A stretch of 63,960 bases of DNA. Origin: an uncultured Erysipelotrichaceae bacterium. GTDB lineage: Bacteria; Bacillota_I; Bacilli_A; Erysipelotrichales; Erysipelotrichaceae. Below, one piece after another: positions 1-63,960 of this stretch; within the stretch, counting starts at the first letter, position 1; each line of letters starts with the position of its first letter. The position numbers were made by a program, and so were the translations under genes. The stretch lies in assembly GCA_945877405.1 (NCBI GenBank), contig CAMCSA010000005.1:1-63960 (forward strand), given 5' to 3'. The notes beneath the pieces are model-generated. The model did no database searches. It was not told the origin of the DNA and saw only the letters and a program-made list of their open reading frames with translations.

Positions 1-136
1 AATTGGAATTATATTATCCGTCCGAATAAATAGTTTGATTCATGACAGATCCTAAGATACGCATGATATGTGAACATTATACGAATTTTTCCTAAACGTT
101 ACATAAAAATGATAGAATTCCTGTTGAGGTAAACAA

Positions 137-811
137 ATGAAAAAATATGATTCCGTATTATTCGATCTGGATGGAACACTGACTGATTCCGGTCCAGGTA
201 TCACAAAAAGTGTAGCTCAGGCATTTAACCGCATGGGGATGGAACCGCCATGTCAGAAAGAACTCAATCTGTTTGTCGGTCCGCCACTGGCTTCTTCCTT
301 TGCCCGTTATGGTATGAATCCAACACAGGTAGATGAAGCCATCCGGCTTTTCAGACAGCGTTATACCACCGTCGGAAAGTTTGAAAACATTCCATATGAT
401 GGTGTTCAGCATCTGCTATCCCGACTGCAAACAGCTGGTTACAGACTGTTTGTAGCAACATCCAAGCCGGAAAATGTCGCGATTGAAGTACTGCAGCATT
501 TCAAACTGGATGGTTACTTCGAAAAGATCTGTGGTGCTTCTTTGGATCATTCAAGAGAAACAAAAGAAGCTGTTCTGGAATATCTGAAACAGCAGTGCCA
601 TCTTGGTAAGGCCATCATGATCGGAGATACACAGTTTGACGTCAATGGTGCAAAGGAACATGGAATTCCATGTATTGGTGTAACCTGGGGGTATGGAAAT
701 GAAAAATCCATGAGGGATGCAGGGGCTGTTGCCATTGCTTCCACCATGGATGAACTGTATCGTCTGATTGATCAGGAAGCAGATGCTGCCCTATCTTCCA
801 GAACTTCATAA
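137..811 (+). CDS. HAD-family phosphatase, phosphoglycolate phosphatase-like
   Basis: A 224-residue HAD hydrolase, probably a cytoplasmic small-molecule phosphatase of the Gph/PgmB-like group. Motif I is FDLDGTLTDS near residue 9, with nucleophile and acid/base Asp. Motif II lies in VATSKP near residue 108, and motif III/IV in MIGDTQFDVNGA near residue 162. The alpha-helical segment between motif I and II is a C1-type cap. The start is supported by TTGAGGT seven bases upstream. It converges on the gene at 772-1185 and the coding ends overlap by about 40 bp. Substrate cannot be read from sequence; phosphoglycolate or nucleotides are typical for the family. Confidence 0.88.
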   Translation: MKKYDSVLFDLDGTLTDSGPGITKSVAQAFNRMGMEPPCQKELNLFVGPPLASSFARYGMNPTQVDEAIRLFRQRYTTVGKFENIPYDGVQHLLSRLQTAGYRLFVATSKPENVAIEVLQHFKLDGYFEKICGASLDHSRETKEAVLEYLKQQCHLGKAIMIGDTQFDVNGAKEHGIPCIGVTWGYGNEKSMRDAGAVAIASTMDELYRLIDQEADAALSSRTS

Positions 812-1185
812 ATCTGTTCTTTGGAGATCAGTACCATCGGATCTCCTTTTTTGTGGTTGATCGCCAGTCCGCCAAAACTGTCTTCCTCATAGATCGGCTC
901 CAGCAGTTTCATCAACGGCAGAACAAACGGATTGACAGCTTTACAGAAGTGGAAGCAATCCAATGATGTATAGACATTGAAATAATACCTGCCATCCATA
1001 TCCACAAACAGGTGTGATGGATCTACACTGCCATCTTCCATCTTTGTTCCATCGATCAGGATTTCATCTCCACCAATCACAAGATCTGCAATCTCATCTG
1101 TAATTTTCTGTGCTGTTTCTTCATTTTCATCTTCAATCAGGGCTTTGCATAATGCTTCAAGCCTGTCCAGTCTGATTTCCTGCAT
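772..1185 (-). CDS. SseB-like hypothetical protein
   Basis: A 137-residue acidic cytoplasmic protein with no signal peptide or membrane segment. The middle (about residues 50-125, including FVDMDGRYYFNVYTSL and GLAINHKKGDPMVLIS) resembles the SseB N-terminal domain common in Firmicutes, a fold without a known enzymatic role. It lies 4 bp downstream of the HAD gene at 1190-1876 and is probably cotranscribed with it. Its last 40 bp overlap the convergent HAD gene at 137-811. The SseB assignment is a pattern-level guess; the reality of the gene is better supported than its family. Confidence 0.7.
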   Translation of the reverse strand: MQEIRLDRLEALCKALIEDENEETAQKITDEIADLVIGGDEILIDGTKMEDGSVDPSHLFVDMDGRYYFNVYTSLDCFHFCKAVNPFVLPLMKLLEPIYEEDSFGGLAINHKKGDPMVLISKEQIYEVLEDRAASAS

Positions 1186-1189
1186 TGTA

Positions 1190-1876
1190 TCATCCCTCCA
1201 GTTTCTGACATATTTCTCTCAGATCACTTACACACAGATCATATCCATTGTGGATGCCTGTGTTTTCACGATCAAAATAACATGTATGAATACCGGCATT
1301 GATGCCACCCTGCATATCAGAAGAAACAGAGTCTCCAATCATCAGGATTTCATCATCTGCATACTGTTCTTTCATCCTTTTTCTCGCTTCTTTAAAGAAC
1401 CGGGCATCCGGTTTAGAATAACCGATATCCTGTGAGATGAAGTGATATGTGAAGTATTTACCCATACCGGCTTTATTGATCCGATAAACCTGCTGTTCAT
1501 ATGGACCATTGGACGCCGTTGCAAGAACATACCTGCCTGACAGTGACTCAAGCATTTCCATCGCACCTGGAGTGATGATGGTACTTTCATGCATTGCTGC
1601 CTTGAACATTCTTTCCATTTCCATCCCATCAAAATCAATCCCAAGTTTTTTCAGAATCATTTCCCAACGGACTGCCTGCAGCTGTTCCATCGTAATTTCA
1701 CCCTGTTCCAGCTTTTCCCAAAGCATCCGGTTATTGGCATGAAAGATTTCATACAGATCACCTTTGTTTTCATTTCCCATTAACGGTGGAAATGTATCAT
1801 CCAGAAACTTCCTGACAAAGGCATCAAATTCAAGCAGTGTGTTATCGATATCAATCAGTATCAGTTTTATTGCCAT
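1190..1876 (-). CDS. YjjG-type HAD nucleotidase
   Basis: A HAD hydrolase of about 228 residues. Motif I is LIDIDNTLLEFD near the N terminus, motif II lies in LATASNGP, motif III is the Lys of GYSKPDARFF and motif IV is MIGDSVSSDMQGG. The Cys/Tyr-rich segment after motif IV and the cap pattern are typical of YjjG/YfnB noncanonical pyrimidine nucleotidases, which dephosphorylate nucleoside monophosphates in the cytoplasm. The start at 1876 (MAIKLILI) is chosen because homologues begin there; an in-frame GTG at 1912 is possible, and no strong ribosome-binding site decides it. It is first of a two-gene unit with 772-1185. Confidence 0.82.
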   Translation of the reverse strand: MAIKLILIDIDNTLLEFDAFVRKFLDDTFPPLMGNENKGDLYEIFHANNRMLWEKLEQGEITMEQLQAVRWEMILKKLGIDFDGMEMERMFKAAMHESTIITPGAMEMLESLSGRYVLATASNGPYEQQVYRINKAGMGKYFTYHFISQDIGYSKPDARFFKEARKRMKEQYADDEILMIGDSVSSDMQGGINAGIHTCYFDRENTGIHNGYDLCVSDLREICQKLEG

Positions 1877-1940
1877 GGAACAATTATGCATGATCCATGC
1901 GATTTCGTCCACCCATTACTTTTTAGACAAAAAATAGTAA

Positions 1941-1969
1941 TTGTCCAAAATGAGATCATGGTATAGAAT
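1941..1969 (+). promoter_or_regulatory. Candidate sigma-A promoter for DegV gene
   Basis: TTGTCC at 1941-1946 and TAGAAT at 1964-1969 are separated by 17 bp and lie 43 bp upstream of the DegV start, which has its own GGAG site. Inferred from consensus similarity only. Confidence 0.5.
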
Positions 1970-2011
1970 ACAGACGCATTCTTTTACAGAAATGCTACAA
2001 GGAGTTTACAA

Positions 2012-2881
2012 ATGGCTATCGAAATCATCGTTGATTCCGGATGTGATCTGACCGTACAGCAGGCGCAGCAGATGAATATCACCATGCTGCCGTTTGTTGT
2101 CAGAATCGGCAATACCGATTATCTTGACCGTGTCAGTCTTTCCGCAGAAGAATTCTACGAGAAACTGATTGAGGAAACAGAACTTCCCAAAACTTCTCAG
2201 ATTTCTCCATATGCATATCAGGAAGCCGTCAGTCATGTTCTTGAAAGAGGCAATCAGGCGCTGATTATTACAATCACATCTCATCTTTCCGGTTCGTACC
2301 GGAATGCATTGCTGACTGCTGCTCAGACTGGCAAAGATGTTGTTGTCGTTGATTCTCTTTCCGCTTCCATCGGTGAGCAGATCCTTGTCAGACGTGCATG
2401 TCAATTGCGCGATGAAGGTAAGACATTACAGGAAATGGAAACCATCCTGAACGAAGAAAAGAAATATATTCATATTATTGCACTTCTGGATACACTGGAA
2501 TATCTCAATAAAGGCGGCCGTATTTCCAAAGCCACAGCAATTGCCGGGTCATTATTGGGAATCCATCCTGTCATCAAGGCAGTGGATGGACAGATTGAAG
2601 TCATCGGTAAAGCAAGAGGTTCCCGTTCCGGTAATAACCTTTTGATCCAGGAAGTTGTCAACAGTGGCGGCATCCGCTTTGATATGCCTTATGCATTGGC
2701 GTATTCCGGTCTTTCCGACCGTCGTCTGCAGAAATACATTGCCGATTCCAGACCGTTATACGAAGGCAGAACGGAAAGTTTCCCGATCAGCGTATGTGGA
2801 AGTACAATTGGTACATATGCCGGCCCTGAGGCTGTCATCTGTGCCTGGTTTGCCAATAAACCATGCACGAAAAATTCGTAG
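2012..2881 (+). CDS. DegV family fatty-acid-binding protein
   Basis: A 289-residue DegV/FakB-like protein. FakB proteins hold a fatty acid in the cytoplasm and present it to the kinase FakA for phospholipid synthesis. The N-terminal IIVDSGCDLT segment and the TITSHLSGSYRNA segment (near residue 90) are the two conserved DegV lipid head-group motifs. The helical second domain with LEYLNKGGRISKA near residue 163 is also typical. Start is set by GGAG eight bases upstream. No FakA is in the window, so the lipid role is inferred from the family. A strong terminator follows directly. Confidence 0.93.
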   Translation: MAIEIIVDSGCDLTVQQAQQMNITMLPFVVRIGNTDYLDRVSLSAEEFYEKLIEETELPKTSQISPYAYQEAVSHVLERGNQALIITITSHLSGSYRNALLTAAQTGKDVVVVDSLSASIGEQILVRRACQLRDEGKTLQEMETILNEEKKYIHIIALLDTLEYLNKGGRISKATAIAGSLLGIHPVIKAVDGQIEVIGKARGSRSGNNLLIQEVVNSGGIRFDMPYALAYSGLSDRRLQKYIADSRPLYEGRTESFPISVCGSTIGTYAGPEAVICAWFANKPCTKNS

Positions 2882-2882
2882 A

Positions 2883-2911
2883 TCATACCTGTCAGCTGAC
2901 AGGTTTTTTCA
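2883..2911 (+). terminator. Rho-independent terminator after DegV
   Basis: ACCTGTCAGCTGACAGGT is a perfect palindromic stem followed by a T run on the plus strand; it also has an A-rich partner side that could serve the convergent GNAT gene. Confidence 0.85.
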
Positions 2912-2925
2912 TAAAAAAAGAAAGA

Positions 2926-3435
2926 TCATCCGTCAATGACCTTTCTGACTTCAAAATCCATCTGATGAACCGTTTCTTTGGAAATACATGCAAATGCATC
3001 GGGATTGAAGTCCTTCCGCATTGTAATTGTATTCAGCACATCAAACCCAAGAGAATGATACAGTCGGATCGCATCCGTATTTCTTGCGGCTGCTTCAATA
3101 TACATGGAATCAGACCATGTTTTGACAATCTGTTCAACCATGCATACAACCTGTCTGCCATATCCATGACGACGGTATTCTCCAGCTATATACAGATCTT
3201 CCAGCCAGTCGATATTACCACCACGGCTGCCAAGATGGACAAACCCTATGTATGTATCACCAAGAAGAACAAGCAGGAACAGGTGCCCTTCTTGTGTCCA
3301 TTGCTGAAGATTGTTTTCAGCTTCCTGCTGTGACTGATCATAGCCGTTATGATCATGCCAGAAACCTGAGATCAGGCAGCACGCTTCCTTCTTCTGATCC
3401 AGATACTGCACAAGCTGAATATCACAGTTTTTCAC
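2926..3435 (-). CDS. GNAT family N-acetyltransferase
   Basis: A 169-residue acetyltransferase of the GNAT superfamily, which moves an acetyl group from acetyl-CoA to an amine. The acetyl-CoA loop is visible as EYRRHGYGRQVV near residue 88 (R/Q-x-x-G-x-G/A type), followed by AAARNTDAIRLYHSLGF, the usual beta5/beta6 signature. The initiation codon is GTG, preceded by GGAG, and overlaps the stop of the upstream MYG1-like gene by 4 bp, so the two are translationally coupled. Substrate is unknown. Confidence 0.87.
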   Translation of the reverse strand: MKNCDIQLVQYLDQKKEACCLISGFWHDHNGYDQSQQEAENNLQQWTQEGHLFLLVLLGDTYIGFVHLGSRGGNIDWLEDLYIAGEYRRHGYGRQVVCMVEQIVKTWSDSMYIEAAARNTDAIRLYHSLGFDVLNTITMRKDFNPDAFACISKETVHQMDFEVRKVIDG

Positions 3436-4409
3436 TTTCTTTCTCCAATTGCCTTATATGCCATTCCCAATGCACCTGCTTGTGAATCGGCACCGGCAAG
3501 AAAACCGGATGGATGGCAGAACCTCGCATCCCTGATGCCACTTGCTTCCTGCAGTTCTTCATTGCGCAATCCATACCAGCTTTCAGGTAATGGATGACGG
3601 TAGGATACACGGTCATCCGGATGTTCCAGTACACACTGAACGTTCCATCCTCCTCGCAATGCCGGAGAAACAACATACCAGATATCCTGAGCCTTCGGAT
3701 TACTGCGTGATTCTGATGTGATGATTCCCTGCCATGGGGCAAACTGTTCCAGAATCATGACATGTTCCGCTGAAAAATCAATATGGTTCAGAATATAGTC
3801 CTTTGCATCCAGTGCATCGATGATGGAATCCAGTCTGTTGAGAAAAATATCTTTAGCAAATGACACGGCATCCATGAATGCCTCATCCGGATCACGATCC
3901 GATTCCCAGGTCGGATTGAAATCTTTGATCATCTGCGTCAGTGTAAAGGGTATATTCCCCTGTGCAATCAGCTCTCTTTGCTGATCAACTGGAATGTTCG
4001 GCATGGATTCCAGTGCATTCTTGATCGGATTAAACCCATTATCCGCAGCATCAATACCAAGAATCAATGATTTCTCCATTTTCTGATATACTGCTTCCAC
4101 ATATCTTTCCGGACAGTTTTCTTCTTTCAGAATTTCCTGATAGTATTCTTTCCATACAAGGCCACAGGAAGCATATGGAATGTCGGTATTCGGATGGGTT
4201 CCGTTATTTTCCTTGTTTTCCGGTGTATGGTGATCCAGGCTTCCTCCGCCGATGTCAAAGACAATCCAGTCTTCGCCACACGGAATATCTTCTTCGCCGC
4301 CTCTGACAATATTGATGTCTTCGCTGATCAATGACAGCATTGCTGCTGCAAACACATCATCTGCATGAAACAGCCCGTTATGCGTATAAATGTTGAGATG
4401 TTTTCTCAT
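3432..4409 (-). CDS. MYG1/DHH-like metal-dependent hydrolase family protein
   Basis: About 325 residues of the MYG1 (UPF0160) family, predicted DHH-like metal-dependent phosphoesterases or 3'-5' exonucleases. The N-terminal THNGLFHADDVFAAAML carries the first His/Asp metal cluster; FDIGGGSLDHHTPE near residue 65 supplies the DHH-like motif. The C-terminal GGWNVQCVLE and CHPSGFLAGADSQAGAL stretches are also family marks. The start at 4409 is preferred over an upstream in-frame codon because GGAAAGGAAG lies at ideal spacing. Bacterial members are of unproven function; eukaryotic MYG1 is a nuclease. Confidence 0.88.
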   Translation of the reverse strand: MRKHLNIYTHNGLFHADDVFAAAMLSLISEDINIVRGGEEDIPCGEDWIVFDIGGGSLDHHTPENKENNGTHPNTDIPYASCGLVWKEYYQEILKEENCPERYVEAVYQKMEKSLILGIDAADNGFNPIKNALESMPNIPVDQQRELIAQGNIPFTLTQMIKDFNPTWESDRDPDEAFMDAVSFAKDIFLNRLDSIIDALDAKDYILNHIDFSAEHVMILEQFAPWQGIITSESRSNPKAQDIWYVVSPALRGGWNVQCVLEHPDDRVSYRHPLPESWYGLRNEELQEASGIRDARFCHPSGFLAGADSQAGALGMAYKAIGERK

Positions 4410-4427
4410 TAAAATGCTTCCTTTCCT

Positions 4428-4473
4428 AAAAAAACTGTGCATATGAGCCCTTCACAGGTAACGACATATGCAC
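4428..4473 (-). terminator. Terminator between OB-fold gene and MYG1 gene
   Basis: A 9-bp inverted repeat, GTGCATATG at 4437-4445 and CATATGCAC at 4465-4473, is followed on the minus strand by seven T residues. It ends transcription of the gene at 4481-4972. Confidence 0.75.
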
Positions 4474-4480
4474 AATCTTC

Positions 4481-4972
4481 TTACTTCTGCGGGATTAAAC
4501 CCTGGTTGATACTCTTGTGAACCTTTCTGAGTCTGCCAAGACGGAAGATACCGGAAGTAGTAATGGAAATCTCAGGCAGTCTGCCCGGATACTTTTCTTC
4601 ATTATTCTGACGGAGGTATGCTTTACCTTGAATCAGAATACGGTCGCCCTCTTCGAACCCAAAAGCTTCATCAGCGCGCCAATCCTTTGCCGTAAAAGAG
4701 ATGATATCTCTTGATCCTTCGTCATTATGTTCATGACGATAATCGCGGCAATTCAATTCACGTAACAGATTGGAAATCTTACGATCCTGGTTGTAGACAG
4801 ACAGTCTTCCGAAAGCCATTTTCTGATCTTCGTTTTCACCCAGGTCGTTTCTCAGATGTACAATACCTTCATCTTCGATTGTTCCGATCATTGTGACGTA
4901 ATAACATACAACCTTCTGCTCGTGATCTCTGATTGTTTCAAACGCAAAATAATCCTTGTGCTTTTCTGGCAT
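4481..4972 (-). CDS. OB-fold (SSB-like) hypothetical protein
   Basis: A 163-residue protein. The pattern of alternating strands, including GRLSVYNQDRK, DIISFTAKDWRADEAF and EEGDRILIQGKAYLRQN, matches an oligonucleotide-binding fold similar to single-stranded DNA-binding proteins, though it lacks the usual acidic SSB tail. The positively charged C terminus (RLGRLRKVHK) could contact nucleic acid. No enzymatic motif is visible. It is monocistronic: its own terminator follows and an AT-rich 338-bp gap precedes it. Function is unknown; the OB assignment is a fold-level inference. Confidence 0.6.
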   Translation of the reverse strand: MPEKHKDYFAFETIRDHEQKVVCYYVTMIGTIEDEGIVHLRNDLGENEDQKMAFGRLSVYNQDRKISNLLRELNCRDYRHEHNDEGSRDIISFTAKDWRADEAFGFEEGDRILIQGKAYLRQNNEEKYPGRLPEISITTSGIFRLGRLRKVHKSINQGLIPQK

Positions 4973-5310
4973 AATGATGACTATTTTCCTTTCTATGTCG
5001 CTTACCTTTTATGAAACAACAGTATAATACCACATACTATTCTAGATACGACGCTAAAATTTCACTTTTCTGTTTCAAATTATAAAACAGTCTTTTCAAC
5101 CCCTGAAAATCAACAGTCAGCACACCTTCAAAAAGAATAGATTTCTGTATATTCATGCGAAATTCAGACAGTCAGGAAACATATTTTCTTTTTTTTCATC
5201 ACATGTGGGAATTTTCGTAAAATTTGTGATTATTGTCGGATTGTGAACTATTTTATGTACCGGAAAGTCATTTTCAGACATGAATCATGACAGTTAAAAT
5301 TGTCTCATTC
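4973..5310. other. AT-rich intergenic stretch with no gene seen
   Basis: No plausible coding frame or tRNA is present. It should hold the promoter of the minus-strand gene 4481-4972: TATACT at about 5020 on the minus strand is a candidate -10. Nothing else stands out. Confidence 0.5.
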
Positions 5311-5691
5311 CTATCTTCCTTCGAAGATTTCAAAATCTTTTTCTGCAATCTTCAGATGTGAGCGGATTGCATTTTTTGCCTGCTGCAGTGTCATCGTTGT
5401 TGTAAACAGATCATACTTTGATGTCTTGTTTCTGACGTGACCATATTTCTCCATGATCCCTTTGGCTCGTTTACGATCTGCTTCCTTTTCAAAGGATACA
5501 TAGTAAGAATGCAGAATATTACCATTTTCATCCTTTTTCCTGAACAGTTTATCAAAAGCGATATTTGCGATTGCGATCAGCAGAACTACGCCAATCACAA
5601 GACAGATCCGTGCGATCATATTTTTGACCATCACAAACAGTACCACTGAAGCAATAATCAGAATAAGGTTCATTACCATCTGAAATAACAT
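5311..5691 (-). CDS. Small membrane protein, two N-terminal helices
   Basis: A 126-residue protein not recognised by family. Residues about 6-21 and 27-45 form two hydrophobic helices (a hairpin), followed by a 75-residue charged cytoplasmic domain with the segment FEKEADRKRAKGIMEKYG and a C-terminal DFEIFEGR. The soluble part has a ferredoxin-like strand/helix pattern (SYYVSFE, then a helix, then LFTTTMTLQQAKNAI). It stands alone between the OB-fold gene and a HAD gene. No function is proposed. Confidence 0.62.
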   Translation of the reverse strand: MLFQMVMNLILIIASVVLFVMVKNMIARICLVIGVVLLIAIANIAFDKLFRKKDENGNILHSYYVSFEKEADRKRAKGIMEKYGHVRNKTSKYDLFTTTMTLQQAKNAIRSHLKIAEKDFEIFEGR

Positions 5692-5838
5692 CTTTTCTTC
5701 TCCTGAGTCTGCTCATGCATCAATGGTCTGCACCACGCGCATAGCCTGACATTTTCTTATCTAATATACACTACCAGTCGCAATCCTTCCACACTCTTTT
5801 CAGACAAGAAGAAAGGCTGACCCAGAAGATCAGCCTGT

Positions 5839-6678
5839 TCATAAAGTCCATCCATGATCATGGTACCAGTGGTCCAGCATCCACCTTCCAAGACCATCAT
5901 GATTATTATCATATTCAGTAATATAGTCTGCCAGAGCTTTCGTATCCGTGGATCCATTACACAGACATACAGATATTCCCGGCAAGGACATCATGCCATT
6001 ATCGTTTGACATATCTCCAAAACAGATGACATCCTTTTCATCAATTCCATGCCCCTTACAGAACTGCTGTACACCAAGGCCTTTGTTGACACGCGGATCC
6101 TGGAATTCCAGCATCGTCGGTTGTGTTTTAAATGCAGTGTAACGATCAGACGGATGCTTTGCCGCAAAAGCTTCAGCTTCTGGCATATCTGCTGCATCTT
6201 TCAGACGGAACAGAATTTTTGGTGTTGCCTGGCGACAAAGATATTCTTTATCAACCTTCGTACATTGTATAGAATGACGGTTCATGGAAGCATACATCTG
6301 TTCATCCACTTCAAGCGAAAACATGTCTTCTCCTTCATAAATAAACGGATTTGCACCAATCGGTTCCATCATATCCAGAATTTCCCGAATCGTATCCGTG
6401 GCCAGTGGATGGAAATCATTTCGTGTACCATTCAGGACGTCATACAGTTGTCCACCATTCATCCCAATCCAAAGATCAAAATCAAAAGAAAGATCCCATC
6501 CATCTTTCTGGGCATAAAGATGTTCTCCGATTGGCCTGCCTGAAGCAATCCCAAGCAATACACCCCTTTGATGCAGATCATTGAGTACTGCACGGGTTAT
6601 CGGCATCATTTCTCTTGGTTCATTTACAAGGGTGCCATCAATATCAGCAACAAGCAATTTCAGATCATTTTCAATCAT
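5839..6678 (-). CDS. Cof-type HAD phosphatase
   Basis: About 280 residues of the Cof/YidA HAD subfamily, cytoplasmic sugar-phosphate or FMN phosphatases with a large type-C2 cap. Motif I is VADIDGTLVN, motif II is GIASGRPI, and the C-terminal VICFGDMSNDNGMM is motif IV. RVNKGLGVQ is the Lys motif that precedes it. The start at 6678 is chosen because GGAG lies nine bases upstream; ATG at 6684 is nearly as good. It is monocistronic. Substrate is not predictable. Confidence 0.87.
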   Translation of the reverse strand: MIENDLKLLVADIDGTLVNEPREMMPITRAVLNDLHQRGVLLGIASGRPIGEHLYAQKDGWDLSFDFDLWIGMNGGQLYDVLNGTRNDFHPLATDTIREILDMMEPIGANPFIYEGEDMFSLEVDEQMYASMNRHSIQCTKVDKEYLCRQATPKILFRLKDAADMPEAEAFAAKHPSDRYTAFKTQPTMLEFQDPRVNKGLGVQQFCKGHGIDEKDVICFGDMSNDNGMMSLPGISVCLCNGSTDTKALADYITEYDNNHDGLGRWMLDHWYHDHGWTL

Positions 6679-6891
6679 AGTCATAAACTCCAAATATATG
6701 CTCATTTTATCAGGAAAACACATGCGAATCTGATTGTTCCTTCCTTTGGAACTTCAACCGACATGTCATGATCAATTCAGTATGTAAGATGAAATGACAT
6801 ACTGTTTCACCTGCAATATTCGACAGATTCTAGATAATCCTGTAAATAGAGACAGAAGGAGATTAACTCTCCTTCCATACACAATTCCAAA

Positions 6892-7878
6892 TCAGTTCCT
6901 CTTTGCCTTGGCTAAGAATTCCTCAACACTCATTCCGCACTCTTGTGCAGCCTGTTGTGAGGAAACAAATCCCTTTCGATAAAATGATAATGCAGTTTCA
7001 AACCTGCCGCCTTCCTTACCGATCAGGATTCCTTCAACTCTGCCTTCATTTCTACCAATCTGAATACCTTCATTTCTATCTCTTTCTCTGATTGCTCTGG
7101 TTGATTCACACACGATTACTGTTCCTCCTTCTTCTGGAATTTCCACAAATCTGTCTGTTATCGATGATAACAGTGTTGCAAGCTGGTTTCCAATTGCCAG
7201 CTTTGAACTCGACAGCAGCTCAAGCATGTCCTTTTCGTATTCTTTCTTCTGGTATCTCACTACCAGAAACAGAAGCTTCAGTTCTGGAATCAGAAGATCA
7301 AGCTGTTCATCACTCATTGTATGAGGATCGATGACTCTCACTTCTGCTTTTGTTGCAGGACTGATTCCATATTCCTTTAATATTGGGTCATACAGATCCG
7401 AATTACCTGGATATCCTTCCCACTTGTCCTGTGTCAAGTTTAGCACGTATGTAATACTTGGTTCAAGGCGAAGCACATGTGGCAGTTTCGTCAGATAGTT
7501 ACATGTTTTCTCATCTTTTACCTTGCCAGTCCGTATCATTTCTGTTCCAATCCGTCGTGCCTGTAACAGCATGGAATTAACATCATAATCCATCACTCTG
7601 ATGATAACTGCAGTATCAATATATCCTAACAGTTCGATATGGAACAGAATTGGCGCTTCATTCCCATCCAGATGCAGTGTAATACGGGAATTGACATCGT
7701 TGATCCGATCCTTATGCTTTTCACCATCTTTCGCAATTTTTGCTTCTACTGTATCAACAACTTGTACATCATCCGATTCAATCCGTAGACGACAGCTGAA
7801 TAATACTGTTTCTGCAAGGGAAGCGATAACATGTGGATCCTTGAAATAATCTTTACCTGGTATATCAAGCTTGGCCAT
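6892..7878 (-). CDS. Rpn/YhgA-like PD-(D/E)XK nuclease family protein
   Basis: A 328-residue member of the Rpn (recombination-promoting nuclease)/putative transposase group. The N-terminal third holds the restriction-like fold: the acidic AKIAKDGEKHKDRINDV and the FHIELLG (E-x-Q/E-like) strand near residue 80. The C terminus contains the typical GRNEGRVEGILIGKEG repeat and a closing EFLAKAKRN helix. Such genes come in many copies in Firmicutes and can promote RecA-independent recombination; that role is from E. coli Rpn work. GGAGG six bases upstream supports the start. A hairpin (6858-6878, GAAGGAG/CTCCTTC) lies just past the stop. Confidence 0.8.
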   Translation of the reverse strand: MAKLDIPGKDYFKDPHVIASLAETVLFSCRLRIESDDVQVVDTVEAKIAKDGEKHKDRINDVNSRITLHLDGNEAPILFHIELLGYIDTAVIIRVMDYDVNSMLLQARRIGTEMIRTGKVKDEKTCNYLTKLPHVLRLEPSITYVLNLTQDKWEGYPGNSDLYDPILKEYGISPATKAEVRVIDPHTMSDEQLDLLIPELKLLFLVVRYQKKEYEKDMLELLSSSKLAIGNQLATLLSSITDRFVEIPEEGGTVIVCESTRAIRERDRNEGIQIGRNEGRVEGILIGKEGGRFETALSFYRKGFVSSQQAAQECGMSVEEFLAKAKRN

Positions 7879-7937
7879 TGGTTTTCCTCCTTTTTTTGGT
7901 CTTACTATACTTATTACCGGTAAATCCAGAAATCATA

Positions 7938-7975
7938 CAAAAAAGGGACAGATTTACATAAAATCTGCCCTATTT
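7938..7975 (-). terminator. Terminator after rarA
   Basis: AGGGCAGATTT and AAATCTGTCCCT form a long stem followed by a T run on the minus strand. The stem overlaps the rarA stop codon. Confidence 0.85.
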
Positions 7976-9310
7976 TTTCTCTTTCACATATGGTTTTCCA
8001 ATCAGGTCAAACCATTTCTGCAGTCTTGCTTCATAACCATTATCACTCATCTCATAGAATTTCTTCCCTCTGATGGCATCTGGAAGATACTGCTGATTGA
8101 CATAGTGATACGGGAAATCATGTGCATACCTGTAGCCGACCCCTCGATCAAGTTTTTCTGCACTTTTATAGTGTGCATCCTTAAGGTAACCTGGAATCGG
8201 AAGATTACCGCTTCTGCGTACTTCTTCCTGTGCTGCAAAAATACCGTTTGTCACAGCATTGGATTTTGGTGCGCACGCTATGTAAACTGCCGCATTGGCC
8301 AGAATCAGGTTGCTTTCCGGCATGCCTACCCTCTCCACCGCAACAGCAGCAGCACTTGCAACTTCTAAAGCCCTTGGATCTGCGATACCACATTCTTCAC
8401 TTGCCGCAATCATGATTCTTCTTGCGATGAACCTCACATCTTCCCCGGCTTCCAGCATTCTTGCAAGATAGTACAGGGTGGCATCCGGATCCGATCCACG
8501 CATGGATTTGATGAATGCCGAAACCGTATCATAATGATTATCACCATCCTTGTCATAGCGGATCACCTTTTTCTGAATGCATTCCTTTACAACATCCAGT
8601 GTGATATGAATGTATCCGTCATCACTTCTTTCTGTTGTCAGATCTGCCAGTTCAAGTCCATTCAGGGCACTTCTAGCATCTCCATCTGCCGCCTGGGCAA
8701 GATACATGCATGCATCCTCATCTAGAATAACATTATCCCCACCAATCCCTTTAAAAGGATCTGTTGCAGCCCGATGCAGAAGATCTATAAGATCCTGTGT
8801 ATTCAAAGAATGCAGTTCAAATATTCTTGATCGTGATAGCAGAGCTCCATTGACTTCAAAGAACGGATTTTCTGTTGTGGCTCCAATCAGAATGATTGTT
8901 CCATCTTCTACAAATGGAAGCAGATAATCCTGTTGTGCCTTATTGAAGCGGTGTATTTCATCAATGAACAGAATTGACCTTTTTCCCTTTTCCGCCATGA
9001 CATTCTTTGCTTTTGCAACCACAGCCTCCATATCCTTTTTCCCTGCTGTTGTCGCATTCACCTGAAAAAAGGCACAGGAAGATGTATTGGCAATCACATG
9101 TGCCATTGTTGTCTTACCGGTTCCAGGAGGTCCATAAAAGATGATGGAAGAAAGACGGTCCGCTTTGATTGCACGATACAGGAGTCGATCCTTACCGATG
9201 ATATGTTTCTGCCCAACAACCTCTTCCAGTGTTTCCGGTCTCATTCGAGAAGCAAGCGGCTGCTGTTTCTTTTTTTCGTTTTCATAGGAATAATCAAATA
9301 AACTGTCCAT
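7970..9310 (-). CDS. rarA: Replication-associated recombination protein A (MgsA/RarA AAA+ ATPase)
   Basis: A 446-residue AAA+ ATPase that acts at stalled replication forks with SSB. Walker A is GPPGTGKTT near residue 50, Walker B is ILFIDEIHRF, and sensor 1 is GATTENPFFEVN. The C-terminal tetramerisation part includes RGSDPDATLYYLARML and GYRYAHDFP, both diagnostic of RarA. Start at 9310 (MDSLFDYS) is supported by GAGGTG five bases upstream. It follows a regulator gene by 8 bp and is likely cotranscribed with it, which is an unusual partner for a repair gene and probably only positional. Confidence 0.95.
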   Translation of the reverse strand: MDSLFDYSYENEKKKQQPLASRMRPETLEEVVGQKHIIGKDRLLYRAIKADRLSSIIFYGPPGTGKTTMAHVIANTSSCAFFQVNATTAGKKDMEAVVAKAKNVMAEKGKRSILFIDEIHRFNKAQQDYLLPFVEDGTIILIGATTENPFFEVNGALLSRSRIFELHSLNTQDLIDLLHRAATDPFKGIGGDNVILDEDACMYLAQAADGDARSALNGLELADLTTERSDDGYIHITLDVVKECIQKKVIRYDKDGDNHYDTVSAFIKSMRGSDPDATLYYLARMLEAGEDVRFIARRIMIAASEECGIADPRALEVASAAAVAVERVGMPESNLILANAAVYIACAPKSNAVTNGIFAAQEEVRRSGNLPIPGYLKDAHYKSAEKLDRGVGYRYAHDFPYHYVNQQYLPDAIRGKKFYEMSDNGYEARLQKWFDLIGKPYVKEKK

Positions 9311-9318
9311 ACTACACC

Positions 9319-10980
9319 TCAATATACTGCTTCATGCAGGCGGGATAGAGCTTCCCTCATTGCTTTACGTAACTGCTCATCACTATGGATGCGGCCAAGC
9401 TGTATCACAAAAGAAGTATCCTGCAGAATCATCCGCAGCGGTCTGCCGATCAGATGCAGCGAGTCACCTGCTGTGATATGTACAGCACATACCGTACGAT
9501 ACTGTACACCGTGATATATTACGATATCATCCATCACATGCATAACAATACGGGACACCCCTTTTTCTTCATGCATAATCATACACCCTGTACCATATCG
9601 ATATGGAATGACTTCTTCACTGTGTTCCATCATTTCCTTTACGATACTGGATTCCGTATGTGCAAAGCACCCTTTCAGAAACAGTCTTTCCAGTTTCTGC
9701 TGAAACCTGTTTCTTTCCATCAAATGAGTGCAGACACAGGATAAAGACGATTCAGACAGAACAAGCGGATTATAAATCACATGTTCTGTATCTGCAAAAC
9801 AGGATAACGGATAGGATGTAAAAGCAATGTCAAACTGCTGTCTGCAGCTTTCCCACTTCCCCAATGGTACGATCTGAACTTCCTGAATATAACAACCATA
9901 CTGTTGAATGATACGTTCCTTAAATATGGATACATATTCTTTTCTTTCCCCGCTGATCAAAGCAATCCATTTTTTCATGCGGACTCTGTTTTCAGATGAG
10001 AACGCCTTCTGAAAAAGGCAGGCAAATAGACCCGTCATCGCATCATCCATGCATAGGGTATCCTTCAGGAAATCTTTCAGACGTCTGCTGCAGAACCACG
10101 ATACCGGTGAATTTTCACGAATTGTCGTAACTGGCACACCATGAATGATAACCCCTTCTTTTTCATTTTCCATAAACCAGGCAATCATGGAAGAAAGCTC
10201 TTTGATCAGTGAATCATCACATCGCAAATGCAGCTGCCACAAAGAGCACAACTCCATCAGCCACTGTTTCAGCTGTTCTTCCATCGGCTGTAGCAATTGA
10301 CACTCACCAGGGCGATCATGTTTCTGATAGTATTCCAGAATCGAATCACGATCAGAAGAAAACGGAAGATCATGATGTTTTTGTGCATATACAACAAGTG
10401 CGGCTTCAAATACAGGCAATCCTGTTTCATGTATCTTTTCCAGCAGGTTTTCATCATGGCATTCATCTTTCAATCGATCCATGCATAAGGCAAACAGATA
10501 CATTCTGCGCACCGGATTTCCTTCAATCCATATGCCTTCACTGCGCCTGCTGACAGACTTGAGATGATACTGCTCCAGCAGCATTTCCATCTGTTTTTTT
10601 GCCCGATACAGTAATGGCATGGATACATAAAGACTCTCACACAGCTGCTGTAAGGAAGTCTGTCCATCATATAACAGATGTGCCGCCATTTCACAGCCTC
10701 TCATTGTATCCACATCCACACTTTCCCAATACGATAAACCATATTGAATGTTCTGAACCAGCAGCTCAGCAGTTTCATTCAGCTCAACGTGATAACCGGC
10801 ACTGTTTCCTGATATGGTTACGCCATGTTCATGACAGAAACGCATGACTTCCACAATATCATTCTGTACTGTTTTATTCGATGTGCATAACAGCCATGCA
10901 AGCTGATTGCTGTTGATAGGCTGCCTGTATTCTAGAAGGCAGGCAAGTATCTGAATCTGTCGTATTGATAATCTTTCCAT
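9319..10980 (-). CDS. BglG/Mga-type multidomain transcription regulator
   Basis: A 553-residue regulator. The N terminus (QIQILACLLEYRQPINSNQLAWLL, then NKTVQNDIVEVMRF) is a DeoR/Mga-like winged helix; a second HTH follows near residue 75-130 (SLQQLCESLYVSMPLLYRAKKQ). The middle resembles degenerate PRD modules and the region around QYGCYIQEVQIVPLGKW looks like an EIIB-type Rossmann remnant without the Cys. This is the architecture of BglG/Mga regulators that read phosphotransferase state, but no PTS gene is adjacent. Upstream lies the broken flavoprotein gene. The start at 10980 gives MERLSIRQ; no strong Shine-Dalgarno is seen. Confidence 0.72.
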   Translation of the reverse strand: MERLSIRQIQILACLLEYRQPINSNQLAWLLCTSNKTVQNDIVEVMRFCHEHGVTISGNSAGYHVELNETAELLVQNIQYGLSYWESVDVDTMRGCEMAAHLLYDGQTSLQQLCESLYVSMPLLYRAKKQMEMLLEQYHLKSVSRRSEGIWIEGNPVRRMYLFALCMDRLKDECHDENLLEKIHETGLPVFEAALVVYAQKHHDLPFSSDRDSILEYYQKHDRPGECQLLQPMEEQLKQWLMELCSLWQLHLRCDDSLIKELSSMIAWFMENEKEGVIIHGVPVTTIRENSPVSWFCSRRLKDFLKDTLCMDDAMTGLFACLFQKAFSSENRVRMKKWIALISGERKEYVSIFKERIIQQYGCYIQEVQIVPLGKWESCRQQFDIAFTSYPLSCFADTEHVIYNPLVLSESSLSCVCTHLMERNRFQQKLERLFLKGCFAHTESSIVKEMMEHSEEVIPYRYGTGCMIMHEEKGVSRIVMHVMDDIVIYHGVQYRTVCAVHITAGDSLHLIGRPLRMILQDTSFVIQLGRIHSDEQLRKAMREALSRLHEAVY

Positions 10981-11673
10981 GAAAAACAGTTTACCATGAA
11001 CAGAGTCAAAAAAGGCGGTAATATTATGCCGCCTGAACAAACAGATTCATGTTACTGCTTCGCCTGTTCCATGATATCATTCATCGCATTGATGACTGCC
11101 TTTGATGACATCGTAGAACCGGAAATCGTATCCACGTCTGTGCTTTGTGTGTAGATGATTTCAGGAATCAGTGTATCCTGTACCGGCTTGAACAGCATTG
11201 GTGTTTCTTCATTTTCTGTTGTGATTTGTGTGATAAATCCGTTTTCCACAACAGCAGTCACAACAACACCGCCATTGTTGCCTGTATATGCAGCTGTATA
11301 GGTTCCATCCTGAAACTGCGCAGCTGCTTCTTCACTGATTTCAGTTTTCTTTTCTTCCTGCTGCTTGACTACCGTTTCACCATGTCCCTTACCACAGTTT
11401 TCCATTGCATATGTACCTGCATTGCTGCCAGCCACACGACCGAAGATCACGATGTCTGCTACCGCATTACCACCAAGTCTGTTAGCTCCATGTACACCAC
11501 CGGTAACTTCACCAGCTGCCCAAAGACCTGTAATGGAATTTCCTTCTGTGTTGATCACTTCCGCATTCGTATTGATATGTACACCACCCATTGTGTGATG
11601 GATACCAGGAGATACCTTGATCGCAAAGAACGGCGTTTCCACCATTTCCATTTCAAGTCCGGTTTCTCTTCCC

Positions 11674-11787
11674 AGTGTATCTTCACTTTCACCTTTTCTA
11701 ACAGCATTGTATTGTGCAATGGTTGTCTTGAGTGTATCTTCACTTTCACCTTTTCTAACAGCATTGTATTGTGCAATGGTTGTCTTG
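11674..11787 (-). repeat. 57-bp perfect tandem duplication in flavoprotein pseudogene
   Basis: 11674-11730 and 11731-11787 are identical, starting AGTGTATCTTCACTTTCACC on the plus strand. In the protein a 19-residue block (TTIAQYNAVRKGESEDTL plus Lys) is doubled in frame. Its perfection indicates recent origin, probably slippage or unequal recombination. Confidence 0.95.
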
Positions 11788-12074
11788 AGTATATCTGCAT
11801 CCATTCCAAGTGTTTCAGCCATTTCATCCAGAGAAGCAGCTTCTGTCACGATGCCTTTGTTGACATATTTGTCGATTGCCTTTTTGTGAGTTCTCAGATT
11901 GTTATCAAAGAATACATAGGCATATCCTTCTTCAAGAGCGTTGATATTGGCAGAAACAACATCTCTTGTCAGCATCTCATTTGTAAATCTTTCTCCCTTG
12001 CTGTTAAGAAGAATCGCACCAGAACCTCTGGCAGATTCAGAAATCAGTTCTGCTGTAGACTGTTCTACCGTCGG

Positions 12075-12119
12075 GTCAATTACCCCGACTCTAAAGAGTC
12101 GTTGTTTCCTTTATATTTT
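12075..12119 (-). mobile_element. 45-bp hairpin mini-insertion inside the flavoprotein gene
   Basis: A 45-bp block separates the codons of the conserved HPT motif of the flavoprotein. On the minus strand it contains the perfect hairpin CGACTC-TTTA-GAGTCG followed by GGGTAATTGAC, reminiscent of the right end of the three IS605-type elements here (hairpin then TAGTTCAC). It adds 15 codons including TAA. I interpret it as a minimal palindrome-associated element mobilised by an IS200/IS605 transposase; a relic or filler insertion is the alternative. Removing exactly 45 bp restores the IQIHPTV motif. Confidence 0.6.
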
Positions 12120-12629
12120 ATGAATCTGGATCTGCTCGATATCAACAAGGTCAGCACCAAGTGCTTCAGCCATGATGATACCATCCCCTGTTGCACCAGT
12201 ATGGTTTGTTGTAACATAGCCTTCCAGTTCTTCTATGTACTTGCATACCATTTCACTGTTGGCTCCAAAACCACCCGTTGCAAGTACCACTGCTTTGGCA
12301 TTGAGCAGTATTTCTTCACCATCCGATTCTGCCTTAACTCCTGTTACAGCACCATCTTCCATGATAATTTCAACAGCCTTTGTGTTGTAGGTGATTTCCA
12401 CACCTCTTTCATCCAATGCATTTACAAGATGTTCAACAAGGTATCCGCCTACTGCACTTCCATCTTCTGGTGTGTGAGTACGCTTTGCACTCTGTCCTCC
12501 GGATGTGGAAAGACCAGTCAGATTGACACCGATTGTCTTCAGCCATTCAATTGCTTCAGCGAAATGATCTACCATATAACGGACAAGATCCGGATCATTC
12601 TTTTCATAGCCACCAGCCATCGTATCTGC

Positions 12630-12787
12630 ATGAACTACCCCACCTGATACGTAGTTCAGATAGGGTATCCTTATGATGTACTCTTTTGTACTACCACAGG
12701 GATTTTGATTTATGCAGGCATATACATGTGATTCATGTACTGTTTCCACAATGGTCGGTTCACTCGACCTCTACTGTTTTTACACAG
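12630..12787 (-). ncRNA. Predicted omega-RNA (reRNA) of element 1
   Basis: The 158 bases between the tnpB stop and the right end are non-coding, hold several stems (GTACAAAAGAGTAC and the terminal 11-bp stem), and end in TAGTTCAT. In TnpB systems the RNA scaffold comes from this part and the guide from the bases just outside the end. The predicted guide therefore begins GCAGATACGATGGCTGG, from the flavoprotein gene. Existence is inferred from family biology. Confidence 0.6.
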
Positions 12788-14101
12788 TTACTTACTGTTC
12801 AGATCTGCAAACCTGATGATTTTCGGATTCAACAGTCCGGATAACCGTATACCTGATGTGTCGAATCCAGCTTTTCTCAGAATATTGGCAGCACCATTCA
12901 GATCTGCATTGATGAGTATGCCTTCAGCTGATCTGTATAATCCACGCTTTATTCTCTTACCGGAAAAACTGTACTTCTGATGATCTCCTGCTTTATATAC
13001 AGGAATCTCATCATTGTCCAGAAAGCTCGCTTTGCTTGTGTATGACTCTTCTGTTCTTGTGACAGTGATGCCATACTCACACGCTTTCAGTTCAATCATA
13101 CTTTTCAGCATATCAAAAGGAATACTGACAAAGCTCTGGTTATTCTGCTTTCCCATGTTGGCATCCTGTTTCCAGAAGGTATTTGAGCCAAGCACAAGAG
13201 TACCGATCTCATGTTCTTTACACCACTCAAGCAGGATTCTGCTCATCTTATGGAAACAGTCTCTGATGTAATTGGTTCGATACGCAGAAAGACGATCCAG
13301 ATACTTCGACCATACTTTTCTGGTTGTCTGACTTCCTTTGGACATCAGCGAAACTCTTTCAGCTTTCTGTTTGTTGAAGTACTGGTTGATGCTTTTGGTG
13401 TTTCTTCCTGTGAAGATCAGAGAATCACCTGTATCAGAAACAACAGCCATGGTGTTATCCACGCCAAAATCAACAGCAGCACTGTGCGTACCACCCTGTA
13501 CACAAGGATCCTTGACATCGTACACAAGCAGAAGCTCATATCCACCGGATACAGGTTTCACCTTGACTTCCATCAGCTTTGCACCATGTCTTCTTCGTAC
13601 AGGAACACGGATCTTAGTCTTCGGGAGTTTGAGCATACCATCTCTGATAACGGCATCCTGATTTGTAAACAGGTAAGTGGTTGTCTCCCCCTTACAGTAT
13701 CCAGGCATCTTTGGCTTGCCTGTAAAAGAAGAGGAGTCTTCTTTATAAACTCTTAAAGTTGCAAGCCATGCTTTGAAATCAGAACAGGACTGTCTGATAA
13801 TATGCTGTGCTGTCTGCATTGGAAGACCTGAAAAGAAATCCGGATTTGATGTAACTCTCATCAGCCTCTGCAATACACCATAACCAAGCACATAGTATGT
13901 TTTCTGACCATTCAGAAGTGCAAGTTCATTTTGAACTTCTGTTTCGTTAGCTGTCAGTGTTTTCTTATCATGTGCAGTAAATGTATTGCGGATTCTGAAA
14001 AGAGATGCATTATGAAGACACTTTGCCTTGTGAGCAAAATCATCCAGATACGCAAACAGTTCATGTCTTTCATCAATACGGATTCTATCAGTTCTGTACA
14101 T
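12788..14101 (-). CDS. tnpB: TnpB-family RNA-guided endonuclease, element 1
   Basis: A 437-residue OrfB/TnpB protein. RuvC-I Asp is in AAVDFGVDN near residue 230 and RuvC-III Asp in NADLNGAANI near residue 400. The usual RuvC-II Glu (in a VxxEDL-type motif) is not there: the equivalent strand reads TLVLGSNTFWK. This belongs to the clade with NMGKQNNQSFV and EESYTSKASFLD, whose Cys4 zinc finger is also reduced (no CxxC in SFLDNDEIP). A Glu from TEESYTS may substitute. TnpB cuts the vacant donor site under omega-RNA guidance, keeping the element in the genome. It is divergent from tnpA, 85 bp apart. Confidence 0.88.
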   Translation of the reverse strand: MYRTDRIRIDERHELFAYLDDFAHKAKCLHNASLFRIRNTFTAHDKKTLTANETEVQNELALLNGQKTYYVLGYGVLQRLMRVTSNPDFFSGLPMQTAQHIIRQSCSDFKAWLATLRVYKEDSSSFTGKPKMPGYCKGETTTYLFTNQDAVIRDGMLKLPKTKIRVPVRRRHGAKLMEVKVKPVSGGYELLLVYDVKDPCVQGGTHSAAVDFGVDNTMAVVSDTGDSLIFTGRNTKSINQYFNKQKAERVSLMSKGSQTTRKVWSKYLDRLSAYRTNYIRDCFHKMSRILLEWCKEHEIGTLVLGSNTFWKQDANMGKQNNQSFVSIPFDMLKSMIELKACEYGITVTRTEESYTSKASFLDNDEIPVYKAGDHQKYSFSGKRIKRGLYRSAEGILINADLNGAANILRKAGFDTSGIRLSGLLNPKIIRFADLNSK

Positions 14102-14186
14102 CAGACGTATATCTTATCCTTTCTATTGAATACAATATAATTATACCATATAATATAATCAGTCGTAACATATATTGGAGGTAATC

Positions 14187-14600
14187 ATGTTCAAAAAAGT
14201 AAAGGATAAACCATACTATACAAATAACCACAGCTGCTTCCTTCTGACAGCACATCTTATGCTTGTGACAAAGTACAGAAAACCCGTATTACAGGGAAAA
14301 ATCAGAGATTATGTGTATACATTGACCAAAGAAACAATGGAATCCGAAAATATCATCATCAGAGAAATAAATGGGGAAGCAGATCATATCCATATTCTGT
14401 TTGATTATGCACCGGATATTAGACTCAGTGAATTGATTAACAAAATAAAATCCAGAACAGCAAGACTTGTAAGAAGAGATTATCCTGTAGAGGTCGGTGA
14501 ATACTATGAAAAAATCGAATTCTGGACAAACAGCTATTTCCTTGGTTCTGTCGGAAGTAATACAACAGAGATTGTAAAAGAGTACATCCAAAACCAGTGA
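14187..14600 (+). CDS. tnpA: IS200/IS605 TnpA, Y1 HUH transposase, element 1
   Basis: A 137-residue Y1 transposase that cuts and rejoins single-stranded DNA at the lagging strand. The HUH motif is ADHIHILFDYA near residue 65, and the catalytic Tyr is in IVKEYIQNQ at the C terminus. TKYRKPVLQGKIRD is the usual N-terminal segment. Start at 14187 is fixed by GGAGG with good spacing. All key residues are present, so it may be active. It is transcribed away from tnpB. Confidence 0.92.
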   Translation: MFKKVKDKPYYTNNHSCFLLTAHLMLVTKYRKPVLQGKIRDYVYTLTKETMESENIIIREINGEADHIHILFDYAPDIRLSELINKIKSRTARLVRRDYPVEVGEYYEKIEFWTNSYFLGSVGSNTTEIVKEYIQNQ

Positions 14601-15003
14601 CGCTGAATTCACCACCGTCCTATGAGGACGGAGTACTCTTCTTATTGCTTATAGAACAGATCGTTAGAATCTTCCACGCCATTTTCAGCTTCAACGGACG
14701 TTTCAGAAGCATTCATACCACCACTTGCACGGTTTGTATTACCACCTGCGATTGCCATCTTTTCCAGAACAACAACATCCGCACCTTTATCATACGCTTC
14801 AATAGCAGCTGAAAGGCCAGCTCCACCAGCGCCGATTACAACAACATCATAGTCTTTTTCCTGTACATTTCCAGCAGAGGATGAGGATACAGCTGTCCCA
14901 CACCCTGCAAACATCATTTCCGAAAGAATGACAGCAGTCAATTTACGATTCATAATTTTCCCTTCTTTCTCGTGCAGGATTATATCGTTTTATGCACACA
15001 GAA

Positions 15004-15041
15004 GAGAAAACACATTTTCCTTCCTATACAGAAAATGTGTT
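15004..15041 (-). terminator. Terminator after UvrD-type helicase gene
   Basis: AACACATTTTC and GAAAATGTGTT form an 11-bp stem followed by TTCTC on the minus strand. It separates the helicase from the broken flavoprotein gene. Confidence 0.65.
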
Positions 15042-15067
15042 ATTTACATATGAAATGAAAATGACCG

Positions 15068-17926
15068 TCATTTTCGTGAAAAGGATTCAGATGAATTCAG
15101 TACTCCTGCAGGAGGATGGGTTCTGTCTTCTTCCAGGATCAGTGACTGCTGCCGTGTCAGGGTACGATTACATCCAGTCCCGTCTTTTTTATAGTTTGTA
15201 CAGCCAAGGAAATAATCATTGCTTCCGGATTTTCTTACAATCAGATAGCCGTCTTTACACGCATCACATCGCAGAATCGGCATCCTTCCAGCCCTGTATT
15301 CATTCGTCATAAAACCGCACAATTCCGGCTCATTCGTACAAAGAAACAGCCTTAACCCATATGCATTTTTATAACGGTACTGCATTGGAAATCCACATAG
15401 CGGGCATGGCTTGTATGGATACCGGTCCACTTTATTTTCATTCCACTGTCCCTTCAGAACAACATTTTTATAGTCTTTTCTGAGCTCGATCAGAAAGGTG
15501 GAAGGATTCTGCATTGGTGCGACAAAATAGACCCTGTTTTTTGTTCTGGTCATTGCCACATAAAACAGTCTTCTTTCTTCCGCATCATCCATGGAATGAT
15601 CGTGACGAGTCACAAAGGAAAGCACAGGATCATCCTGAATCTGAGATGGAAAGCCATACGTTTCATTTTTCCCGTTTACGATGATGACATTATCATATCC
15701 AAGACCTTTGGAGGCATGTGCACTCAAAAAGGTAATGCGAATCGAAGGATACTTTCTGCTTTGAATCCGATTCCCTTTTGGAATGTATTCAAACAGACCG
15801 GATCGTTGCAGATTGTAGCCATCAAAGTTGAACCTCCCCAGAAATGCTACCGTTCCAATCGGATGTTTTTCTTCCTTTGCATAGGCAACAATCTGATCCA
15901 GTGCTGTTTCTACTGCACATGCCAGAGCATAGTTAGCCCCACTTTTTCCATCAGCGCCACGTTTTTTATAAGTTGCATCATATGTATATATAATGATGGG
16001 ATCTGTAATGTTTTTAGGTGAAATCAGAGTTTTCCTGATCTGCGAAGGATTTTTCTGAATGAAGTTTCCGGCAATATCAATGACTTCCTGTGCATTCCGA
16101 TATGTTCTTTCAATCTTGAGCATTTTTGCATATCCGACTGTTTTTTCAAACTGTGTAAACAGCGAGATATCAGAACCACTGAAGGCATAAATAGACTGCC
16201 AATCATCTCCTACCGCAATGATCTTCGCATCACACACATCTGACAGTGCTTTGGTCAGATCAAATCTCTGCCGGGAAATATCCTGATATTCATCTACGAT
16301 GATGTAACGGAAGTCCAATTTCTGTTTCATCTGCGCAACTTCACGTAACACTCTGGCAGAATCATTGATCATATCCTGGAAATCAACCGCATTGTTTTCT
16401 TTCAATACTTTCTGGTATTCCAGATAACAGTCCTGTGCAATTTCCAGAAAGAGTCTGGATCTGACATTGGTAGTAGAATGATACATCCTTGAAAAATCAT
16501 CTGCTTCATATCCATTCACTTTGAAATTGGAAATGAATCTGCACAGCAAGGCAACAAGTCTGCGGATATACCTGTTTTCTTCTCCCTGTACAAGTTTTTT
16601 CATGATTTCCTGATCACTGCGCGGTTTCAATTCGAAGCCGTTTCTTTCAAGTATCTCCTTAAGGTGTTCCGTCAATGATCTGCCATCCTTATAACCGGAA
16701 AAAGTATAAAGAAGATCGGTGTGATGCTGGCGGTGAAGACTCACCTTGTCAAAAACCGCCTTCTTATATGCCTGTAGCTGGGATGGTGAATACAACGAAT
16801 TCGTTCCATCTTCATGAATACCGAAATGTTCCAGCCAGGCAATATGATTTCCCTGTCGTATGAGAAAATCAGGTGTATATGGTTTTACTGAGCCAGAAAT
16901 ATCATAGGGATAAATGACTTCGTATTCATAATCAATTCCACTCAGATACAGGAAATTGGCAATCTGTACTTCCTGTAAGGAACGCATGACTTCATTTTGA
17001 ATCGTTACCTTTTTCTTTGATCTTGCATCAACAATTTCCCGCCTGAAATCTTCCAGTTCACTTCTCATCGTTACATAATTCATGGATGAAGCATTTCGGA
17101 AGAAGGCATTCAGGTCTTCCCCCTCATAAGGTGCATCAAAATACGAGGCGAAAAACAGAATCAGCCGTTTTACAGCACTTTCATTCTTCAATATGGTTGA
17201 ACAAAGATAGTTCTGAATCACACGATACAGTTTCCCATCATCCACAATATTTCTTTTTTCTTCCGGACTATTTTTATGGAGGACTGCATTCCCGACAGAA
17301 TGGAAGGTAGCGATCGGACAGGCGATATTCAGATCCCGGTTAATTCTTTCCCTGAGCTCTCCGACAGCCTTATTCGTAAAGGATACAACAAGAATCTGTT
17401 TTGGATCGATATCCATTTTTTCAACAAGATATTTTACCTTGGCTGCTACGGTTGTTGTTTTACCAGCACCCGCTCCAGCAATTACAAGACAGTAATCTTC
17501 CTGGCACAGCACAACCTTTCTCTGATCTTCATCCAGCATGATGGCAGGATCAATATCTTTTAAAATCGTATCCAGATACTCTTTTTCCCGGTCCATTGTA
17601 TCCTGGATATACTGCTCGTTATGCTGATCAACAGCTTCCATAAAATGTTCATACTGTTGTAAGGCTGCTGTTGTCCTGTCAAAATCCAGTCTGTTTTTAT
17701 GGCAGTACTGATGTAACATTCCACTTTCTAAAAGAACATGAAAAAACTGCATGGTTTCCTGGAAAGATTCCAGTTGCGAATGATACATCCTGCGTGATAC
17801 ATATGCATCTTTCTGCAGGATGGTATCCATAAAATTCATGCATGCCTGAATCTGCTTTACCTCCACAGGTTGGCAAGCTGTTTTCTTCCTTCGGATTGTC
17901 CCAAACAGTTTTTCCAGAATATTCAT
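15068..17926 (-). CDS. UvrD/Rep-family superfamily 1 helicase with C-terminal C4 zinc fingers
   Basis: A 952-residue SF1A DNA helicase related to E. coli helicase IV. Walker A is AGAGAGKTTTVAAKV near residue 150, motif II is VDEYQDISRQRF near residue 545, motif III VGDDWQSIYAFSGSD, motif V SAHASKGLGYDNVI and motif VI FYVAMTRTKNRVYFV. The N-terminal 120 residues are helical and specific to this subgroup. Two CxxC-type fingers (CPLCGFPMQYRY and CDACKDGYLIV) at the C terminus resemble topoisomerase I zinc ribbons that bind single-stranded DNA. Probable role: 3'-5' unwinding during repair. It starts 25 bp past the tRNA-Leu terminator; the C-terminal fingers make it longer than PcrA. Confidence 0.9.
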   Translation of the reverse strand: MNILEKLFGTIRRKKTACQPVEVKQIQACMNFMDTILQKDAYVSRRMYHSQLESFQETMQFFHVLLESGMLHQYCHKNRLDFDRTTAALQQYEHFMEAVDQHNEQYIQDTMDREKEYLDTILKDIDPAIMLDEDQRKVVLCQEDYCLVIAGAGAGKTTTVAAKVKYLVEKMDIDPKQILVVSFTNKAVGELRERINRDLNIACPIATFHSVGNAVLHKNSPEEKRNIVDDGKLYRVIQNYLCSTILKNESAVKRLILFFASYFDAPYEGEDLNAFFRNASSMNYVTMRSELEDFRREIVDARSKKKVTIQNEVMRSLQEVQIANFLYLSGIDYEYEVIYPYDISGSVKPYTPDFLIRQGNHIAWLEHFGIHEDGTNSLYSPSQLQAYKKAVFDKVSLHRQHHTDLLYTFSGYKDGRSLTEHLKEILERNGFELKPRSDQEIMKKLVQGEENRYIRRLVALLCRFISNFKVNGYEADDFSRMYHSTTNVRSRLFLEIAQDCYLEYQKVLKENNAVDFQDMINDSARVLREVAQMKQKLDFRYIIVDEYQDISRQRFDLTKALSDVCDAKIIAVGDDWQSIYAFSGSDISLFTQFEKTVGYAKMLKIERTYRNAQEVIDIAGNFIQKNPSQIRKTLISPKNITDPIIIYTYDATYKKRGADGKSGANYALACAVETALDQIVAYAKEEKHPIGTVAFLGRFNFDGYNLQRSGLFEYIPKGNRIQSRKYPSIRITFLSAHASKGLGYDNVIIVNGKNETYGFPSQIQDDPVLSFVTRHDHSMDDAEERRLFYVAMTRTKNRVYFVAPMQNPSTFLIELRKDYKNVVLKGQWNENKVDRYPYKPCPLCGFPMQYRYKNAYGLRLFLCTNEPELCGFMTNEYRAGRMPILRCDACKDGYLIVRKSGSNDYFLGCTNYKKDGTGCNRTLTRQQSLILEEDRTHPPAGVLNSSESFSRK

Positions 17927-17950
17927 AAATCAAGTTTATCACATATAAAC

Positions 17951-17977
17951 AAAAAATCATGGTTTCCCATGATTTCT
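17951..17977 (-). terminator. Terminator after tRNA-Leu(CAG)
   Basis: AAATCATGG-GAAA-CCATGATTT stem followed by T residues on the minus strand, immediately 3' of the tRNA. Confidence 0.85.
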
Positions 17978-17979
17978 GA

Positions 17980-18064
17980 TGGTGCGGGTAACTGGACTCG
18001 AACCAGCACGAGTCTCCCCACTAGTACCTGAAACTAGCGCGTCTACCAATTCCGCCATACCCGC
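17980..18064 (-). tRNA. tRNA-Leu (anticodon CAG)
   Basis: An 85-nt class II tRNA with encoded CCA. Acceptor stem GCGGGTA pairs with TACCCGC; the anticodon loop TTCAGGT sits on a CTAGT/ACTAG stem; a long variable arm and the GGTTCGAGTCC T arm are present. It has its own promoter and terminator. Confidence 0.96.
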
Positions 18065-18077
18065 ATCGACATGTATT

Positions 18078-18105
18078 ATTATACATCTTTGAAGGTTTTT
18101 GTCCA
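18078..18105 (-). promoter_or_regulatory. Promoter of tRNA-Leu(CAG)
   Basis: Minus-strand TGGACA (18100-18105), 16-bp spacer, TATAAT (18078-18083), ending 13 bp before the tRNA 5' end. Confidence 0.8.
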
Positions 18106-18180
18106 GCACTTTTTTCTCTTTTTTGATTCCATAACATGCAGAAACTGCAGATTTCCGCAAGTTTATGCGATAATCTGCAG

Positions 18181-18753
18181 TCAATTTTTTCTGATTTTCT
18201 GCTCTGTTTTTTCCAGAATCCGCCTTGTATGCTGATATCTTTCTTCATTAAAACCGATTGTCGGATTGATTCTGATATAGCTTCCTTCAAATTCTTTCAT
18301 GATAATATCGTCAAGAACAACAAATCCGGAATAGATCGGATGGGTTATCAGATATTCAGCAATCTCGATCCGCCGATCCAGGAACTGCTCATCCTGGGTT
18401 GTATCTACGATGTGATCTGCATGCTTCATACCTGATTTCTGCAGATATTTTCTACAGTAATCCAGACCATTGTAGCGCCAGGAGGAAGAAATGATGACAT
18501 CCATATCAAATTCACCAACCACAGCATCCACATTAGCTAGACTTTCAGGGTCAATAAAATCCAGCTTTGATTTCATCCGTTTCATCGCCGCTTCATACTG
18601 AGGTGTTCCTTGAACATAGAACACATGAATCACCCCATCAAAATCAAGAAACATGGCATATTTCCGGATTCCCTTTTCTCTGTTTTCATGCAGAATCTGC
18701 CTGACCAGTTTCAGATCTGCATTGAATCTTTCACGATCTTCCTGTGTTAACAT
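18181..18753 (-). CDS. HAD-domain protein of the Swiss-Army-Knife RNA repair type
   Basis: A 190-residue protein with motif I MFLDFDGVIHVF near residue 38, motif II IISSSWR near residue 110 and the acidic motif FVVLDD near residue 160. This spacing and the SSSWR motif match the HAD domain found alone or within multi-domain RNA-repair proteins; isolated copies are common in Firmicutes and their substrate is unknown. It is the last gene of an apparent three-gene operon with the P-type ATPase (1-bp gap) and the PfkB-like gene. The start follows GGAAAGGAA at good spacing. Confidence 0.78.
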   Translation of the reverse strand: MLTQEDRERFNADLKLVRQILHENREKGIRKYAMFLDFDGVIHVFYVQGTPQYEAAMKRMKSKLDFIDPESLANVDAVVGEFDMDVIISSSWRYNGLDYCRKYLQKSGMKHADHIVDTTQDEQFLDRRIEIAEYLITHPIYSGFVVLDDIIMKEFEGSYIRINPTIGFNEERYQHTRRILEKTEQKIRKN

Positions 18754-18754
18754 G

Positions 18755-21067
18755 TCATTCCTTTCCGATGTGCTTCTGTACCATCACACATATCCTATCA
18801 GCAATATACAGGATGACAGGCATTCCTGCAATCAGCATACACACATACAGAAGTGACTGCGGGGAATAGGAAAGATACAGAACATCTCCCCCGAAAAGAC
18901 AAGCCAGAACATAACCGCATCCCATTAATCCGATTACCATCACTCTCAGTTTTGTAACCGGATGATATACACGCCACAATGTAACAAGATACACCACAGA
19001 AGTCACAAGCACAAAGATACCGTTGAACATCTCATCACCAAACTGAAACCAGTTTCTGATTCCAACAGCAATCATTGCACACATAAATACTGTTATAGAA
19101 GAAGGAAGTGCCTTCATGAATGCATGGAAGAAGAAATGCTTTTGCACTCTTTCAAAAGACGGTTCCATCTGCAGAAGGAATGTCGGTATGCCTACCCCCA
19201 ACGCACTGATCAGCGTCAGATGAATCGGCAGAAACGGATAAGGCTGGCCAACGACTATCACAAATAAGGAAAGCAGTACAGAAAAGCATGTTTTAACAAG
19301 ATACATGGAAGAAGCCCTTGAGATATTATTGATGACTCTTCTGCCTTCATTGACGATATCCGGTATGACACCAAAGTCATCTTCCAGAAGGACAACATTG
19401 GAACTGTCTTTCGCCGCATCTGTTCCTGATGCCATCGCAATCGATACATCTGCACATTTCAAAGCTGGCACGTCATTGACTCCATCCCCTGTCATCGCAA
19501 CCGTATGCCCCTTTTTCTGCAATGCCTGCACAAGTTTCTTTTTCTGATCCGGAAGAACTCTACCAAAAACGGTATATCTTTCCACAAGCTCTTCCTCATC
19601 CAGATCTGTTTTTGATAAATCAACATAGTTTTCCGCATGCAATACGCCTGCTTTTGCGGCAAGTGCAGAAACCGTTTTCGGATCATCGCCGGATATGATT
19701 CTGACATCCACATCCTGTCTGTACAGATAATGCATGATATTCTGAACATTATTGCGTAAATCATCACTGATCAGGAAGATTCCAACCGGTCTGAGATCCT
19801 CTGGCAAACCATCTTTTTTCAATGTACATTCATCTGTATACGCCGCAACAATGGCACGGTCTCCATCGTGCATATGCTTCTCGAGTTTCTGTGCAATCAG
19901 TTCATTGCCATCCGGAAACACAAACTGATAAGCCCCGACATACAGACTACCGGTTTTAAAGGAAGCAGCTGCATATTTACGTTGTGAAGAAAACGGCAGT
20001 TCATCCGTTTTGTGATAGATACACGCATCCCCATAGAAAGACAGCAGTGCTTTCTGGGTTGCATTGGGATCCATGCTTCCATGCAGATAACTGGACATCC
20101 ATTCTTTTAAAGGAAAGGATGCATCCAGTTGTATGACATCTCTTACAGACATCGTTCCTTTTGTTAATGTACCGGTTTTATCCAGGCATATGGTATCTAC
20201 CCTTGCCAAAGATTCAATGGAAAACAGATCCTGAACAAGCACTTTACGCCTGGACAACCGCATTGCCGATACAGCAAGCGCCACACTTGTCAACATGACA
20301 AGTCCTTCCGGAATCATCCCGATCACTGCAGCTGTTGTTTTCAGGATACCATCCTGCCATGACATACCAAGTCTGTATACATGGACAGCAAACAGAAGAA
20401 TCAGAAACGGAATAATGACATAGGAGATGATCCGGATCATCCGATCCAGTGATTCCTGTAATACTGAACGGGCTCTGGACAACCTTCCTGCATCTTCAAT
20501 GATCTTTGCAGTGGCACACTGTTTTCCGACTCTGACAATTCTTGCAAGACACGATGAAGAAGTTACTGCAGTGCCACAATAAATTTCTTCTTTTTCGTGG
20601 TGGATGATGCGATCCGCCTCACCTGTCAGCATACTTTCATCCACCTCTATCCAACCCTGTTCAATTACACAGTCTGCAGGTACCTGCATCCCTGTATGCA
20701 CACGGATCAGGTCATCCAGCACCAGATGATCCACAGTTTCTTTGATCCACTTGCCATCACGCATTACTTCCACTTTCGAAGCAACAAGGATCTTCATTTT
20801 CTTTAACTGCCGGTATGATCTGATTTCCTGAAAGATTCCGACACATGTATTGAAAATAACAGTACCGATAAATAGACCGTTTCTGATTTTACCCGTCAAT
20901 ACAACAAGCAGAAACAGACCAAGATTCAGGAAATTGAAGTAGGTAAAAAGATTATCACGAATGATCTGTTTTTCATTTCGTTCTGTGCCTTTCTGCGTCG
21001 TATTGACAAATCCTTTTCTGACTCTTTCTTCCACCTGCTCACTGTTTAAACCTTGCAATCTTTCCAT
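18755..21067 (-). CDS. Cation-transporting P-type ATPase (type II-like, Exp7/YoaB group)
   Basis: A 770-residue ion pump. The phosphorylated Asp is D296 in CLDKTGTLTKG; the actuator loop reads MLTGEAD (TGE motif); the transmembrane IPEGL motif in IGMIPEGLVMLTSVAL marks a type II-like cation site; hinge motif is TGDGVNDVPALK. About eight to ten membrane helices are predicted, two before the actuator, two before D296, and the rest after residue 590. No N-terminal metal-binding CxxC is present, so it is not a copper or zinc pump; Ca2+, Mg2+ or a polyamine-like cation are possible. Translationally coupled to the PfkB-like gene, one base upstream. Confidence 0.9.
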   Translation of the reverse strand: MERLQGLNSEQVEERVRKGFVNTTQKGTERNEKQIIRDNLFTYFNFLNLGLFLLVVLTGKIRNGLFIGTVIFNTCVGIFQEIRSYRQLKKMKILVASKVEVMRDGKWIKETVDHLVLDDLIRVHTGMQVPADCVIEQGWIEVDESMLTGEADRIIHHEKEEIYCGTAVTSSSCLARIVRVGKQCATAKIIEDAGRLSRARSVLQESLDRMIRIISYVIIPFLILLFAVHVYRLGMSWQDGILKTTAAVIGMIPEGLVMLTSVALAVSAMRLSRRKVLVQDLFSIESLARVDTICLDKTGTLTKGTMSVRDVIQLDASFPLKEWMSSYLHGSMDPNATQKALLSFYGDACIYHKTDELPFSSQRKYAAASFKTGSLYVGAYQFVFPDGNELIAQKLEKHMHDGDRAIVAAYTDECTLKKDGLPEDLRPVGIFLISDDLRNNVQNIMHYLYRQDVDVRIISGDDPKTVSALAAKAGVLHAENYVDLSKTDLDEEELVERYTVFGRVLPDQKKKLVQALQKKGHTVAMTGDGVNDVPALKCADVSIAMASGTDAAKDSSNVVLLEDDFGVIPDIVNEGRRVINNISRASSMYLVKTCFSVLLSLFVIVVGQPYPFLPIHLTLISALGVGIPTFLLQMEPSFERVQKHFFFHAFMKALPSSITVFMCAMIAVGIRNWFQFGDEMFNGIFVLVTSVVYLVTLWRVYHPVTKLRVMVIGLMGCGYVLACLFGGDVLYLSYSPQSLLYVCMLIAGMPVILYIADRICVMVQKHIGKE

Positions 21068-21068
21068 C

Positions 21069-21959
21069 TCAGCAACCTTTCAGGATTTCCACAAGACGGT
21101 GCTTCTGTTCTTCATAGTCAAATGATGTCGGCAATCCCTTTGAACGTAATGTTCCAAAATGAAGTGCAAACATCAGAGCATTCTTTTCATCCACACCAGC
21201 AACTAAAGCTGTAACAAATGCACCGATCACATGATCCATGTTGACTTTATGATTCTCTGGTGCAATAAAACTTCCATCTGCATTCCTGCAGTAAATACCT
21301 TCTTTTTCCATCGGCAGATAGATGGAAGCATGCGTTTCCTCAAACAGATCATCCCCAAGATCAGAAAGATCCGTTTCATCATCCATCAATACACTGATCG
21401 CATCTTTTCCCACAAATAAGGACGGTTCCAATGCAAACAGTCCATCCAGAACTTCTTCACTCACGCCAAGAATGTTTTCACTCAATACGGCAAGTACAGG
21501 AACACCAAGATCTTCCAAAGCCCTGAACATCACATCACAGCTATCGCCGCTCAGAATATCATCAAATACGACAGCCAGTCCAATTTCAGATGCATCCAGC
21601 TGGATCAGCTGTTCCTCATCCACCTCATATTCACATCCAGGCACTTTGAATACGGATTTCTGCCCGAACGAATCTTCAATGGTCATCGTACAACCAGCCG
21701 TATCACGGCTGCGAACAAATGGAATGTTTTCTTTTCTGCAGTAATCCGCCGCAAGATCTCCGTAAACACCTGTACCGATCGTACATGTTGTATCAAATGG
21801 AAAAGAGAAGCCATTGAGTACTGTCGCACTTGTCACAACAGAACCGGATACTCTTGTTTTCTGTTCCAGCAGATTGAAATCCTCATTTCCTTTCGGCATC
21901 CTTGTCACTCTTCCATATACATCACTTATAACACTGCCAATCAGCAATACTTTCTTCAT
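21069..21959 (-). CDS. PfkB-like carbohydrate kinase fold, catalytic Asp missing
   Basis: A 296-residue ribokinase-fold protein. N-terminal LLIGSVISDVYGRV and the GTGVYGDLAADYCRKENIPF segment are typical of the PfkB/pseudouridine-kinase group. The second signature, normally DTxGAGDAFxAG with the catalytic Asp and anion hole, reads NMDHVIGAFVTALVAG here, so GAGD is replaced by HVIG. The rest of the fold looks intact to the C terminus. It may bind a ribose-type ligand without phosphorylating it, or be an unrecognised variant. First gene of the operon with the P-type ATPase and HAD protein. Confidence 0.78.
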   Translation of the reverse strand: MKKVLLIGSVISDVYGRVTRMPKGNEDFNLLEQKTRVSGSVVTSATVLNGFSFPFDTTCTIGTGVYGDLAADYCRKENIPFVRSRDTAGCTMTIEDSFGQKSVFKVPGCEYEVDEEQLIQLDASEIGLAVVFDDILSGDSCDVMFRALEDLGVPVLAVLSENILGVSEEVLDGLFALEPSLFVGKDAISVLMDDETDLSDLGDDLFEETHASIYLPMEKEGIYCRNADGSFIAPENHKVNMDHVIGAFVTALVAGVDEKNALMFALHFGTLRSKGLPTSFDYEEQKHRLVEILKGC

Positions 21960-22281
21960 CTTTCAAATACCTCTTTATTACCACACTTCTATTTTACAAA
22001 ATCCATATATTATTTCGATCCTATAACATTAAGAAATCATGAATTTCCAATATCATATCATCATTCATTATTTCTTCTTTTCCAGATCTTCCAAGGAAGT
22101 ATTCCCCCTCAGCAACACGATTGCTGTAAGGGGCAACATAACACGTATACGTATGGAAAGTCATGACCTATCTGCAAGCAGCAGAACACAGATACTGTTT
22201 TCAGACCAATCCAATCATATCAGCAACAAGCTGCTGGCTTTCGTGTCACGGAACCGTCAGTTTAATCTTTGTAATATATAA
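21960..22281. other. Intergenic stretch between PfkB operon and tRNA cluster
   Basis: About 320 bp with no convincing gene. It should contain the PfkB operon promoter. A 44-codon open frame on the minus strand (about 22033-22167) reads VAPYSNRVAEGEYFLGRSG in part and could be a remnant or small protein, but it has only a weak AGGT site, and I do not call it. Confidence 0.4.
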
Positions 22282-22282
22282 C

Positions 22283-22311
22283 AAAAAAGTCACTCCTAAG
22301 AATGACTTTTT
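22283..22311 (-). terminator. Terminator of the seven-tRNA operon
   Basis: AAAAAGTCATTC-TTAG-GAGTGACTTTTTT on the minus strand: a stem followed by a T run directly after tRNA-Phe. Confidence 0.9.
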
Positions 22312-22313
22312 CA

Positions 22314-22389
22314 TGGTGGTTCCAGGCGGAATCGAACCGCCGACACAAGGATTTTCAGTCCTTTGCTCTACCGACTGAGCTACAGAACC
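22314..22389 (-). tRNA. tRNA-Phe (GAA)
   Basis: 76 nt with encoded CCA. Acceptor GGTTCTG/TGGAACC, anticodon loop CTGAAAA, discriminator A73. Last gene of the tRNA operon and the expected effector of the pheST T-box at 50 kb, whose TGGT bulge matches its ACCA end. Confidence 0.97.
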
Positions 22390-22391
22390 AA

Positions 22392-22468
22392 TGGTTGCGA
22401 GGGAAGGATTTGAACCAACGACCTCCGGGTTATGGGCCCGACGAGCTACCAGGCTGCTCTACCTCGCG
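22392..22468 (-). tRNA. Initiator tRNA-fMet (CAT), with C33
   Basis: 77 nt with encoded CCA. Initiator marks are present: unpaired C1-A72 (CGCGAGG against CCTCGCA) and the three G-C pairs of the anticodon stem (GGG/CCC). The anticodon loop reads CCCATAA, so position 33, nearly always U, is C. Confidence 0.93.
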
Positions 22469-22486
22469 ATGTGATTTAAGAGAATA

Positions 22487-22577
22487 TGGCGGAGGAGCAG
22501 GGATTCGAACCCTGGCGCCAGTTTCCCGACCTACCGGTTTTCAAGACCGGACCCTTCAACCACTTGGGTACTCCTCC
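22487..22577 (-). tRNA. tRNA-Ser (TGA)
   Basis: 91-nt class II tRNA with encoded CCA and discriminator G. Acceptor GGAGGAG/CTCCTCC, anticodon loop CTTGAAA, long variable arm. Confidence 0.96.
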
Positions 22578-22581
22578 ATAG

Positions 22582-22655
22582 TGGACCCTGAAGGACTCGA
22601 ACCTTCGACCAATCGGTTATGAGCCGACAGCTCTGACCAACTGAGCTAAGGGTCC
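22582..22655 (-). tRNA. tRNA-Ile2 (CAT, lysidine type)
   Basis: 74 nt. Acceptor GGACCCT/AGGGTCC and anticodon loop CTCATAA. The body resembles the Bacillus tRNA-Ile with a C34 modified to lysidine by TilS, and differs from the elongator Met tRNA at 22693. The 3' end is followed by CTA, not CCA, so CCA must be added enzymatically. Confidence 0.88.
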
Positions 22656-22692
22656 GAGAACATAGCGTCTACGCTTGATCTCTTAATAAGAA

Positions 22693-22769
22693 TGGTAGCG
22701 AGGGTGGGACTCGAACCCACGATCTTCCGGGTATGAACCGACCGCTCTAGCCAACTGAGCTACCTCGCC
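22693..22769 (-). tRNA. Elongator tRNA-Met (CAT)
   Basis: 77 nt with encoded CCA. Acceptor GGCGAGG/CCTCGCT (terminal wobble region typical), anticodon loop TTCATAC. Confidence 0.94.
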
Positions 22770-22776
22770 ATTTTAA

Positions 22777-22853
22777 TGGTCGGGATGGCAGGATTCGAAC
22801 CTGTGACCCCTTGATCCCAAATCAAGTGCACTACCAAGCTGTGCTACATCCCG
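22777..22853 (-). tRNA. tRNA-Pro (TGG)
   Basis: 77 nt with encoded CCA. Acceptor CGGGATG/CATCCCG, anticodon loop TTTGGGA. Confidence 0.96.
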
Positions 22854-22858
22854 ACTAA

Positions 22859-22935
22859 TGGTGCGCCGGACAAGAGTCGAACTCGTAACCTTTTGATTCG
22901 TAGTCAAATGCTCTATCCAGTTGAGCTACCGGCGC
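22859..22935 (-). tRNA. tRNA-Arg (ACG)
   Basis: 77 nt with encoded CCA. Acceptor GCGCCGG/CCGGCGC, anticodon loop CTACGAA; A34 would be converted to inosine by TadA. First gene of the operon. Confidence 0.96.
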
Positions 22936-22963
22936 TTACTGCACTCTCGATCAGTGCTCAAAT

Positions 22964-22992
22964 ATAATACCAAAGATCCTCCCTTTTGGCAA
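22964..22992 (-). promoter_or_regulatory. Promoter of the seven-tRNA operon
   Basis: Minus-strand TTGCCA (22987-22992), exactly 17 bp, TATTAT (22964-22969), 28 bp before tRNA-Arg. Confidence 0.85.
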
Positions 22993-23082
22993 GAAAAACT
23001 GCCACTTTTTTACAAAAATTTTTGGCGCTTGTTTTTCAGCATAAATATGCGGATTTCCATGGCTCATAGTACACAAACATGT

Positions 23083-23856
23083 TCACAGTTCAAAAATTTT
23101 TTCTGATTTTTTCTGCAAAAAGAGTACTGATCTGATCGATAGATCCAGCCCAATTGGTGTCAGAGTAACATATCCACAAGACACTTCATACAGATCTGTC
23201 CCCTCCAATGACAGAATCACATCTGGGGAAAGAGGTGCTGTTGTGACGATATCAAAACTGCCATCTTCTCTGTAGTTTCTGGCTAATGGACGCTCGAAAT
23301 CACGACACGGCTGAGGCCACGCCCACTTCACCCCTTTTATTTCTTCATATGGTAAAGCAGGAACATTGACAGAAAGTACATAATCATGGACAGATTGACT
23401 CATAAAGAAATCAACTGCTTTCTGTGTGACTTTAGCTGCTGTTGTAAAATCAGTATCTGTAGAGGAACACCATGACACAGCAATCGAAGGAACATGCCCG
23501 ATCAACCCTTCACACGCAGCACCAATCGTACCGGAATATACGATATCCGCAGACATGTTCTGTCCCTGATTGATACCAGAAATCAATAGATCCGGTTTTT
23601 CATCCATCAGCTCATAAATACCAAGATAACTGCAGTCAGCTGGCGTTCCATCCACTGCCCATGCTTTTACTGCTCCTGGTATGTTTCGTGGCTGAACATG
23701 GGTTGCGCCATGGAAATAGGTTACGCCATGGCTGTAACCACTTCTTTGGCTTGCTGGCGCACATACATATACCTCATTCTCATCTTTAAACTGCTCTACC
23801 AATGCGCGAATACCTGGTGCATCAATTCCATCATCATTTACAAATAGGATTCTCAT
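23083..23856 (-). CDS. surE: 5'/3'-nucleotidase SurE
   Basis: A 257-residue SurE phosphatase acting on nucleoside monophosphates, with metal dependence. The N terminus ILFVNDDGIDAPGI has the Asp-Asp metal pair; SGINQGQNMSADIVYSGTIGAA near residue 95 has the catalytic Ser/Asn motif, and the VNVPALPYEEI motif follows. The start at 23856 (MRILFVND) is set by homology and a GAGG site about ten bases upstream; longer in-frame starts would overlap the divergent gene. Divergent from the spermidine-synthase-like gene, with a 58-bp shared promoter region. Confidence 0.95.
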   Translation of the reverse strand: MRILFVNDDGIDAPGIRALVEQFKDENEVYVCAPASQRSGYSHGVTYFHGATHVQPRNIPGAVKAWAVDGTPADCSYLGIYELMDEKPDLLISGINQGQNMSADIVYSGTIGAACEGLIGHVPSIAVSWCSSTDTDFTTAAKVTQKAVDFFMSQSVHDYVLSVNVPALPYEEIKGVKWAWPQPCRDFERPLARNYREDGSFDIVTTAPLSPDVILSLEGTDLYEVSCGYVTLTPIGLDLSIRSVLFLQKKSEKIFEL

Positions 23857-23914
23857 TTCATTTTTCCTCAACTTAAGCAAAATTATATCAGGTCTGTTAT
23901 AATGATGTGCACAT

Positions 23915-24931
23915 ATGAAAGTAAAATGTACAAAAGAAATACAGTCCTTTATGGACAGATGCATGTTTCATATCCAATCTGACTGGAAGGCAGAATTTGT
24001 CGGCATGCATATCACAAAAGCACAGGAAAAACAGATCCAGAAGGAAATGCACGAAGCAGGCTTTCATGAGTTTGCAGGAAGTGAAGAAACGTGGCCTTCC
24101 CTGTTTCTTTCCAGCCAAGAATGGAAAAATAGCCCCTACCACGCAGCTGTATCACTGGATCTGATTAAAGATGACTGTTTCAGCTTTGAAACGGTAAAAA
24201 CAGCCGGCAGAGAACTGTTCAATGCCGATGCAATTATCAAAGATCCGAATCGTGAACTCAACGATTCCATGGTATTGCGTGCAATGGATCGCAACTTTGA
24301 TGCCATCTACCTTTACCAGGATGATGAAGACTGGATGGTAGATGCACCAAGTGAAGCTGCCACAAATGATGCCCCAGCCTCAAAAGCACATGGTAAAGTG
24401 CTGACGTTTGGTCTTGGTATCGGGTATTTCATTTTCATGGCGATGCGCAACCCTGCCGTAAAGGAAATTACGGTAGTCGAAAGCTCTGCAGAAGTCATTG
24501 CGATGTTTGAGCGATTCCTGTATCCACAATTCCCTCATGATATCCCGGTTCACTTCATCCATGGTGATGCCTTTGATTATTTCAATGAAGATTTCATATC
24601 CGGATTTGACTACGTTTATACAGATATATGGAAGTCATCTGCCGATGGTCTTGCAATCATGGAAAGACTGCTCCACCAGTATGTACCACCTTATGAAAAA
24701 GCTGACTTCTGGATTGAAGACAGCTGCGAAGAGATCATGTGGACACTGATCTTCCTGTATTTTGAAGCAATTGCACATAACCGTAAACCGGAAGTCAATC
24801 CATTATACGAAAAGGAAATGCAGAAGATCTGCATGTATTTTGACCGAATTGATGAAGTCATTGATGATCCATCCAGAATTCAGTTTTACATGTATGATAC
24901 GGATACCATCCGCCATATTCTTGCTTTATAG
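23915..24931 (+). CDS. Spermidine synthase-fold / SAM-dependent methyltransferase-like protein
   Basis: A 338-residue cytoplasmic protein. Motif I of a Rossmann methyltransferase is VLTFGLGIGYFIFMA near residue 160, followed by the acidic ITVVESSAEVI strand and HGDAFDY, then FDYVYTDIWKSSADG, all as in spermidine synthase-like folds. The N-terminal 120 residues are distinct and helical with no known domain. It is common in Firmicutes as a hypothetical; polyamine synthesis is possible but the DxxD catalytic pattern of true spermidine synthases is not clear (DIWKS instead). Monocistronic with its own terminator. Confidence 0.68.
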   Translation: MKVKCTKEIQSFMDRCMFHIQSDWKAEFVGMHITKAQEKQIQKEMHEAGFHEFAGSEETWPSLFLSSQEWKNSPYHAAVSLDLIKDDCFSFETVKTAGRELFNADAIIKDPNRELNDSMVLRAMDRNFDAIYLYQDDEDWMVDAPSEAATNDAPASKAHGKVLTFGLGIGYFIFMAMRNPAVKEITVVESSAEVIAMFERFLYPQFPHDIPVHFIHGDAFDYFNEDFISGFDYVYTDIWKSSADGLAIMERLLHQYVPPYEKADFWIEDSCEEIMWTLIFLYFEAIAHNRKPEVNPLYEKEMQKICMYFDRIDEVIDDPSRIQFYMYDTDTIRHILAL

Positions 24932-24935
24932 TCAA

Positions 24936-24960
24936 AGTGCACATGTCTGTGCATTTTTTC
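24936..24960 (+). terminator. Terminator after the spermidine synthase-like gene
   Basis: TGCACA-TGTC-TGTGCA stem followed by six T residues. Confidence 0.88.
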
Positions 24961-24965
24961 TTTAG

Positions 24966-24994
24966 ACGAAAAAAGGATCCACATAGGACCCTGA
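24966..24994 (-). terminator. Terminator after mgtE
   Basis: AGGGTCC-TATGT-GGATCCT stem followed by TTTTTTCG on the minus strand. Confidence 0.85.
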
Positions 24995-26341
24995 TTACAG
25001 CAAATATGGCAGAAACAGATTTGCCAGAGAAAGGAAAATGAAGAAACCGAGCACATCGGTTGCCGTTGTAACAAAGATGGATGAGGAAACAGCCGGATCT
25101 ACGCCAAGTTTTTTGAGTACTACGGGTACAAGGAAGCCGAATGTACCAGCCACCATCATATTTCCTGTCATTGCCACAAGAATGATAATACCAAGGAATA
25201 CATTCTGATACAGGATGGAAACAATCACAGCCGTAACAAGACCAGTGATCATGCCATCTATCATTCCAACAAGGATTTCCTTGCGGAAACAGCGGAACAT
25301 TTTGGAAGCCGGCACTTCATCCTGCGACAGCTGTCTGACAAGGATGGACTGTACCTGATTGGCAGAATTACCACCCATACCGGTGACGATTGTCATCGTA
25401 GCAGATAAGGCGACAACCTGAGAAATGGTGCTTTCAAAGGATCTGACTGTCAAAGAAGCAAGGAATGCAGTTGCCAGATTGACGAGTAGCCATGGTAATC
25501 TGTGTCTGACTGATTCCTGCAATGTGGAGTTCAGTGTTTCCTCACTGTTAACACCACCAAGCTCGAGAATATCTTCATTGTATTCTTCAACGATGACATC
25601 GATAATATCATCAACTGTAATAATGCCAAGAATGGAACCTCTATGATTGACTACCGGCAAAGCATTCAGATCATACCTGCTGACAAGCTTGGCGGCATAT
25701 TCCTGATCATCTTCCGGATGGACATAGACAGGCTTTTCCTTCATGACATCTTTGATTTTCGTATTCTTATCCGTTGTCAGAAAGACTCTCAGGTTGGCTG
25801 TACCAACAAGCTGTCTGGAACGGTTAACAACATAGATTGTTTCAATAACTTCACTTTTATTGGCAATCTGTCTGATTTTTGCCATGCCCCTGGATACAGT
25901 GTCATCTTCCTCCAAAGCAATATAGCCTGTGTTCATGATACCACCTGCACTGTCAGGCGGATAATCCATCAATGTACAGATGATCTTACGATCCCCTTCC
26001 AGCATCTGATTGATTAACGCCTTTCTCTGTACAATCGGAAGATTGCCGATCAAGTCGGCGATATCATCCTTCTGCATATAGCCGAATACATCAATCAGTT
26101 CATCATTTGTAATGGACTGTACCATGCGGACCGCAAATTCCTCTTCCGCCTGTTCCAGTACCTTTGCCAGATCTTCCGACTGCAGCAGATAACAGAGTTT
26201 CCATAACTGTCTGTCATCCAGCTGTTGTGCACACCTGGCAACATCCACCGCATTGACATCCGCAACATATTCATGCAGAATAGCCGCCTCAGAATGATCA
26301 ATGATCTCAAGCAGCTGTTCCAGATTCATAACTTCACTCAT
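24995..26341 (-). CDS. mgtE: Magnesium transporter MgtE
   Basis: A 448-residue Mg2+ channel of the inner membrane. The N domain (residues 1-125, alpha-superhelix) is followed by a CBS pair (about 135-255, with VYVHPEDDQEYAAKLVSRYD and ILGIITVDDIIDVIVEEY) that senses Mg2+, a plug helix, and five membrane helices from about residue 285. The selectivity region GMGGNSANQVQSILVRQL and the Asp near the C-terminal TTATDVLGFF are conserved. GGGAACTCC upstream gives a good ribosome site. No Mg2+ riboswitch is evident in the 5' region. Neighbours do not add to the function. Confidence 0.96.
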   Translation of the reverse strand: MSEVMNLEQLLEIIDHSEAAILHEYVADVNAVDVARCAQQLDDRQLWKLCYLLQSEDLAKVLEQAEEEFAVRMVQSITNDELIDVFGYMQKDDIADLIGNLPIVQRKALINQMLEGDRKIICTLMDYPPDSAGGIMNTGYIALEEDDTVSRGMAKIRQIANKSEVIETIYVVNRSRQLVGTANLRVFLTTDKNTKIKDVMKEKPVYVHPEDDQEYAAKLVSRYDLNALPVVNHRGSILGIITVDDIIDVIVEEYNEDILELGGVNSEETLNSTLQESVRHRLPWLLVNLATAFLASLTVRSFESTISQVVALSATMTIVTGMGGNSANQVQSILVRQLSQDEVPASKMFRCFRKEILVGMIDGMITGLVTAVIVSILYQNVFLGIIILVAMTGNMMVAGTFGFLVPVVLKKLGVDPAVSSSIFVTTATDVLGFFIFLSLANLFLPYLL

Positions 26342-26374
26342 GGAGTTCCCTCCCCTGTATTATTACGTTCTATT

Positions 26375-26645
26375 TTACAACGCTTTGTTACTGACAGAAA
26401 GTGCTGTTTCTTCCGTTATGTCAATGATGCTGACATAAAATACCGGAATACCGGAATCAGAATGTACTTTTCTACCAATATCATCCACACAGCGGATTAC
26501 CCCATCTTTTCTGATGATCCGATAGGATACATGGTCGATGGAATCTTCTGAATCAAAGATCTGCTGGCTGATTTCACTTTCTACCCTGTCCAGATCATCC
26601 GGATGAACAACATTATGAACTGTATCCTCACGCAGAAACCAAGAT
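26375..26645 (-). pseudogene. PAS-domain remnant of a sensor protein
   Basis: An open stretch of about 88 codons on the minus strand reads VHPDDLDRVESEI, SYRIIRKDGVIRCVDD and FYVSIIDITEE, the consecutive elements of a PAS/PAC domain. It has no start codon, its N-terminal side stops at a TGA, and the next frame upstream (THYEAAADLGF) looks like the preceding PAS segment after a frameshift. It ends in TAA at 26375. No GGDEF or kinase part follows. I read it as the last trace of a deleted PAS-containing sensor. Confidence 0.65.
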
Positions 26646-26723
26646 CAGCAGCAGCTTCATAATGTGTCTTCAATATAACATATCAATGCATGATTTCTTC
26701 CCATAATCATCCTGTTTTCCGTA

Positions 26724-26755
26724 TAAAAAACAGTCTTTTTATGTAAGACTGTTTC
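26724..26755 (-). terminator. Terminator after the TauE-type gene
   Basis: AACAGTCTT-ACATAA-AAAGACTGTT stem followed by TTTTTATAC on the minus strand. Confidence 0.85.
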
Positions 26756-27530
26756 AGGACATGATAAGTACTGCTGTACCGATCAGTACAAGTACTACTC
26801 CGGTTACTCTGTTGAGTACCTTCGGATCTGCCTTATTGGCAAATATCGCCGCAACTTCTGCCCATAAAAATGTAAATATAACACACAAGAACAGAATGGT
26901 AACATCCGGCATACCACCGATCATAAAGTGGGACAGTGCACCTGTCAAAGCAGTAAACGTCATGATGAATACACTTGTTCCAACCGCTGTTTTCAATTCA
27001 TACCCAAGCACACTGGTCAGGATCAGAAGCATCATCATACCTCCTCCCGCTCCAACAAATCCGCAGATCAGCCCAATCAGAGTGCCAGAGATTACTGATT
27101 GAAGCGCACGTTTGCGTTTCGATACATCCTTCATGGATTCCTTTGTTGTCATGACCGGTTTCACAATAAACCTGATACCAAGTAACAGCGTCATGAACTT
27201 GGATGCATTTCCCATGGCAGTATCCGGTAAAAAGGATGCAGCCCAGCTGCCTGCAACTGTAAAACAGAGTACGCTGATCATCATGATCAGACCGTTTCGA
27301 ATATCCAGATTCTGATTCTTTCCGTATGTCCATGCAGAGACAGCACTGGCAAGCACATCAGAAGACAAGGCAATACCGACTGCCATATATGGATCCATGT
27401 CCAGAAAAGTCACAAGAACAGGTGTAATGACAGCCGCTGCACTCATACCTGCAAACCCTGTTCCAAGCCCTGCTCCCATACCGGCAAATAAAGTCACAAG
27501 GATGATTTTCATCCATTCCATACACATCAC
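26754..27530 (-). CDS. TauE/SafE family membrane transporter
   Basis: A 258-residue integral membrane protein with about eight helices in two repeats, each beginning with a glycine-rich segment: GLGTGFAGMSAAAVITPVL near residue 20 and LICGFVGAGGGMMMLLIL near residue 150. This is the TauE/SafE (DUF81) signature; members export sulfite, sulfonates or organic acids, and the substrate cannot be told. It starts just upstream of a PAS remnant and has its own terminator; the RBS is AAAGAGGTG. Nothing nearby indicates sulfur metabolism. Confidence 0.88.
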   Translation of the reverse strand: MMCMEWMKIILVTLFAGMGAGLGTGFAGMSAAAVITPVLVTFLDMDPYMAVGIALSSDVLASAVSAWTYGKNQNLDIRNGLIMMISVLCFTVAGSWAASFLPDTAMGNASKFMTLLLGIRFIVKPVMTTKESMKDVSKRKRALQSVISGTLIGLICGFVGAGGGMMMLLILTSVLGYELKTAVGTSVFIMTFTALTGALSHFMIGGMPDVTILFLCVIFTFLWAEVAAIFANKADPKVLNRVTGVVLVLIGTAVLIMS

Positions 27531-27602
27531 CTCTTTTTAAAACAGGACATATTATCTCATTGTCTACAGCATAGATTTCAAGACAAATCATCTCAAATGT
27601 AT

Positions 27603-27631
27603 AAAAAACCATACACTTTCATGCATGGTTA
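27603..27631 (-). terminator. Terminator after the 89-residue membrane protein
   Basis: AACCATGCA-TGAAAG-TGTATGGTT stem followed by TTTTTATAC on the minus strand. Confidence 0.82.
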
Positions 27632-27635
27632 AACT

Positions 27636-27905
27636 TCAACGATTCATTCTTTCCAGTAAGGAAGAAACATTGGCAGTTCCATTATGGATTGCCCAACCGA
27701 TGAGTACAGCTGCTATGACACAAAGGGCCATCACAATCACGAAGATGAATCTGATCCACAACCGTAACTGCAGTGTAGATACGATCAGGAAAAGGGATAA
27801 GGAACTGGTCAGCAGAACGTATCTCATCCACCGCTTCAGATTGTTGATCATACATGTCTGATATTCGACTTCTTCCACATAAGCACGAGTCAGTGTATCA
27901 TTCAT
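27636..27905 (-). CDS. Small two-helix membrane protein
   Basis: An 89-residue protein with cytoplasmic N terminus (about 28 residues), helix 1 YVLLTSSLSLFLIVSTLQL (approx. residues 29-47) and helix 2 IRFIFVIVMALCVIAAVLIG (52-71), then a polar tail. Unknown family. The RBS AGAGAGGAAATA is good and a terminator follows. It lies downstream of a broken PTS IID gene and may be independent of it. Confidence 0.6.
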   Translation of the reverse strand: MNDTLTRAYVEEVEYQTCMINNLKRWMRYVLLTSSLSLFLIVSTLQLRLWIRFIFVIVMALCVIAAVLIGWAIHNGTANVSSLLERMNR

Positions 27906-27931
27906 AGTTGTATTTCCTCTCTTGAATTTTA

Positions 27932-28466
27932 TCAGTAATTCAGACCTGGATTGAAGAATCCGACAAGTACACCGACAAAGGCAATGACGACAAGCAGAAG
28001 CATGACCTTAATCGGAGACATCTTTTTCTTGGCTAACAGGAATCAGCACAGCAGTACGAATGCTGCTGTCAGGAAACCTGGATATACACCATCCAGTGTA
28101 TCCTGCAGTTTCAGGAATGGCTTTGATGCACCTGCGGCAGTCATTGTAAAGGAAGTACGTACGGATACTAATGCCGCAACAGCACCGATAACGATACCAC
28201 CCAGCATTGTAATGGATACCCTTAACGCTTCTCCCTGTGCACCTACAAGGAAGTCTACGGCTTTCCCACCGAGTTCATATCCCTTGTAGTACATGAACTT
28301 CATACCAAGGTAAGCAAACAGGTTCCAGACAATGATATAGAAGATTGCACCGATTGGAGAACCACCGGTAGACATACCCATAGCTACACCAAACAGAATC
28401 GGGATGACTGTACCAACGACTAAGGAGTCACCGATACCTGCGATCGGTCCCATCAGACCTGCATGG
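27932..28466 (-). pseudogene. PTS mannose/sorbose-type IID component, truncated, with internal TGA
   Basis: The C-terminal two-thirds of a PTS IID membrane subunit, which together with IIC forms the sugar channel. It begins in-frame at AGLMGPIAGIGDSLVVG, where the family normally continues from a longer N domain, and runs through GGSPIGAIFYIIVWNL and GMKFMYYKGYELGG. An in-frame TGA near 28046 interrupts FVLLC before FLLAKKKMSPIKVM; the rest then reads to NPGLNY and a stop. The 5' part was deleted and joined to a binding-protein gene (see 28453-29073). No IIA, IIB or IIC gene remains. Confidence 0.82.
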
Positions 28467-29073
28467 CAAGTTCCAGCTGGCCTTCACACTCTGCCTCGTC
28501 AATAATCCAATACTCAGTTTTCCCTTCAATCGTATCCAGAAATCCCTGAATCCGCTGTGCAGCAGAAAGAACTTTGGAATGGCGAAGAAGGATGATATCA
28601 GCCTGTTGTTTTCTTTCCATCATATCCAGTGCACACTGTACCCCGGCATTGTAGTTATCAGATACAATCGTGCAATCTGCAAGTCCTGGCTCGTCAATTT
28701 CCGTATCCAGAACAATTACCGGTATACCGGCTGCCTTGGCATCCTTTAGAACAGGAACAATTGCCTGTGAATCAACCGGATTGACGAATATGCCACTGAC
28801 CCTTTGGGCAATAAAACTGCGAATCTGTTCGATCTGTTTATCAATATCCAACGAAGGATCCAGTGTAATCAGCTGATCCCCATTCGCCTCAATGACTTTT
28901 TCAAGCTGGTTATCAATGACTTCATAGAACGGATTGTTCATCGTCATGTATGTTACACCGAAAACTTCATGACTGTAATTTGGAATATTGTATCGAATAT
29001 AGATACTGATCGACATAATACACGAAAGGATCAGAAGGATCCATCTGACAGTCTGTTTCTCATTGTTCTTCAT
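28453..29073 (-). pseudogene. Periplasmic sugar-binding protein, C terminus replaced by IID sequence
   Basis: The 206 residues start with an uncleaved hydrophobic helix (WILLILSCIMSISIYI) and continue as a type I periplasmic-binding fold: VFGVTYMTMNNPFYE, DKQIEQIRSFIAQRVSGIFVNP, and GIPVIVLDTEI, as in RbsB-like ribose/galactose-binding proteins. Normal members have about 300-330 residues. The frame breaks off after EGQLELAMQV and runs directly into the IID sequence, whose codons begin 10 bases before this stop. So the two genes share a deletion junction. Membrane-anchored versions usually sit next to sensor kinases, like the one upstream here. Confidence 0.78.
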
Positions 29074-29137
29074 AGTTGATTTTATTGTACATACTTTTTG
29101 TCATTTTAAAAAAGTGATAAATGTCATTTCTGTGAAG

Positions 29138-29163
29138 AAAAAGCCGAAACATATGCTTCGACT
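29138..29163 (-). terminator. Terminator after the hybrid histidine kinase
   Basis: AGTCGAAGC-ATAT-GTTTCGGCT stem followed by TTTTC on the minus strand. Confidence 0.75.
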
Positions 29164-29166
29164 CAA

Positions 29167-31671
29167 TCATACAGTGATATTGACATTGCGGATAATTGCT
29201 TTCTCCACTTCATTCATATCAATCGGTTTTGCGATATGACCATTCATACCGGCATCAAAGGAAGCCTGTACATCTTCCGCAAAAGCATTCGCTGTCATCG
29301 CAATGATCGGTATTGTCTTTGCATCCTCACGATCCATACAGCGAATTTCCTTTGTAGCCTCATATCCGTTTTTGTTTGGCATCATGACATCCATGAAAAT
29401 CAGATCAAATGTACCAGGTGGATTGGAAGCAAACTGTTTCACAGCATCCACACCATCCACTGCTCGTGTAACTTGGATCCCTCTTTCTTCCATCTGCACT
29501 CTTGCGATTTCCGTATTCAGATCATTGTCTTCCGCAAGCAGTACTTTGATACCATCCAATGGCACCGCATTAACATCCACAACAACAGGATGTACCTGAT
29601 CCGCTTCTGTTTTTTCTAACGGAAGTTCTACTGTAAATACAGAACCGACTCCCTTTGTACTTTCAACTCTGATCGTACCACCCATCAGATCCACATAGCG
29701 CTTTGTGATTGCCATACCCAGGCCTGTACCACGATACTGGGTTCTTGCATTGTTGGCTTCCTGAGAGAATTCATCAAAGATATGTTCCAGGAATTCCTCA
29801 CTCATGCCTACCCCTGTATCAGCGATCCGATATGTGACATACATCGGACCATCATCCTTTTCATTCCGATAGGAAACATCGAATTCGATGGTACCTCCAT
29901 CTTCTGTAAACTTGACCGCATTACCAAGAATATTGACAAGCACTTCACGGATTCGCACATCATCAGCCATCACATATGGCCACTGCGGTGAGTCAAACTG
30001 TGTAACAAAATGAATCGAACGGTTTGTCAGGAATCCCTGCATGATACTGCATACCATGTCAGATATCGTACGGATATCGACCGGAACCGGAGTAAACTTC
30101 ACCTTTCCGCTTTCAATTCTGCTGATATCCAGAACATCATTGATCAATGTCAGCAGATGTTCCGAGGAAGAACTGATCTTATGCAGACAGTTTCTGACTT
30201 CCTCATTCTGTACCTGTTTCATGGCAATATTGGTAAAACCAATGATCGCATTCATCGGAGTACGGATATCATGGGACATGTTATTCAGGAAGGAAGTCTT
30301 TGCCTGGTTGGCAGACTGAGCTGCCACAGCAGCTTCCTCAAGTTTCAGATTAATCATCCTGTCTTTTGTACGATCGGACAGATCCATGATGAATTTCTTT
30401 TCATGATCGATCTCAGTACATAGTACAACCGTATGGAACCATCGTCTCTCACCTGTTTTCTGATGGACATACTCTCTGTCCCATTCCTTCTGAGTTCCCT
30501 GTTCTATACTATAGATCTCATGTAATACGCTGATTACATCTTCTCCATAGATAATGGCTTCCAGATTATGAACATCTTCATAAAGTGATGCTTCGGTTAC
30601 ACCGATCAGTTTCTCAACATTCTGTGAAACATATTCCACCTTCAACGTTTTGGCATCCACCATTATGAATACATCATCAATGTTTTCCGACAGTTTTGAG
30701 AAAAGCGCATCACGAATATCCAGAGCATGATCCTTTTCCTTCAGTTTCTGTCTGTTCTGCATGACGATCATCGCAACAACCACAATCATGACGCCGACCG
30801 TAATCACAGATACAACAACCATCGTTATGTACTGCAGGCGGTTCATATTGGCATTGACGATATCTGCCGCTACAATACCGGTTACAATCCAATCCTGAAA
30901 ATCGGCAGTTTCATAGACAAGGTAATATGATTCCCCATCCATCTCAAATAACAGACTGCCTGAGTTACCATCTCTGAAATCCTGTTCCAGTGATGCGATC
31001 CGATCTGCGCCCATACCAGTTTTCTGTTTGAGCATCGCAAGAACATTACGTACCTTTCCCATAGATGAAGATGCATTGTCCACAACGACTCTGCCATCCG
31101 GCAGGATCGCAAATGTACTTGCATTTCCATCAAATGCTGAGATCTTGAGAGCTTCCACCATGTCGGAATTATTGAAGGTAATCGCAATGGCATCATATTC
31201 AAACCCACGATAGGTACCATGATCTGTCGGTACAGCAAATACCATGATTTCAGGCTGATCCGGTACAACGGAATTGGCTACAACAGAAACTCGGTCTATC
31301 ATCAGAACTGTCAGTTTCTCGTTCAGATCCAGATATCCGGTATTCCCTTCCATAGAAAGATAATTTCCATTTTTGGAAATAAAGCAGAAATCGGTAAAGC
31401 GGCTTTCCTGTCGTGCCTTTTCAATGTAGGCATCAATCTGTTCCACATCCTGTGTTTCTTCCAGATATGGAGCCCACATGTTCATCCGGCTCCAGTTGAC
31501 GGAAACAAGAGAATTCAATGTCTGATTTGCCTGATGGAAAATTTCACTCAGATGAGAAACACTTTCCTCATAGATTGTTTCTGAAACGAAAACGGAAAAA
31601 GAAAACCCGGTGAAAAGTATACCAACGCACAGAACCACTAACAGTGCTGCTGTAATGAGTTTCTTTTTCAT
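29167..31671 (-). CDS. Hybrid sensor histidine kinase / response regulator
   Basis: An 834-residue membrane sensor. Helix 1 (about 6-29) and helix 2 (about 282-305) flank a 250-residue extracytoplasmic dCache-type sensor. A PAS domain follows (about 325-430, WFHTVVLCTEIDHEKKF), then HisKA with phospho-His H467 in NMSHDIRTPMNAIIGF, HATPase (NILGNAVKFTEDGG; DTGVGMS; GTGLGMAITK), and a receiver with D761 in LIFMDVMMPNKNG and the Lys in GHIAKPID. No HPt or DNA-binding output is fused, so a partner is needed. It lies 21 bp downstream of a solute-binding/5'-nucleotidase-C gene in the same direction, suggesting that the binding protein presents a ligand to the dCache domain. Confidence 0.9.
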   Translation of the reverse strand: MKKKLITAALLVVLCVGILFTGFSFSVFVSETIYEESVSHLSEIFHQANQTLNSLVSVNWSRMNMWAPYLEETQDVEQIDAYIEKARQESRFTDFCFISKNGNYLSMEGNTGYLDLNEKLTVLMIDRVSVVANSVVPDQPEIMVFAVPTDHGTYRGFEYDAIAITFNNSDMVEALKISAFDGNASTFAILPDGRVVVDNASSSMGKVRNVLAMLKQKTGMGADRIASLEQDFRDGNSGSLLFEMDGESYYLVYETADFQDWIVTGIVAADIVNANMNRLQYITMVVVSVITVGVMIVVVAMIVMQNRQKLKEKDHALDIRDALFSKLSENIDDVFIMVDAKTLKVEYVSQNVEKLIGVTEASLYEDVHNLEAIIYGEDVISVLHEIYSIEQGTQKEWDREYVHQKTGERRWFHTVVLCTEIDHEKKFIMDLSDRTKDRMINLKLEEAAVAAQSANQAKTSFLNNMSHDIRTPMNAIIGFTNIAMKQVQNEEVRNCLHKISSSSEHLLTLINDVLDISRIESGKVKFTPVPVDIRTISDMVCSIMQGFLTNRSIHFVTQFDSPQWPYVMADDVRIREVLVNILGNAVKFTEDGGTIEFDVSYRNEKDDGPMYVTYRIADTGVGMSEEFLEHIFDEFSQEANNARTQYRGTGLGMAITKRYVDLMGGTIRVESTKGVGSVFTVELPLEKTEADQVHPVVVDVNAVPLDGIKVLLAEDNDLNTEIARVQMEERGIQVTRAVDGVDAVKQFASNPPGTFDLIFMDVMMPNKNGYEATKEIRCMDREDAKTIPIIAMTANAFAEDVQASFDAGMNGHIAKPIDMNEVEKAIIRNVNITV

Positions 31672-31692
31672 ATCCGTGTTTTCCTTTCTGTA

Positions 31693-31971
31693 TTACTTAA
31701 CTATTGTAACGTAATCGCTTGGTTGTGCAAACTGCTGTGTATTGCGAAGTACTTCCGCTACTGCCTCCTGGCTGGAGTAATCCGTCACATAGTCAGCCTC
31801 ACGCTTTGCCTTGATATCTTCCGGCATCGGGCAGTTGCAGAAGGTTGGATGTTCAAGATATGTATCCACACCTACCATCATCAGAGAATATGTTCTGTTT
31901 TTATCTAATGGCTCACCATTAATGGATATATCTGTCAGTTCATATTTCCCTTTTTCCAGTTCCTTCACCGT
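31693..31971 (-). pseudogene. 5'-nucleotidase C-terminal domain fragment, severed by an amber codon
   Basis: The frame continues without shift from the upstream solute-binding gene after TAG at 31969-31971: the product would read VTSGLD-stop-TVKELEKGKYELTDI. The segment ISINGEPLDKNRTYSLMMVG is the closing part of the 5'-nucleotidase C-terminal domain, ending in YVTIVK. A change of one base (TAC or TAT to TAG) is enough to explain it. A GTG in GTGAAGGAAC could restart translation, but the fragment lacks the domain's first strands. Confidence 0.8.
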
Positions 31972-33567
31972 CTAATCCAGACCGCTTGTGACAGGCATCT
32001 GGTTATAATGGTGAATCGGATTGGAACCATCTTCTTTGATATTGACAAGCCACTCCATGATTCTTCTGACTTCTTCACCTGTATATTCACCACGATAAAT
32101 CGCATTGCGGAATGTCATGACCCACTTGACCTGCTGCAGTGTATATTCTCCTTCATAAATACTGGAGCTGGCAACAGAAGCGTAACCGATCGCAATATCA
32201 TCATTTTCAAACTGACGTAATGTATTCATCAAAGAGGAAGCCGCCTTGGATCCATGTTCCCCGAAGTCATTGGAATATGCTGTTTTCTGTGTAAACAGGA
32301 TTTCTTTTGTTTCCGGATCCACATACTGTGTAATCTGTCGGTTGAATTCTTCATATGCCTGCTTTGCATCATACTTTCCCGTCATCATCTTATGTGCAAC
32401 ATCCTGAGAAATACCGAAGATTTCCGTAGAAGCAAGACGCTGATATAGATGGTTGGATGCAATACAGTCCTGAATATAAGCCAGAGAATTACTTGGGGTG
32501 ATTTTGACTTCCTTGTTGTAGGAAAGAACAGAAGTACCTGCCGCAACATGTTTCTGCCCTTCATCAGAGAAGATTGCCATTAACACTTCATTGATTGCTT
32601 TCTCCTTGGCAGGATCTTCAGCAACCTTAGCTGATACAGCAAGCTGACACATTGGATAAGTCAGTACCCAGTTATCTTCACTTGTTTCACCAAAATACGG
32701 AAGCATGACTGCTTCTACATTCTCATTTTCCGCTGTAACGCTGTCCGCAAATGATGCAGTATTACGGATCATCGCTGTTTCACCATTCAGGAATGGCGGT
32801 GTTGTGACTGAAAACGTCTGATCTTCAGAACCTTTTTCATACCGGACATCCTTTAAAAACTGCTCATACTTTTCAAAGACAACAGGCCATACGACATCAT
32901 CAAGACCTACCTGGTTATCTTCTGTTTCACTTTCATATGCACGTCTCCATGAAGTACCTTCCAGACTCATCAGTTCCGGAATTGCGGAACCCTGCATTGT
33001 TTCAAGGCATGTATAGTCATAATACCAGTCTGTATCAAATCCTTTGATCCCGAGATCCTCAAAGGCATCGATTGTTGCTTTAAATTCACTGTAGTTCGTA
33101 GGTAATGCAATGTTGTACTGGTCAAAGAGTTTCTTGTTGGCAACAATACTGTCAACTTCTGCGCACATTGGCAGCCATCTGATGGCACCACTTTCCTCGC
33201 GGTTGTTTTCCAGATAACTGGAATAGAATGTGCCTGCTACTTCTGTACGGCTTAAGTCCATCAGGTATTCAGACAGGGATGCTGCATCATTCAGTGAGAA
33301 ACGACGGCATGTAATGACATCTGGCATCTCTTCTCCCCGGCCGATCAGATCCTTGTAGTATTCCATTGTGTTAAAACTCTGCACAAAGGTAAAATCAATA
33401 TCCGGAAATTTTTCTTCCAGCCATGGTGTCAGTTCCTTGAACATGGATCGATCGTACATGTACATGCTGATGGAAACCTTTCCATCATGATCTGTTGTAC
33501 CGGCACATCCAGAAAACAAAGTTACCGCCATCAGGCCTGTAAGCAGAAGCTTCATCATTTTCTTCAT
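31972..33567 (-). CDS. Extracellular solute-binding lipoprotein with start of a 5'-nucleotidase C domain
   Basis: A 531-residue lipoprotein (MKKMMKLLLTGLMAVTLFSGC lipobox). Residues about 30-420 form a type 2 (UgpB/MalE-like) binding fold: WLEEKFPDIDFTFVQSF, GRGEEMPDVITCRR and IRWLPMCAEVDSIVANKKLFDQYNI. From about residue 445 (IAIGYASVASSSIYEGEYTLQQVKWV) it changes to the beginning of the 5'-nucleotidase C-terminal domain, which is cut off by TAG and continues in the next feature. The intact protein would have about 624 residues. Transcribed with the hybrid kinase downstream. The ligand is unknown; because a sugar-type binding fold is coupled to a nucleotidase substrate domain, a nucleoside or nucleotide-sugar is a guess. 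Confidence 0.82.
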   Translation of the reverse strand: MKKMMKLLLTGLMAVTLFSGCAGTTDHDGKVSISMYMYDRSMFKELTPWLEEKFPDIDFTFVQSFNTMEYYKDLIGRGEEMPDVITCRRFSLNDAASLSEYLMDLSRTEVAGTFYSSYLENNREESGAIRWLPMCAEVDSIVANKKLFDQYNIALPTNYSEFKATIDAFEDLGIKGFDTDWYYDYTCLETMQGSAIPELMSLEGTSWRRAYESETEDNQVGLDDVVWPVVFEKYEQFLKDVRYEKGSEDQTFSVTTPPFLNGETAMIRNTASFADSVTAENENVEAVMLPYFGETSEDNWVLTYPMCQLAVSAKVAEDPAKEKAINEVLMAIFSDEGQKHVAAGTSVLSYNKEVKITPSNSLAYIQDCIASNHLYQRLASTEIFGISQDVAHKMMTGKYDAKQAYEEFNRQITQYVDPETKEILFTQKTAYSNDFGEHGSKAASSLMNTLRQFENDDIAIGYASVASSSIYEGEYTLQQVKWVMTFRNAIYRGEYTGEEVRRIMEWLVNIKEDGSNPIHHYNQMPVTSGLD

Positions 33568-33758
33568 TGGTGTACTCCCCTCATTCAGGTCATATGAAAA
33601 CTGAAGCAGGCAAGAAAAAAATCTGTACTCATACAGATGTGTTGAACAAGCTTACCGGAATCGGAATTTCAGACAACCAATATCTATGTATATATGCAAT
33701 ACAGTTGTATGATAACATAGCGATCATGGCCATGCAATGAAAACATGCCACCGTAAAA

Positions 33759-33783
33759 CAAAAAAAACCGCATTGCGGTATGT
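33759..33783 (-). terminator. Terminator of the tRNA-Cys/tRNA-Leu unit
   Basis: ACCGCAATGCGGT stem followed by eight T residues on the minus strand. Confidence 0.88.
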
Positions 33784-33791
33784 TTTTAGGA

Positions 33792-33878
33792 TGGTGGGGA
33801 AGAAGGGACTCGAACCCTCACGATGTTTCCATCACCGGATTTTAAGTCCGATGCGTCTACCGATTCCGCCACTTCCCC
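33792..33878 (-). tRNA. tRNA-Leu (TAA)
   Basis: 87-nt class II tRNA with encoded CCA. Acceptor GGGGAAG/CTTCCCC, anticodon loop CTTAAAA, long variable arm. Confidence 0.96.
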
Positions 33879-33883
33879 GGATA

Positions 33884-33957
33884 TGGAGGTTCGTGCCGGG
33901 GTCGAACCGGCGCTCACAGAGTTGCAGTCTGTTGCCTTACCACTTGGCTAACGAACC
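33884..33957 (-). tRNA. tRNA-Cys (GCA)
   Basis: 74 nt with encoded CCA and discriminator T. Acceptor GGTTCGT/ACGAACC, anticodon loop CTGCAAC. Five bases upstream of tRNA-Leu(TAA), same transcript. Confidence 0.95.
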
Positions 33958-33980
33958 ATTGCTTTGTTCAGTGCTTAATA

Positions 33981-34009
33981 AGAATACCAAAAATCAGATC
34001 ATAATGCAA
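33981..34009 (-). promoter_or_regulatory. Promoter of tRNA-Cys/tRNA-Leu
   Basis: Minus-strand TTGCAT (34004-34009), 17 bp, TATTCT (33981-33986), 23 bp before tRNA-Cys. Confidence 0.75.
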
Positions 34010-34156
34010 CAGAAAAATGAAAAAAGAAATAGCAGCGTCTCCTGCTGTTCTGACATGTATTTCATGTTCTGCATGGATCACCATCTCTGATGATTTCTTT
34101 CATCATATCCGCGCCAAAAATTCTAGTGTTATACATGGAATCTCAACAAACATAGA

Positions 34157-34191
34157 AAGCAGGCCACCATAACGGTAAACCTGCTCATGTC
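34157..34191 (-). terminator. Terminator of the pot operon
   Basis: AGCAGG-TTTACC and GGTGG-CCTGCT form a long imperfect stem followed by TTTCT on the minus strand, just after potD. Confidence 0.65.
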
Positions 34192-34193
34192 AG

Positions 34194-35297
34194 TTACTGA
34201 ATCTTTACTTTGTTCCAAAGATCTGCAAGTTTCTTTGTCAGAGTTGCATTGTAATGGAACACTTCATCATTCTTTCCATCGCTTCTTGGGTTGTAAGCAG
34301 AGATGCCTTCATATGTTCCACCTGCTCCATACAGTTCATCTACAACATCCTTTCTGACGGATGTATATCCGACATAGTCAGAGTTTTCATACTGTACGTC
34401 ATAGCCTGTTGCATAGTTGATGAATGCATTGGCAAGGCCTGAACAGGAAGCATTCTTTGGAATGACCATGGCATCAGCCCACTTGTTTGTTCCTTCTTCC
34501 GGTTCATACCATGCCATGTTTTCGTTTTCGGAAAGAACATAGGCAGCATCACCAGAATACATAATCGCAAGTGCCTTCTTACCGTTTACCATGCCATCGA
34601 TAACTTCATCTGTAACATAGGATGGAGACATTGTTTCATTCATTTCTCTGAGCCACTGATACGCAGCTTCGATTTCTTCTTCGTTATCAGTATTCATGGA
34701 ATAACCAAGCGCCTTGAATGCTACCATGAAGCCATCACGCTGTGAGTCATAATAGTACAGGTTACCTGCATATTCTGTATCTTTCAGGATTTCCCAGCCT
34801 TCCTTTTCAATCTTTTCTGTTGGAACAACAGTCGTATCATAAACGAGTCCTACTGTTCCCCAGAAATAAGGCATGGAATATTTTCCTTCCGGATCATATG
34901 CCTTTCTCATTTCCAGAACAGCTGGATCAAGTTCATCTTCATATTCCATGACACTCTTGTCTAATGGCTGCAGCTGATCTTCGTTGATCAGTCGTTCAAT
35001 CATGTAATCAGATGGAACAAGCACATCATAGGAGGAACCGCCCAACAGCTTTGTATACATGATTTCATTGGAGTCAAATGTATCATAATTGACTCTTGCG
35101 TTGTACTTTTCTTCAAAGTTGGAAATGACGTCTTCACCGATGTATTCACCGGCATTGTAGACATTGATGACAGAACAGCCGAACTGTTCCTGTGCATCGA
35201 TGGTTTCTGTGACAGAAGATGTGGAAGAACCACAGCCTGTCAAAGCTGCTACGGAGCAGACAAGTAATGTTTTCGTTACCTTATTGATTGACTTCAT
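34194..35297 (-). CDS. potD: Spermidine/putrescine-binding lipoprotein PotD
   Basis: A 367-residue lipoprotein (SVAALTGCGSS lipobox) that binds polyamines outside the membrane. VINVYNAGEYIGEDVISNFEEKY is the PotD-type start of the mature fold, followed by SSYDVLVPSDYMIERL and MPYFWGTVGLVYDT, conserved ligand-site segments. It is the last gene of the operon and its start overlaps potC by 17 bp. Polyamine preference cannot be told from sequence alone. Confidence 0.95.
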   Translation of the reverse strand: MKSINKVTKTLLVCSVAALTGCGSSTSSVTETIDAQEQFGCSVINVYNAGEYIGEDVISNFEEKYNARVNYDTFDSNEIMYTKLLGGSSYDVLVPSDYMIERLINEDQLQPLDKSVMEYEDELDPAVLEMRKAYDPEGKYSMPYFWGTVGLVYDTTVVPTEKIEKEGWEILKDTEYAGNLYYYDSQRDGFMVAFKALGYSMNTDNEEEIEAAYQWLREMNETMSPSYVTDEVIDGMVNGKKALAIMYSGDAAYVLSENENMAWYEPEEGTNKWADAMVIPKNASCSGLANAFINYATGYDVQYENSDYVGYTSVRKDVVDELYGAGGTYEGISAYNPRSDGKNDEVFHYNATLTKKLADLWNKVKIQ

Positions 35298-36084
35298 TTT
35301 TTGTGTTTCTCCTTTCGCGAATCATCGGTACAACATTTGTTAGAATCAGCAGGATCGTTGCGAATATGACGATCAGTGTAGACAATGCATTAATGGTCGG
35401 ATTAACACGTTTGACGTTGGAATACACATAGATCGAAATATTGGAAACGCCAGGTCCTGTTGTGAATAACGATATGACAAAGTCATCGAATGACATTGTA
35501 AATGCGACTAATGCCCCAGCAAATATGCTGCCTTTGATCTGTGGAATGATGACCTTCCACATTGCCTGCCATGGTGTACAGCCAAGATCCATTGCCGCTT
35601 CAGCAATATTCGGATCCAGTGTTCTTAAGCGAGGCAGAATGGAAAGCATGACATACGGGATACAGAAGGCAATATGTGCTAACAGCATCGTCACATAGCC
35701 TGTTTCAATCCGCAGGGATGAAAACAGAAGCATGAATCCGATTGCCGTTACGATTTCCGGATTCAGCATTGGCAGGTTATTGACCTGATTGACAAGCTCT
35801 CTGATGACTTTTCTGTTTTTGGAAAGACCGATTGCAGTAATTGTTCCAACTAATGTAGAAACGATTGTGGCAATCACCGCAATGGACACCGTTGTCCAGA
35901 TGGATTCCATCAGAGCTCTGTTTTTGAACATGGATTCATACCACTTTGTAGAAAACCCAGTGAAGTTTGTCAAAGACTTCGTGCTGTTGAAGCTGAATAC
36001 AACAACATAGATAATCGGCACATACAGGAAGATGAGCAGTAATGCAAATGCGATTTTTGATCCGATTCCGTTTTTGCGATCCAT
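35281..36084 (-). CDS. potC: Spermidine/putrescine ABC permease PotC
   Basis: A 267-residue permease with six membrane helices. The EAA loop AAMDLGCTPWQAMWKVIIPQI near residue 175 contacts PotA. YVYSNVKRVNPTINALSTL near the C terminus is typical of PotC. Start overlaps the potB stop by one base, so translation is coupled. Confidence 0.95.
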   Translation of the reverse strand: MDRKNGIGSKIAFALLLIFLYVPIIYVVVFSFNSTKSLTNFTGFSTKWYESMFKNRALMESIWTTVSIAVIATIVSTLVGTITAIGLSKNRKVIRELVNQVNNLPMLNPEIVTAIGFMLLFSSLRIETGYVTMLLAHIAFCIPYVMLSILPRLRTLDPNIAEAAMDLGCTPWQAMWKVIIPQIKGSIFAGALVAFTMSFDDFVISLFTTGPGVSNISIYVYSNVKRVNPTINALSTLIVIFATILLILTNVVPMIRERRNTKNEVNQ

Positions 36085-36869
36085 CAGTCTTCATCCTCCC
36101 CAATCTGTTTATCCAGTTTTCTTGTGATATACATGGAACCAAGAATAATCAGTGCCATGATCATGGAGATGGCAGCACCGAAGTTCCAGTCCCCGGTAGA
36201 TACGAAATAATCTTCAATCAGATTACCGATCAGCACGTACTGTCCCCCACCAAGGAACTTTGGAATGAAGAAGGATGATACGGCTGGCAGGAATACAAGT
36301 GTAATACCTGATACAACACCACTTAAGGAAAGCGGTAATGTAACACGCAGGAATGTTTCCCGATCATCTGCGCCCAGATCATGTGCAGCAATGATCAAGG
36401 AAGGATCAATCTTTGAAAGTGCTGTATAGATCTGCAGAATCATATATGGGATAAAGTTATACACCATGCCGATATACACATTGATTTCAGAAGAGAAACC
36501 GAAATTGGAAAGGATTCCCTTCCACGCATAGGTTCTTACCAGCATGTTGATTAACATCGGAAGTGTGACAAGCAATACGCAAAGCCCCTGACTGGAAGGC
36601 TTGAAGCGTGCCATGATATAGGCAATCGGATAACCGATCATGATGCAGAATACAGTTGTGAATAATGCCATCTTCAAAGAGCGAAGCAGTACAGATGGGA
36701 AAATCGGGTCCGAAAAGAATCTGGCAAAATTGGACAGCGTAAACTGCAGTGTCAGAACACTGTTACCCTGAACCGTAAATGCATACAGGACGATCATCAG
36801 CATTGGCACGATGATCATGGCACACATCCACACAACATATGGTGTAATGAGTTTGGCAAATGCTTTCAT
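36084..36869 (-). CDS. potB: Spermidine/putrescine ABC permease PotB
   Basis: A 261-residue permease with six helices. The EAA motif AAHDLGADDRETFLRVTLPL near residue 165 and the FFIPKFLGGGQYVLIGNLIE segment are PotB-specific. It starts six bases after potA and has a good AAGGTGAG site. Confidence 0.95.
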   Translation of the reverse strand: MKAFAKLITPYVVWMCAMIIVPMLMIVLYAFTVQGNSVLTLQFTLSNFARFFSDPIFPSVLLRSLKMALFTTVFCIMIGYPIAYIMARFKPSSQGLCVLLVTLPMLINMLVRTYAWKGILSNFGFSSEINVYIGMVYNFIPYMILQIYTALSKIDPSLIIAAHDLGADDRETFLRVTLPLSLSGVVSGITLVFLPAVSSFFIPKFLGGGQYVLIGNLIEDYFVSTGDWNFGAAISMIMALIILGSMYITRKLDKQIGEDED

Positions 36870-36875
36870 CTCACC

Positions 36876-38444
36876 TTACCCCATCTTTCTCATGACATGA
36901 ATATCTTCCGGATTCCACTTCAGACCAACTCTTTCGCCAACCTCATGCTTATCCGTTGTTTCAATCTTGAGTTCTCTTCCCTGCGTGGAGAATGTGATGC
37001 GATAATCACCTTCGCTGATGTTTTCATCATCAAAGTCATACTTGACATCCCAGATTTCAACTCTGGAGTTATCTTCCATTGACCATGCATAGGCATCCGC
37101 CCAACGGATCAAGTCCGTATCCAGTGCGATGGATTCCCGAATATCATCTACAGTACGATAGAAGTCAAACGCCTGAATGGATTCTTCGTTTTCCTGATCA
37201 TCGACTGTCTTAGGTTCCACAACATTGATTGTTACCGTAATGGAAGTACCAGCTGCTGTGGAGAATGTGCAGTCGTATTTTCCAACCTTCGGTTCCACAT
37301 CAAATTCAACACTTGGAATCGATACATCTTCTTCTTCATCATTCCATGCCTGTGCATTAGCTCTTGCGACAACTTCATCCTTAGTAAGATTCGGAACGTC
37401 TTCAAGGTCCATTGCGAATGAAGTTGCGCTGATTTTTTCATGTGCTTCTTCATTGACGACGTCATGTTCCGCAATGACATGCATGGTAACAGTCTTGGAT
37501 GTACCGGAAGAAGTTTCGGCTACGATTTCATAATGCACACCTTTGAAAAGTACGGATTTGACTTCCCCGTTGAGAAGACCCTGATTTCTTGGAACAATAT
37601 CAATATCTTCCGGACGGATGACAATATCAACCATTTCATTTTCAGAAAAGCCATAGTCCTGACATACATAGTCCGCATCATCAAAGCTGACAAGATTATC
37701 ACGTTTCATAATACCGTCAATGATATTGGAGTCACCGATGAAACGGGCACAGTATTCATTGATAGGTGTGTTATAGACATCGGTTGGTGAACCGATCTGT
37801 TCGATGTTTCCATCCTTCATGATGACAATCTTATCTGACATGGTCAAAGCTTCTTCCTGGTCATGTGTGACAAAGATGAATGTAATACCGACTTCTCTTT
37901 GAATTTCCTTTAATTCGATCTGCATTTCCTTACGCAGATTCTTATCCAGTGCGGAAAGAGATTCATCTAAAAGCAGCACCTTCGGTTCATTGACAAGGGC
38001 ACGGGCAATCGCAACACGCTGCTGCTGACCACCGGACATTGCCTTGACATCACGATGTTCATATCCTTCCAGACCCACTAAGGAAATCATACGCATGACT
38101 TTCTGACGGATGATATCCTTCGGCATTTTTTTGATCTTCAGACCGAATGCGATATTGTCGTATACATCCAGGTGTGGAAACAGCGCATAGTGCTGAAACA
38201 CCGTATTGCATTCTCTTTTATAAGCAGGTACCTTTGCGATATCTTCTCCATCCATCATGACATGTCCTTCATCAGCATCCAGAAATCCGGCAATAACACG
38301 CAACAGTGTCGTTTTACCACAGCCGGACGGGCCAAGAAGTGTTACAAATTCATTTTCATAAATGTCCAGAGAAATCCCCTTGAGGACAACCTGGTTGCCA
38401 AAGGATTTGACAACATTCTTTACTTCAATCAGTTTTTTTGCCAT
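36876..38444 (-). CDS. potA: Polyamine ABC transporter ATPase PotA with expanded C-terminal domain
   Basis: 522 residues, against about 350-380 in most PotA proteins. Residues 1-240 are a complete ATPase: Walker [11 protein letters not shown]-loop [11 protein letters not shown], signature [15 protein letters not shown], Walker [14 protein letters not shown]-loop THDQEEA. The TOBE region starts near 265 ([20 protein letters not shown]), but between about 340 and 495 lie two related blocks with [19 protein letters not shown] and [17 protein letters not shown] cores and the helices ARANAQAWN and RWADAYAWS. The TOBE then closes with [14 protein letters not shown]. The insert looks like duplicated regulatory modules that could sense ligand or adjust activity. 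Second gene of the pot operon. Confidence 0.92.
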
Positions 38445-38467
38445 TTCAATTCCCCTTTAATTGATTT

Positions 38468-39007
38468 TCAGAATTCCGGTGGAGTGCTGATCCAAAGCAC
38501 CATCGCCGTTTTGACACCAGGATTATTCAGCCAATGTGCCTGATCCCCTTTGATATAGAAGGTTTCTCCTTTTTTGACAAGAACACCCTTTTTACTGTTT
38601 TCACGTACCAGCTGCACCTTACCGGACAGTACATACCCCATTTCCTGTCCATTGTGCGGTTCAATCTGAAACGATGACTGACCTGGCTGCAGTTCCAGCA
38701 GAATCGGTTCCATCACATTTTTCTGTGCATTTGGAACAATCCAGTGAATCGTAAACCCTTCTCTTTCATCCACAAAGGCATCTTCTGGTGTAAAGACGAT
38801 CTTCTCATCCTTTTCTTCCGAGAAAAAACCAGCCATAGTCACACCAAGGGCTTCCGCGATGTCTTCCAGTGTCTGGATGGATGGCGAAGTCAGATTTCTT
38901 TCCAGCTGGGAAAGGAACCCTTTCGTCAGTTCCGTTCTGGAGGCAAGCTCTTCCAGTGTCAGATCATTTTTGATACGCAACTGCCTGATCCGTGCTCCGA
39001 TATCCAT
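38468..39007 (-). CDS. XRE-cupin transcription regulator (PuuR-like), first gene of pot operon
   Basis: A 179-residue regulator. Residues about 1-65 are an XRE helix-turn-helix (RIKNDLTLEELASRTELTKGFLSQLE, NLTSPSIQTLEDIAEAL); residues about 105-179 are a cupin (EPHNGQEMGYVLSGKVQLV, KKGETFYIKGDQAHWLNN). This pairing usually controls polyamine genes, and the gene directly precedes potABCD, so it probably autoregulates the operon in response to polyamine. The start at 39007 is chosen for the GGGGTG site eight bases upstream; ORF extension to a GTG at 39016 is possible. Confidence 0.9.
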   Translation of the reverse strand: MDIGARIRQLRIKNDLTLEELASRTELTKGFLSQLERNLTSPSIQTLEDIAEALGVTMAGFFSEEKDEKIVFTPEDAFVDEREGFTIHWIVPNAQKNVMEPILLELQPGQSSFQIEPHNGQEMGYVLSGKVQLVRENSKKGVLVKKGETFYIKGDQAHWLNNPGVKTAMVLWISTPPEF

Positions 39008-39116
39008 GCAGTCCACCCCTTTCTGTTTTGTAATGGTAAACTTTTATTTCATTTTTATGAAACTACAATATTATGTCAAAAACATCCCCGTTATGCAACA
39101 GAAAAATTAACTTTTT

Positions 39117-39133
39117 GTTTAGAATTCCTAAAC
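39117..39133. promoter_or_regulatory. Palindrome upstream of the pot operon, candidate operator
   Basis: GTTTAG-AATTC-CTAAAC, 6-bp perfect arms, lies 110 bp upstream of the XRE-cupin start. A candidate promoter (TTGCAT, 19 bp, TAATAT) lies between them. Function inferred. Confidence 0.35.
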
Positions 39134-39134
39134 C

Positions 39135-39166
39135 ATAAAAAAACACCGTCTGATTCAGACAGTGCC
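39135..39166 (-). terminator. Terminator after thioredoxin gene
   Basis: GCACTGTCTG-AAT-CAGACGGTGT stem followed by seven T residues on the minus strand. Confidence 0.9.
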
Positions 39167-39173
39167 TGTACTG

Positions 39174-39485
39174 TTATCTTGCCTGATTGACAACTGACAT
39201 CAGGGCTTCTTTTGGCTGGAAACCGACGGAAGTACCTGCGATCTGGCCATCCTTGAAAGCAATCAGAGTTGGAATGGACATAATGCCATAACGGGAAGCA
39301 ATATCCGGTGTTGTATCAACATTGACTTTGACAAATACAACATCCTTTACTTCTTCTGCAATCTGTTCTACAACCGGTGCAAGCATCTTGCATGGTCCAC
39401 ACCAGTCAGCATAGAAATCTACAAATACGGATCTGTTTTCCTTTAACAGTGCATCATATTCACTAACGGATTCAATGATTTTCAT
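39174..39485 (-). CDS. trxA: Thioredoxin
   Basis: A 103-residue cytoplasmic disulfide reductase. The active site is WCGPCKM near residue 29, with FVDFYADWCGPC as the preceding strand; the cis-Pro is in MSIPTLIAFKDG. Standard length. The start at 39485 (MKIIESV) has AAGGT seven bases upstream; longer upstream frames have no site. Between nagB and the pot operon, monocistronic. Confidence 0.96.
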   Translation of the reverse strand: MKIIESVSEYDALLKENRSVFVDFYADWCGPCKMLAPVVEQIAEEVKDVVFVKVNVDTTPDIASRYGIMSIPTLIAFKDGQIAGTSVGFQPKEALMSVVNQAR

Positions 39486-39554
39486 AAGTAATACCTTCTT
39501 TCTTTTTATACTGTCATTATGACAGAAGAATGCAGATCTGAATACTGATATGCT

Positions 39555-39588
39555 CAAAAAAAGATCACTCCTTAAAAGGAATGATCTC
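39555..39588 (-). terminator. Terminator after nagB
   Basis: GATCATTCC-TTTTAA-GGAGTGATC stem followed by seven T residues on the minus strand. Confidence 0.9.
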
Positions 39589-39595
39589 AATGATA

Positions 39596-40327
39596 TTACG
39601 CGATACGGGAAGCTGCTGCACGGTCAAGAACGACAGTTACATCGGCATGATCCTGCAGAATGGAAGCAGGACAGTCAGTTGTCTTTTCACCCTTCAGCAT
39701 GCCCCATACAGCATCAGCCTTGTTGGCACCTGTAGCGATGAGCAGAATTTTCTTTGCACGCATGATGCTACCAAGACCCTGTGTAATGGATAAAGTCGGA
39801 ACCTGGTTGATATCACCATCAAAGAATCTTGCGTTGTCGCTTCTTGTCTGTTCTGTCAGTTCCATCAGATGTGTTTCAGAATCGAATGGGCAACCTGGTT
39901 CGTTAAATGCGATGTGGCCATCAGAACCGATGCCAAGAACCTGGATGTCTACAACATGCTGCTTTAATGCATTTTCATAGTCTACACAAGCCTTTTCATG
40001 ATCACCTGTGTTTCCTTCCGGTACATGGATGTTCTCTTCCGGACAGTCGATGTAGTTGAACAGATTTTCATGCATGAATGTGTAGTAGGACTGTTCATGA
40101 TCACGTGGAATACCAACATATTCATCGAGGTTGAATGTGATGATATCCTTATAGGATCTGCCTGTTTCTTCATGATCTTTGATCATTTCCTTGTACAGAC
40201 CTACTGGGGAGGAACCTGTTGCCAGTCCTAAGACCGGGTTTGGTTTGGAGTCGAGCACTTCCTTCATGACACCGAAAGCTGCTCTTGAAACTTCTTCGTT
40301 TGTGTCTTTGATAATAACTTTAAACAT
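39596..40327 (-). CDS. nagB: Glucosamine-6-phosphate deaminase
   Basis: A 243-residue cytoplasmic enzyme converting glucosamine-6-phosphate to fructose-6-phosphate and ammonia. LGLATGSSPVGLYKEMI near residue 34, the NLDEYVGIPRDHEQSYYTFM segment with catalytic Asp, IQVLGIGSDGHIAFNEPG near residue 130 and the SITQGLGSIMRAKKILLIATG region are all conserved. Monomer-type (short) length. RBS AGAAAGGTAGAAAC. NagA is not adjacent. Confidence 0.96.
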   Translation of the reverse strand: MFKVIIKDTNEEVSRAAFGVMKEVLDSKPNPVLGLATGSSPVGLYKEMIKDHEETGRSYKDIITFNLDEYVGIPRDHEQSYYTFMHENLFNYIDCPEENIHVPEGNTGDHEKACVDYENALKQHVVDIQVLGIGSDGHIAFNEPGCPFDSETHLMELTEQTRSDNARFFDGDINQVPTLSITQGLGSIMRAKKILLIATGANKADAVWGMLKGEKTTDCPASILQDHADVTVVLDRAAASRIA

Positions 40328-40359
40328 GTTTCTACCTTTCTATGTACTGTTATTATTTG

Positions 40360-41184
40360 TCACCAGATTCGAATGGAATAACTGGTTTCAAACGTCTCAT
40401 GTGGTTTTAATACGAGTGTACCTTCTCTTTGTTCAAACGGTACTCTGACTTCCTCAAAGTCGGTATGGGAATACCATGGTTCAATACATACAAACGGTGC
40501 ATTCGGCGACCAGAATGCAATCCATGGATAATCCTTGAAGCCTACTGTAACCCCATGTCTGCCATTGGTTAAGGATGCTTCTGTGGATTTTGGATCTTTG
40601 ATGATGATTGTCTTAGCCAGAGCATCACGATCCAGTTCAATGCGGTTTTCATTGTTCAGATGTGTATCCAGCCAGTCAAATGTTTCATTCTGGTTTAACT
40701 GCAGATAGTAGTCTTCAAAGTCACCACCATCCGTCGGACAGTTGAATGCCGGATGCAGACCGAAGTTAAACGGCATATCAACTTCGTTATCATTTGTAAT
40801 CGTATAGTAGATGAACAGTTTTCTGCCTTCCAGTACATACTGAATCCGTAATGTGAAATGGAATGGATATTCTTCTAATGTGGACTGGCTGTCTTTGAGT
40901 TCCATGATGCAGTGTTGCTCATCATGTTCCACACATGTGAAGTCACTTCTTCTTGTAAAACCATGATTTCCGGTTTTATATTCCTTACCATTGATATGGA
41001 GGATCTTATCCCATGTAGCCCCTACCATTGGAAACAGAGTCGGATTACGACCTGCCCAGAACGCAGGATCTCCCTGCCACATGTATTCATTGTCCGTATC
41101 CTTATCCGTAAAGCTGTGGATTTCAGATGCGTGTTCATCAATGACAACACGTGCTTCATAATTTTCAAGAACAAACTGTGCCAT
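40360..41184 (-). CDS. Aldose 1-epimerase family protein
   Basis: A 274-residue galactose mutarotase-like beta-sandwich. GRNPTLFPMVG, the catalytic His in FNFGLHPAFNCP near residue 155, and CIEPWYSHTDFEEV, with the catalytic Glu, are conserved. The group includes LacX- and YeaD-like proteins acting on hexose or hexose-6-phosphate; the substrate is unknown. It is 30 bp upstream of nagB in the same direction, perhaps linked through hexosamine metabolism. Confidence 0.87.
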   Translation of the reverse strand: MAQFVLENYEARVVIDEHASEIHSFTDKDTDNEYMWQGDPAFWAGRNPTLFPMVGATWDKILHINGKEYKTGNHGFTRRSDFTCVEHDEQHCIMELKDSQSTLEEYPFHFTLRIQYVLEGRKLFIYYTITNDNEVDMPFNFGLHPAFNCPTDGGDFEDYYLQLNQNETFDWLDTHLNNENRIELDRDALAKTIIIKDPKSTEASLTNGRHGVTVGFKDYPWIAFWSPNAPFVCIEPWYSHTDFEEVRVPFEQREGTLVLKPHETFETSYSIRIW

Positions 41185-41312
41185 TTTATTTCTCCTTCAG
41201 GTACAATCCATTATAACACTTATGTAACCGCTTTACCTTCTTTTTGTGAAGACTTCGTAATTATACATTATTTATCCATTAATTACATGCTATTTCATAA
41301 TAAAAGGATATG

Positions 41313-41888
41313 TTATTTCATATCCTTTTCGAATGGCCAAGGACGTATTTCATCTTTTTTTACAAGGAATGCCCGCTTTGCCTGTTTTGCTAAAGGCGTA
41401 TCATGTAAAGAATCCGAATAGAACTCATCGATCTGTGCATCCCCATACACTTCACGGAATCTTCTTACCTTTTCTTCCCCATGGCAGTTCAGACCGACTG
41501 TTTTTCCGGTTTTTTGATCAACTGGTGAAGCCATACAATGTGCAATCCCAAGTTCTTTACAGAACTTTTCAATATTGAAGGCAGGAGAAGCGGAAATGAC
41601 AATATCATCCTCTTTCTGCTGTTTTCTGTAAAACGGTTTGATCAGATGCATATGCGATCTGACAAACTGCCACGATACTTCTTCCAGATCATCCACATAT
41701 ACAAGCATGTGATACATGTTATCCTTGAATGTCTGCTTTGGTACAAGATGCAATCCATACAGAATACCGTACAGAATCAGACGTGGAATGTTCAAAAGAG
41801 TCTTTGGCCGATGCGTCCACAGATACATAACAAAGTCAGCTGTTGAATCATGATAATAGATTGTTTCATCAAAATCATAAACATTCAT
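41313..41888 (-). CDS. HAD-IB family phosphatase
   Basis: A 191-residue HAD phosphatase. Motif I is VYDFDETIYYHDST, motif II ISASPAFNIEKFC near residue 100 and motif IV FYSDSLHDTPLA near residue 158, the arrangement of SerB-like HAD-IB enzymes. The insert between motif I and II includes the amphipathic RLILYGILYGLHLVP. It overlaps the stop of the polytopic membrane protein by 4 bp (ATGA), so it is translationally coupled; a lipid-linked phosphate could be its substrate (inference). The start is MNVYDF; longer frames are part of the overlapping gene. Confidence 0.86.
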   Translation of the reverse strand: MNVYDFDETIYYHDSTADFVMYLWTHRPKTLLNIPRLILYGILYGLHLVPKQTFKDNMYHMLVYVDDLEEVSWQFVRSHMHLIKPFYRKQQKEDDIVISASPAFNIEKFCKELGIAHCMASPVDQKTGKTVGLNCHGEEKVRRFREVYGDAQIDEFYSDSLHDTPLAKQAKRAFLVKKDEIRPWPFEKDMK

Positions 41889-43486
41889 GGCAGATATACC
41901 TCCACAATATGATCCGCATCCAGCAGATCTCCATACAGACTTCCATTTCCTGCTGTAAAACTGGTCAGATGACCGAACACAACACATCCGATCAGGGATA
42001 GTTCCAGAATCCATTGTCCGACAACAGTCCATTCAAACTGTGTATAGATCCAATAGAAAATCATGACATCGGTAAACGGATTGAACAGAATCTCAAAGGC
42101 ATAGGCACAGTTGGTCATATCCGTAATTCTTGTCAGCACACCAAGACATAATGGATTGATAAAGAAAACCACCATGCCAAGGAAGATGTGCTGCATCATC
42201 TTCTCTTCCCTTCTGTTTGCCCGTACAATAAAGATAAACAGTCCGATCCATCGATAAACATCCAGAACATAATCACTGAGGGAACGGCGCATAAACAGAT
42301 AACTTCTCAGATAGGAAGATGAGAAGAAATCCAGATATGCACCATATGAGAAACCATCCCCATCAATCAAAAAGCGCATCATGAATGTTCCGATCAGGAA
42401 TACCCCTGGGACAAGAACATACAACAGCAGACTGCTGTGTTCAATCAGCACATTTTCAACAGCGATCAGATGATGATATACCTTCCTGTTATAACGCATG
42501 ACACATAAGACTATATATCCGATCAAAAGACACATTCCTGCTGCAAAATGTTCATTCAATACTGTCAGACTGAAATAGATAACGGAAGGAACCAGCAGAA
42601 GCAGCAGATCGGAAAGACATCGGATCTTTTTACTGCCAAACATCCATGCACCTAAACAATAGATGATCTCGACACTGATCAGCTGAAACCCGGAATGTAC
42701 AAACAGGCCTGCCCCAATGGAGAAGATTACAAGATGCTTGACTTTATCCTTTTCTGTTGAAATCCACTGATAAAGAGCATACAGAACCATTGCCACAAAG
42801 AAGATTCTCCAATTGCCGCTGTTGAAGGCACCGATGATCTTCCAGGAATAAAACTGATAATAAAACAGCGCTGCAAGAATCAGTGTAAAACGGAACCATG
42901 GATTGCCGATCTTAAAGCTGTCCACAATATCAAGAATCAGCATTGCCGTAATCATCTGTGCAAACACTCCAAGCAGCAGATTTGCACTGTTGGCATCTTT
43001 CAGACACAGTCCCATCACAAATGAGCCAAACAGTGAATAGCCCTGAAGTGAGGAACCTGGCATTGACACAGAAGCCGCATTCAGGTTGGAAGCCATCAGA
43101 TTCAGCTCATCATTCAGCTGAGGCTGAAGCTTTCCCTGACAACAGGCAAATATGCCCATGAATAACAGTCCGCTTAACAGAACATAGATCATTCTTCCTC
43201 TGAAAAGACATCTCAGGCACGATCGTATATTCAGCACAAATCCGATTGCGATGATGACACATACAAGACATGTCACCAGTATGATTCTTGAAAAAGAGCC
43301 ATGCATCAGCATGACTGGTGCATAGAACATCTCAAGCATGCAGAAAGCAACCGCCACACCAGCAGGTGCAGCAAAATCATCCGTATCGATCTGCAGCATA
43401 CGCAGCAGCATTCTTCCTGCCCCTTCACAAAGAACAACAAGAAACAGCGCACTGCAGAATATCATTCCCATATTCATAGTATTCAC
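41885..43486 (-). CDS. Polytopic membrane protein of unknown function
   Basis: 533 residues with about thirteen hydrophobic helices spread along the length (e.g. near 5-20, 40-60, 68-86, 98-112, 200-215, 245-260, 305-325). The segment CCQGKLQPQLNDELNLMASNLN forms a conserved-looking extracytoplasmic loop near residue 115. It resembles large glycosyltransferase-like or DUF6077-like membrane proteins of Firmicutes, but no catalytic motif is visible. Coupled with a HAD-IB phosphatase (ATGA overlap), it may take part in cell-envelope polymer or lipid-carrier handling; this is inference. Confidence 0.62.
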   Translation of the reverse strand: MNTMNMGMIFCSALFLVVLCEGAGRMLLRMLQIDTDDFAAPAGVAVAFCMLEMFYAPVMLMHGSFSRIILVTCLVCVIIAIGFVLNIRSCLRCLFRGRMIYVLLSGLLFMGIFACCQGKLQPQLNDELNLMASNLNAASVSMPGSSLQGYSLFGSFVMGLCLKDANSANLLLGVFAQMITAMLILDIVDSFKIGNPWFRFTLILAALFYYQFYSWKIIGAFNSGNWRIFFVAMVLYALYQWISTEKDKVKHLVIFSIGAGLFVHSGFQLISVEIIYCLGAWMFGSKKIRCLSDLLLLLVPSVIYFSLTVLNEHFAAGMCLLIGYIVLCVMRYNRKVYHHLIAVENVLIEHSSLLLYVLVPGVFLIGTFMMRFLIDGDGFSYGAYLDFFSSSYLRSYLFMRRSLSDYVLDVYRWIGLFIFIVRANRREEKMMQHIFLGMVVFFINPLCLGVLTRITDMTNCAYAFEILFNPFTDVMIFYWIYTQFEWTVVGQWILELSLIGCVVFGHLTSFTAGNGSLYGDLLDADHIVEVYLP

Positions 43487-43531
43487 ATTATACCTGTACC
43501 TGCGATTTTATACAAATTGAGAATTATTTAA

Positions 43532-43561
43532 GAAAAAGATGGCACGGAATCCGTACCACCT
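43532..43561 (-). terminator. Terminator after groEL
   Basis: GGTACGGA-TTC-CGTGCC stem followed by TTTTTC on the minus strand. Confidence 0.85.
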
Positions 43562-43567
43562 TGATCA

Positions 43568-45483
<1,916 letters not shown>

Positions 45484-45503
45484 AATGTTTACCTCCTATA
45501 TGT

Positions 45504-45530
45504 TTAGCACTCACGGATTAGGATTGCTAA
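45504..45530. promoter_or_regulatory. CIRCE element 1 (HrcA operator)
   Basis: TTAGCACTC-N9-GATTGCTAA matches the HrcA operator TTAGCACTC-N9-GAGTGCTAA with one mismatch. It lies between the -10 box and groES, where HrcA would block transcription. Confidence 0.93.
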
Positions 45531-45538
45531 CACGATAT

Positions 45539-45567
45539 AGTATAGTGCTGTGTTAGCACACTGTCAA
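45539..45567 (-). promoter_or_regulatory. groESL promoter
   Basis: Minus-strand TTGACA (45562-45567), exactly 17 bp, TATACT (45539-45544). The -35 box lies inside the spacer of the second CIRCE element. Confidence 0.93.
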
Positions 45568-45579
45568 CACAAGTGCTAA
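45553..45579. promoter_or_regulatory. CIRCE element 2, overlapping the -35 box
   Basis: TTAGCACAC-N9-AAGTGCTAA: a second HrcA operator with two mismatches. It covers the -35 element, so HrcA could block polymerase binding directly. Confidence 0.85.
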
Positions 45580-45634
45580 ATCTTTTTTGACAAATTCTTT
45601 GAGTTGTCAAAACCGGTTTCTCCGTTTCAAAGCA

Positions 45635-45665
45635 GAAAAAAAGCCTGATCATAAGACCAGACTTT
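45635..45665 (-). terminator. Terminator after the repeat lipoprotein gene
   Basis: AGTCTGGTC-TTAT-GATCAGGCT stem followed by seven T residues on the minus strand. Confidence 0.88.
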
Positions 45666-45678
45666 ATGGTTGCTCTGA

Positions 45679-46425
45679 TTATTCAGCAGCGAGGAATGGT
45701 GTAGCGCCACCTTCAACGTCAGCTGCAGGCTTCAGGAACAGGTTAGCTTCTTCCAGGTGGAGGTTGTCGAATACAACAACAGAAGTTCCATCTTCACCAA
45801 CATATTCAACTGTCATGTTGTAGCCGGCAATAGCTGCTTCCTTTTCAACTTCAACGTTGACTTCTACAGAAGCGTCAGCTGCCAGACCTTCACCAGCCCA
45901 GTTTTCGCCCTTGTCTTCAGAACCTGTCTGATAGAAGTACAGTTCCTTGACTTCAGCACCAGTTGTGTTTGTAACGTTGTATGTACCTGTAGTTACAATG
46001 GAGAATGGTGTAGCACCACCAGTTACATCCTTTGCCTTCTTCAGGAACAGTTCTGCTGTTTCCAGATGGAGGTTATCGAATACGATAACTGGTTCTTCAG
46101 CATCTTCAGCCAGATATTCAACTGTCATTGCATATCCTTCAGCTTCAGCTTCATCAACAGTGATGTCAACAGTGATTGTTGCACCCTTGTCAAGTCCACC
46201 TTCAGCGTAGTTAGTTCCCTTTTCTTCAGAACCTGTCTTGTAGAAGTACAGTTCTGTGATTGTCTTACCGGAAACGTTGGATACTGTGTAGTGTCCTTCC
46301 GTAGCTACTTCTTCCTTAGCAGAAGATGCAGATGAAGTTGGAGTGCTGGAAGCAGCTGGTGTGGAGCTGCATGCACCAAGTGTCAGTGCCAGAGCACCGG
46401 CGAATAAAACATTCTTTAATTTCAT
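45679..46425 (-). CDS. Lipoprotein with two tandem repeats
   Basis: A 248-residue surface lipoprotein: lipobox LTLGAC, then a Ser/Thr/Ala-rich linker (residues 22-45), then two homologous modules of about 95 residues. Each module has a YTVSN- or YNVTN-type start, ELYFYKTGSE or ELYFYQTGSE, a YAMTVEY/YNMTVEY strand, VFDNLHLE, LFLK and GGATPF at the end. The protein is very acidic. No enzymatic motif is present; a beta-sandwich adhesion or binding role is an inference. Start at 46425 (MKLKNVLF) places the signal peptide at the N terminus. Terminator follows. Confidence 0.85.
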   Translation of the reverse strand: MKLKNVLFAGALALTLGACSSTPAASSTPTSSASSAKEEVATEGHYTVSNVSGKTITELYFYKTGSEEKGTNYAEGGLDKGATITVDITVDEAEAEGYAMTVEYLAEDAEEPVIVFDNLHLETAELFLKKAKDVTGGATPFSIVTTGTYNVTNTTGAEVKELYFYQTGSEDKGENWAGEGLAADASVEVNVEVEKEAAIAGYNMTVEYVGEDGTSVVVFDNLHLEEANLFLKPAADVEGGATPFLAAE

Positions 46426-46544
46426 GGTCAAAAATCTTTTCTGAAATGTTCTTAGAAATTATAAACATTTCACTTCACTGTTACAATGTATTTTTCACGA
46501 AGTACACACAACTTTGGTTAGCATGTACAAACATCAGAAACAGC

Positions 46545-48929
46545 TTATCCACGCAGTTCGGCATTCAGCCTCTTACTGAGGTTGTCGAGAATTCTCTGAT
46601 GTGCAGAGGTAATTTCTTCTTCCTTCAGTGTATGGTCTGTCTGGTATGTCAGGCTGAGCGCAACAGACTTCTTACCTGCTTCGATATGTTCACCTTCATA
46701 GACATCGAATACTTCTGCACCAACCAGAATCTTTGCACCGGAGTTTTTCGCAGTCTTGACAATATCACCTGCAGAAACGCTCTTTTCTACAACAAGAGCG
46801 ATGTCTCTGGATACAGATGGGAACTTCGGCAGCTCTGTAAAGCGGATTCTTCCTGTTTTAGCAGTAAGCAGTGGTTCAATGCTGAGTTCTGCATAGCATA
46901 CACGCTTGCAGTCATACTTTGCAGCATATTCCGGATGCAGCTCACCAAATACACCGACAAGCTTGCGGTCCAGATACAGCTCTGCACTTCTGTATGGATG
47001 GAAGTGTTCTGTGTCCATCTGATTTTCCGCAATACGGATTCTGCTTTCCGCAAACCCAAAGCGGGAAAGCCATGTCATGATGATTCCCTTTAATGCATAA
47101 AAATCGCCACCGATTGCATATTTATGCAGACGGTCAGACTGCATGTCACCATCCAGTACAATCGCAAGTCTTTCATCTTCCTTACCCTTTGCATATACTT
47201 TGGAAATTTCAAAGAAGGCAAGGTTGGAATTCTGATGTGCTTCGTTATACTGTACAACTTCCATCACAGAATTGATGAGGTTGGTACGGACAACCTTACG
47301 TGCTTCACTCATCGGCATCGCAAGAGCTACTGGCTCCCCAACAGGATTGAATCCTTTTGTTGCATAGTCTTCATTGACAAGTGTGTAAGTAACGATTTCA
47401 TTGAAACCGAATGCCTTCATCATTTCTCTTGTCGTACGACGGAATGACTGCACCGGTGTCAGTTGACCGACAGTTGCTGCCATTTCAGGAAGTGTGGAGC
47501 CAAGAGAATCAAAGCCGAGCAGTCTGACGACTTCTTCATCAATATCTGCTGTACCATCAATATCAATACGATAGGACGGAATGTGGCATGTAATTTCATC
47601 CCCATTGACTTCCGGTCTGAAGTCAAGCCATGTCAATGTATCGACGACCTGTTCCATTGTAAAGGATGTGCCAAGCAGACCATTGCAGTGAGAAAGTGTT
47701 TCCGTGACAACCTGAGGTACATAGCCCGTTTCACCAGCAATGACTGTTTTTTCAAATCCATCAGCTTCCGCATATTCACGCAACAGCTGTACGGAACGGT
47801 CCACTGCCTTTGCCATGGCAGGTGTTTCAATACCTTTTGTGAAACGCTGTGCTGCTTCTGTAATCAGATTCAGACGGATGGATGTACGACGGATGCTTGC
47901 GTGATCAAAGTGCGCAGCTTCAATAAACAGAGATGTCGTATTTTCATCAATCATGGATTCCTCACCACCCATGATGCCGGCAATACCAGTTGCTTCCCCA
48001 TCTGTTGTGATCAGAATATCTCCTGTCTTGATTTCAAATTCAACACCATCCAGGGCTGTCATTGTCAACTGTCTGTCATCCACAACTGTAATCTCGTGCT
48101 TTTTCAGCTTGGCAAGATCGTAATAATGCAGAGGCTGACCTGTTTCCAGCATGACAAAGTTGGAAATATCAACAACATTGTTGATGGAGTTCATACCTGC
48201 AGCATTCAGGTATTCACGCAGCCACTTTGGAGAAGGACCAACCTTAACGTTGTTGACAACCTTACCATAATAGCAGGAGCACTTATCTGTTTTCAGATTG
48301 ATCTGGAAGTCTGTATCCGTACCGATATCAGCCTGACCTTCATAATCAGGCCACTTTACTTCACGATGCAGAATCGCACCGACTTCCTTCGCCATATTCC
48401 ACATTGCTGAGCAGTCGGCTCTGTTTGGTGTCAAAGATACATCGAGAATCGTATCATCCAGACCAAGATAGCCAAGTACATCTGTTTCCCCTACCGGTGC
48501 ATCCTCAGGCAGTTCTTCAATTCCATCAATCTGATCCTGGCGCAGTGCCTTACGGTCAACACCGAGTTCAAATAATGCGCAAAGCATGCCATTGGATTCC
48601 AATCCATGCAAAGGCTTTGCTTCAATCGTACCTCCTGGCAGTTTTGCTCCAGGAAGTGCAACGATGACCTTCAATCCCTTACGGCAGTTAGGTGCACCGC
48701 AGATGATCTGGTATGTTTTTTCACCAACACATGTCTCTGTCTTATGCAGATGTGTACCTTCCACATCTTCACATTCCAGAACTTCACCAATACACAGACC
48801 TTCTGCCTGTGCCAGAGGTTCAATCCCTTCTACTTCAAGACCTGCTGTTGTCATCTTTTCAGCAAGCATCTCCGGTGTGATACCGGAAAGATCTACATAT
48901 TCACCAAGCCACTTATAACTTAACTTCAT
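46545..48929 (-). CDS. pheT: Phenylalanyl-tRNA synthetase beta chain
   Basis: The 794-residue beta subunit of the alpha2-beta2 enzyme, with tRNA-binding OB domain (about 40-155: VEGIEPLAQAEGLCIGEVLECE, ICGAPNCRKGLKVIVALPG), B3/B4 editing domain (about 205-400), B5 (about 410-480), and a C-terminal ferredoxin-like anticodon-binding domain (about 700-794, ELPKFPSVSRDIALVVEK). It follows pheS by 14 bp, so they are an operon under the T-box. Confidence 0.98.
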   Translation of the reverse strand: MKLSYKWLGEYVDLSGITPEMLAEKMTTAGLEVEGIEPLAQAEGLCIGEVLECEDVEGTHLHKTETCVGEKTYQIICGAPNCRKGLKVIVALPGAKLPGGTIEAKPLHGLESNGMLCALFELGVDRKALRQDQIDGIEELPEDAPVGETDVLGYLGLDDTILDVSLTPNRADCSAMWNMAKEVGAILHREVKWPDYEGQADIGTDTDFQINLKTDKCSCYYGKVVNNVKVGPSPKWLREYLNAAGMNSINNVVDISNFVMLETGQPLHYYDLAKLKKHEITVVDDRQLTMTALDGVEFEIKTGDILITTDGEATGIAGIMGGEESMIDENTTSLFIEAAHFDHASIRRTSIRLNLITEAAQRFTKGIETPAMAKAVDRSVQLLREYAEADGFEKTVIAGETGYVPQVVTETLSHCNGLLGTSFTMEQVVDTLTWLDFRPEVNGDEITCHIPSYRIDIDGTADIDEEVVRLLGFDSLGSTLPEMAATVGQLTPVQSFRRTTREMMKAFGFNEIVTYTLVNEDYATKGFNPVGEPVALAMPMSEARKVVRTNLINSVMEVVQYNEAHQNSNLAFFEISKVYAKGKEDERLAIVLDGDMQSDRLHKYAIGGDFYALKGIIMTWLSRFGFAESRIRIAENQMDTEHFHPYRSAELYLDRKLVGVFGELHPEYAAKYDCKRVCYAELSIEPLLTAKTGRIRFTELPKFPSVSRDIALVVEKSVSAGDIVKTAKNSGAKILVGAEVFDVYEGEHIEAGKKSVALSLTYQTDHTLKEEEITSAHQRILDNLSKRLNAELRG

Positions 48930-48943
48930 TTGAATTCTCCTTA

Positions 48944-49981
48944 TCAGTCAAAACGGTCGAACGTCTTCAGGAAACGGACATCGTTGAGATAGAAATTACG
49001 GATATCATTGATACCGTACTTCAGCATGGCAACTCTTTCCAGACCTACCCCGAAGGCAAATCCGGATGTTGTTTCCGGATCAAAACCATTCATGCGGAAT
49101 ACATTCGGATGTACCATACCTGCACCAAGGATTTCAATCCAGCCGGATCCCTTACAGACAGAACATCCCTTGCCATTGCAGAACGGACAGGATACATCTA
49201 CTTCTACAGATGGTTCTGTAAACGGGAAATAGGATGGTCTGAAACGGATCTTTCTGCCATCACCGAACAGCTTGTTCGCCATGAATTCCAGTGTTCCCTT
49301 TAAGTCAGTCAGAGTTACATGATCCCCGACAACAAGACCTTCACACTGCATGAACTGATGAGAGTGGGTCGCATCATCATCATCTCTGCGGTAAACCTTA
49401 CCCGGACAGATCAGCTTGATCGGCTTGACACCATGTGCCTTTTCCAGCTCTCTCATCTGCATTGCTGTCGTATGTGTTCTTAATAATGTATTTGGATCCA
49501 CATAGAATGTATCCTGCATATCACGTGCCGGATGATCCTTTGGAATATTGGCAAGTTCAAAGTTGTAGTAGTCCTGTTCTACTTCAGGACCTTCTGCAAC
49601 CTTATATCCCATGCCGATGAACAGATCTTCGATTTCCTGCTGAATCATGACAAGCGGATGGGTTGTTCCAAGACGTAAAGCATCACCAGCCAATGTGATA
49701 TCAATTCTTTCACGTTCCAGCTTCTGGGCAGTTGCAATCTTTGCCAGTTCCACCTGCTTTGTTTCAACTGCTGTGCTGACTTCACTTTTGAGTACATTGA
49801 CTTTCTGACCAAATGCCGGCTTTTCTTCTTTCGGCAGATCCTTCATTGCCTTCATCATGTCCTGGATCAGGCCTTTTTTTCCAAGATACTGTACGCGGAT
49901 CTGGTTCAGCTGATCCAGATTTTCCGCAGAAGCAACCGCCTGCAGTGCCTGACTGCGGACTTCTTCAATTCTGTCACTCAT
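48944..49981 (-). CDS. pheS: Phenylalanyl-tRNA synthetase alpha chain
   Basis: The 345-residue catalytic subunit, forming Phe-AMP and charging tRNA-Phe. Motif 2 of class II synthetases is [19 protein letters not shown] and motif 3 is [14 protein letters not shown]; the [14 protein letters not shown]-type motif appears as [13 protein letters not shown]-terminal coiled coil (residues 1-80) contacts tRNA. Start at 49981 (MSDRIEE) has GGAGG nine bases upstream. Controlled by the T-box leader. Confidence 0.98.
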
Positions 49982-50003
49982 TGTAATGATTTCCTCCATT
50001 CAA

Positions 50004-50232
50004 ATAAAAAAACGTTCCCGATCACAGGAACGTAATATACGCGGTACCATCCTGATTCGCATGGATCTTTCCATGCGCACCTTGATTTGGTTCGTAACGT
50101 GAACATACGTGGGTGATTAGCCCCGCTGGAAAAGTGAATTCGTCGATGACTTCACAGGATTCTTTCAGCATGCAAATCCCTCTCTTTGTGAACCCGATTC
50201 GAGTACTGGTCTTTTCTTTATAACGCTTTAGC
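50004..50232 (-). promoter_or_regulatory. T-box riboswitch (Phe) controlling pheST
   Basis: The leader has the T-box core AGGATGGTACCGCG (50040-50053), a terminator hairpin ACGTTCC-N8-GGAACGT followed by seven T residues (50004-50033), and a candidate Phe specifier codon TTC at 50136-50138 in stem I. Uncharged tRNA-Phe would pair with TTC and TGGT, stabilising the antiterminator and allowing pheST transcription. The TGGT bulge matches the ACCA end of the tRNA-Phe encoded at 22314. Confidence 0.95.
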
Positions 50233-50238
50233 CTAACC

Positions 50239-50267
50239 ATTATAGAAAAAAGAACACTTTTTGGCAA
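50239..50267 (-). promoter_or_regulatory. Promoter of the pheST leader
   Basis: Minus-strand TTGCCA (50262-50267), exactly 17 bp, TATAAT (50239-50244). Transcription would begin near 50232. Confidence 0.88.
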
Positions 50268-50274
50268 CAGCCAA

Positions 50275-50997
50275 TCATTTTACAAACACAAAGCATGTTT
50301 CACTGCTGGCATCTTTTTCATAGCGAAATCCATCCAGATCAAAACCTTTCAGGTCTTCCACAGTTTCCATCCCGTTAACAGCCATCCATCTTAAGTATGT
50401 ACCCCTTGCCTTTTTGGCAAGTGTACTGGCTGATCTCAGCTTTCCGTTTTTATTCTGCATGAAACGGATATCAACCGTTTTCCCATGATAGTAAGGAACA
50501 ACTGCCTTTGCATATTCTTCGGAAGCCAGATTGATCAGCAGATCATCTTCAATCAAAGAGGAAGGCAGATCCTTCCAGTATTCATAGAGATCTTTGTGTC
50601 CATTGATCTGAAGCTGCGCATGAAAATCCATGCGGTATGGAACTATGCCATCATCCGCTTTCAGCATTCCATAGAAGGCATCCGGTATCAATACATGCTT
50701 TCGGATATAGGTTTTCTGTGTTTCATCCAGACTGTCATAATCTAGGCTCTGATACTGCATGCCGGTATAACGCTCAATGGCACACATCAGATTTTCAGAA
50801 AGATTCATTTCAGCAAACCGTTTCTGATTAACTTCTGCAATCTTTTCAGAGCATCCCCACATCTCCATCAGCTCATTCAGATTCCTGCCTGTAACTTCCT
50901 GAATGATCACTTCCGTCAAAGGCAGACATTGTGGCAGACTTCCATACTGCCCCTGCCCTTCCTTTACGGTTTTGGCAGGTGAAATGATGATTTTCAT
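50275..50997 (-). CDS. yaaA: YaaA peroxide-stress protein
   Basis: A 240-residue YaaA (DUF328) protein that limits intracellular iron during peroxide stress in E. coli. The N terminus IIISPAKTVKEG, FYGMLKADDGIVPYRMDFHA near residue 110 and LINLASEEYAKAV near residue 165 are conserved; the C-terminal AKKARGTYLRWM is the typical HhH-like DNA-binding part. It overlaps the peroxiredoxin gene by 4 bp (ATGA), so the two are coupled, which fits the stress role. Confidence 0.94.
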   Translation of the reverse strand: MKIIISPAKTVKEGQGQYGSLPQCLPLTEVIIQEVTGRNLNELMEMWGCSEKIAEVNQKRFAEMNLSENLMCAIERYTGMQYQSLDYDSLDETQKTYIRKHVLIPDAFYGMLKADDGIVPYRMDFHAQLQINGHKDLYEYWKDLPSSLIEDDLLINLASEEYAKAVVPYYHGKTVDIRFMQNKNGKLRSASTLAKKARGTYLRWMAVNGMETVEDLKGFDLDGFRYEKDASSETCFVFVK

Positions 50998-51446
50998 AAC
51001 AGATCAAGCATTTCCTGTGCATTCGAATCAGGCTTAACATTGGCACGCACTTCCACAATCATGCCGTTTTCATCAATCAGATAGGAAGAACGCACAGTAC
51101 CCATGACCTTTTTGCCGTACATGGTCTTTTCCTTTAATACATCATATGCCTGATGTACGGTTTTATCCGGATCGGAAAGAATCATGAATCCAAGCCCATA
51201 CTTCTGTGCAAACTTTGCATGGGAAGAAACGCTGTCCTTGGATATTCCAAGTACGGTAACGCCCTTTGTAGCAAAGTCATCCATCAGGCCGTTATAGGCA
51301 CATGTCTGCTTTGTACAGCCCGATGTGTTGTCTTTGGAATAAAAATAAATAACAACTTTCCTTCCTGCAAAATCATGCAGGGATACTTCTTTTCCAGACT
51401 GATCACATAAAGTAAAGTCCGGCGCCTTTGTATTGATGGATAACAT
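50994..51446 (-). CDS. bcp: Thiol peroxidase, Bcp/PrxQ peroxiredoxin
   Basis: A 150-residue peroxiredoxin reducing peroxides. The TPAPDFTL-type start is KAPDFTLCDQSGKEV, and the catalytic motif SGCTKQTCAYNG near residue 43 has the peroxidatic Cys and, four residues later, the resolving Cys as in atypical 2-Cys PrxQ. It is reduced by thioredoxin in other bacteria (trxA is at 39 kb). It lies in an operon with a peptidase S51-like gene upstream (3-bp gap) and yaaA downstream. Confidence 0.95.
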   Translation of the reverse strand: MLSINTKAPDFTLCDQSGKEVSLHDFAGRKVVIYFYSKDNTSGCTKQTCAYNGLMDDFATKGVTVLGISKDSVSSHAKFAQKYGLGFMILSDPDKTVHQAYDVLKEKTMYGKKVMGTVRSSYLIDENGMIVEVRANVKPDSNAQEMLDLL

Positions 51447-51449
51447 TGC

Positions 51450-52181
51450 TTATTCCTCCCAGTCGTTTCCATAGTAAGCTTCACGCTGCTTTGCATCTTC
51501 TAAAGCATTGTAGATATTGTCAAGATCATATTGTGTGCATGTAAAGGCATTGCCAAGCAGTTCATAGTGGCCATGATCAATGATCACACCTCCATCTTTC
51601 CCATACGCAAATACAGCAAGTCCCTTCATTTCAATATCACGCAGCAGTCTGCTCAGATGCCGCACATCTTCTCGATAATCCGGTTCCAGTGCAAATCCTC
51701 GTAATAATCCCATTCCATTACATGCCTCATCTTCCCAATCATAGATGGAATCAAACTGTTCCATACATATGGCTGAACCACAGGCATCACTGATCAGCAC
51801 CCCATCAAATTCCAGGAATGTACGATGCAGATCAAGGGAAAGAATTCCACGCATCATTACTTCCGGATTATCACCACAAAGATACAGAATATCCGCCTTT
51901 GCGATCATAGAGGCTACACGATCGTGATCTGTGGCTGACGGATTGATCCAGCTCACATTTTCTTCTTTGATCTGATAATTTTGGAACACAGACATGATCT
52001 TTTCATAACTGCGTGCCCCTTTACGATAACGAAACTCCCATTCCAGATCATCTTCACTCCAGCCTTCATCACTCAAAAAAGCCATTACAACGACATTGGC
52101 ATCTTTTTTCATATATGGTGCAACATTGGCATATGCCCATGGTGCATCAAAATTTGCTTCATTCATGAATATATTGATCAT
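51450..52181 (-). CDS. Peptidase S51 (dipeptidase E-like) family protein
   Basis: A 243-residue cytoplasmic protein. ADILYLCGDNPEVMMRGI near residue 95 and LISDACGSAICME near residue 120 match the two motifs of the S51/YgaJ fold, the latter with Ser in place of the nucleophile elbow (G-x-S-A-G becomes ACGSA). The catalytic His is probably in VIIDHGHYELLG. Typical family members hydrolyse Asp-Xaa peptides or cyanophycin products. Start at 52181 is set by AGGATGT upstream; the ORF's longer N terminus would overlap the divergent acylphosphatase. First gene of the bcp-yaaA operon. Confidence 0.75.
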   Translation of the reverse strand: MINIFMNEANFDAPWAYANVAPYMKKDANVVVMAFLSDEGWSEDDLEWEFRYRKGARSYEKIMSVFQNYQIKEENVSWINPSATDHDRVASMIAKADILYLCGDNPEVMMRGILSLDLHRTFLEFDGVLISDACGSAICMEQFDSIYDWEDEACNGMGLLRGFALEPDYREDVRHLSRLLRDIEMKGLAVFAYGKDGGVIIDHGHYELLGNAFTCTQYDLDNIYNALEDAKQREAYYGNDWEE

Positions 52182-52223
52182 ACATCCTGTATTATAATGG
52201 AAATACTGAAAGAGGAAAATCAA

Positions 52224-52499
52224 ATGATCAGAAGATATCTCGTAATCGTAGAAGGAAGAGTACAGGGTGTCGGCATGCGTGGTTTCTGCATGCTGCAGGC
52301 ACAACAAAGAAGCCTTACAGGCTATGCGAAAAATCTGAACAATGGAATGGTGGAAATCCAGATCCAGGGAGAAGAAACAAAGATTGACGAATTCCTTGTC
52401 ACGGTAAGAAAAGGAAATCAGTTCATCCGCGTGGATGATATGAGTGTCAAATCCATTCCTGTTGTTGAAAACGAAAAAAGATTCGGCTATGGCTATTAG
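52224..52499 (+). CDS. Acylphosphatase
   Basis: A 91-residue enzyme hydrolysing acyl phosphates. VEGRVQGVGMRGFCM holds the catalytic Arg of the phosphate loop, and GYAKNLNNGMVEIQIQG the catalytic Asn. AGAGGAAAA lies eight bases upstream of the ATG at 52224. Divergent from the S51 gene with 42 bp between the starts, which share an ATTATAAT core on both strands. Cotranscribed with yitT. Confidence 0.93.
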   Translation: MIRRYLVIVEGRVQGVGMRGFCMLQAQQRSLTGYAKNLNNGMVEIQIQGEETKIDEFLVTVRKGNQFIRVDDMSVKSIPVVENEKRFGYGY

Positions 52500-52513
52500 A
52501 AAGAATGCATCTC

Positions 52514-53392
52514 ATGAGTGAAATCCACGTACAGCCAAAACCGTTAACACCCCATAACTGGGTGATGATTGTTGCCGGTTCTACATTATATGCATTTTCT
52601 GTCAATCTGTTTCTCAATCCGTTATCGTTATTTGCCGGTGGTATTGTCGGTACAGCTCAGCTTGTCCGCAACCTGCTGATTTCTTCATCTGTCAGTTTTG
52701 ATGTTGCAGGCGTATTGAACCTTGCCTTCAACATCCCTTTATTTATTCTTGCTTACCGCCACATGGCAAAAAAGACATTCTATGGTACCGTTGTATCCTT
52801 AATCGTTCAGACTGCCATACTTTCTTTTCTGCCAACCCCTTCCACACCATTAATCGCAGATACCCTTGCTGGCATCATGATCTCAGGAATTCTTGGCGGA
52901 ATCGGCTGTGGCATTGTATTAAGCAACGGTGGAACAGCAGGAGGTCTTGACCTTTTGGGTCTGTATCTGACAGGCAGACTGAAGGACTTTTCTGTCGGAA
53001 AGCTTGCCATGTTCTATAACGCATGCCTGTATACGATCTGTGGCACACTGTACAATCCTGGTACAGCCATCTATTCGATTCTGTGGATCGTATTCTTTTC
53101 CATTGCGGTTGATCGATACCACACACAGAATATTGAAGTAGAACTGATGGTATTTACCCACCATCCGGAAGTGGCTGATATGATCATGCATCAGTATGTC
53201 AGAGGTGTAACAAAATGGGATGGCACAGGTGCCTATACAAATGAAAAGACTTCCGTGCTTGTCTCCATTGTTGCCAAAAAGGAGGAAGCGGAAATCCGTA
53301 GAAACATTCTTGAAATTGACCCGAAGGCATTTATCATCACCCATGATCCGATTCGAGTCACCGGCGGTTATCAGAAACGTCTGGATATCTAG
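52514..53392 (+). CDS. YitT family membrane protein (DUF161/DUF2179)
   Basis: A 292-residue protein with five or six N-terminal helices (VMIVAGSTLYAFSVNLFL, FAGGIVGTAQLVRNLL, GIMISGILGGIGCGIVLSNG, GGTAGGLDLLGLYL) and a C-terminal soluble domain (about 220-290, ending DPIRVTGGYQKR). The GGxxGTAQ and GGTAGGLD motifs are marks of the YitT family, transporters of unknown substrate. The start at MSEIHV is preferred; an upstream ATG (52505) is possible. Convergent with trmH, overlapping by 4 bp. Confidence 0.9.
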   Translation: MSEIHVQPKPLTPHNWVMIVAGSTLYAFSVNLFLNPLSLFAGGIVGTAQLVRNLLISSSVSFDVAGVLNLAFNIPLFILAYRHMAKKTFYGTVVSLIVQTAILSFLPTPSTPLIADTLAGIMISGILGGIGCGIVLSNGGTAGGLDLLGLYLTGRLKDFSVGKLAMFYNACLYTICGTLYNPGTAIYSILWIVFFSIAVDRYHTQNIEVELMVFTHHPEVADMIMHQYVRGVTKWDGTGAYTNEKTSVLVSIVAKKEEAEIRRNILEIDPKAFIITHDPIRVTGGYQKRLDI

Positions 53393-54117
53393 TCTTTACG
53401 ATAGCTGTACATGATGATTCCACCTGCTACAGCTACATTCAATGACTCAAATCCATGCATTTCAATACGAAGCCTTTCATTACATAACGACTGAATTTCA
53501 GGGTGTACTCCCTGGCCTTCATTTCCAAGTACGAATGCCATCCTTTCACAGGATGGTATTTCTTTCATTGTCTTTGATTCCTCAAGACTTGTCGCAATGC
53601 ACATGACTCCTTCCTTCTGTAATGAAGTAATGGTTTCAAATAGATCACAACGGATCACAGGGATATGAAACATTGCTCCCTGGGTGGAACGGATTGTCTT
53701 ATCGTTATACAGATCCACAGTATCCTTTGATACAACCACACAATCAAAGCTGAACGATACGGCTGTGCGGATTAATGTTCCAAGGTTACCTGGATCCTGT
53801 ACACCATCCAGAATCAGAATCCGTGATCCGAAAACAGATGCCTCTTTGATCTTATGACATACACCGATCAGATGTACCGATGAAACATTCATCGAAAGTT
53901 TATGCATGATGCCAGGAGTTACCACAACACCATGATCATCTTTTAATAAAGCAGGATCATCTGTTATCACCGTTTCCAGAATACCTGCCCTGGCAGCTTC
54001 TTCGATCAGATGTTCCCCTTCCACAAGGAAGCGTCCGTCTTTATCTCTGTCCTTTTTCTTCTGGTAGGACGCCCAGCGTTTAACCTTTGCATTCTGCAGT
54101 GATGTAATCATTTCCAT
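53389..54117 (-). CDS. TrmH/SpoU family rRNA methyltransferase
   Basis: A 242-residue SPOUT methyltransferase modifying the 2'-OH of RNA. Motif 1 LILDGVQDPGNLGTLIRTA near residue 105, motif 2 FVLGNEGQGVHPEI near residue 200 and motif 3 FESLNVAVAGGIIMY at the C terminus make the knot. N-terminal 75 residues are an L30e-like RNA-binding part (KRWASYQKKKDRDKDGRFLVEG). An IS605-type element ends 15 bp upstream of its start, and no Shine-Dalgarno is visible in those bases, so its own expression is doubtful. Confidence 0.92.
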   Translation of the reverse strand: MEMITSLQNAKVKRWASYQKKKDRDKDGRFLVEGEHLIEEAARAGILETVITDDPALLKDDHGVVVTPGIMHKLSMNVSSVHLIGVCHKIKEASVFGSRILILDGVQDPGNLGTLIRTAVSFSFDCVVVSKDTVDLYNDKTIRSTQGAMFHIPVIRCDLFETITSLQKEGVMCIATSLEESKTMKEIPSCERMAFVLGNEGQGVHPEIQSLCNERLRIEMHGFESLNVAVAGGIIMYSYRKD

Positions 54118-54132
54118 ACCAATATATTATTA

Positions 54133-54345
54133 GTGAACTACTCGGTCACAAGGAACCGAGCTTCTTAGGGCTTCGCCCTTAGAACTTTTCCTGTGTTACC
54201 AGACTGTTAGCTATGCGCATGCCGGGATACAATCCCTTCTGTCGTTCTATAGTGCTGTAGTATTCTGCTGTGTCTTGCATTCTCACAGCAGTGTGATTCA
54301 GGCTATCCCCGTTGTTCCAACGGTTCTTTCAGTTGTTATTGTTAT
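54133..54345 (-). ncRNA. Predicted omega-RNA (reRNA) of element 2
   Basis: The 213 bases after tnpB are non-coding and structured, including CTAAGGGCGAAGCCCTAAG and the terminal CTCGGT/ACCGAG stem. The predicted guide, copied from the flank, begins TAATAATATATTGGTATGG, which covers the trmH start codon. Inferred from TnpB biology. Confidence 0.65.
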
Positions 54346-55506
54346 TTATTGTGTGCAGTATATTCTAACCGCTTCGTTTTTGATATTGATAGCAGCGTTT
54401 TCATCACGATTGTGCTGTGTTCCACAATGTGGACATGTCCATTCTCTTACAGACAGATCCTTTGTCTGTGTGGAAATGCACCCGCAATTGTTACACATCT
54501 GTGAGGATGGAAACCACTTGTCTATTCGAATGACTTTCTTTCCAAGTTCTTCTGCTTTGTAATTGAGCATTACTGTAAACATACCCCAACCTTTATCGGA
54601 TACACTTTTTCCAAAGTTAAGAGACTGTGACATGCCATGCATGTTGAGATCTTCAATTCCGATAATGTCATAAGTATCTACCAGTTTACGGGAGAGCTTG
54701 TGAAGAAAATCGTTACGCTGATGCTTGGTTTTTGCATACAGTGCAGAAATCTTCTTTCTCTGCTTTCTGTAATTGGAAGACCCTTTCTTCATATGAGACA
54801 GTTTACGTTGTTCTTTGGCAAGTCCTTCCTGAATCCGCAAATATGGATGAGGTGTATCTACCGTGTTTCCATTAGAGTCCACGTAAAATGCATGCATGGA
54901 CATATCCAGACCAATGGAATTATCCGGATCAATATCATGTACGACCTTCTTCTTTGTGTATTCAAACAGAAGGGCGACATAATATCTTTCATTCGTTTCT
55001 CTGGAAACAGTAACACTCTTCAGAGTTCCACCCTGTCTGATTGGACGGTGATTTCTGACTTTGACTTCTCCAGGAATCTTTGGAAGAGATAAACAGATGT
55101 GGTGATTGGAATATCTGAGCCTGATATTTCCGTTAACCATGTTTGTGGTGTAAGAATCGTGATGATCACTTTTCTTCTTGAACTTCGGATAATCTGCCCG
55201 TCCTTCATAGAAGTTTGTAAATGCACTGTTGAGGTTCAGTTGCACATTAGCCAAAGCAAGAGAATCTACTTCTGAAAGCCATCTGCAACACGAAAGATGC
55301 TTGTACCACGCAGGGGTGAGATTTAGCTTCTCTCCAAAGTTCTTATATGCTTTTGATTTATCATCAAGCATTCTGTTATACAGATAGCGCACACAGCCAA
55401 AGGTCTTTGAGAACATGATCTTCTGTTCTTCATCCGGAAAGGCAAGAAATCTGTAGGCAATGCGTGTCACTTCATCAGATTTGTGTTTTGTCTTTCTCAA
55501 TGGCAT
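54346..55506 (-). CDS. tnpB: TnpB RNA-guided endonuclease, element 2
   Basis: A 386-residue TnpB with all catalytic residues: RuvC-I Asp in IGLDMSMHAFYV near residue 200, RuvC-II Glu in IIGIEDLNMHG near residue 288, and RuvC-III Asp in HNRDENAAINIK. The Cys4 zinc finger is MCNNCGCIS and CPHCGTQ. N-terminal helical/wedge domain begins AYRFLAFPDEEQ. An intact RNA-guided nuclease is expected. It begins 12 bp after tnpA. Confidence 0.95.
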   Translation of the reverse strand: MPLRKTKHKSDEVTRIAYRFLAFPDEEQKIMFSKTFGCVRYLYNRMLDDKSKAYKNFGEKLNLTPAWYKHLSCCRWLSEVDSLALANVQLNLNSAFTNFYEGRADYPKFKKKSDHHDSYTTNMVNGNIRLRYSNHHICLSLPKIPGEVKVRNHRPIRQGGTLKSVTVSRETNERYYVALLFEYTKKKVVHDIDPDNSIGLDMSMHAFYVDSNGNTVDTPHPYLRIQEGLAKEQRKLSHMKKGSSNYRKQRKKISALYAKTKHQRNDFLHKLSRKLVDTYDIIGIEDLNMHGMSQSLNFGKSVSDKGWGMFTVMLNYKAEELGKKVIRIDKWFPSSQMCNNCGCISTQTKDLSVREWTCPHCGTQHNRDENAAINIKNEAVRIYCTQ

Positions 55507-55518
55507 AAGTACTCTCCT

Positions 55519-55935
55519 CTAACGCTGAACATTATTCTGGTGTTCGATGTATCTGCGGACATTTTCTTCGCTTGTAGAACCGATTGTTTCCACAAAGTAA
55601 GAGCCATTCCAAAGCTGACCTTTCCATAGGTAATTACGAAGCTGTGGATATTCCCTGAACAGTCGAATACCGGAAGTACCTTTGAGGTGTTTGACAATAA
55701 ATGTAATGGATAACTTCGGAGGTGCACTGACGAAACAATGCACATGATCTGCCTCACCCATTTCACACAAATCAACAGAGAATCCGTTCTCCTTACCAAC
55801 ATCCTTCAGAATCATCTGTAGCGATTTTTCTATTTCGGGTGTGAGAACTTTGCGTCTGTATTTGACACACCAGACAATGTGGTAATGGACGCTGTATACA
55901 CATGTACGTGCATGAATATATCTATCATTGGACAT
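55519..55935 (-). CDS. tnpA: IS200/IS605 TnpA, element 2
   Basis: A 138-residue Y1 transposase. HUH motif is GEADHVHCFVSAPP near residue 62, catalytic Tyr is in VRRYIEHQ near residue 129, and WNGSYFVETIGS precedes it. All key residues are present, so the element is likely active. Confidence 0.95.
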   Translation of the reverse strand: MSNDRYIHARTCVYSVHYHIVWCVKYRRKVLTPEIEKSLQMILKDVGKENGFSVDLCEMGEADHVHCFVSAPPKLSITFIVKHLKGTSGIRLFREYPQLRNYLWKGQLWNGSYFVETIGSTSEENVRRYIEHQNNVQR

Positions 55936-56070
55936 ACAAATAGTATATCACATAAATGCGAATATATCCCTATAATATAAGAAATATTCTCAATACATAT
56001 AATAGATTAGACTATCAAAAAAATCCGATTCATCTCCCATACAAGTAAGGGAGAATTCTCGAAATATCTC

Positions 56071-56211
56071 CTTATACACCATATTAACGCAAAACTTTGT
56101 ATAATTTACATGGATTTAACAACAGACTCTTTCATGATTTTACATTGCATCCGTAAAATAGGAACTGTCAAAGATTATGTAAAATCATGAAGACAGGAAG
56201 GAGATACCGCT
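56071..56211 (+). promoter_or_regulatory. phoB upstream region with 13-bp inverted repeat
   Basis: CATGATTTTACAT at 56133-56145 is repeated inversely as ATGTAAAATCATG at 56177-56189, perfect over 13 bp with a 31-bp loop, ending 22 bp before the phoB start. A TATAAT lies at 56099-56104 and the strong site GGAAGGAG at 56197-56204. The repeat could form a hairpin in the 5' leader or be a regulator operator, for instance for PhoB autoregulation. Confidence 0.6.
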
Positions 56212-56904
56212 ATGGAACTGATCTATTGTGTTGAGGATGATACAAGCATCCGCGATATTGAAATATACACCCTACGCTCAACCGGATATGAAGCAATGGG
56301 GTTTGAAAATGGAAAGGAATTCTTTGAAGCACTCCATACACGCATGCCCGACCTTGTGATTCTCGATATCATGTTACCGGATATCAGTGGTATGGAAATC
56401 CTGACAAGACTGAAAAAGGATCCATCCACCATGCATCTTCCAGTCATCCTTGCCAGTGCCAAAGGAACGGAATTCGATAAGATTTCCGGACTTGATACAG
56501 GTGCAGACGATTATCTTGCCAAGCCGTTTGGCATGATGGAGATGGTATCCCGTGTCAGAGCGGTTCTGCGTCGGGCAAAACCGAAAAATGAATCCATGAT
56601 TACAGCCGGAAACATCGTCATGAATGATGCAACCCATGAAGTCAGAGTGAATAACGAATCCGTTGAACTGACACTCAAAGAGTATTCTGTACTGAAACTG
56701 CTGATCAGCCATCCTCATATTGTTTTTACAAGAGATCGACTGCTCAATGAGATCTGGGGTATGGACTACGATGGTGAAACAAGAACAGTAGATGTTCATA
56801 TCCGTACATTACGCACAAAACTGAAGGAAGCAGGCAGCTGCATCGAAACCATCCGAGGTGTGGGCTACCGCTATAAAGAAAATCATGAAAAAGAAACTGT
56901 TTAA
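56212..56904 (+). CDS. OmpR/PhoB-family response regulator
   Basis: A 230-residue two-component response regulator. The receiver has D52 in LVILDIMLPDISG and the Lys in DYLAKPFGMMEM; the C-terminal winged helix includes ITAGNIVMNDATHEVRV, LTLKEYSVLKLLIS and DVHIRTLRTKLKEAG. The pattern is closest to PhoB/PhoP. Its stop overlaps the start of the kinase gene by 20 bp. No pst or pho regulon genes are in the window, so phosphate control is inferred by similarity only. Confidence 0.92.
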   Translation: MELIYCVEDDTSIRDIEIYTLRSTGYEAMGFENGKEFFEALHTRMPDLVILDIMLPDISGMEILTRLKKDPSTMHLPVILASAKGTEFDKISGLDTGADDYLAKPFGMMEMVSRVRAVLRRAKPKNESMITAGNIVMNDATHEVRVNNESVELTLKEYSVLKLLISHPHIVFTRDRLLNEIWGMDYDGETRTVDVHIRTLRTKLKEAGSCIETIRGVGYRYKENHEKETV

Positions 56905-58534
56905 AAATATCCTGCTTGCCATGGCCGGTACACTGCTGTTTTCACTTCTTCTGATTATTCTGGTTCTCAATCAGAACTTTGCTGAAATCGAAACAGGCAG
57001 GCTTTCATCCCAGGCAAATATGGTACAGGCTGGCATTGAAACCTCCGGCATGAATTATCTCAGACAGCTGGATGAAAAAGAATTCCGTATTACATGGATT
57101 GATGATGACGGTACGGTTCTGTATGACAACACAACCGATCCAAAGACAATGGAAAACCACGGTAACCGTGAAGAATTCATCGAAGCAAGAATCAATGGTG
57201 AAGCAAGCATCAGGCGTTATTCCTCCACCATTGCCAAGGACACATATTATTATGCGAAAAGACTGGATGATAACTCTGTCATCCGCCTGTCCCAGACAAA
57301 TGATTCTGTATTTGCTTTGACGCTGCGCCTTGCCACTCCAATTCTTTGGATCTTCATTCTTGCCGCAATCGTATCTGCAATTGTTGCCAATCGGCTTGCA
57401 TCCCACATTGCTGATCCAATCAACAGAATTGATCTGGATCACCCTCTTGCCAATAACAGTTATGAAGAAATCAGACCATTATTGACACGCATTCATAACC
57501 AGAATCAGCAGATTGACCGTCAGATTGAAGAACTGCACCGCAAGAAAAAGGAATTCCTGACCATTACAGATAATGTCAGTGAAGCACTGATTCTTCTGAA
57601 TACCGAAGGGAAAACCGTCTTCTTCAACAAAGCCGCACTGACTCTGTTCCATACAGAAGAAACAGACATTGATTCGATTATGGAAATGGAACAGATCAGA
57701 CAGCTGGTTAATACCGTACTGATGGGCAAAGACAGTGAAGCTGTAATCACAATGGAAGATGAAACAATCCGAGTCATCGGCAGACCGATCTTCTCCCGTA
57801 AAATACTGACAGGAGCCTCCCTGCTGGCATATGACATCACCGAAACATACAGTCTAGAGTTACAGCGCAAAGAGTTCAGTGCCAATGTATCTCATGAGCT
57901 TAAAACACCATTACAGGCAATCATGGGCAGCACGGAACTGCTGAGCAACGGACTTGTGAAAAAAGGTGATGAATCCACCTTCTATGAAAGAATCCATGAT
58001 GAAAGTGCCAGAATGCTGACACTGATTGATGATATCATTCGACTTTCACAACTGGACGAAGATGCGCCTGTTGAAGAAACAAAGGTTGATTTATCTGATC
58101 TTGCATCAGAAACAATAGAAGCTTTATCTCCTGCTGCTTTCAGAAAGAATATCCGACTGGATACAGATCTGCATACAGCCATCATCAAAGCCAATTCCAG
58201 AATGATCTATGAGATCTTCTATAACCTGATTGATAATGCTATCCGCTATTCTGAAAACGATACATCCATCCTGATCAGGACGTGGGTGGAAAAGGATCAG
58301 GCATGGCTTTCCGTACAGGATCATGGATGTGGTATTCCAAAAGAATCACAGGCAAGAATCTTTGAAAGATTCTATCGGGTTGATAAATCTCATTCCCGTG
58401 CAACCGGAGGTACAGGTCTGGGTCTTTCCATCGTCAAACATTCCGTTGCCAGATGTCATGGCAATATCACACTGTCCAGCAGAGTGAATGAAGGAAGTAC
58501 CTTCACTGTTAACTTCCCATTATTAAACAGATAA
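56885..58534 (+). CDS. PhoR-like sensor histidine kinase
   Basis: A 549-residue kinase. Helix 1 (about 8-28) and helix 2 (about 150-170) enclose a 120-residue extracytoplasmic sensor; a PAS-like segment (about 225-320) follows. HisKA has H337 in NVSHELKTPLQAIMG, and the ATPase has NLIDNAIRYSEND, VQDHGCGIPKES, RFYRVDKSHSRATGGTGLGLSIVK. Start at 56885 (MKKKLF) lies within the response regulator gene. It pairs with that regulator; the terminator after it is shared with the convergent GNAT gene. Confidence 0.93.
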   Translation: MKKKLFKNILLAMAGTLLFSLLLIILVLNQNFAEIETGRLSSQANMVQAGIETSGMNYLRQLDEKEFRITWIDDDGTVLYDNTTDPKTMENHGNREEFIEARINGEASIRRYSSTIAKDTYYYAKRLDDNSVIRLSQTNDSVFALTLRLATPILWIFILAAIVSAIVANRLASHIADPINRIDLDHPLANNSYEEIRPLLTRIHNQNQQIDRQIEELHRKKKEFLTITDNVSEALILLNTEGKTVFFNKAALTLFHTEETDIDSIMEMEQIRQLVNTVLMGKDSEAVITMEDETIRVIGRPIFSRKILTGASLLAYDITETYSLELQRKEFSANVSHELKTPLQAIMGSTELLSNGLVKKGDESTFYERIHDESARMLTLIDDIIRLSQLDEDAPVEETKVDLSDLASETIEALSPAAFRKNIRLDTDLHTAIIKANSRMIYEIFYNLIDNAIRYSENDTSILIRTWVEKDQAWLSVQDHGCGIPKESQARIFERFYRVDKSHSRATGGTGLGLSIVKHSVARCHGNITLSSRVNEGSTFTVNFPLLNR

Positions 58535-58543
58535 CAGACTGTC

Positions 58544-58577
58544 AAAAGAGTACTGATTTCAACTCAGTACTCTTTCT
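58544..58577. terminator. Bidirectional terminator between phoR-like and GNAT genes
   Basis: AAAGAGTACTGA-N7-TCAGTACTCTTT is a perfect 12-bp stem with T runs both ways; it overlaps the GNAT stop codon. Confidence 0.88.
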
Positions 58578-59124
58578 TTACCTTCTTGACCATTGTACAT
58601 AAGGAAGCATATGTACCATCTGTATACCGGAAGGCATCCGGAATGACACCAGTCTTACTGAATCCACACTTTTCATACAGAGAAATGGCGGATGTGTTTG
58701 TTTCCACCACTTCCAGTTCCATCTGTTCATAGCCGATACGTGCTGCTGCCTCTTCCAGAATTTCCATTGTCTTTGTGCCGATTCCAGCTCCCCAACAGTC
58801 TTTTTTCAAAGCTAAAGCAAGTTCACAACGATGGCGGATTCTTGAAAGCATGCCCTTTCCACTTACAGAGCAGCTTCCTGCAAGGATACCATCAACAAGG
58901 ATGACAATCATGACATCTTTGGATGATGTCAGATTTGCTTCTATGAATCTGCGTTCCATTGCTTCATCCAAGCGGATTTCTTCCACTTCCCGTAACAGAT
59001 ATTCTGTTTCCATTGCGGTCTGCTTCATATAGGCAATCAGATCTGCCGCATCTTTGTTTTCTGCACTACGGAATACGACTGTTCTGCCTTTGCGATCATT
59101 CCATACATGTTCCTCAAACTTCAT
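58564..59124 (-). CDS. GNAT family N-acetyltransferase
   Basis: A 186-residue GNAT enzyme. The acetyl-CoA motif ALKKDCWGAGIGTKTMEI near residue 105 and the VVETNTSAISLYEKCGFSKTG segment near residue 145 are clear. The start at 59124 (MKFEEHV) has GAGGT five bases upstream. Substrate unknown; the group resembles small-molecule or protein acetyltransferases. Convergent to phoR. Confidence 0.87.
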   Translation of the reverse strand: MKFEEHVWNDRKGRTVVFRSAENKDAADLIAYMKQTAMETEYLLREVEEIRLDEAMERRFIEANLTSSKDVMIVILVDGILAGSCSVSGKGMLSRIRHRCELALALKKDCWGAGIGTKTMEILEEAAARIGYEQMELEVVETNTSAISLYEKCGFSKTGVIPDAFRYTDGTYASLCTMVKKVKKEY

Positions 59125-59178
59125 ATATACCTCTTTCACGAATTTTGTAAAAACTATTATATCTCCATCATCCACAAT

Positions 59179-59206
59179 GAAAAAGAGCTGCCTGAAACAG
59201 CTCTTA
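59179..59206 (-). terminator. Terminator after XRE/DUF2975 operon
   Basis: AAGAGCTG-TTTCAGG-CAGCTCTT stem followed by TTTC on the minus strand; overlaps the XRE stop. Confidence 0.88.
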
Positions 59207-59416
59207 TTCATCTTTGACATATTCTAGAATATCCCCTGGTTGACAATCCAAAGCCTCACAGATCGCTTCCAGTGTAGAAAAGCGGATGGCTGATATCTTT
59301 CCTGTTTTCATCTTGGAAAGATTGACATTGGTGACTCCAACCATTTCAGAAAGCTCCTTGAGTGACACTTTCCGATCTGCCATGACCCGATCCAGTCGTA
59401 ATATGATTTTCCCCAT
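59204..59416 (-). CDS. YozG-type XRE regulator
   Basis: A 70-residue helix-turn-helix protein: LRLDRVMADRKVSLKELSEMVG, TNVNLSKMKTGK, STLEAICEALDCQPGDILEY. It is the YozG-like XRE group that pairs with DUF2975 membrane proteins. Its start overlaps the DUF2975 gene's stop region, so translation is coupled. The start at 59416 (MGKIIL) matches homologues; an ATG at 59434 is possible. Confidence 0.88.
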   Translation of the reverse strand: MGKIILRLDRVMADRKVSLKELSEMVGVTNVNLSKMKTGKISAIRFSTLEAICEALDCQPGDILEYVKDE

Positions 59417-59417
59417 A

Positions 59418-60008
59418 TCACAATGTCTCATCACTCAGTTGTTGCAGCTGTGCCCCGTATTCAAATACTTTGGCAAGCAGAAACAGAACAAATGCCACAG
59501 CAATAAAGCTGACATCATAGGAATACTGTAAATCAATCCCTGTCACAACAGAAGCATTGAAGATCTGCATCAGGTTCATGCTGTTGATACGGAGTGCACT
59601 GACAATAACGGATAGAATATTGATCATTCCTCCCACAATGACGTACCAGGCAAGATGGATCAGCCGTTTCGATATGTTTTTAGAGAAAACAGATGACTGC
59701 AGTGCTTCTTCAACAATCTTTCCAAGCTCACGTAATCCCATATAGAAGATGATGCAGAATGATGCAACAATCAGTATCGCAAATGGAAATGCATTGGAAT
59801 TCAGAATCTGCTGTGCCAGCTGTGGCTGATTCAAGGTTACTTTCAGATTTCCAAGAATGACGGAAGCTGTCGTTTCTGAAATAACGATGGAATCACTCCC
59901 TTTAACAACCAGAATGGAAAACAGAATGATGATACCGATTGCAATCACAAATACCCTTGCGATCTTCAGGAAATTACCTGCCAGTTTCAGAGTTTTTTCA
60001 AGTGTCAT
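59418..60008 (-). CDS. DUF2975 membrane protein
   Basis: A 196-residue membrane protein with four helices (IARVFVIAIGIIILFSILVV, FPFAILIVASFCIIFYMGL, LAWYVIVGGMINILSVIVSA, DVSFIAVAFVLFLLAKVFEY), the DUF2975 family. It begins at 60008, with a perfect GGAGGT site eight bases upstream; the upstream frame is not conserved. It forms a cassette with the XRE regulator: the family is thought to respond to membrane or cell-wall stress, but its function is not established. Confidence 0.86.
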   Translation of the reverse strand: MTLEKTLKLAGNFLKIARVFVIAIGIIILFSILVVKGSDSIVISETTASVILGNLKVTLNQPQLAQQILNSNAFPFAILIVASFCIIFYMGLRELGKIVEEALQSSVFSKNISKRLIHLAWYVIVGGMINILSVIVSALRINSMNLMQIFNASVVTGIDLQYSYDVSFIAVAFVLFLLAKVFEYGAQLQQLSDETL

Positions 60009-60031
60009 AATCATGACCTCCTTACACTTAC

Positions 60032-60062
60032 AGTATACACCGAATTTATCGTTTATCGATAA
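60032..60062 (-). promoter_or_regulatory. Promoter and palindromic operator of the DUF2975-XRE cassette
   Basis: TTATCGATAAACGATAA (60046-60062) is a near-palindrome upstream of a TATACT -10 box (60032-60037) and covers the -35 position, where no consensus is visible. The XRE protein encoded in the same operon could bind it and autoregulate. Confidence 0.55.
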
Positions 60063-60120
60063 TTTATTATTGTTTTCAGATAACAAAAGGATCGGTATCC
60101 TGATCCGAATACCGACAGTT

Positions 60121-60382
60121 TCAACGAATGATTCCGTGATCTGTTTTCCAGGCAACAATGGCATCTGCATGTGATGAAGTCATGATTGTTCCAACGACAA
60201 TCATCCCCGCAGAAATCCCAAGTGACACCCCCTTGAAGAAATCAGATAATGGTGTTGACTGTTCTGGTCCAAAAAACAGAATCAAAAGATAACACGCCAT
60301 GGAAATACATCCAATAATAAACAGAATATGCATTCGGCGCATGATTTTTTTCTTCCTTTGTTCTGTGTAGGCTGCTACCTGT
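60121..60382 (-). pseudogene. 3' part of a membrane-anchored XRE regulator gene
   Basis: Continuous frame beginning at the right end of element 3: QVAAYTEQRKKKIMRRM, then helix MHILFIIGCISMACYLLILFF, a loop with GPEQSTPLSDFFKGV and helix GISAGMIVVGTIM. It is the C-terminal membrane tail of the XRE protein at 62371-62621. A 73-residue open frame from a Met within it might be translated, but this is the broken remainder. Confidence 0.82.
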
Positions 60383-60539
60383 GTGAACTATCCCACCTAA
60401 ATTGAAATTATAGGTGGGGCTTCCAGACGTTTGTGGTCGTCCGGACTTCCGTCTGCCATTGATACAATATCGGCACAGTTACAGCAAGTGCACGCACTGC
60501 CTAACCCATCCGTATTAACATGTACAGACTTATGCCAGA
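60383..60539 (-). ncRNA. Predicted omega-RNA (reRNA) of element 3
   Basis: The 157 non-coding bases after tnpB end in CCACCTA-N13-TAGGTGGGATAGTTCAC. The predicted guide begins ACAGGTAGCAGCCTACACAG, from the XRE gene. Inferred from TnpB biology. Confidence 0.6.
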
Positions 60540-61850
60540 CTAGATCGACATAGCAGAGTTAATATGCCACAATGTCGACAAAGTCCTCGTAGTTCCACTC
60601 CCGATACCAGAGGCTTCTGTCATAATACCGGGTACTTCTTTAATCAGTTCACGGATGAAGTACCGTGCACCGATGTTATAGCTTGCAGAAAGATCACAGT
60701 TATACATCTTTCCACTTTGAAATTTACATATGTCGTATGGTGTCGTTTCAGATACGTACCTGCCACGGTTGACCATACCACTTCCATCGTATGCAAGTCT
60801 GCTTGTATTCCATGCACATACACGGGATACTCTGATTCCATACTGATGCGCAAGTGACTCGACTGTATTCTGGATATCCGCGTGTTTCCACATCGTCAGT
60901 TTCTGACGCTTGGAACCGCGCTTCTTTCCGTTGGTCTTCAGGTGTTCCATGACAATCACATCACAGTCATTCGCGATTGCATAATCAACAATCCGATGTG
61001 CAACCATATGAGCAAGGTTGTGGTTTCTTCTTTTGGCAATGTTCCACAGTCTTCCAGAATCATGAGAACCATGTTCTTTCTGGAAGTCAGATACACGATG
61101 CAGTGCATTGTATACAGAGTCTTTTTCTCTGCCACAGTTGATGAACTTCCGTGACAGGACAGTTCCATGTACATCAATAACACTGCACGTTGCATCTGTT
61201 GTAATGCCAAGATCAACAGCACACACTTTCTGCTCAAATACTGGTTTTGAAGATAAAACAACCTTCTTTTTGACAGTGAATCTGAGTTCATAGCCACTAT
61301 GCTTTTTGACAAGCGATGGAGCAGACCATTTATCAACAGGTGCTTTTTTCTTCAGATCCTTCAGATCAGAATGGTTCAGACGGATTGTCTGCCATACCCA
61401 GTCATTGTTGCGGAACACCTTGATTTCAGCTGTATCGTCTGTCATGTTTCTGAAGCAGTTACCATGATAAAAGCATGGCATCTGATGAACAGCTGTATCT
61501 ATCTTTGGCATAGCACCTTTGCATTCACCAGCCACCCAATTGTCAATCGCACTCATATAGGCAGACACAATACCGATAGCTGTCATAATCGCACTTCTTC
61601 TGAAGTAGGAAGGATACTTTGGAAATACAATATCAAAATCATACAGAGCATGATTGTCCTTTGTGTTATGAACAAGTTTTTCCACATAGTTCATACGCAG
61701 TTTTGACTGGTCAATCTTTTCAATATCATCCCAATGCTGCTGAACAACATCAGTCAGATATCTGACTGATTCGTTGTAGATTGTTACTGTTCTTTTGATT
61801 GCATCATATCCGTCTTTGAAAGCAACGGAATAACTGGCTGTTATCTTCAT
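60540..61850 (-). CDS. tnpB: TnpB RNA-guided endonuclease, element 3
   Basis: About 436 residues from MKITASYSVAFKDG; longer upstream codons overlap the tnpA start. RuvC-I Asp is in CAVDLGITTDATCS near residue 220, RuvC-II Glu in CDVIVMEHLKTNGKKRG, and RuvC-III Asp in NCDLSASYNIGARYF. The Zn-finger is reduced (only CAWNTSRLAYDG and CKFQSGKMYNC cysteines). It is of a different lineage from the other two TnpBs here. Confidence 0.9.
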   Translation of the reverse strand: MKITASYSVAFKDGYDAIKRTVTIYNESVRYLTDVVQQHWDDIEKIDQSKLRMNYVEKLVHNTKDNHALYDFDIVFPKYPSYFRRSAIMTAIGIVSAYMSAIDNWVAGECKGAMPKIDTAVHQMPCFYHGNCFRNMTDDTAEIKVFRNNDWVWQTIRLNHSDLKDLKKKAPVDKWSAPSLVKKHSGYELRFTVKKKVVLSSKPVFEQKVCAVDLGITTDATCSVIDVHGTVLSRKFINCGREKDSVYNALHRVSDFQKEHGSHDSGRLWNIAKRRNHNLAHMVAHRIVDYAIANDCDVIVMEHLKTNGKKRGSKRQKLTMWKHADIQNTVESLAHQYGIRVSRVCAWNTSRLAYDGSGMVNRGRYVSETTPYDICKFQSGKMYNCDLSASYNIGARYFIRELIKEVPGIMTEASGIGSGTTRTLSTLWHINSAMSI

Positions 61851-61901
61851 ATGAGTATCATACAGTATCTGCAGTATTGATTCTGTATCAATCAGTAAAG
61901 T

Positions 61902-62315
61902 TTGGATTATCAGGCTAAAGCACATAGAAGCAGACACGCCATATATCTCTTACAATACCACTTAGTGGTAGTTACGAAATACAGGCATCCTGTACTGACA
62001 GGGAATCTGCGTGACAGATTGATCACTATCAGCCATGAGATCATTGAAGGTTACTGGAAAGGAGAGATACTAGAGATTAACACAGATATAGATTATATCC
62101 ATATTCTGTTTGAGGCATCCCCTCACAGACTCAGCTTTCGAAACTGATTAACAACTATAAGACTGTAACATCCAGGCTGATACGAAAAAAATTTTTTGAA
62201 GAATTGAGATCTTATTACTGGAAACCGTATTTCTACATCAGATACATATTTTATAAGTTCTGTATCGGATACATCACAGAAAATGATAGAACAGTACATT
62301 TGATCACAAGGCAAA
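61902..62315 (+). pseudogene. IS200/IS605 TnpA remnant, element 3
   Basis: The first 81 residues run from KAHRSRHAIYLLQYHLVVVTKY to HRLSFRN and stop near 62147; the rest (INNYKTVTSRLIRKKF, YYWKPYF) continues in another frame from 62148. The HUH motif reads IDYIHILFEA, with Tyr in place of the first His. So the transposase is inactive by both frameshift and motif loss. Confidence 0.85.
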
Positions 62316-62370
62316 AAAGCCGACTAACCCCGCCCAAATTAAAGATTATGAACGGGGAATGCGTCGGCAA

Positions 62371-62621
62371 TTATTCAATGTGTCCTTTTCTTCTTCATTC
62401 ATCATATTCTGATTTCTTTCACCCGCAAAGATTTCCTTGACATCCACATCATACAACTCAACCAGTTCAACTAGAATCGACAGGTCCGGCAGATTACTAC
62501 CCGTTTCCCATCTGGATACCGTTCTTCTGGAAACACCAAGCGTTTCACTCAGTTTCTCCTGTGTCAGCTGTTTTTCCATTCTGAGCTGTTTCAGAAATCT
62601 TCCAATCTTTTCCTGATTCAT
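62371..62621 (-). pseudogene. 5' part of a membrane-anchored XRE regulator gene
   Basis: XRE helix-turn-helix (RMEKQLTQEKLSETLGVSRR, TVSRWETGSNLPDLSILV) followed by a linker MMNEEEKDTLNN, then element 3. RBS is AGGAGG. The open frame runs into the element and stops at 62346 after CRRIPRS, so a truncated DNA-binding protein without membrane anchor could still be made. Confidence 0.85.
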
Positions 62622-62728
62622 GGGTTTCCTCCTTTTCTGGCTCTATTCTTACCGAAATCGCATATTTTTGACAGGACATAAAGCGTCCAAATGAAAAATG
62701 ACCGCCATCTTACGGCAGCCATGTCATA

Positions 62729-63841
62729 TTATCGAATTTCCGTATACTTCAAACAGTTCCTTCCTGCCTGTTTTGCCTGATACATCGTATGATCTGCTAT
62801 CTGAAACAGATGATTGTAGCTGATCAAATTGCTTCTGAAGCCGGCTGCACCAACACTGATCTGGAAGCAGAAATCCTCCATCGGATACTGAATCTGTTCT
62901 TTCATGTCAGCAATCATGTTTTCTATGAACATAACTGCAGAATCCCCGCATTCTTCCAGAAGGACCACAAACTCATCTCCACCGAATCTTCCAGCACACA
63001 CTGTATCACTTCTCGCGATACACTCCCCTGCCTGACGTATCACGGTATCCCCGAATGCATGACCATATGTATCGTTGATATACTTGAAGCGGTCAATATC
63101 CATCATAACAAGAGTACCACACGCATGACCATCACTCAGATATTCTCTGATTCTGCGCTCCATTCCTGCTTTGTTGTAAAGGCCTGTCAGTCGATCCGTA
63201 TCACGTTCCAACTGAAGAATCTGAGCCTGGATGATGTCACGCAGTTTGATTCTTACAATCCGCATGTAGATTGCTGAACCGATAAACAGACAGCATACGA
63301 CATTGATACTGTCCGCAAATGCCAGATAGGCAGACTTACATGGCTGAGCAAGAACCATGAAGACAACAGACAGAAGTGTCATATACATCGTCACACGGAG
63401 TGGACGGTCAATGATCAGCAATGGTCCTGCTACAAGAAAGGCACAGAGTGTTGTAGCAGAAATTGTCGGGCGCATGTAAGTATTCAGGAGCACCGCATAC
63501 ATACCAAAACAGATATACAGTACATACCAGAACCAGATCACATATTCGGTATGTTTTTTCACAATGGTTGCGGATAATACCGCAAGAACAAGACATATAC
63601 ACGTCATCGCTAGATAGTACATTCTGGCATCACCGATTGTTGAAGAAAACTGTGCCGAAAAAAGAAGTGCAGAAAACATGATTGAACAAAGTACAGAAGC
63701 AAGAAACAGTGTCTCTCTGTTTTTTCTGTCAATGATGTTTCTGACGCCACGATATTCCTGTTCGCTGATACCGCCACTCAAACACAGATCGCGGATGTCA
63801 GCCAGCAATGACTGTTTCCTTTTTTCCTGCTTGCTTTCCAT
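62729..63841 (-). CDS. Membrane-bound diguanylate cyclase (GGDEF)
   Basis: A 370-residue protein. Residues about 35-190 form five or six membrane helices (FLASVLCSIMFSALLFSA, YLAMTCICLVLAVLSATI, YVIWFWYVLYICFGMYAVLL, SATTLCAFLVAGPLLII, VTMYMTLLSVVFMVLAQP). The GGDEF domain is about 205-370: DRLTGLYNKAGMERRIREYL, MDIDRFKYINDTYGHAFGD, and GRFGGDEFVVLLEE with GGDEF at about 287-291. A canonical RxxD inhibitory site is not seen before it (IARSD). It should make c-di-GMP; no EAL gene is in the window. Start at 63841 has AAAGGTGT upstream. Confidence 0.92.
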   Translation of the reverse strand: MESKQEKRKQSLLADIRDLCLSGGISEQEYRGVRNIIDRKNRETLFLASVLCSIMFSALLFSAQFSSTIGDARMYYLAMTCICLVLAVLSATIVKKHTEYVIWFWYVLYICFGMYAVLLNTYMRPTISATTLCAFLVAGPLLIIDRPLRVTMYMTLLSVVFMVLAQPCKSAYLAFADSINVVCCLFIGSAIYMRIVRIKLRDIIQAQILQLERDTDRLTGLYNKAGMERRIREYLSDGHACGTLVMMDIDRFKYINDTYGHAFGDTVIRQAGECIARSDTVCAGRFGGDEFVVLLEECGDSAVMFIENMIADMKEQIQYPMEDFCFQISVGAAGFRSNLISYNHLFQIADHTMYQAKQAGRNCLKYTEIR

Positions 63842-63960
63842 ATTGTTTACACCTTTTAATTGATATACATTAGCACCATATCTGTATACACACAAGGAAA
63901 AGAGAGAATATGTAAAAGTATATAAGGTCTGCCCCTTGGAACCCAGATCCTTATGGTTGG
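63842..63960. other. Window end, upstream region of GGDEF gene
   Basis: 119 bp holding the presumed promoter of the GGDEF gene; no coding region is recognised in it. Confidence 0.4.

Follow-up and report, generated by a model that had tools for sequence, protein, structure and literature searches.

In the LuxP-LuxQ, TorT-TorS, and XylFII-LytS pairs, an extracellular binding protein presents its ligand to a membrane kinase. LuxP, TorT, and XylFII are members of the RbsB-like class, distinct from the family-1 sugar solute-binding proteins (SBPs), and are not known to carry a 5'-nucleotidase domain. Many gut Clostridia furthermore possess orphan hybrid kinases whose signals are unknown. In Ruminiclostridium cellulolyticum, CuaD is described as binding its kinase CuaS and signaling cellobiose (PMC10384115). 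Here, we analyzed a stretch of 63,960 nucleotides (the window) from the draft assembly, in 86 contigs, of an uncultured Erysipelotrichaceae bacterium, in which a lipoprotein gene precedes a hybrid kinase gene (Table 1). Our main reading, to which we assign a probability of about 0.65, is that this lipoprotein, in which an SBP is fused to a noncatalytic 5'-nucleotidase C domain, belongs to a Clostridial family, was acquired laterally, docks on the dCache hybrid kinase, and is truncated here by a nonsense codon.

Table 1. Features of the lipoprotein-kinase locus (window positions)
Feature	Position	Strand	Basis or remark
SBP-5'-nucleotidase-C lipoprotein gene	31693..33567	minus	624 codons with read-through; 531 aa up to the TAG
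Lipoprotein-type signal, Cys21 (LFSGC)	33505..33567	minus	G20 and C21 nearly invariant in the close-family alignment
Solute-binding domain, family-1 sugar SBP fold, ~residues 27-422	32302..33489	minus	Pfam SBP_bac_1/SBP_bac_8 and predicted fold
C-terminal region, ~residues 423-624, with 5'-nucleotidase C domain	31696..32301	minus	Pfam and hhalign
In-frame TAG, codon 532	31972..31974	minus	39 homologous segments (at least 55% identical, covering codon 532): 38 with Tyr, one with Phe
Intact 834-aa hybrid kinase: dCache sensor, PAS, HisKA, HATPase, receiver	29167..31671	minus	Pfam and predicted dCache fold
Inverted repeat and T-run 3' of the kinase, terminator-like (GTCGAAGCATATGTTTCGGCTTTTTC)	29110..29166	minus	Read directly from the sequence
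tRNA-Leu(UAA) and tRNA-Cys, upstream, bounding the segment absent in relatives	33792..33957	minus	

The lipoprotein gene runs from an ATG at 33567 to a TAA ending at 31693 (624 codons plus the stop), on the minus strand, which the first-pass annotation had left unspecified. That annotation had proposed a fusion of a binding protein with a 5'-nucleotidase C domain, and this holds, as Pfam finds both domains in the read-through protein: SBP_bac_1 at residues 50 to 284 (29.4 bits versus a cut-off of 26) and 5_nucleotid_C at residues 451 to 564 (47.2 bits versus a cut-off of 23.6, E 3e-12). The AlphaFold model of the lipoprotein, built from 30 sequences, has a pLDDT of 84.9; with VIA-align, its SBP half matches 3quf_A with a Z score of 33.5 over 371 residues and RafE with a score of ~30, the fold-search matches being SBPs that cover residues 28 to 420 only. 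At the other end of the protein, hhalign relates the C-terminal domain to full 5'-nucleotidases from genus-mates with a probability of 97.5 (E 5e-12), and its homology to true 5'-nucleotidases is solid at the sequence level. Pfam detects no metallophosphoesterase catalytic domain in the lipoprotein, the N-terminal part being an SBP instead. Where the C domain departs from the 5'-nucleotidases, residues 566 to 584 (window ~31816-31872) form a highly conserved GADxxLEHxTFCNCPMPED motif, the two cysteines of which possibly provide a metal site or a disulfide.

The sequence of 31693-33567 contains, as previously proposed, a single amber break in an otherwise continuous frame: the TAG at codon 532 is the sole internal stop, there is no frameshift, and the frame stays open for another 92 codons. 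Two details of that proposal need to be amended. The TAG had been placed at 31969, which is 3 nt off and corresponds to the next codon, ACG (Table 1). It had also been said to split the fusion; there is indeed one TAG, but since codon 532 lies inside the 5'-nucleotidase C domain, the stop does not separate the SBP from the nucleotidase domain but truncates the latter, which explains why 5_nucleotid_C drops to 21.9 bits, under its cut-off, when the TAG is not read through. The fused frame is not fortuitous, since homologues align across the TAG.

Homologues have a Tyr or, in one case, a Phe at this position, and TAG is one base away from both Tyr codons. As judged from the sequence, the TAG remains either a Tyr-to-amber nonsense allele or a base-call error. 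That the organism has an intact gene, with one wrong base introduced in the draft assembly, is unlikely, although several observations favor it: the stop stands alone without any frameshift, the kinase is intact, and only eight of the 252 near-invariant sites before the TAG are changed. Near-invariant sites are nevertheless altered more frequently after the TAG than before (4 of 32 versus 8 of 252, p 0.03), as would be the case for a tail that has ceased to be translated, and we take this as a weak sign of relaxed constraint on this tail. Moreover, one homologous copy (L057:6001-7519), interrupted by two in-frame stops and an internal deletion and accompanied by a fragmented kinase, is decaying independently of the window copy, so that decay of such a system does happen. 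A programmed amber read-through or recoding yielding two forms of the protein could make use of the 92 codons beyond the TAG, but it is barely credible: no covered close homologue has a TAG at codon 532, other open reading frames of the window terminate at TAG, none of the 45 tRNAs of the genome has the CTA anticodon of an amber suppressor, and no PylS is found above the cut-off in the genome, the existing match falling far below it. Amber recoding or pyrrolysine insertion was rejected on the last two results. Under the preferred reading, a nonsense allele, the Tyr-to-TAG change truncates the binding protein inside its C-terminal domain, and the window copy, next to an intact kinase, has thus probably lost some or all of its sensor function.

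The presence of a dCache-type kinase 21 bp away was also borne out. The kinase gene begins at 31671, 21 bp after the lipoprotein gene, with a Shine-Dalgarno-like AGAAAGGA ahead of it. Pfam dCache_1 reaches 25 bits on the sensor region, under its cut-off of 45; the predicted model of this region (pLDDT 81) adopts the double-PAS extracellular fold of dCache domains with long flanking helices, and its best PDB matches are dCache domains, with Tlp3 and mmHK1S-Z3 at E ~1e-11. The terminator-like repeat after the kinase suggests that the operon is limited to the lipoprotein and kinase genes. An RbsB-like gene at 28453-29073 was considered as a third member and rejected on account of this repeat and of the lack of any RbsB match in the homologous loci. 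This RbsB-like binding protein, which lacks its C-terminal third, abuts a fragment of a mannose-type PTS IID protein devoid of ~100 N-terminal residues (28043-29073 for the whole), and the junction at 28453 looks like a deletion or an assembly junction.

Scanning a single genome for each species, we identified 45 homologous loci, mostly in Clostridia, with best segments 54 to 75% identical and full-length homologues reaching 75% identity to the window lipoprotein. Full-length two-domain homologues do stand beside hybrid kinases: the same dCache-PAS kinase is encoded directly downstream in 35 of the 38 loci having enough downstream sequence to be tested and, in 33 of these 35, lies 25 to 80 nt after the last aligned lipoprotein residue. 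Among the three loci without a kinase match, L041 offers only ~400 nt of downstream room; in L031 and L044, the lipoprotein is present without a downstream kinase. Homologues lacking the second domain, which according to the first-pass annotation would contradict the fusion, were not found in the close family. Among the three distant members tested, two have a 5'-nucleotidase C domain by Pfam, the second copy of L018 giving no Pfam hit. In this locus, a second lipoprotein-kinase pair directly follows the first one (L018:10446-13875), with an extra partial C-domain-like match between the two pairs (12418-12603). An intact distant paralogous pair is also present in the genome under study, on contig C29 (L014:2769-6829), where a binding protein that is 35 to 37% identical and likewise matches 5'-nucleotidase C is followed by a 727-aa hybrid kinase; a genome of the same order (G049) carries a 30% identical pair.

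This distribution bears on whether the lipoprotein could be an ordinary binding protein of an ABC importer, adjoined by a kinase through chance. Such an explanation is highly improbable, even though it would account for the SBP fold and for the two kinase-less loci L031 and L044: the conserved pairing and spacing refute the chance adjacency, and tblastn with three permease queries gave ABC sugar-permease matches in L039, L042, and L057 only among the 45 loci, which, within the reach of these three queries, argues against a transport operon. Widespread among gut bacteria, this family of surface lipoproteins has apparently not been described before; in the open-access literature, we found no relevant description of an SBP-5'-nucleotidase-C fusion, an absence that is no proof of novelty.

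As regards the ligand, the first-pass annotation had suggested a nucleotide or sugar sensor, and sugar is the better half of this suggestion because the SBP half resembles binders of raffinose- or maltodextrin-type oligosaccharides. The bound solute would most likely be an oligosaccharide. Nucleotide sensing through a classical 5'-nucleotidase site, on the other hand, finds little echo in the alignment of the family. At the positions of the residues that we take to contact the nucleotide in UshA (Arg410, Phe429, and Phe498), the lipoproteins have Ser or Thr at 468, a variable residue at 486 (Ala, Phe, Ser, or Tyr), and Thr, Val, or Asn at 569, where the alignment is less certain. Given these variable or replaced positions and the absence of the catalytic domain, classical nucleotide binding or sensing by the C domain appears unlikely, and this domain may instead have a structural, docking, or new-ligand role. 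One could still conceive of a sensor of nucleotides or nucleotide-sugars in which the C domain keeps base binding while the SBP domain takes the sugar part. The firm homology of this domain and its retention in close family members as well as in two of the three distant ones tested speak for such a sensor; we nonetheless consider it improbable in view of the contact positions not being retained and of the missing metallophosphoesterase domain. A bolder idea, which we put forward tentatively and at somewhat less than even odds, is that the C domain, which in the enzymes binds substrate, was converted into a signaling module that either binds a second ligand or serves as the surface on which the lipoprotein docks to the dCache kinase. 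The lipoprotein-kinase pairs would then represent a class of extracellular sensors, encoded by two genes and common in gut Clostridia, that has so far gone undescribed.

The window copy was probably acquired laterally from Clostridia. In the tree, the window lipoprotein is nested inside a Clostridial clade (support 100/99), and the fusion gene was not found, at the thresholds used, in any of 35 genus-mates or of 295 genomes sampled from the phylum. The lipoprotein-kinase pair lies within ~10.9 kb separating tRNA-Leu from tRNA-Arg in the window. In the genus-mate L083, tRNA-Cys and tRNA-Leu are ~170 nt from a tRNA-Arg-Pro-Met cluster, with no binding-protein or kinase genes, and in the genus-mate L088 the only gene of the tested set between those tRNAs is SurE-like. 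The absence of the pair between the tRNAs of relatives, together with the position in the Clostridial clade, makes lateral acquisition the simplest reading; the GC content of the region (0.42-0.43) is that of its surroundings, and composition consequently lends no support to a transfer. Elsewhere in the window, 14642-14953 encodes a short piece from the N terminus of a lipoprotein resembling FAD-dependent reductases and is probably a pseudogene.

The best reading of the system, by analogy, is a sensor of the three-component type, made of a binding protein and a hybrid kinase. The lipoprotein would capture a solute outside the cell, most likely an oligosaccharide, and would dock on the dCache domain of the downstream kinase, much as CuaD binds CuaS in the CuaD-CuaSR system; docking would in turn alter autophosphorylation of the kinase and phosphotransfer to its receiver. 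The dCache domain of the kinase could also bind a ligand directly. In the genome under study, truncation probably causes the lipoprotein to misfold or prevents it from docking, which would leave the kinase without its partner. The window copy itself is of little weight, since it looks like a transferred and decaying member of the family. The interest of the latter resides rather in the conserved partner lipoprotein, whose sugar-type pocket offers a concrete handle on the ligand of orphan kinases, and in a 5'-nucleotidase C domain that, devoid of its enzyme, looks reused outside catalysis.

The architecture is real and conserved and, while apparently undescribed, still represents a variation on an already known type of sensor. 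With CuaD-CuaSR, it shares a Clostridial SBP encoded beside a two-component system, in which CuaD signals a sugar through its binding to the kinase. As far as that description goes (PMC10384115), CuaD is an SBP only and CuaS and CuaR are separate proteins; in the present locus, the SBP carries a fused 5'-nucleotidase C domain, and the kinase and the receiver are parts of one protein. Like LuxP-LuxQ, TorT-TorS, and XylFII-LytS, the locus is a gene pair for a binding protein and a membrane kinase, with an adjacency conserved in 35 of 38 loci, and the core of the hybrid kinase matches the NCBIfam TorS and LuxQ models, well below their cut-offs. The C-terminal domain (PF02872) is homologous to that of UshA/CD73-type 5'-nucleotidases, but these differ from the lipoprotein by their metallophosphoesterase domain and by nucleotide-contact positions that the lipoprotein has not retained. 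Finally, the SBP half has the same predicted fold as the family-1 oligosaccharide SBPs RafE, MsmE, and 3quf (Z ~28-33), from which the lipoprotein is set apart by an identity of ~15%, by its extra C-terminal domain, and by an adjoining kinase apparently in place of an ABC importer.
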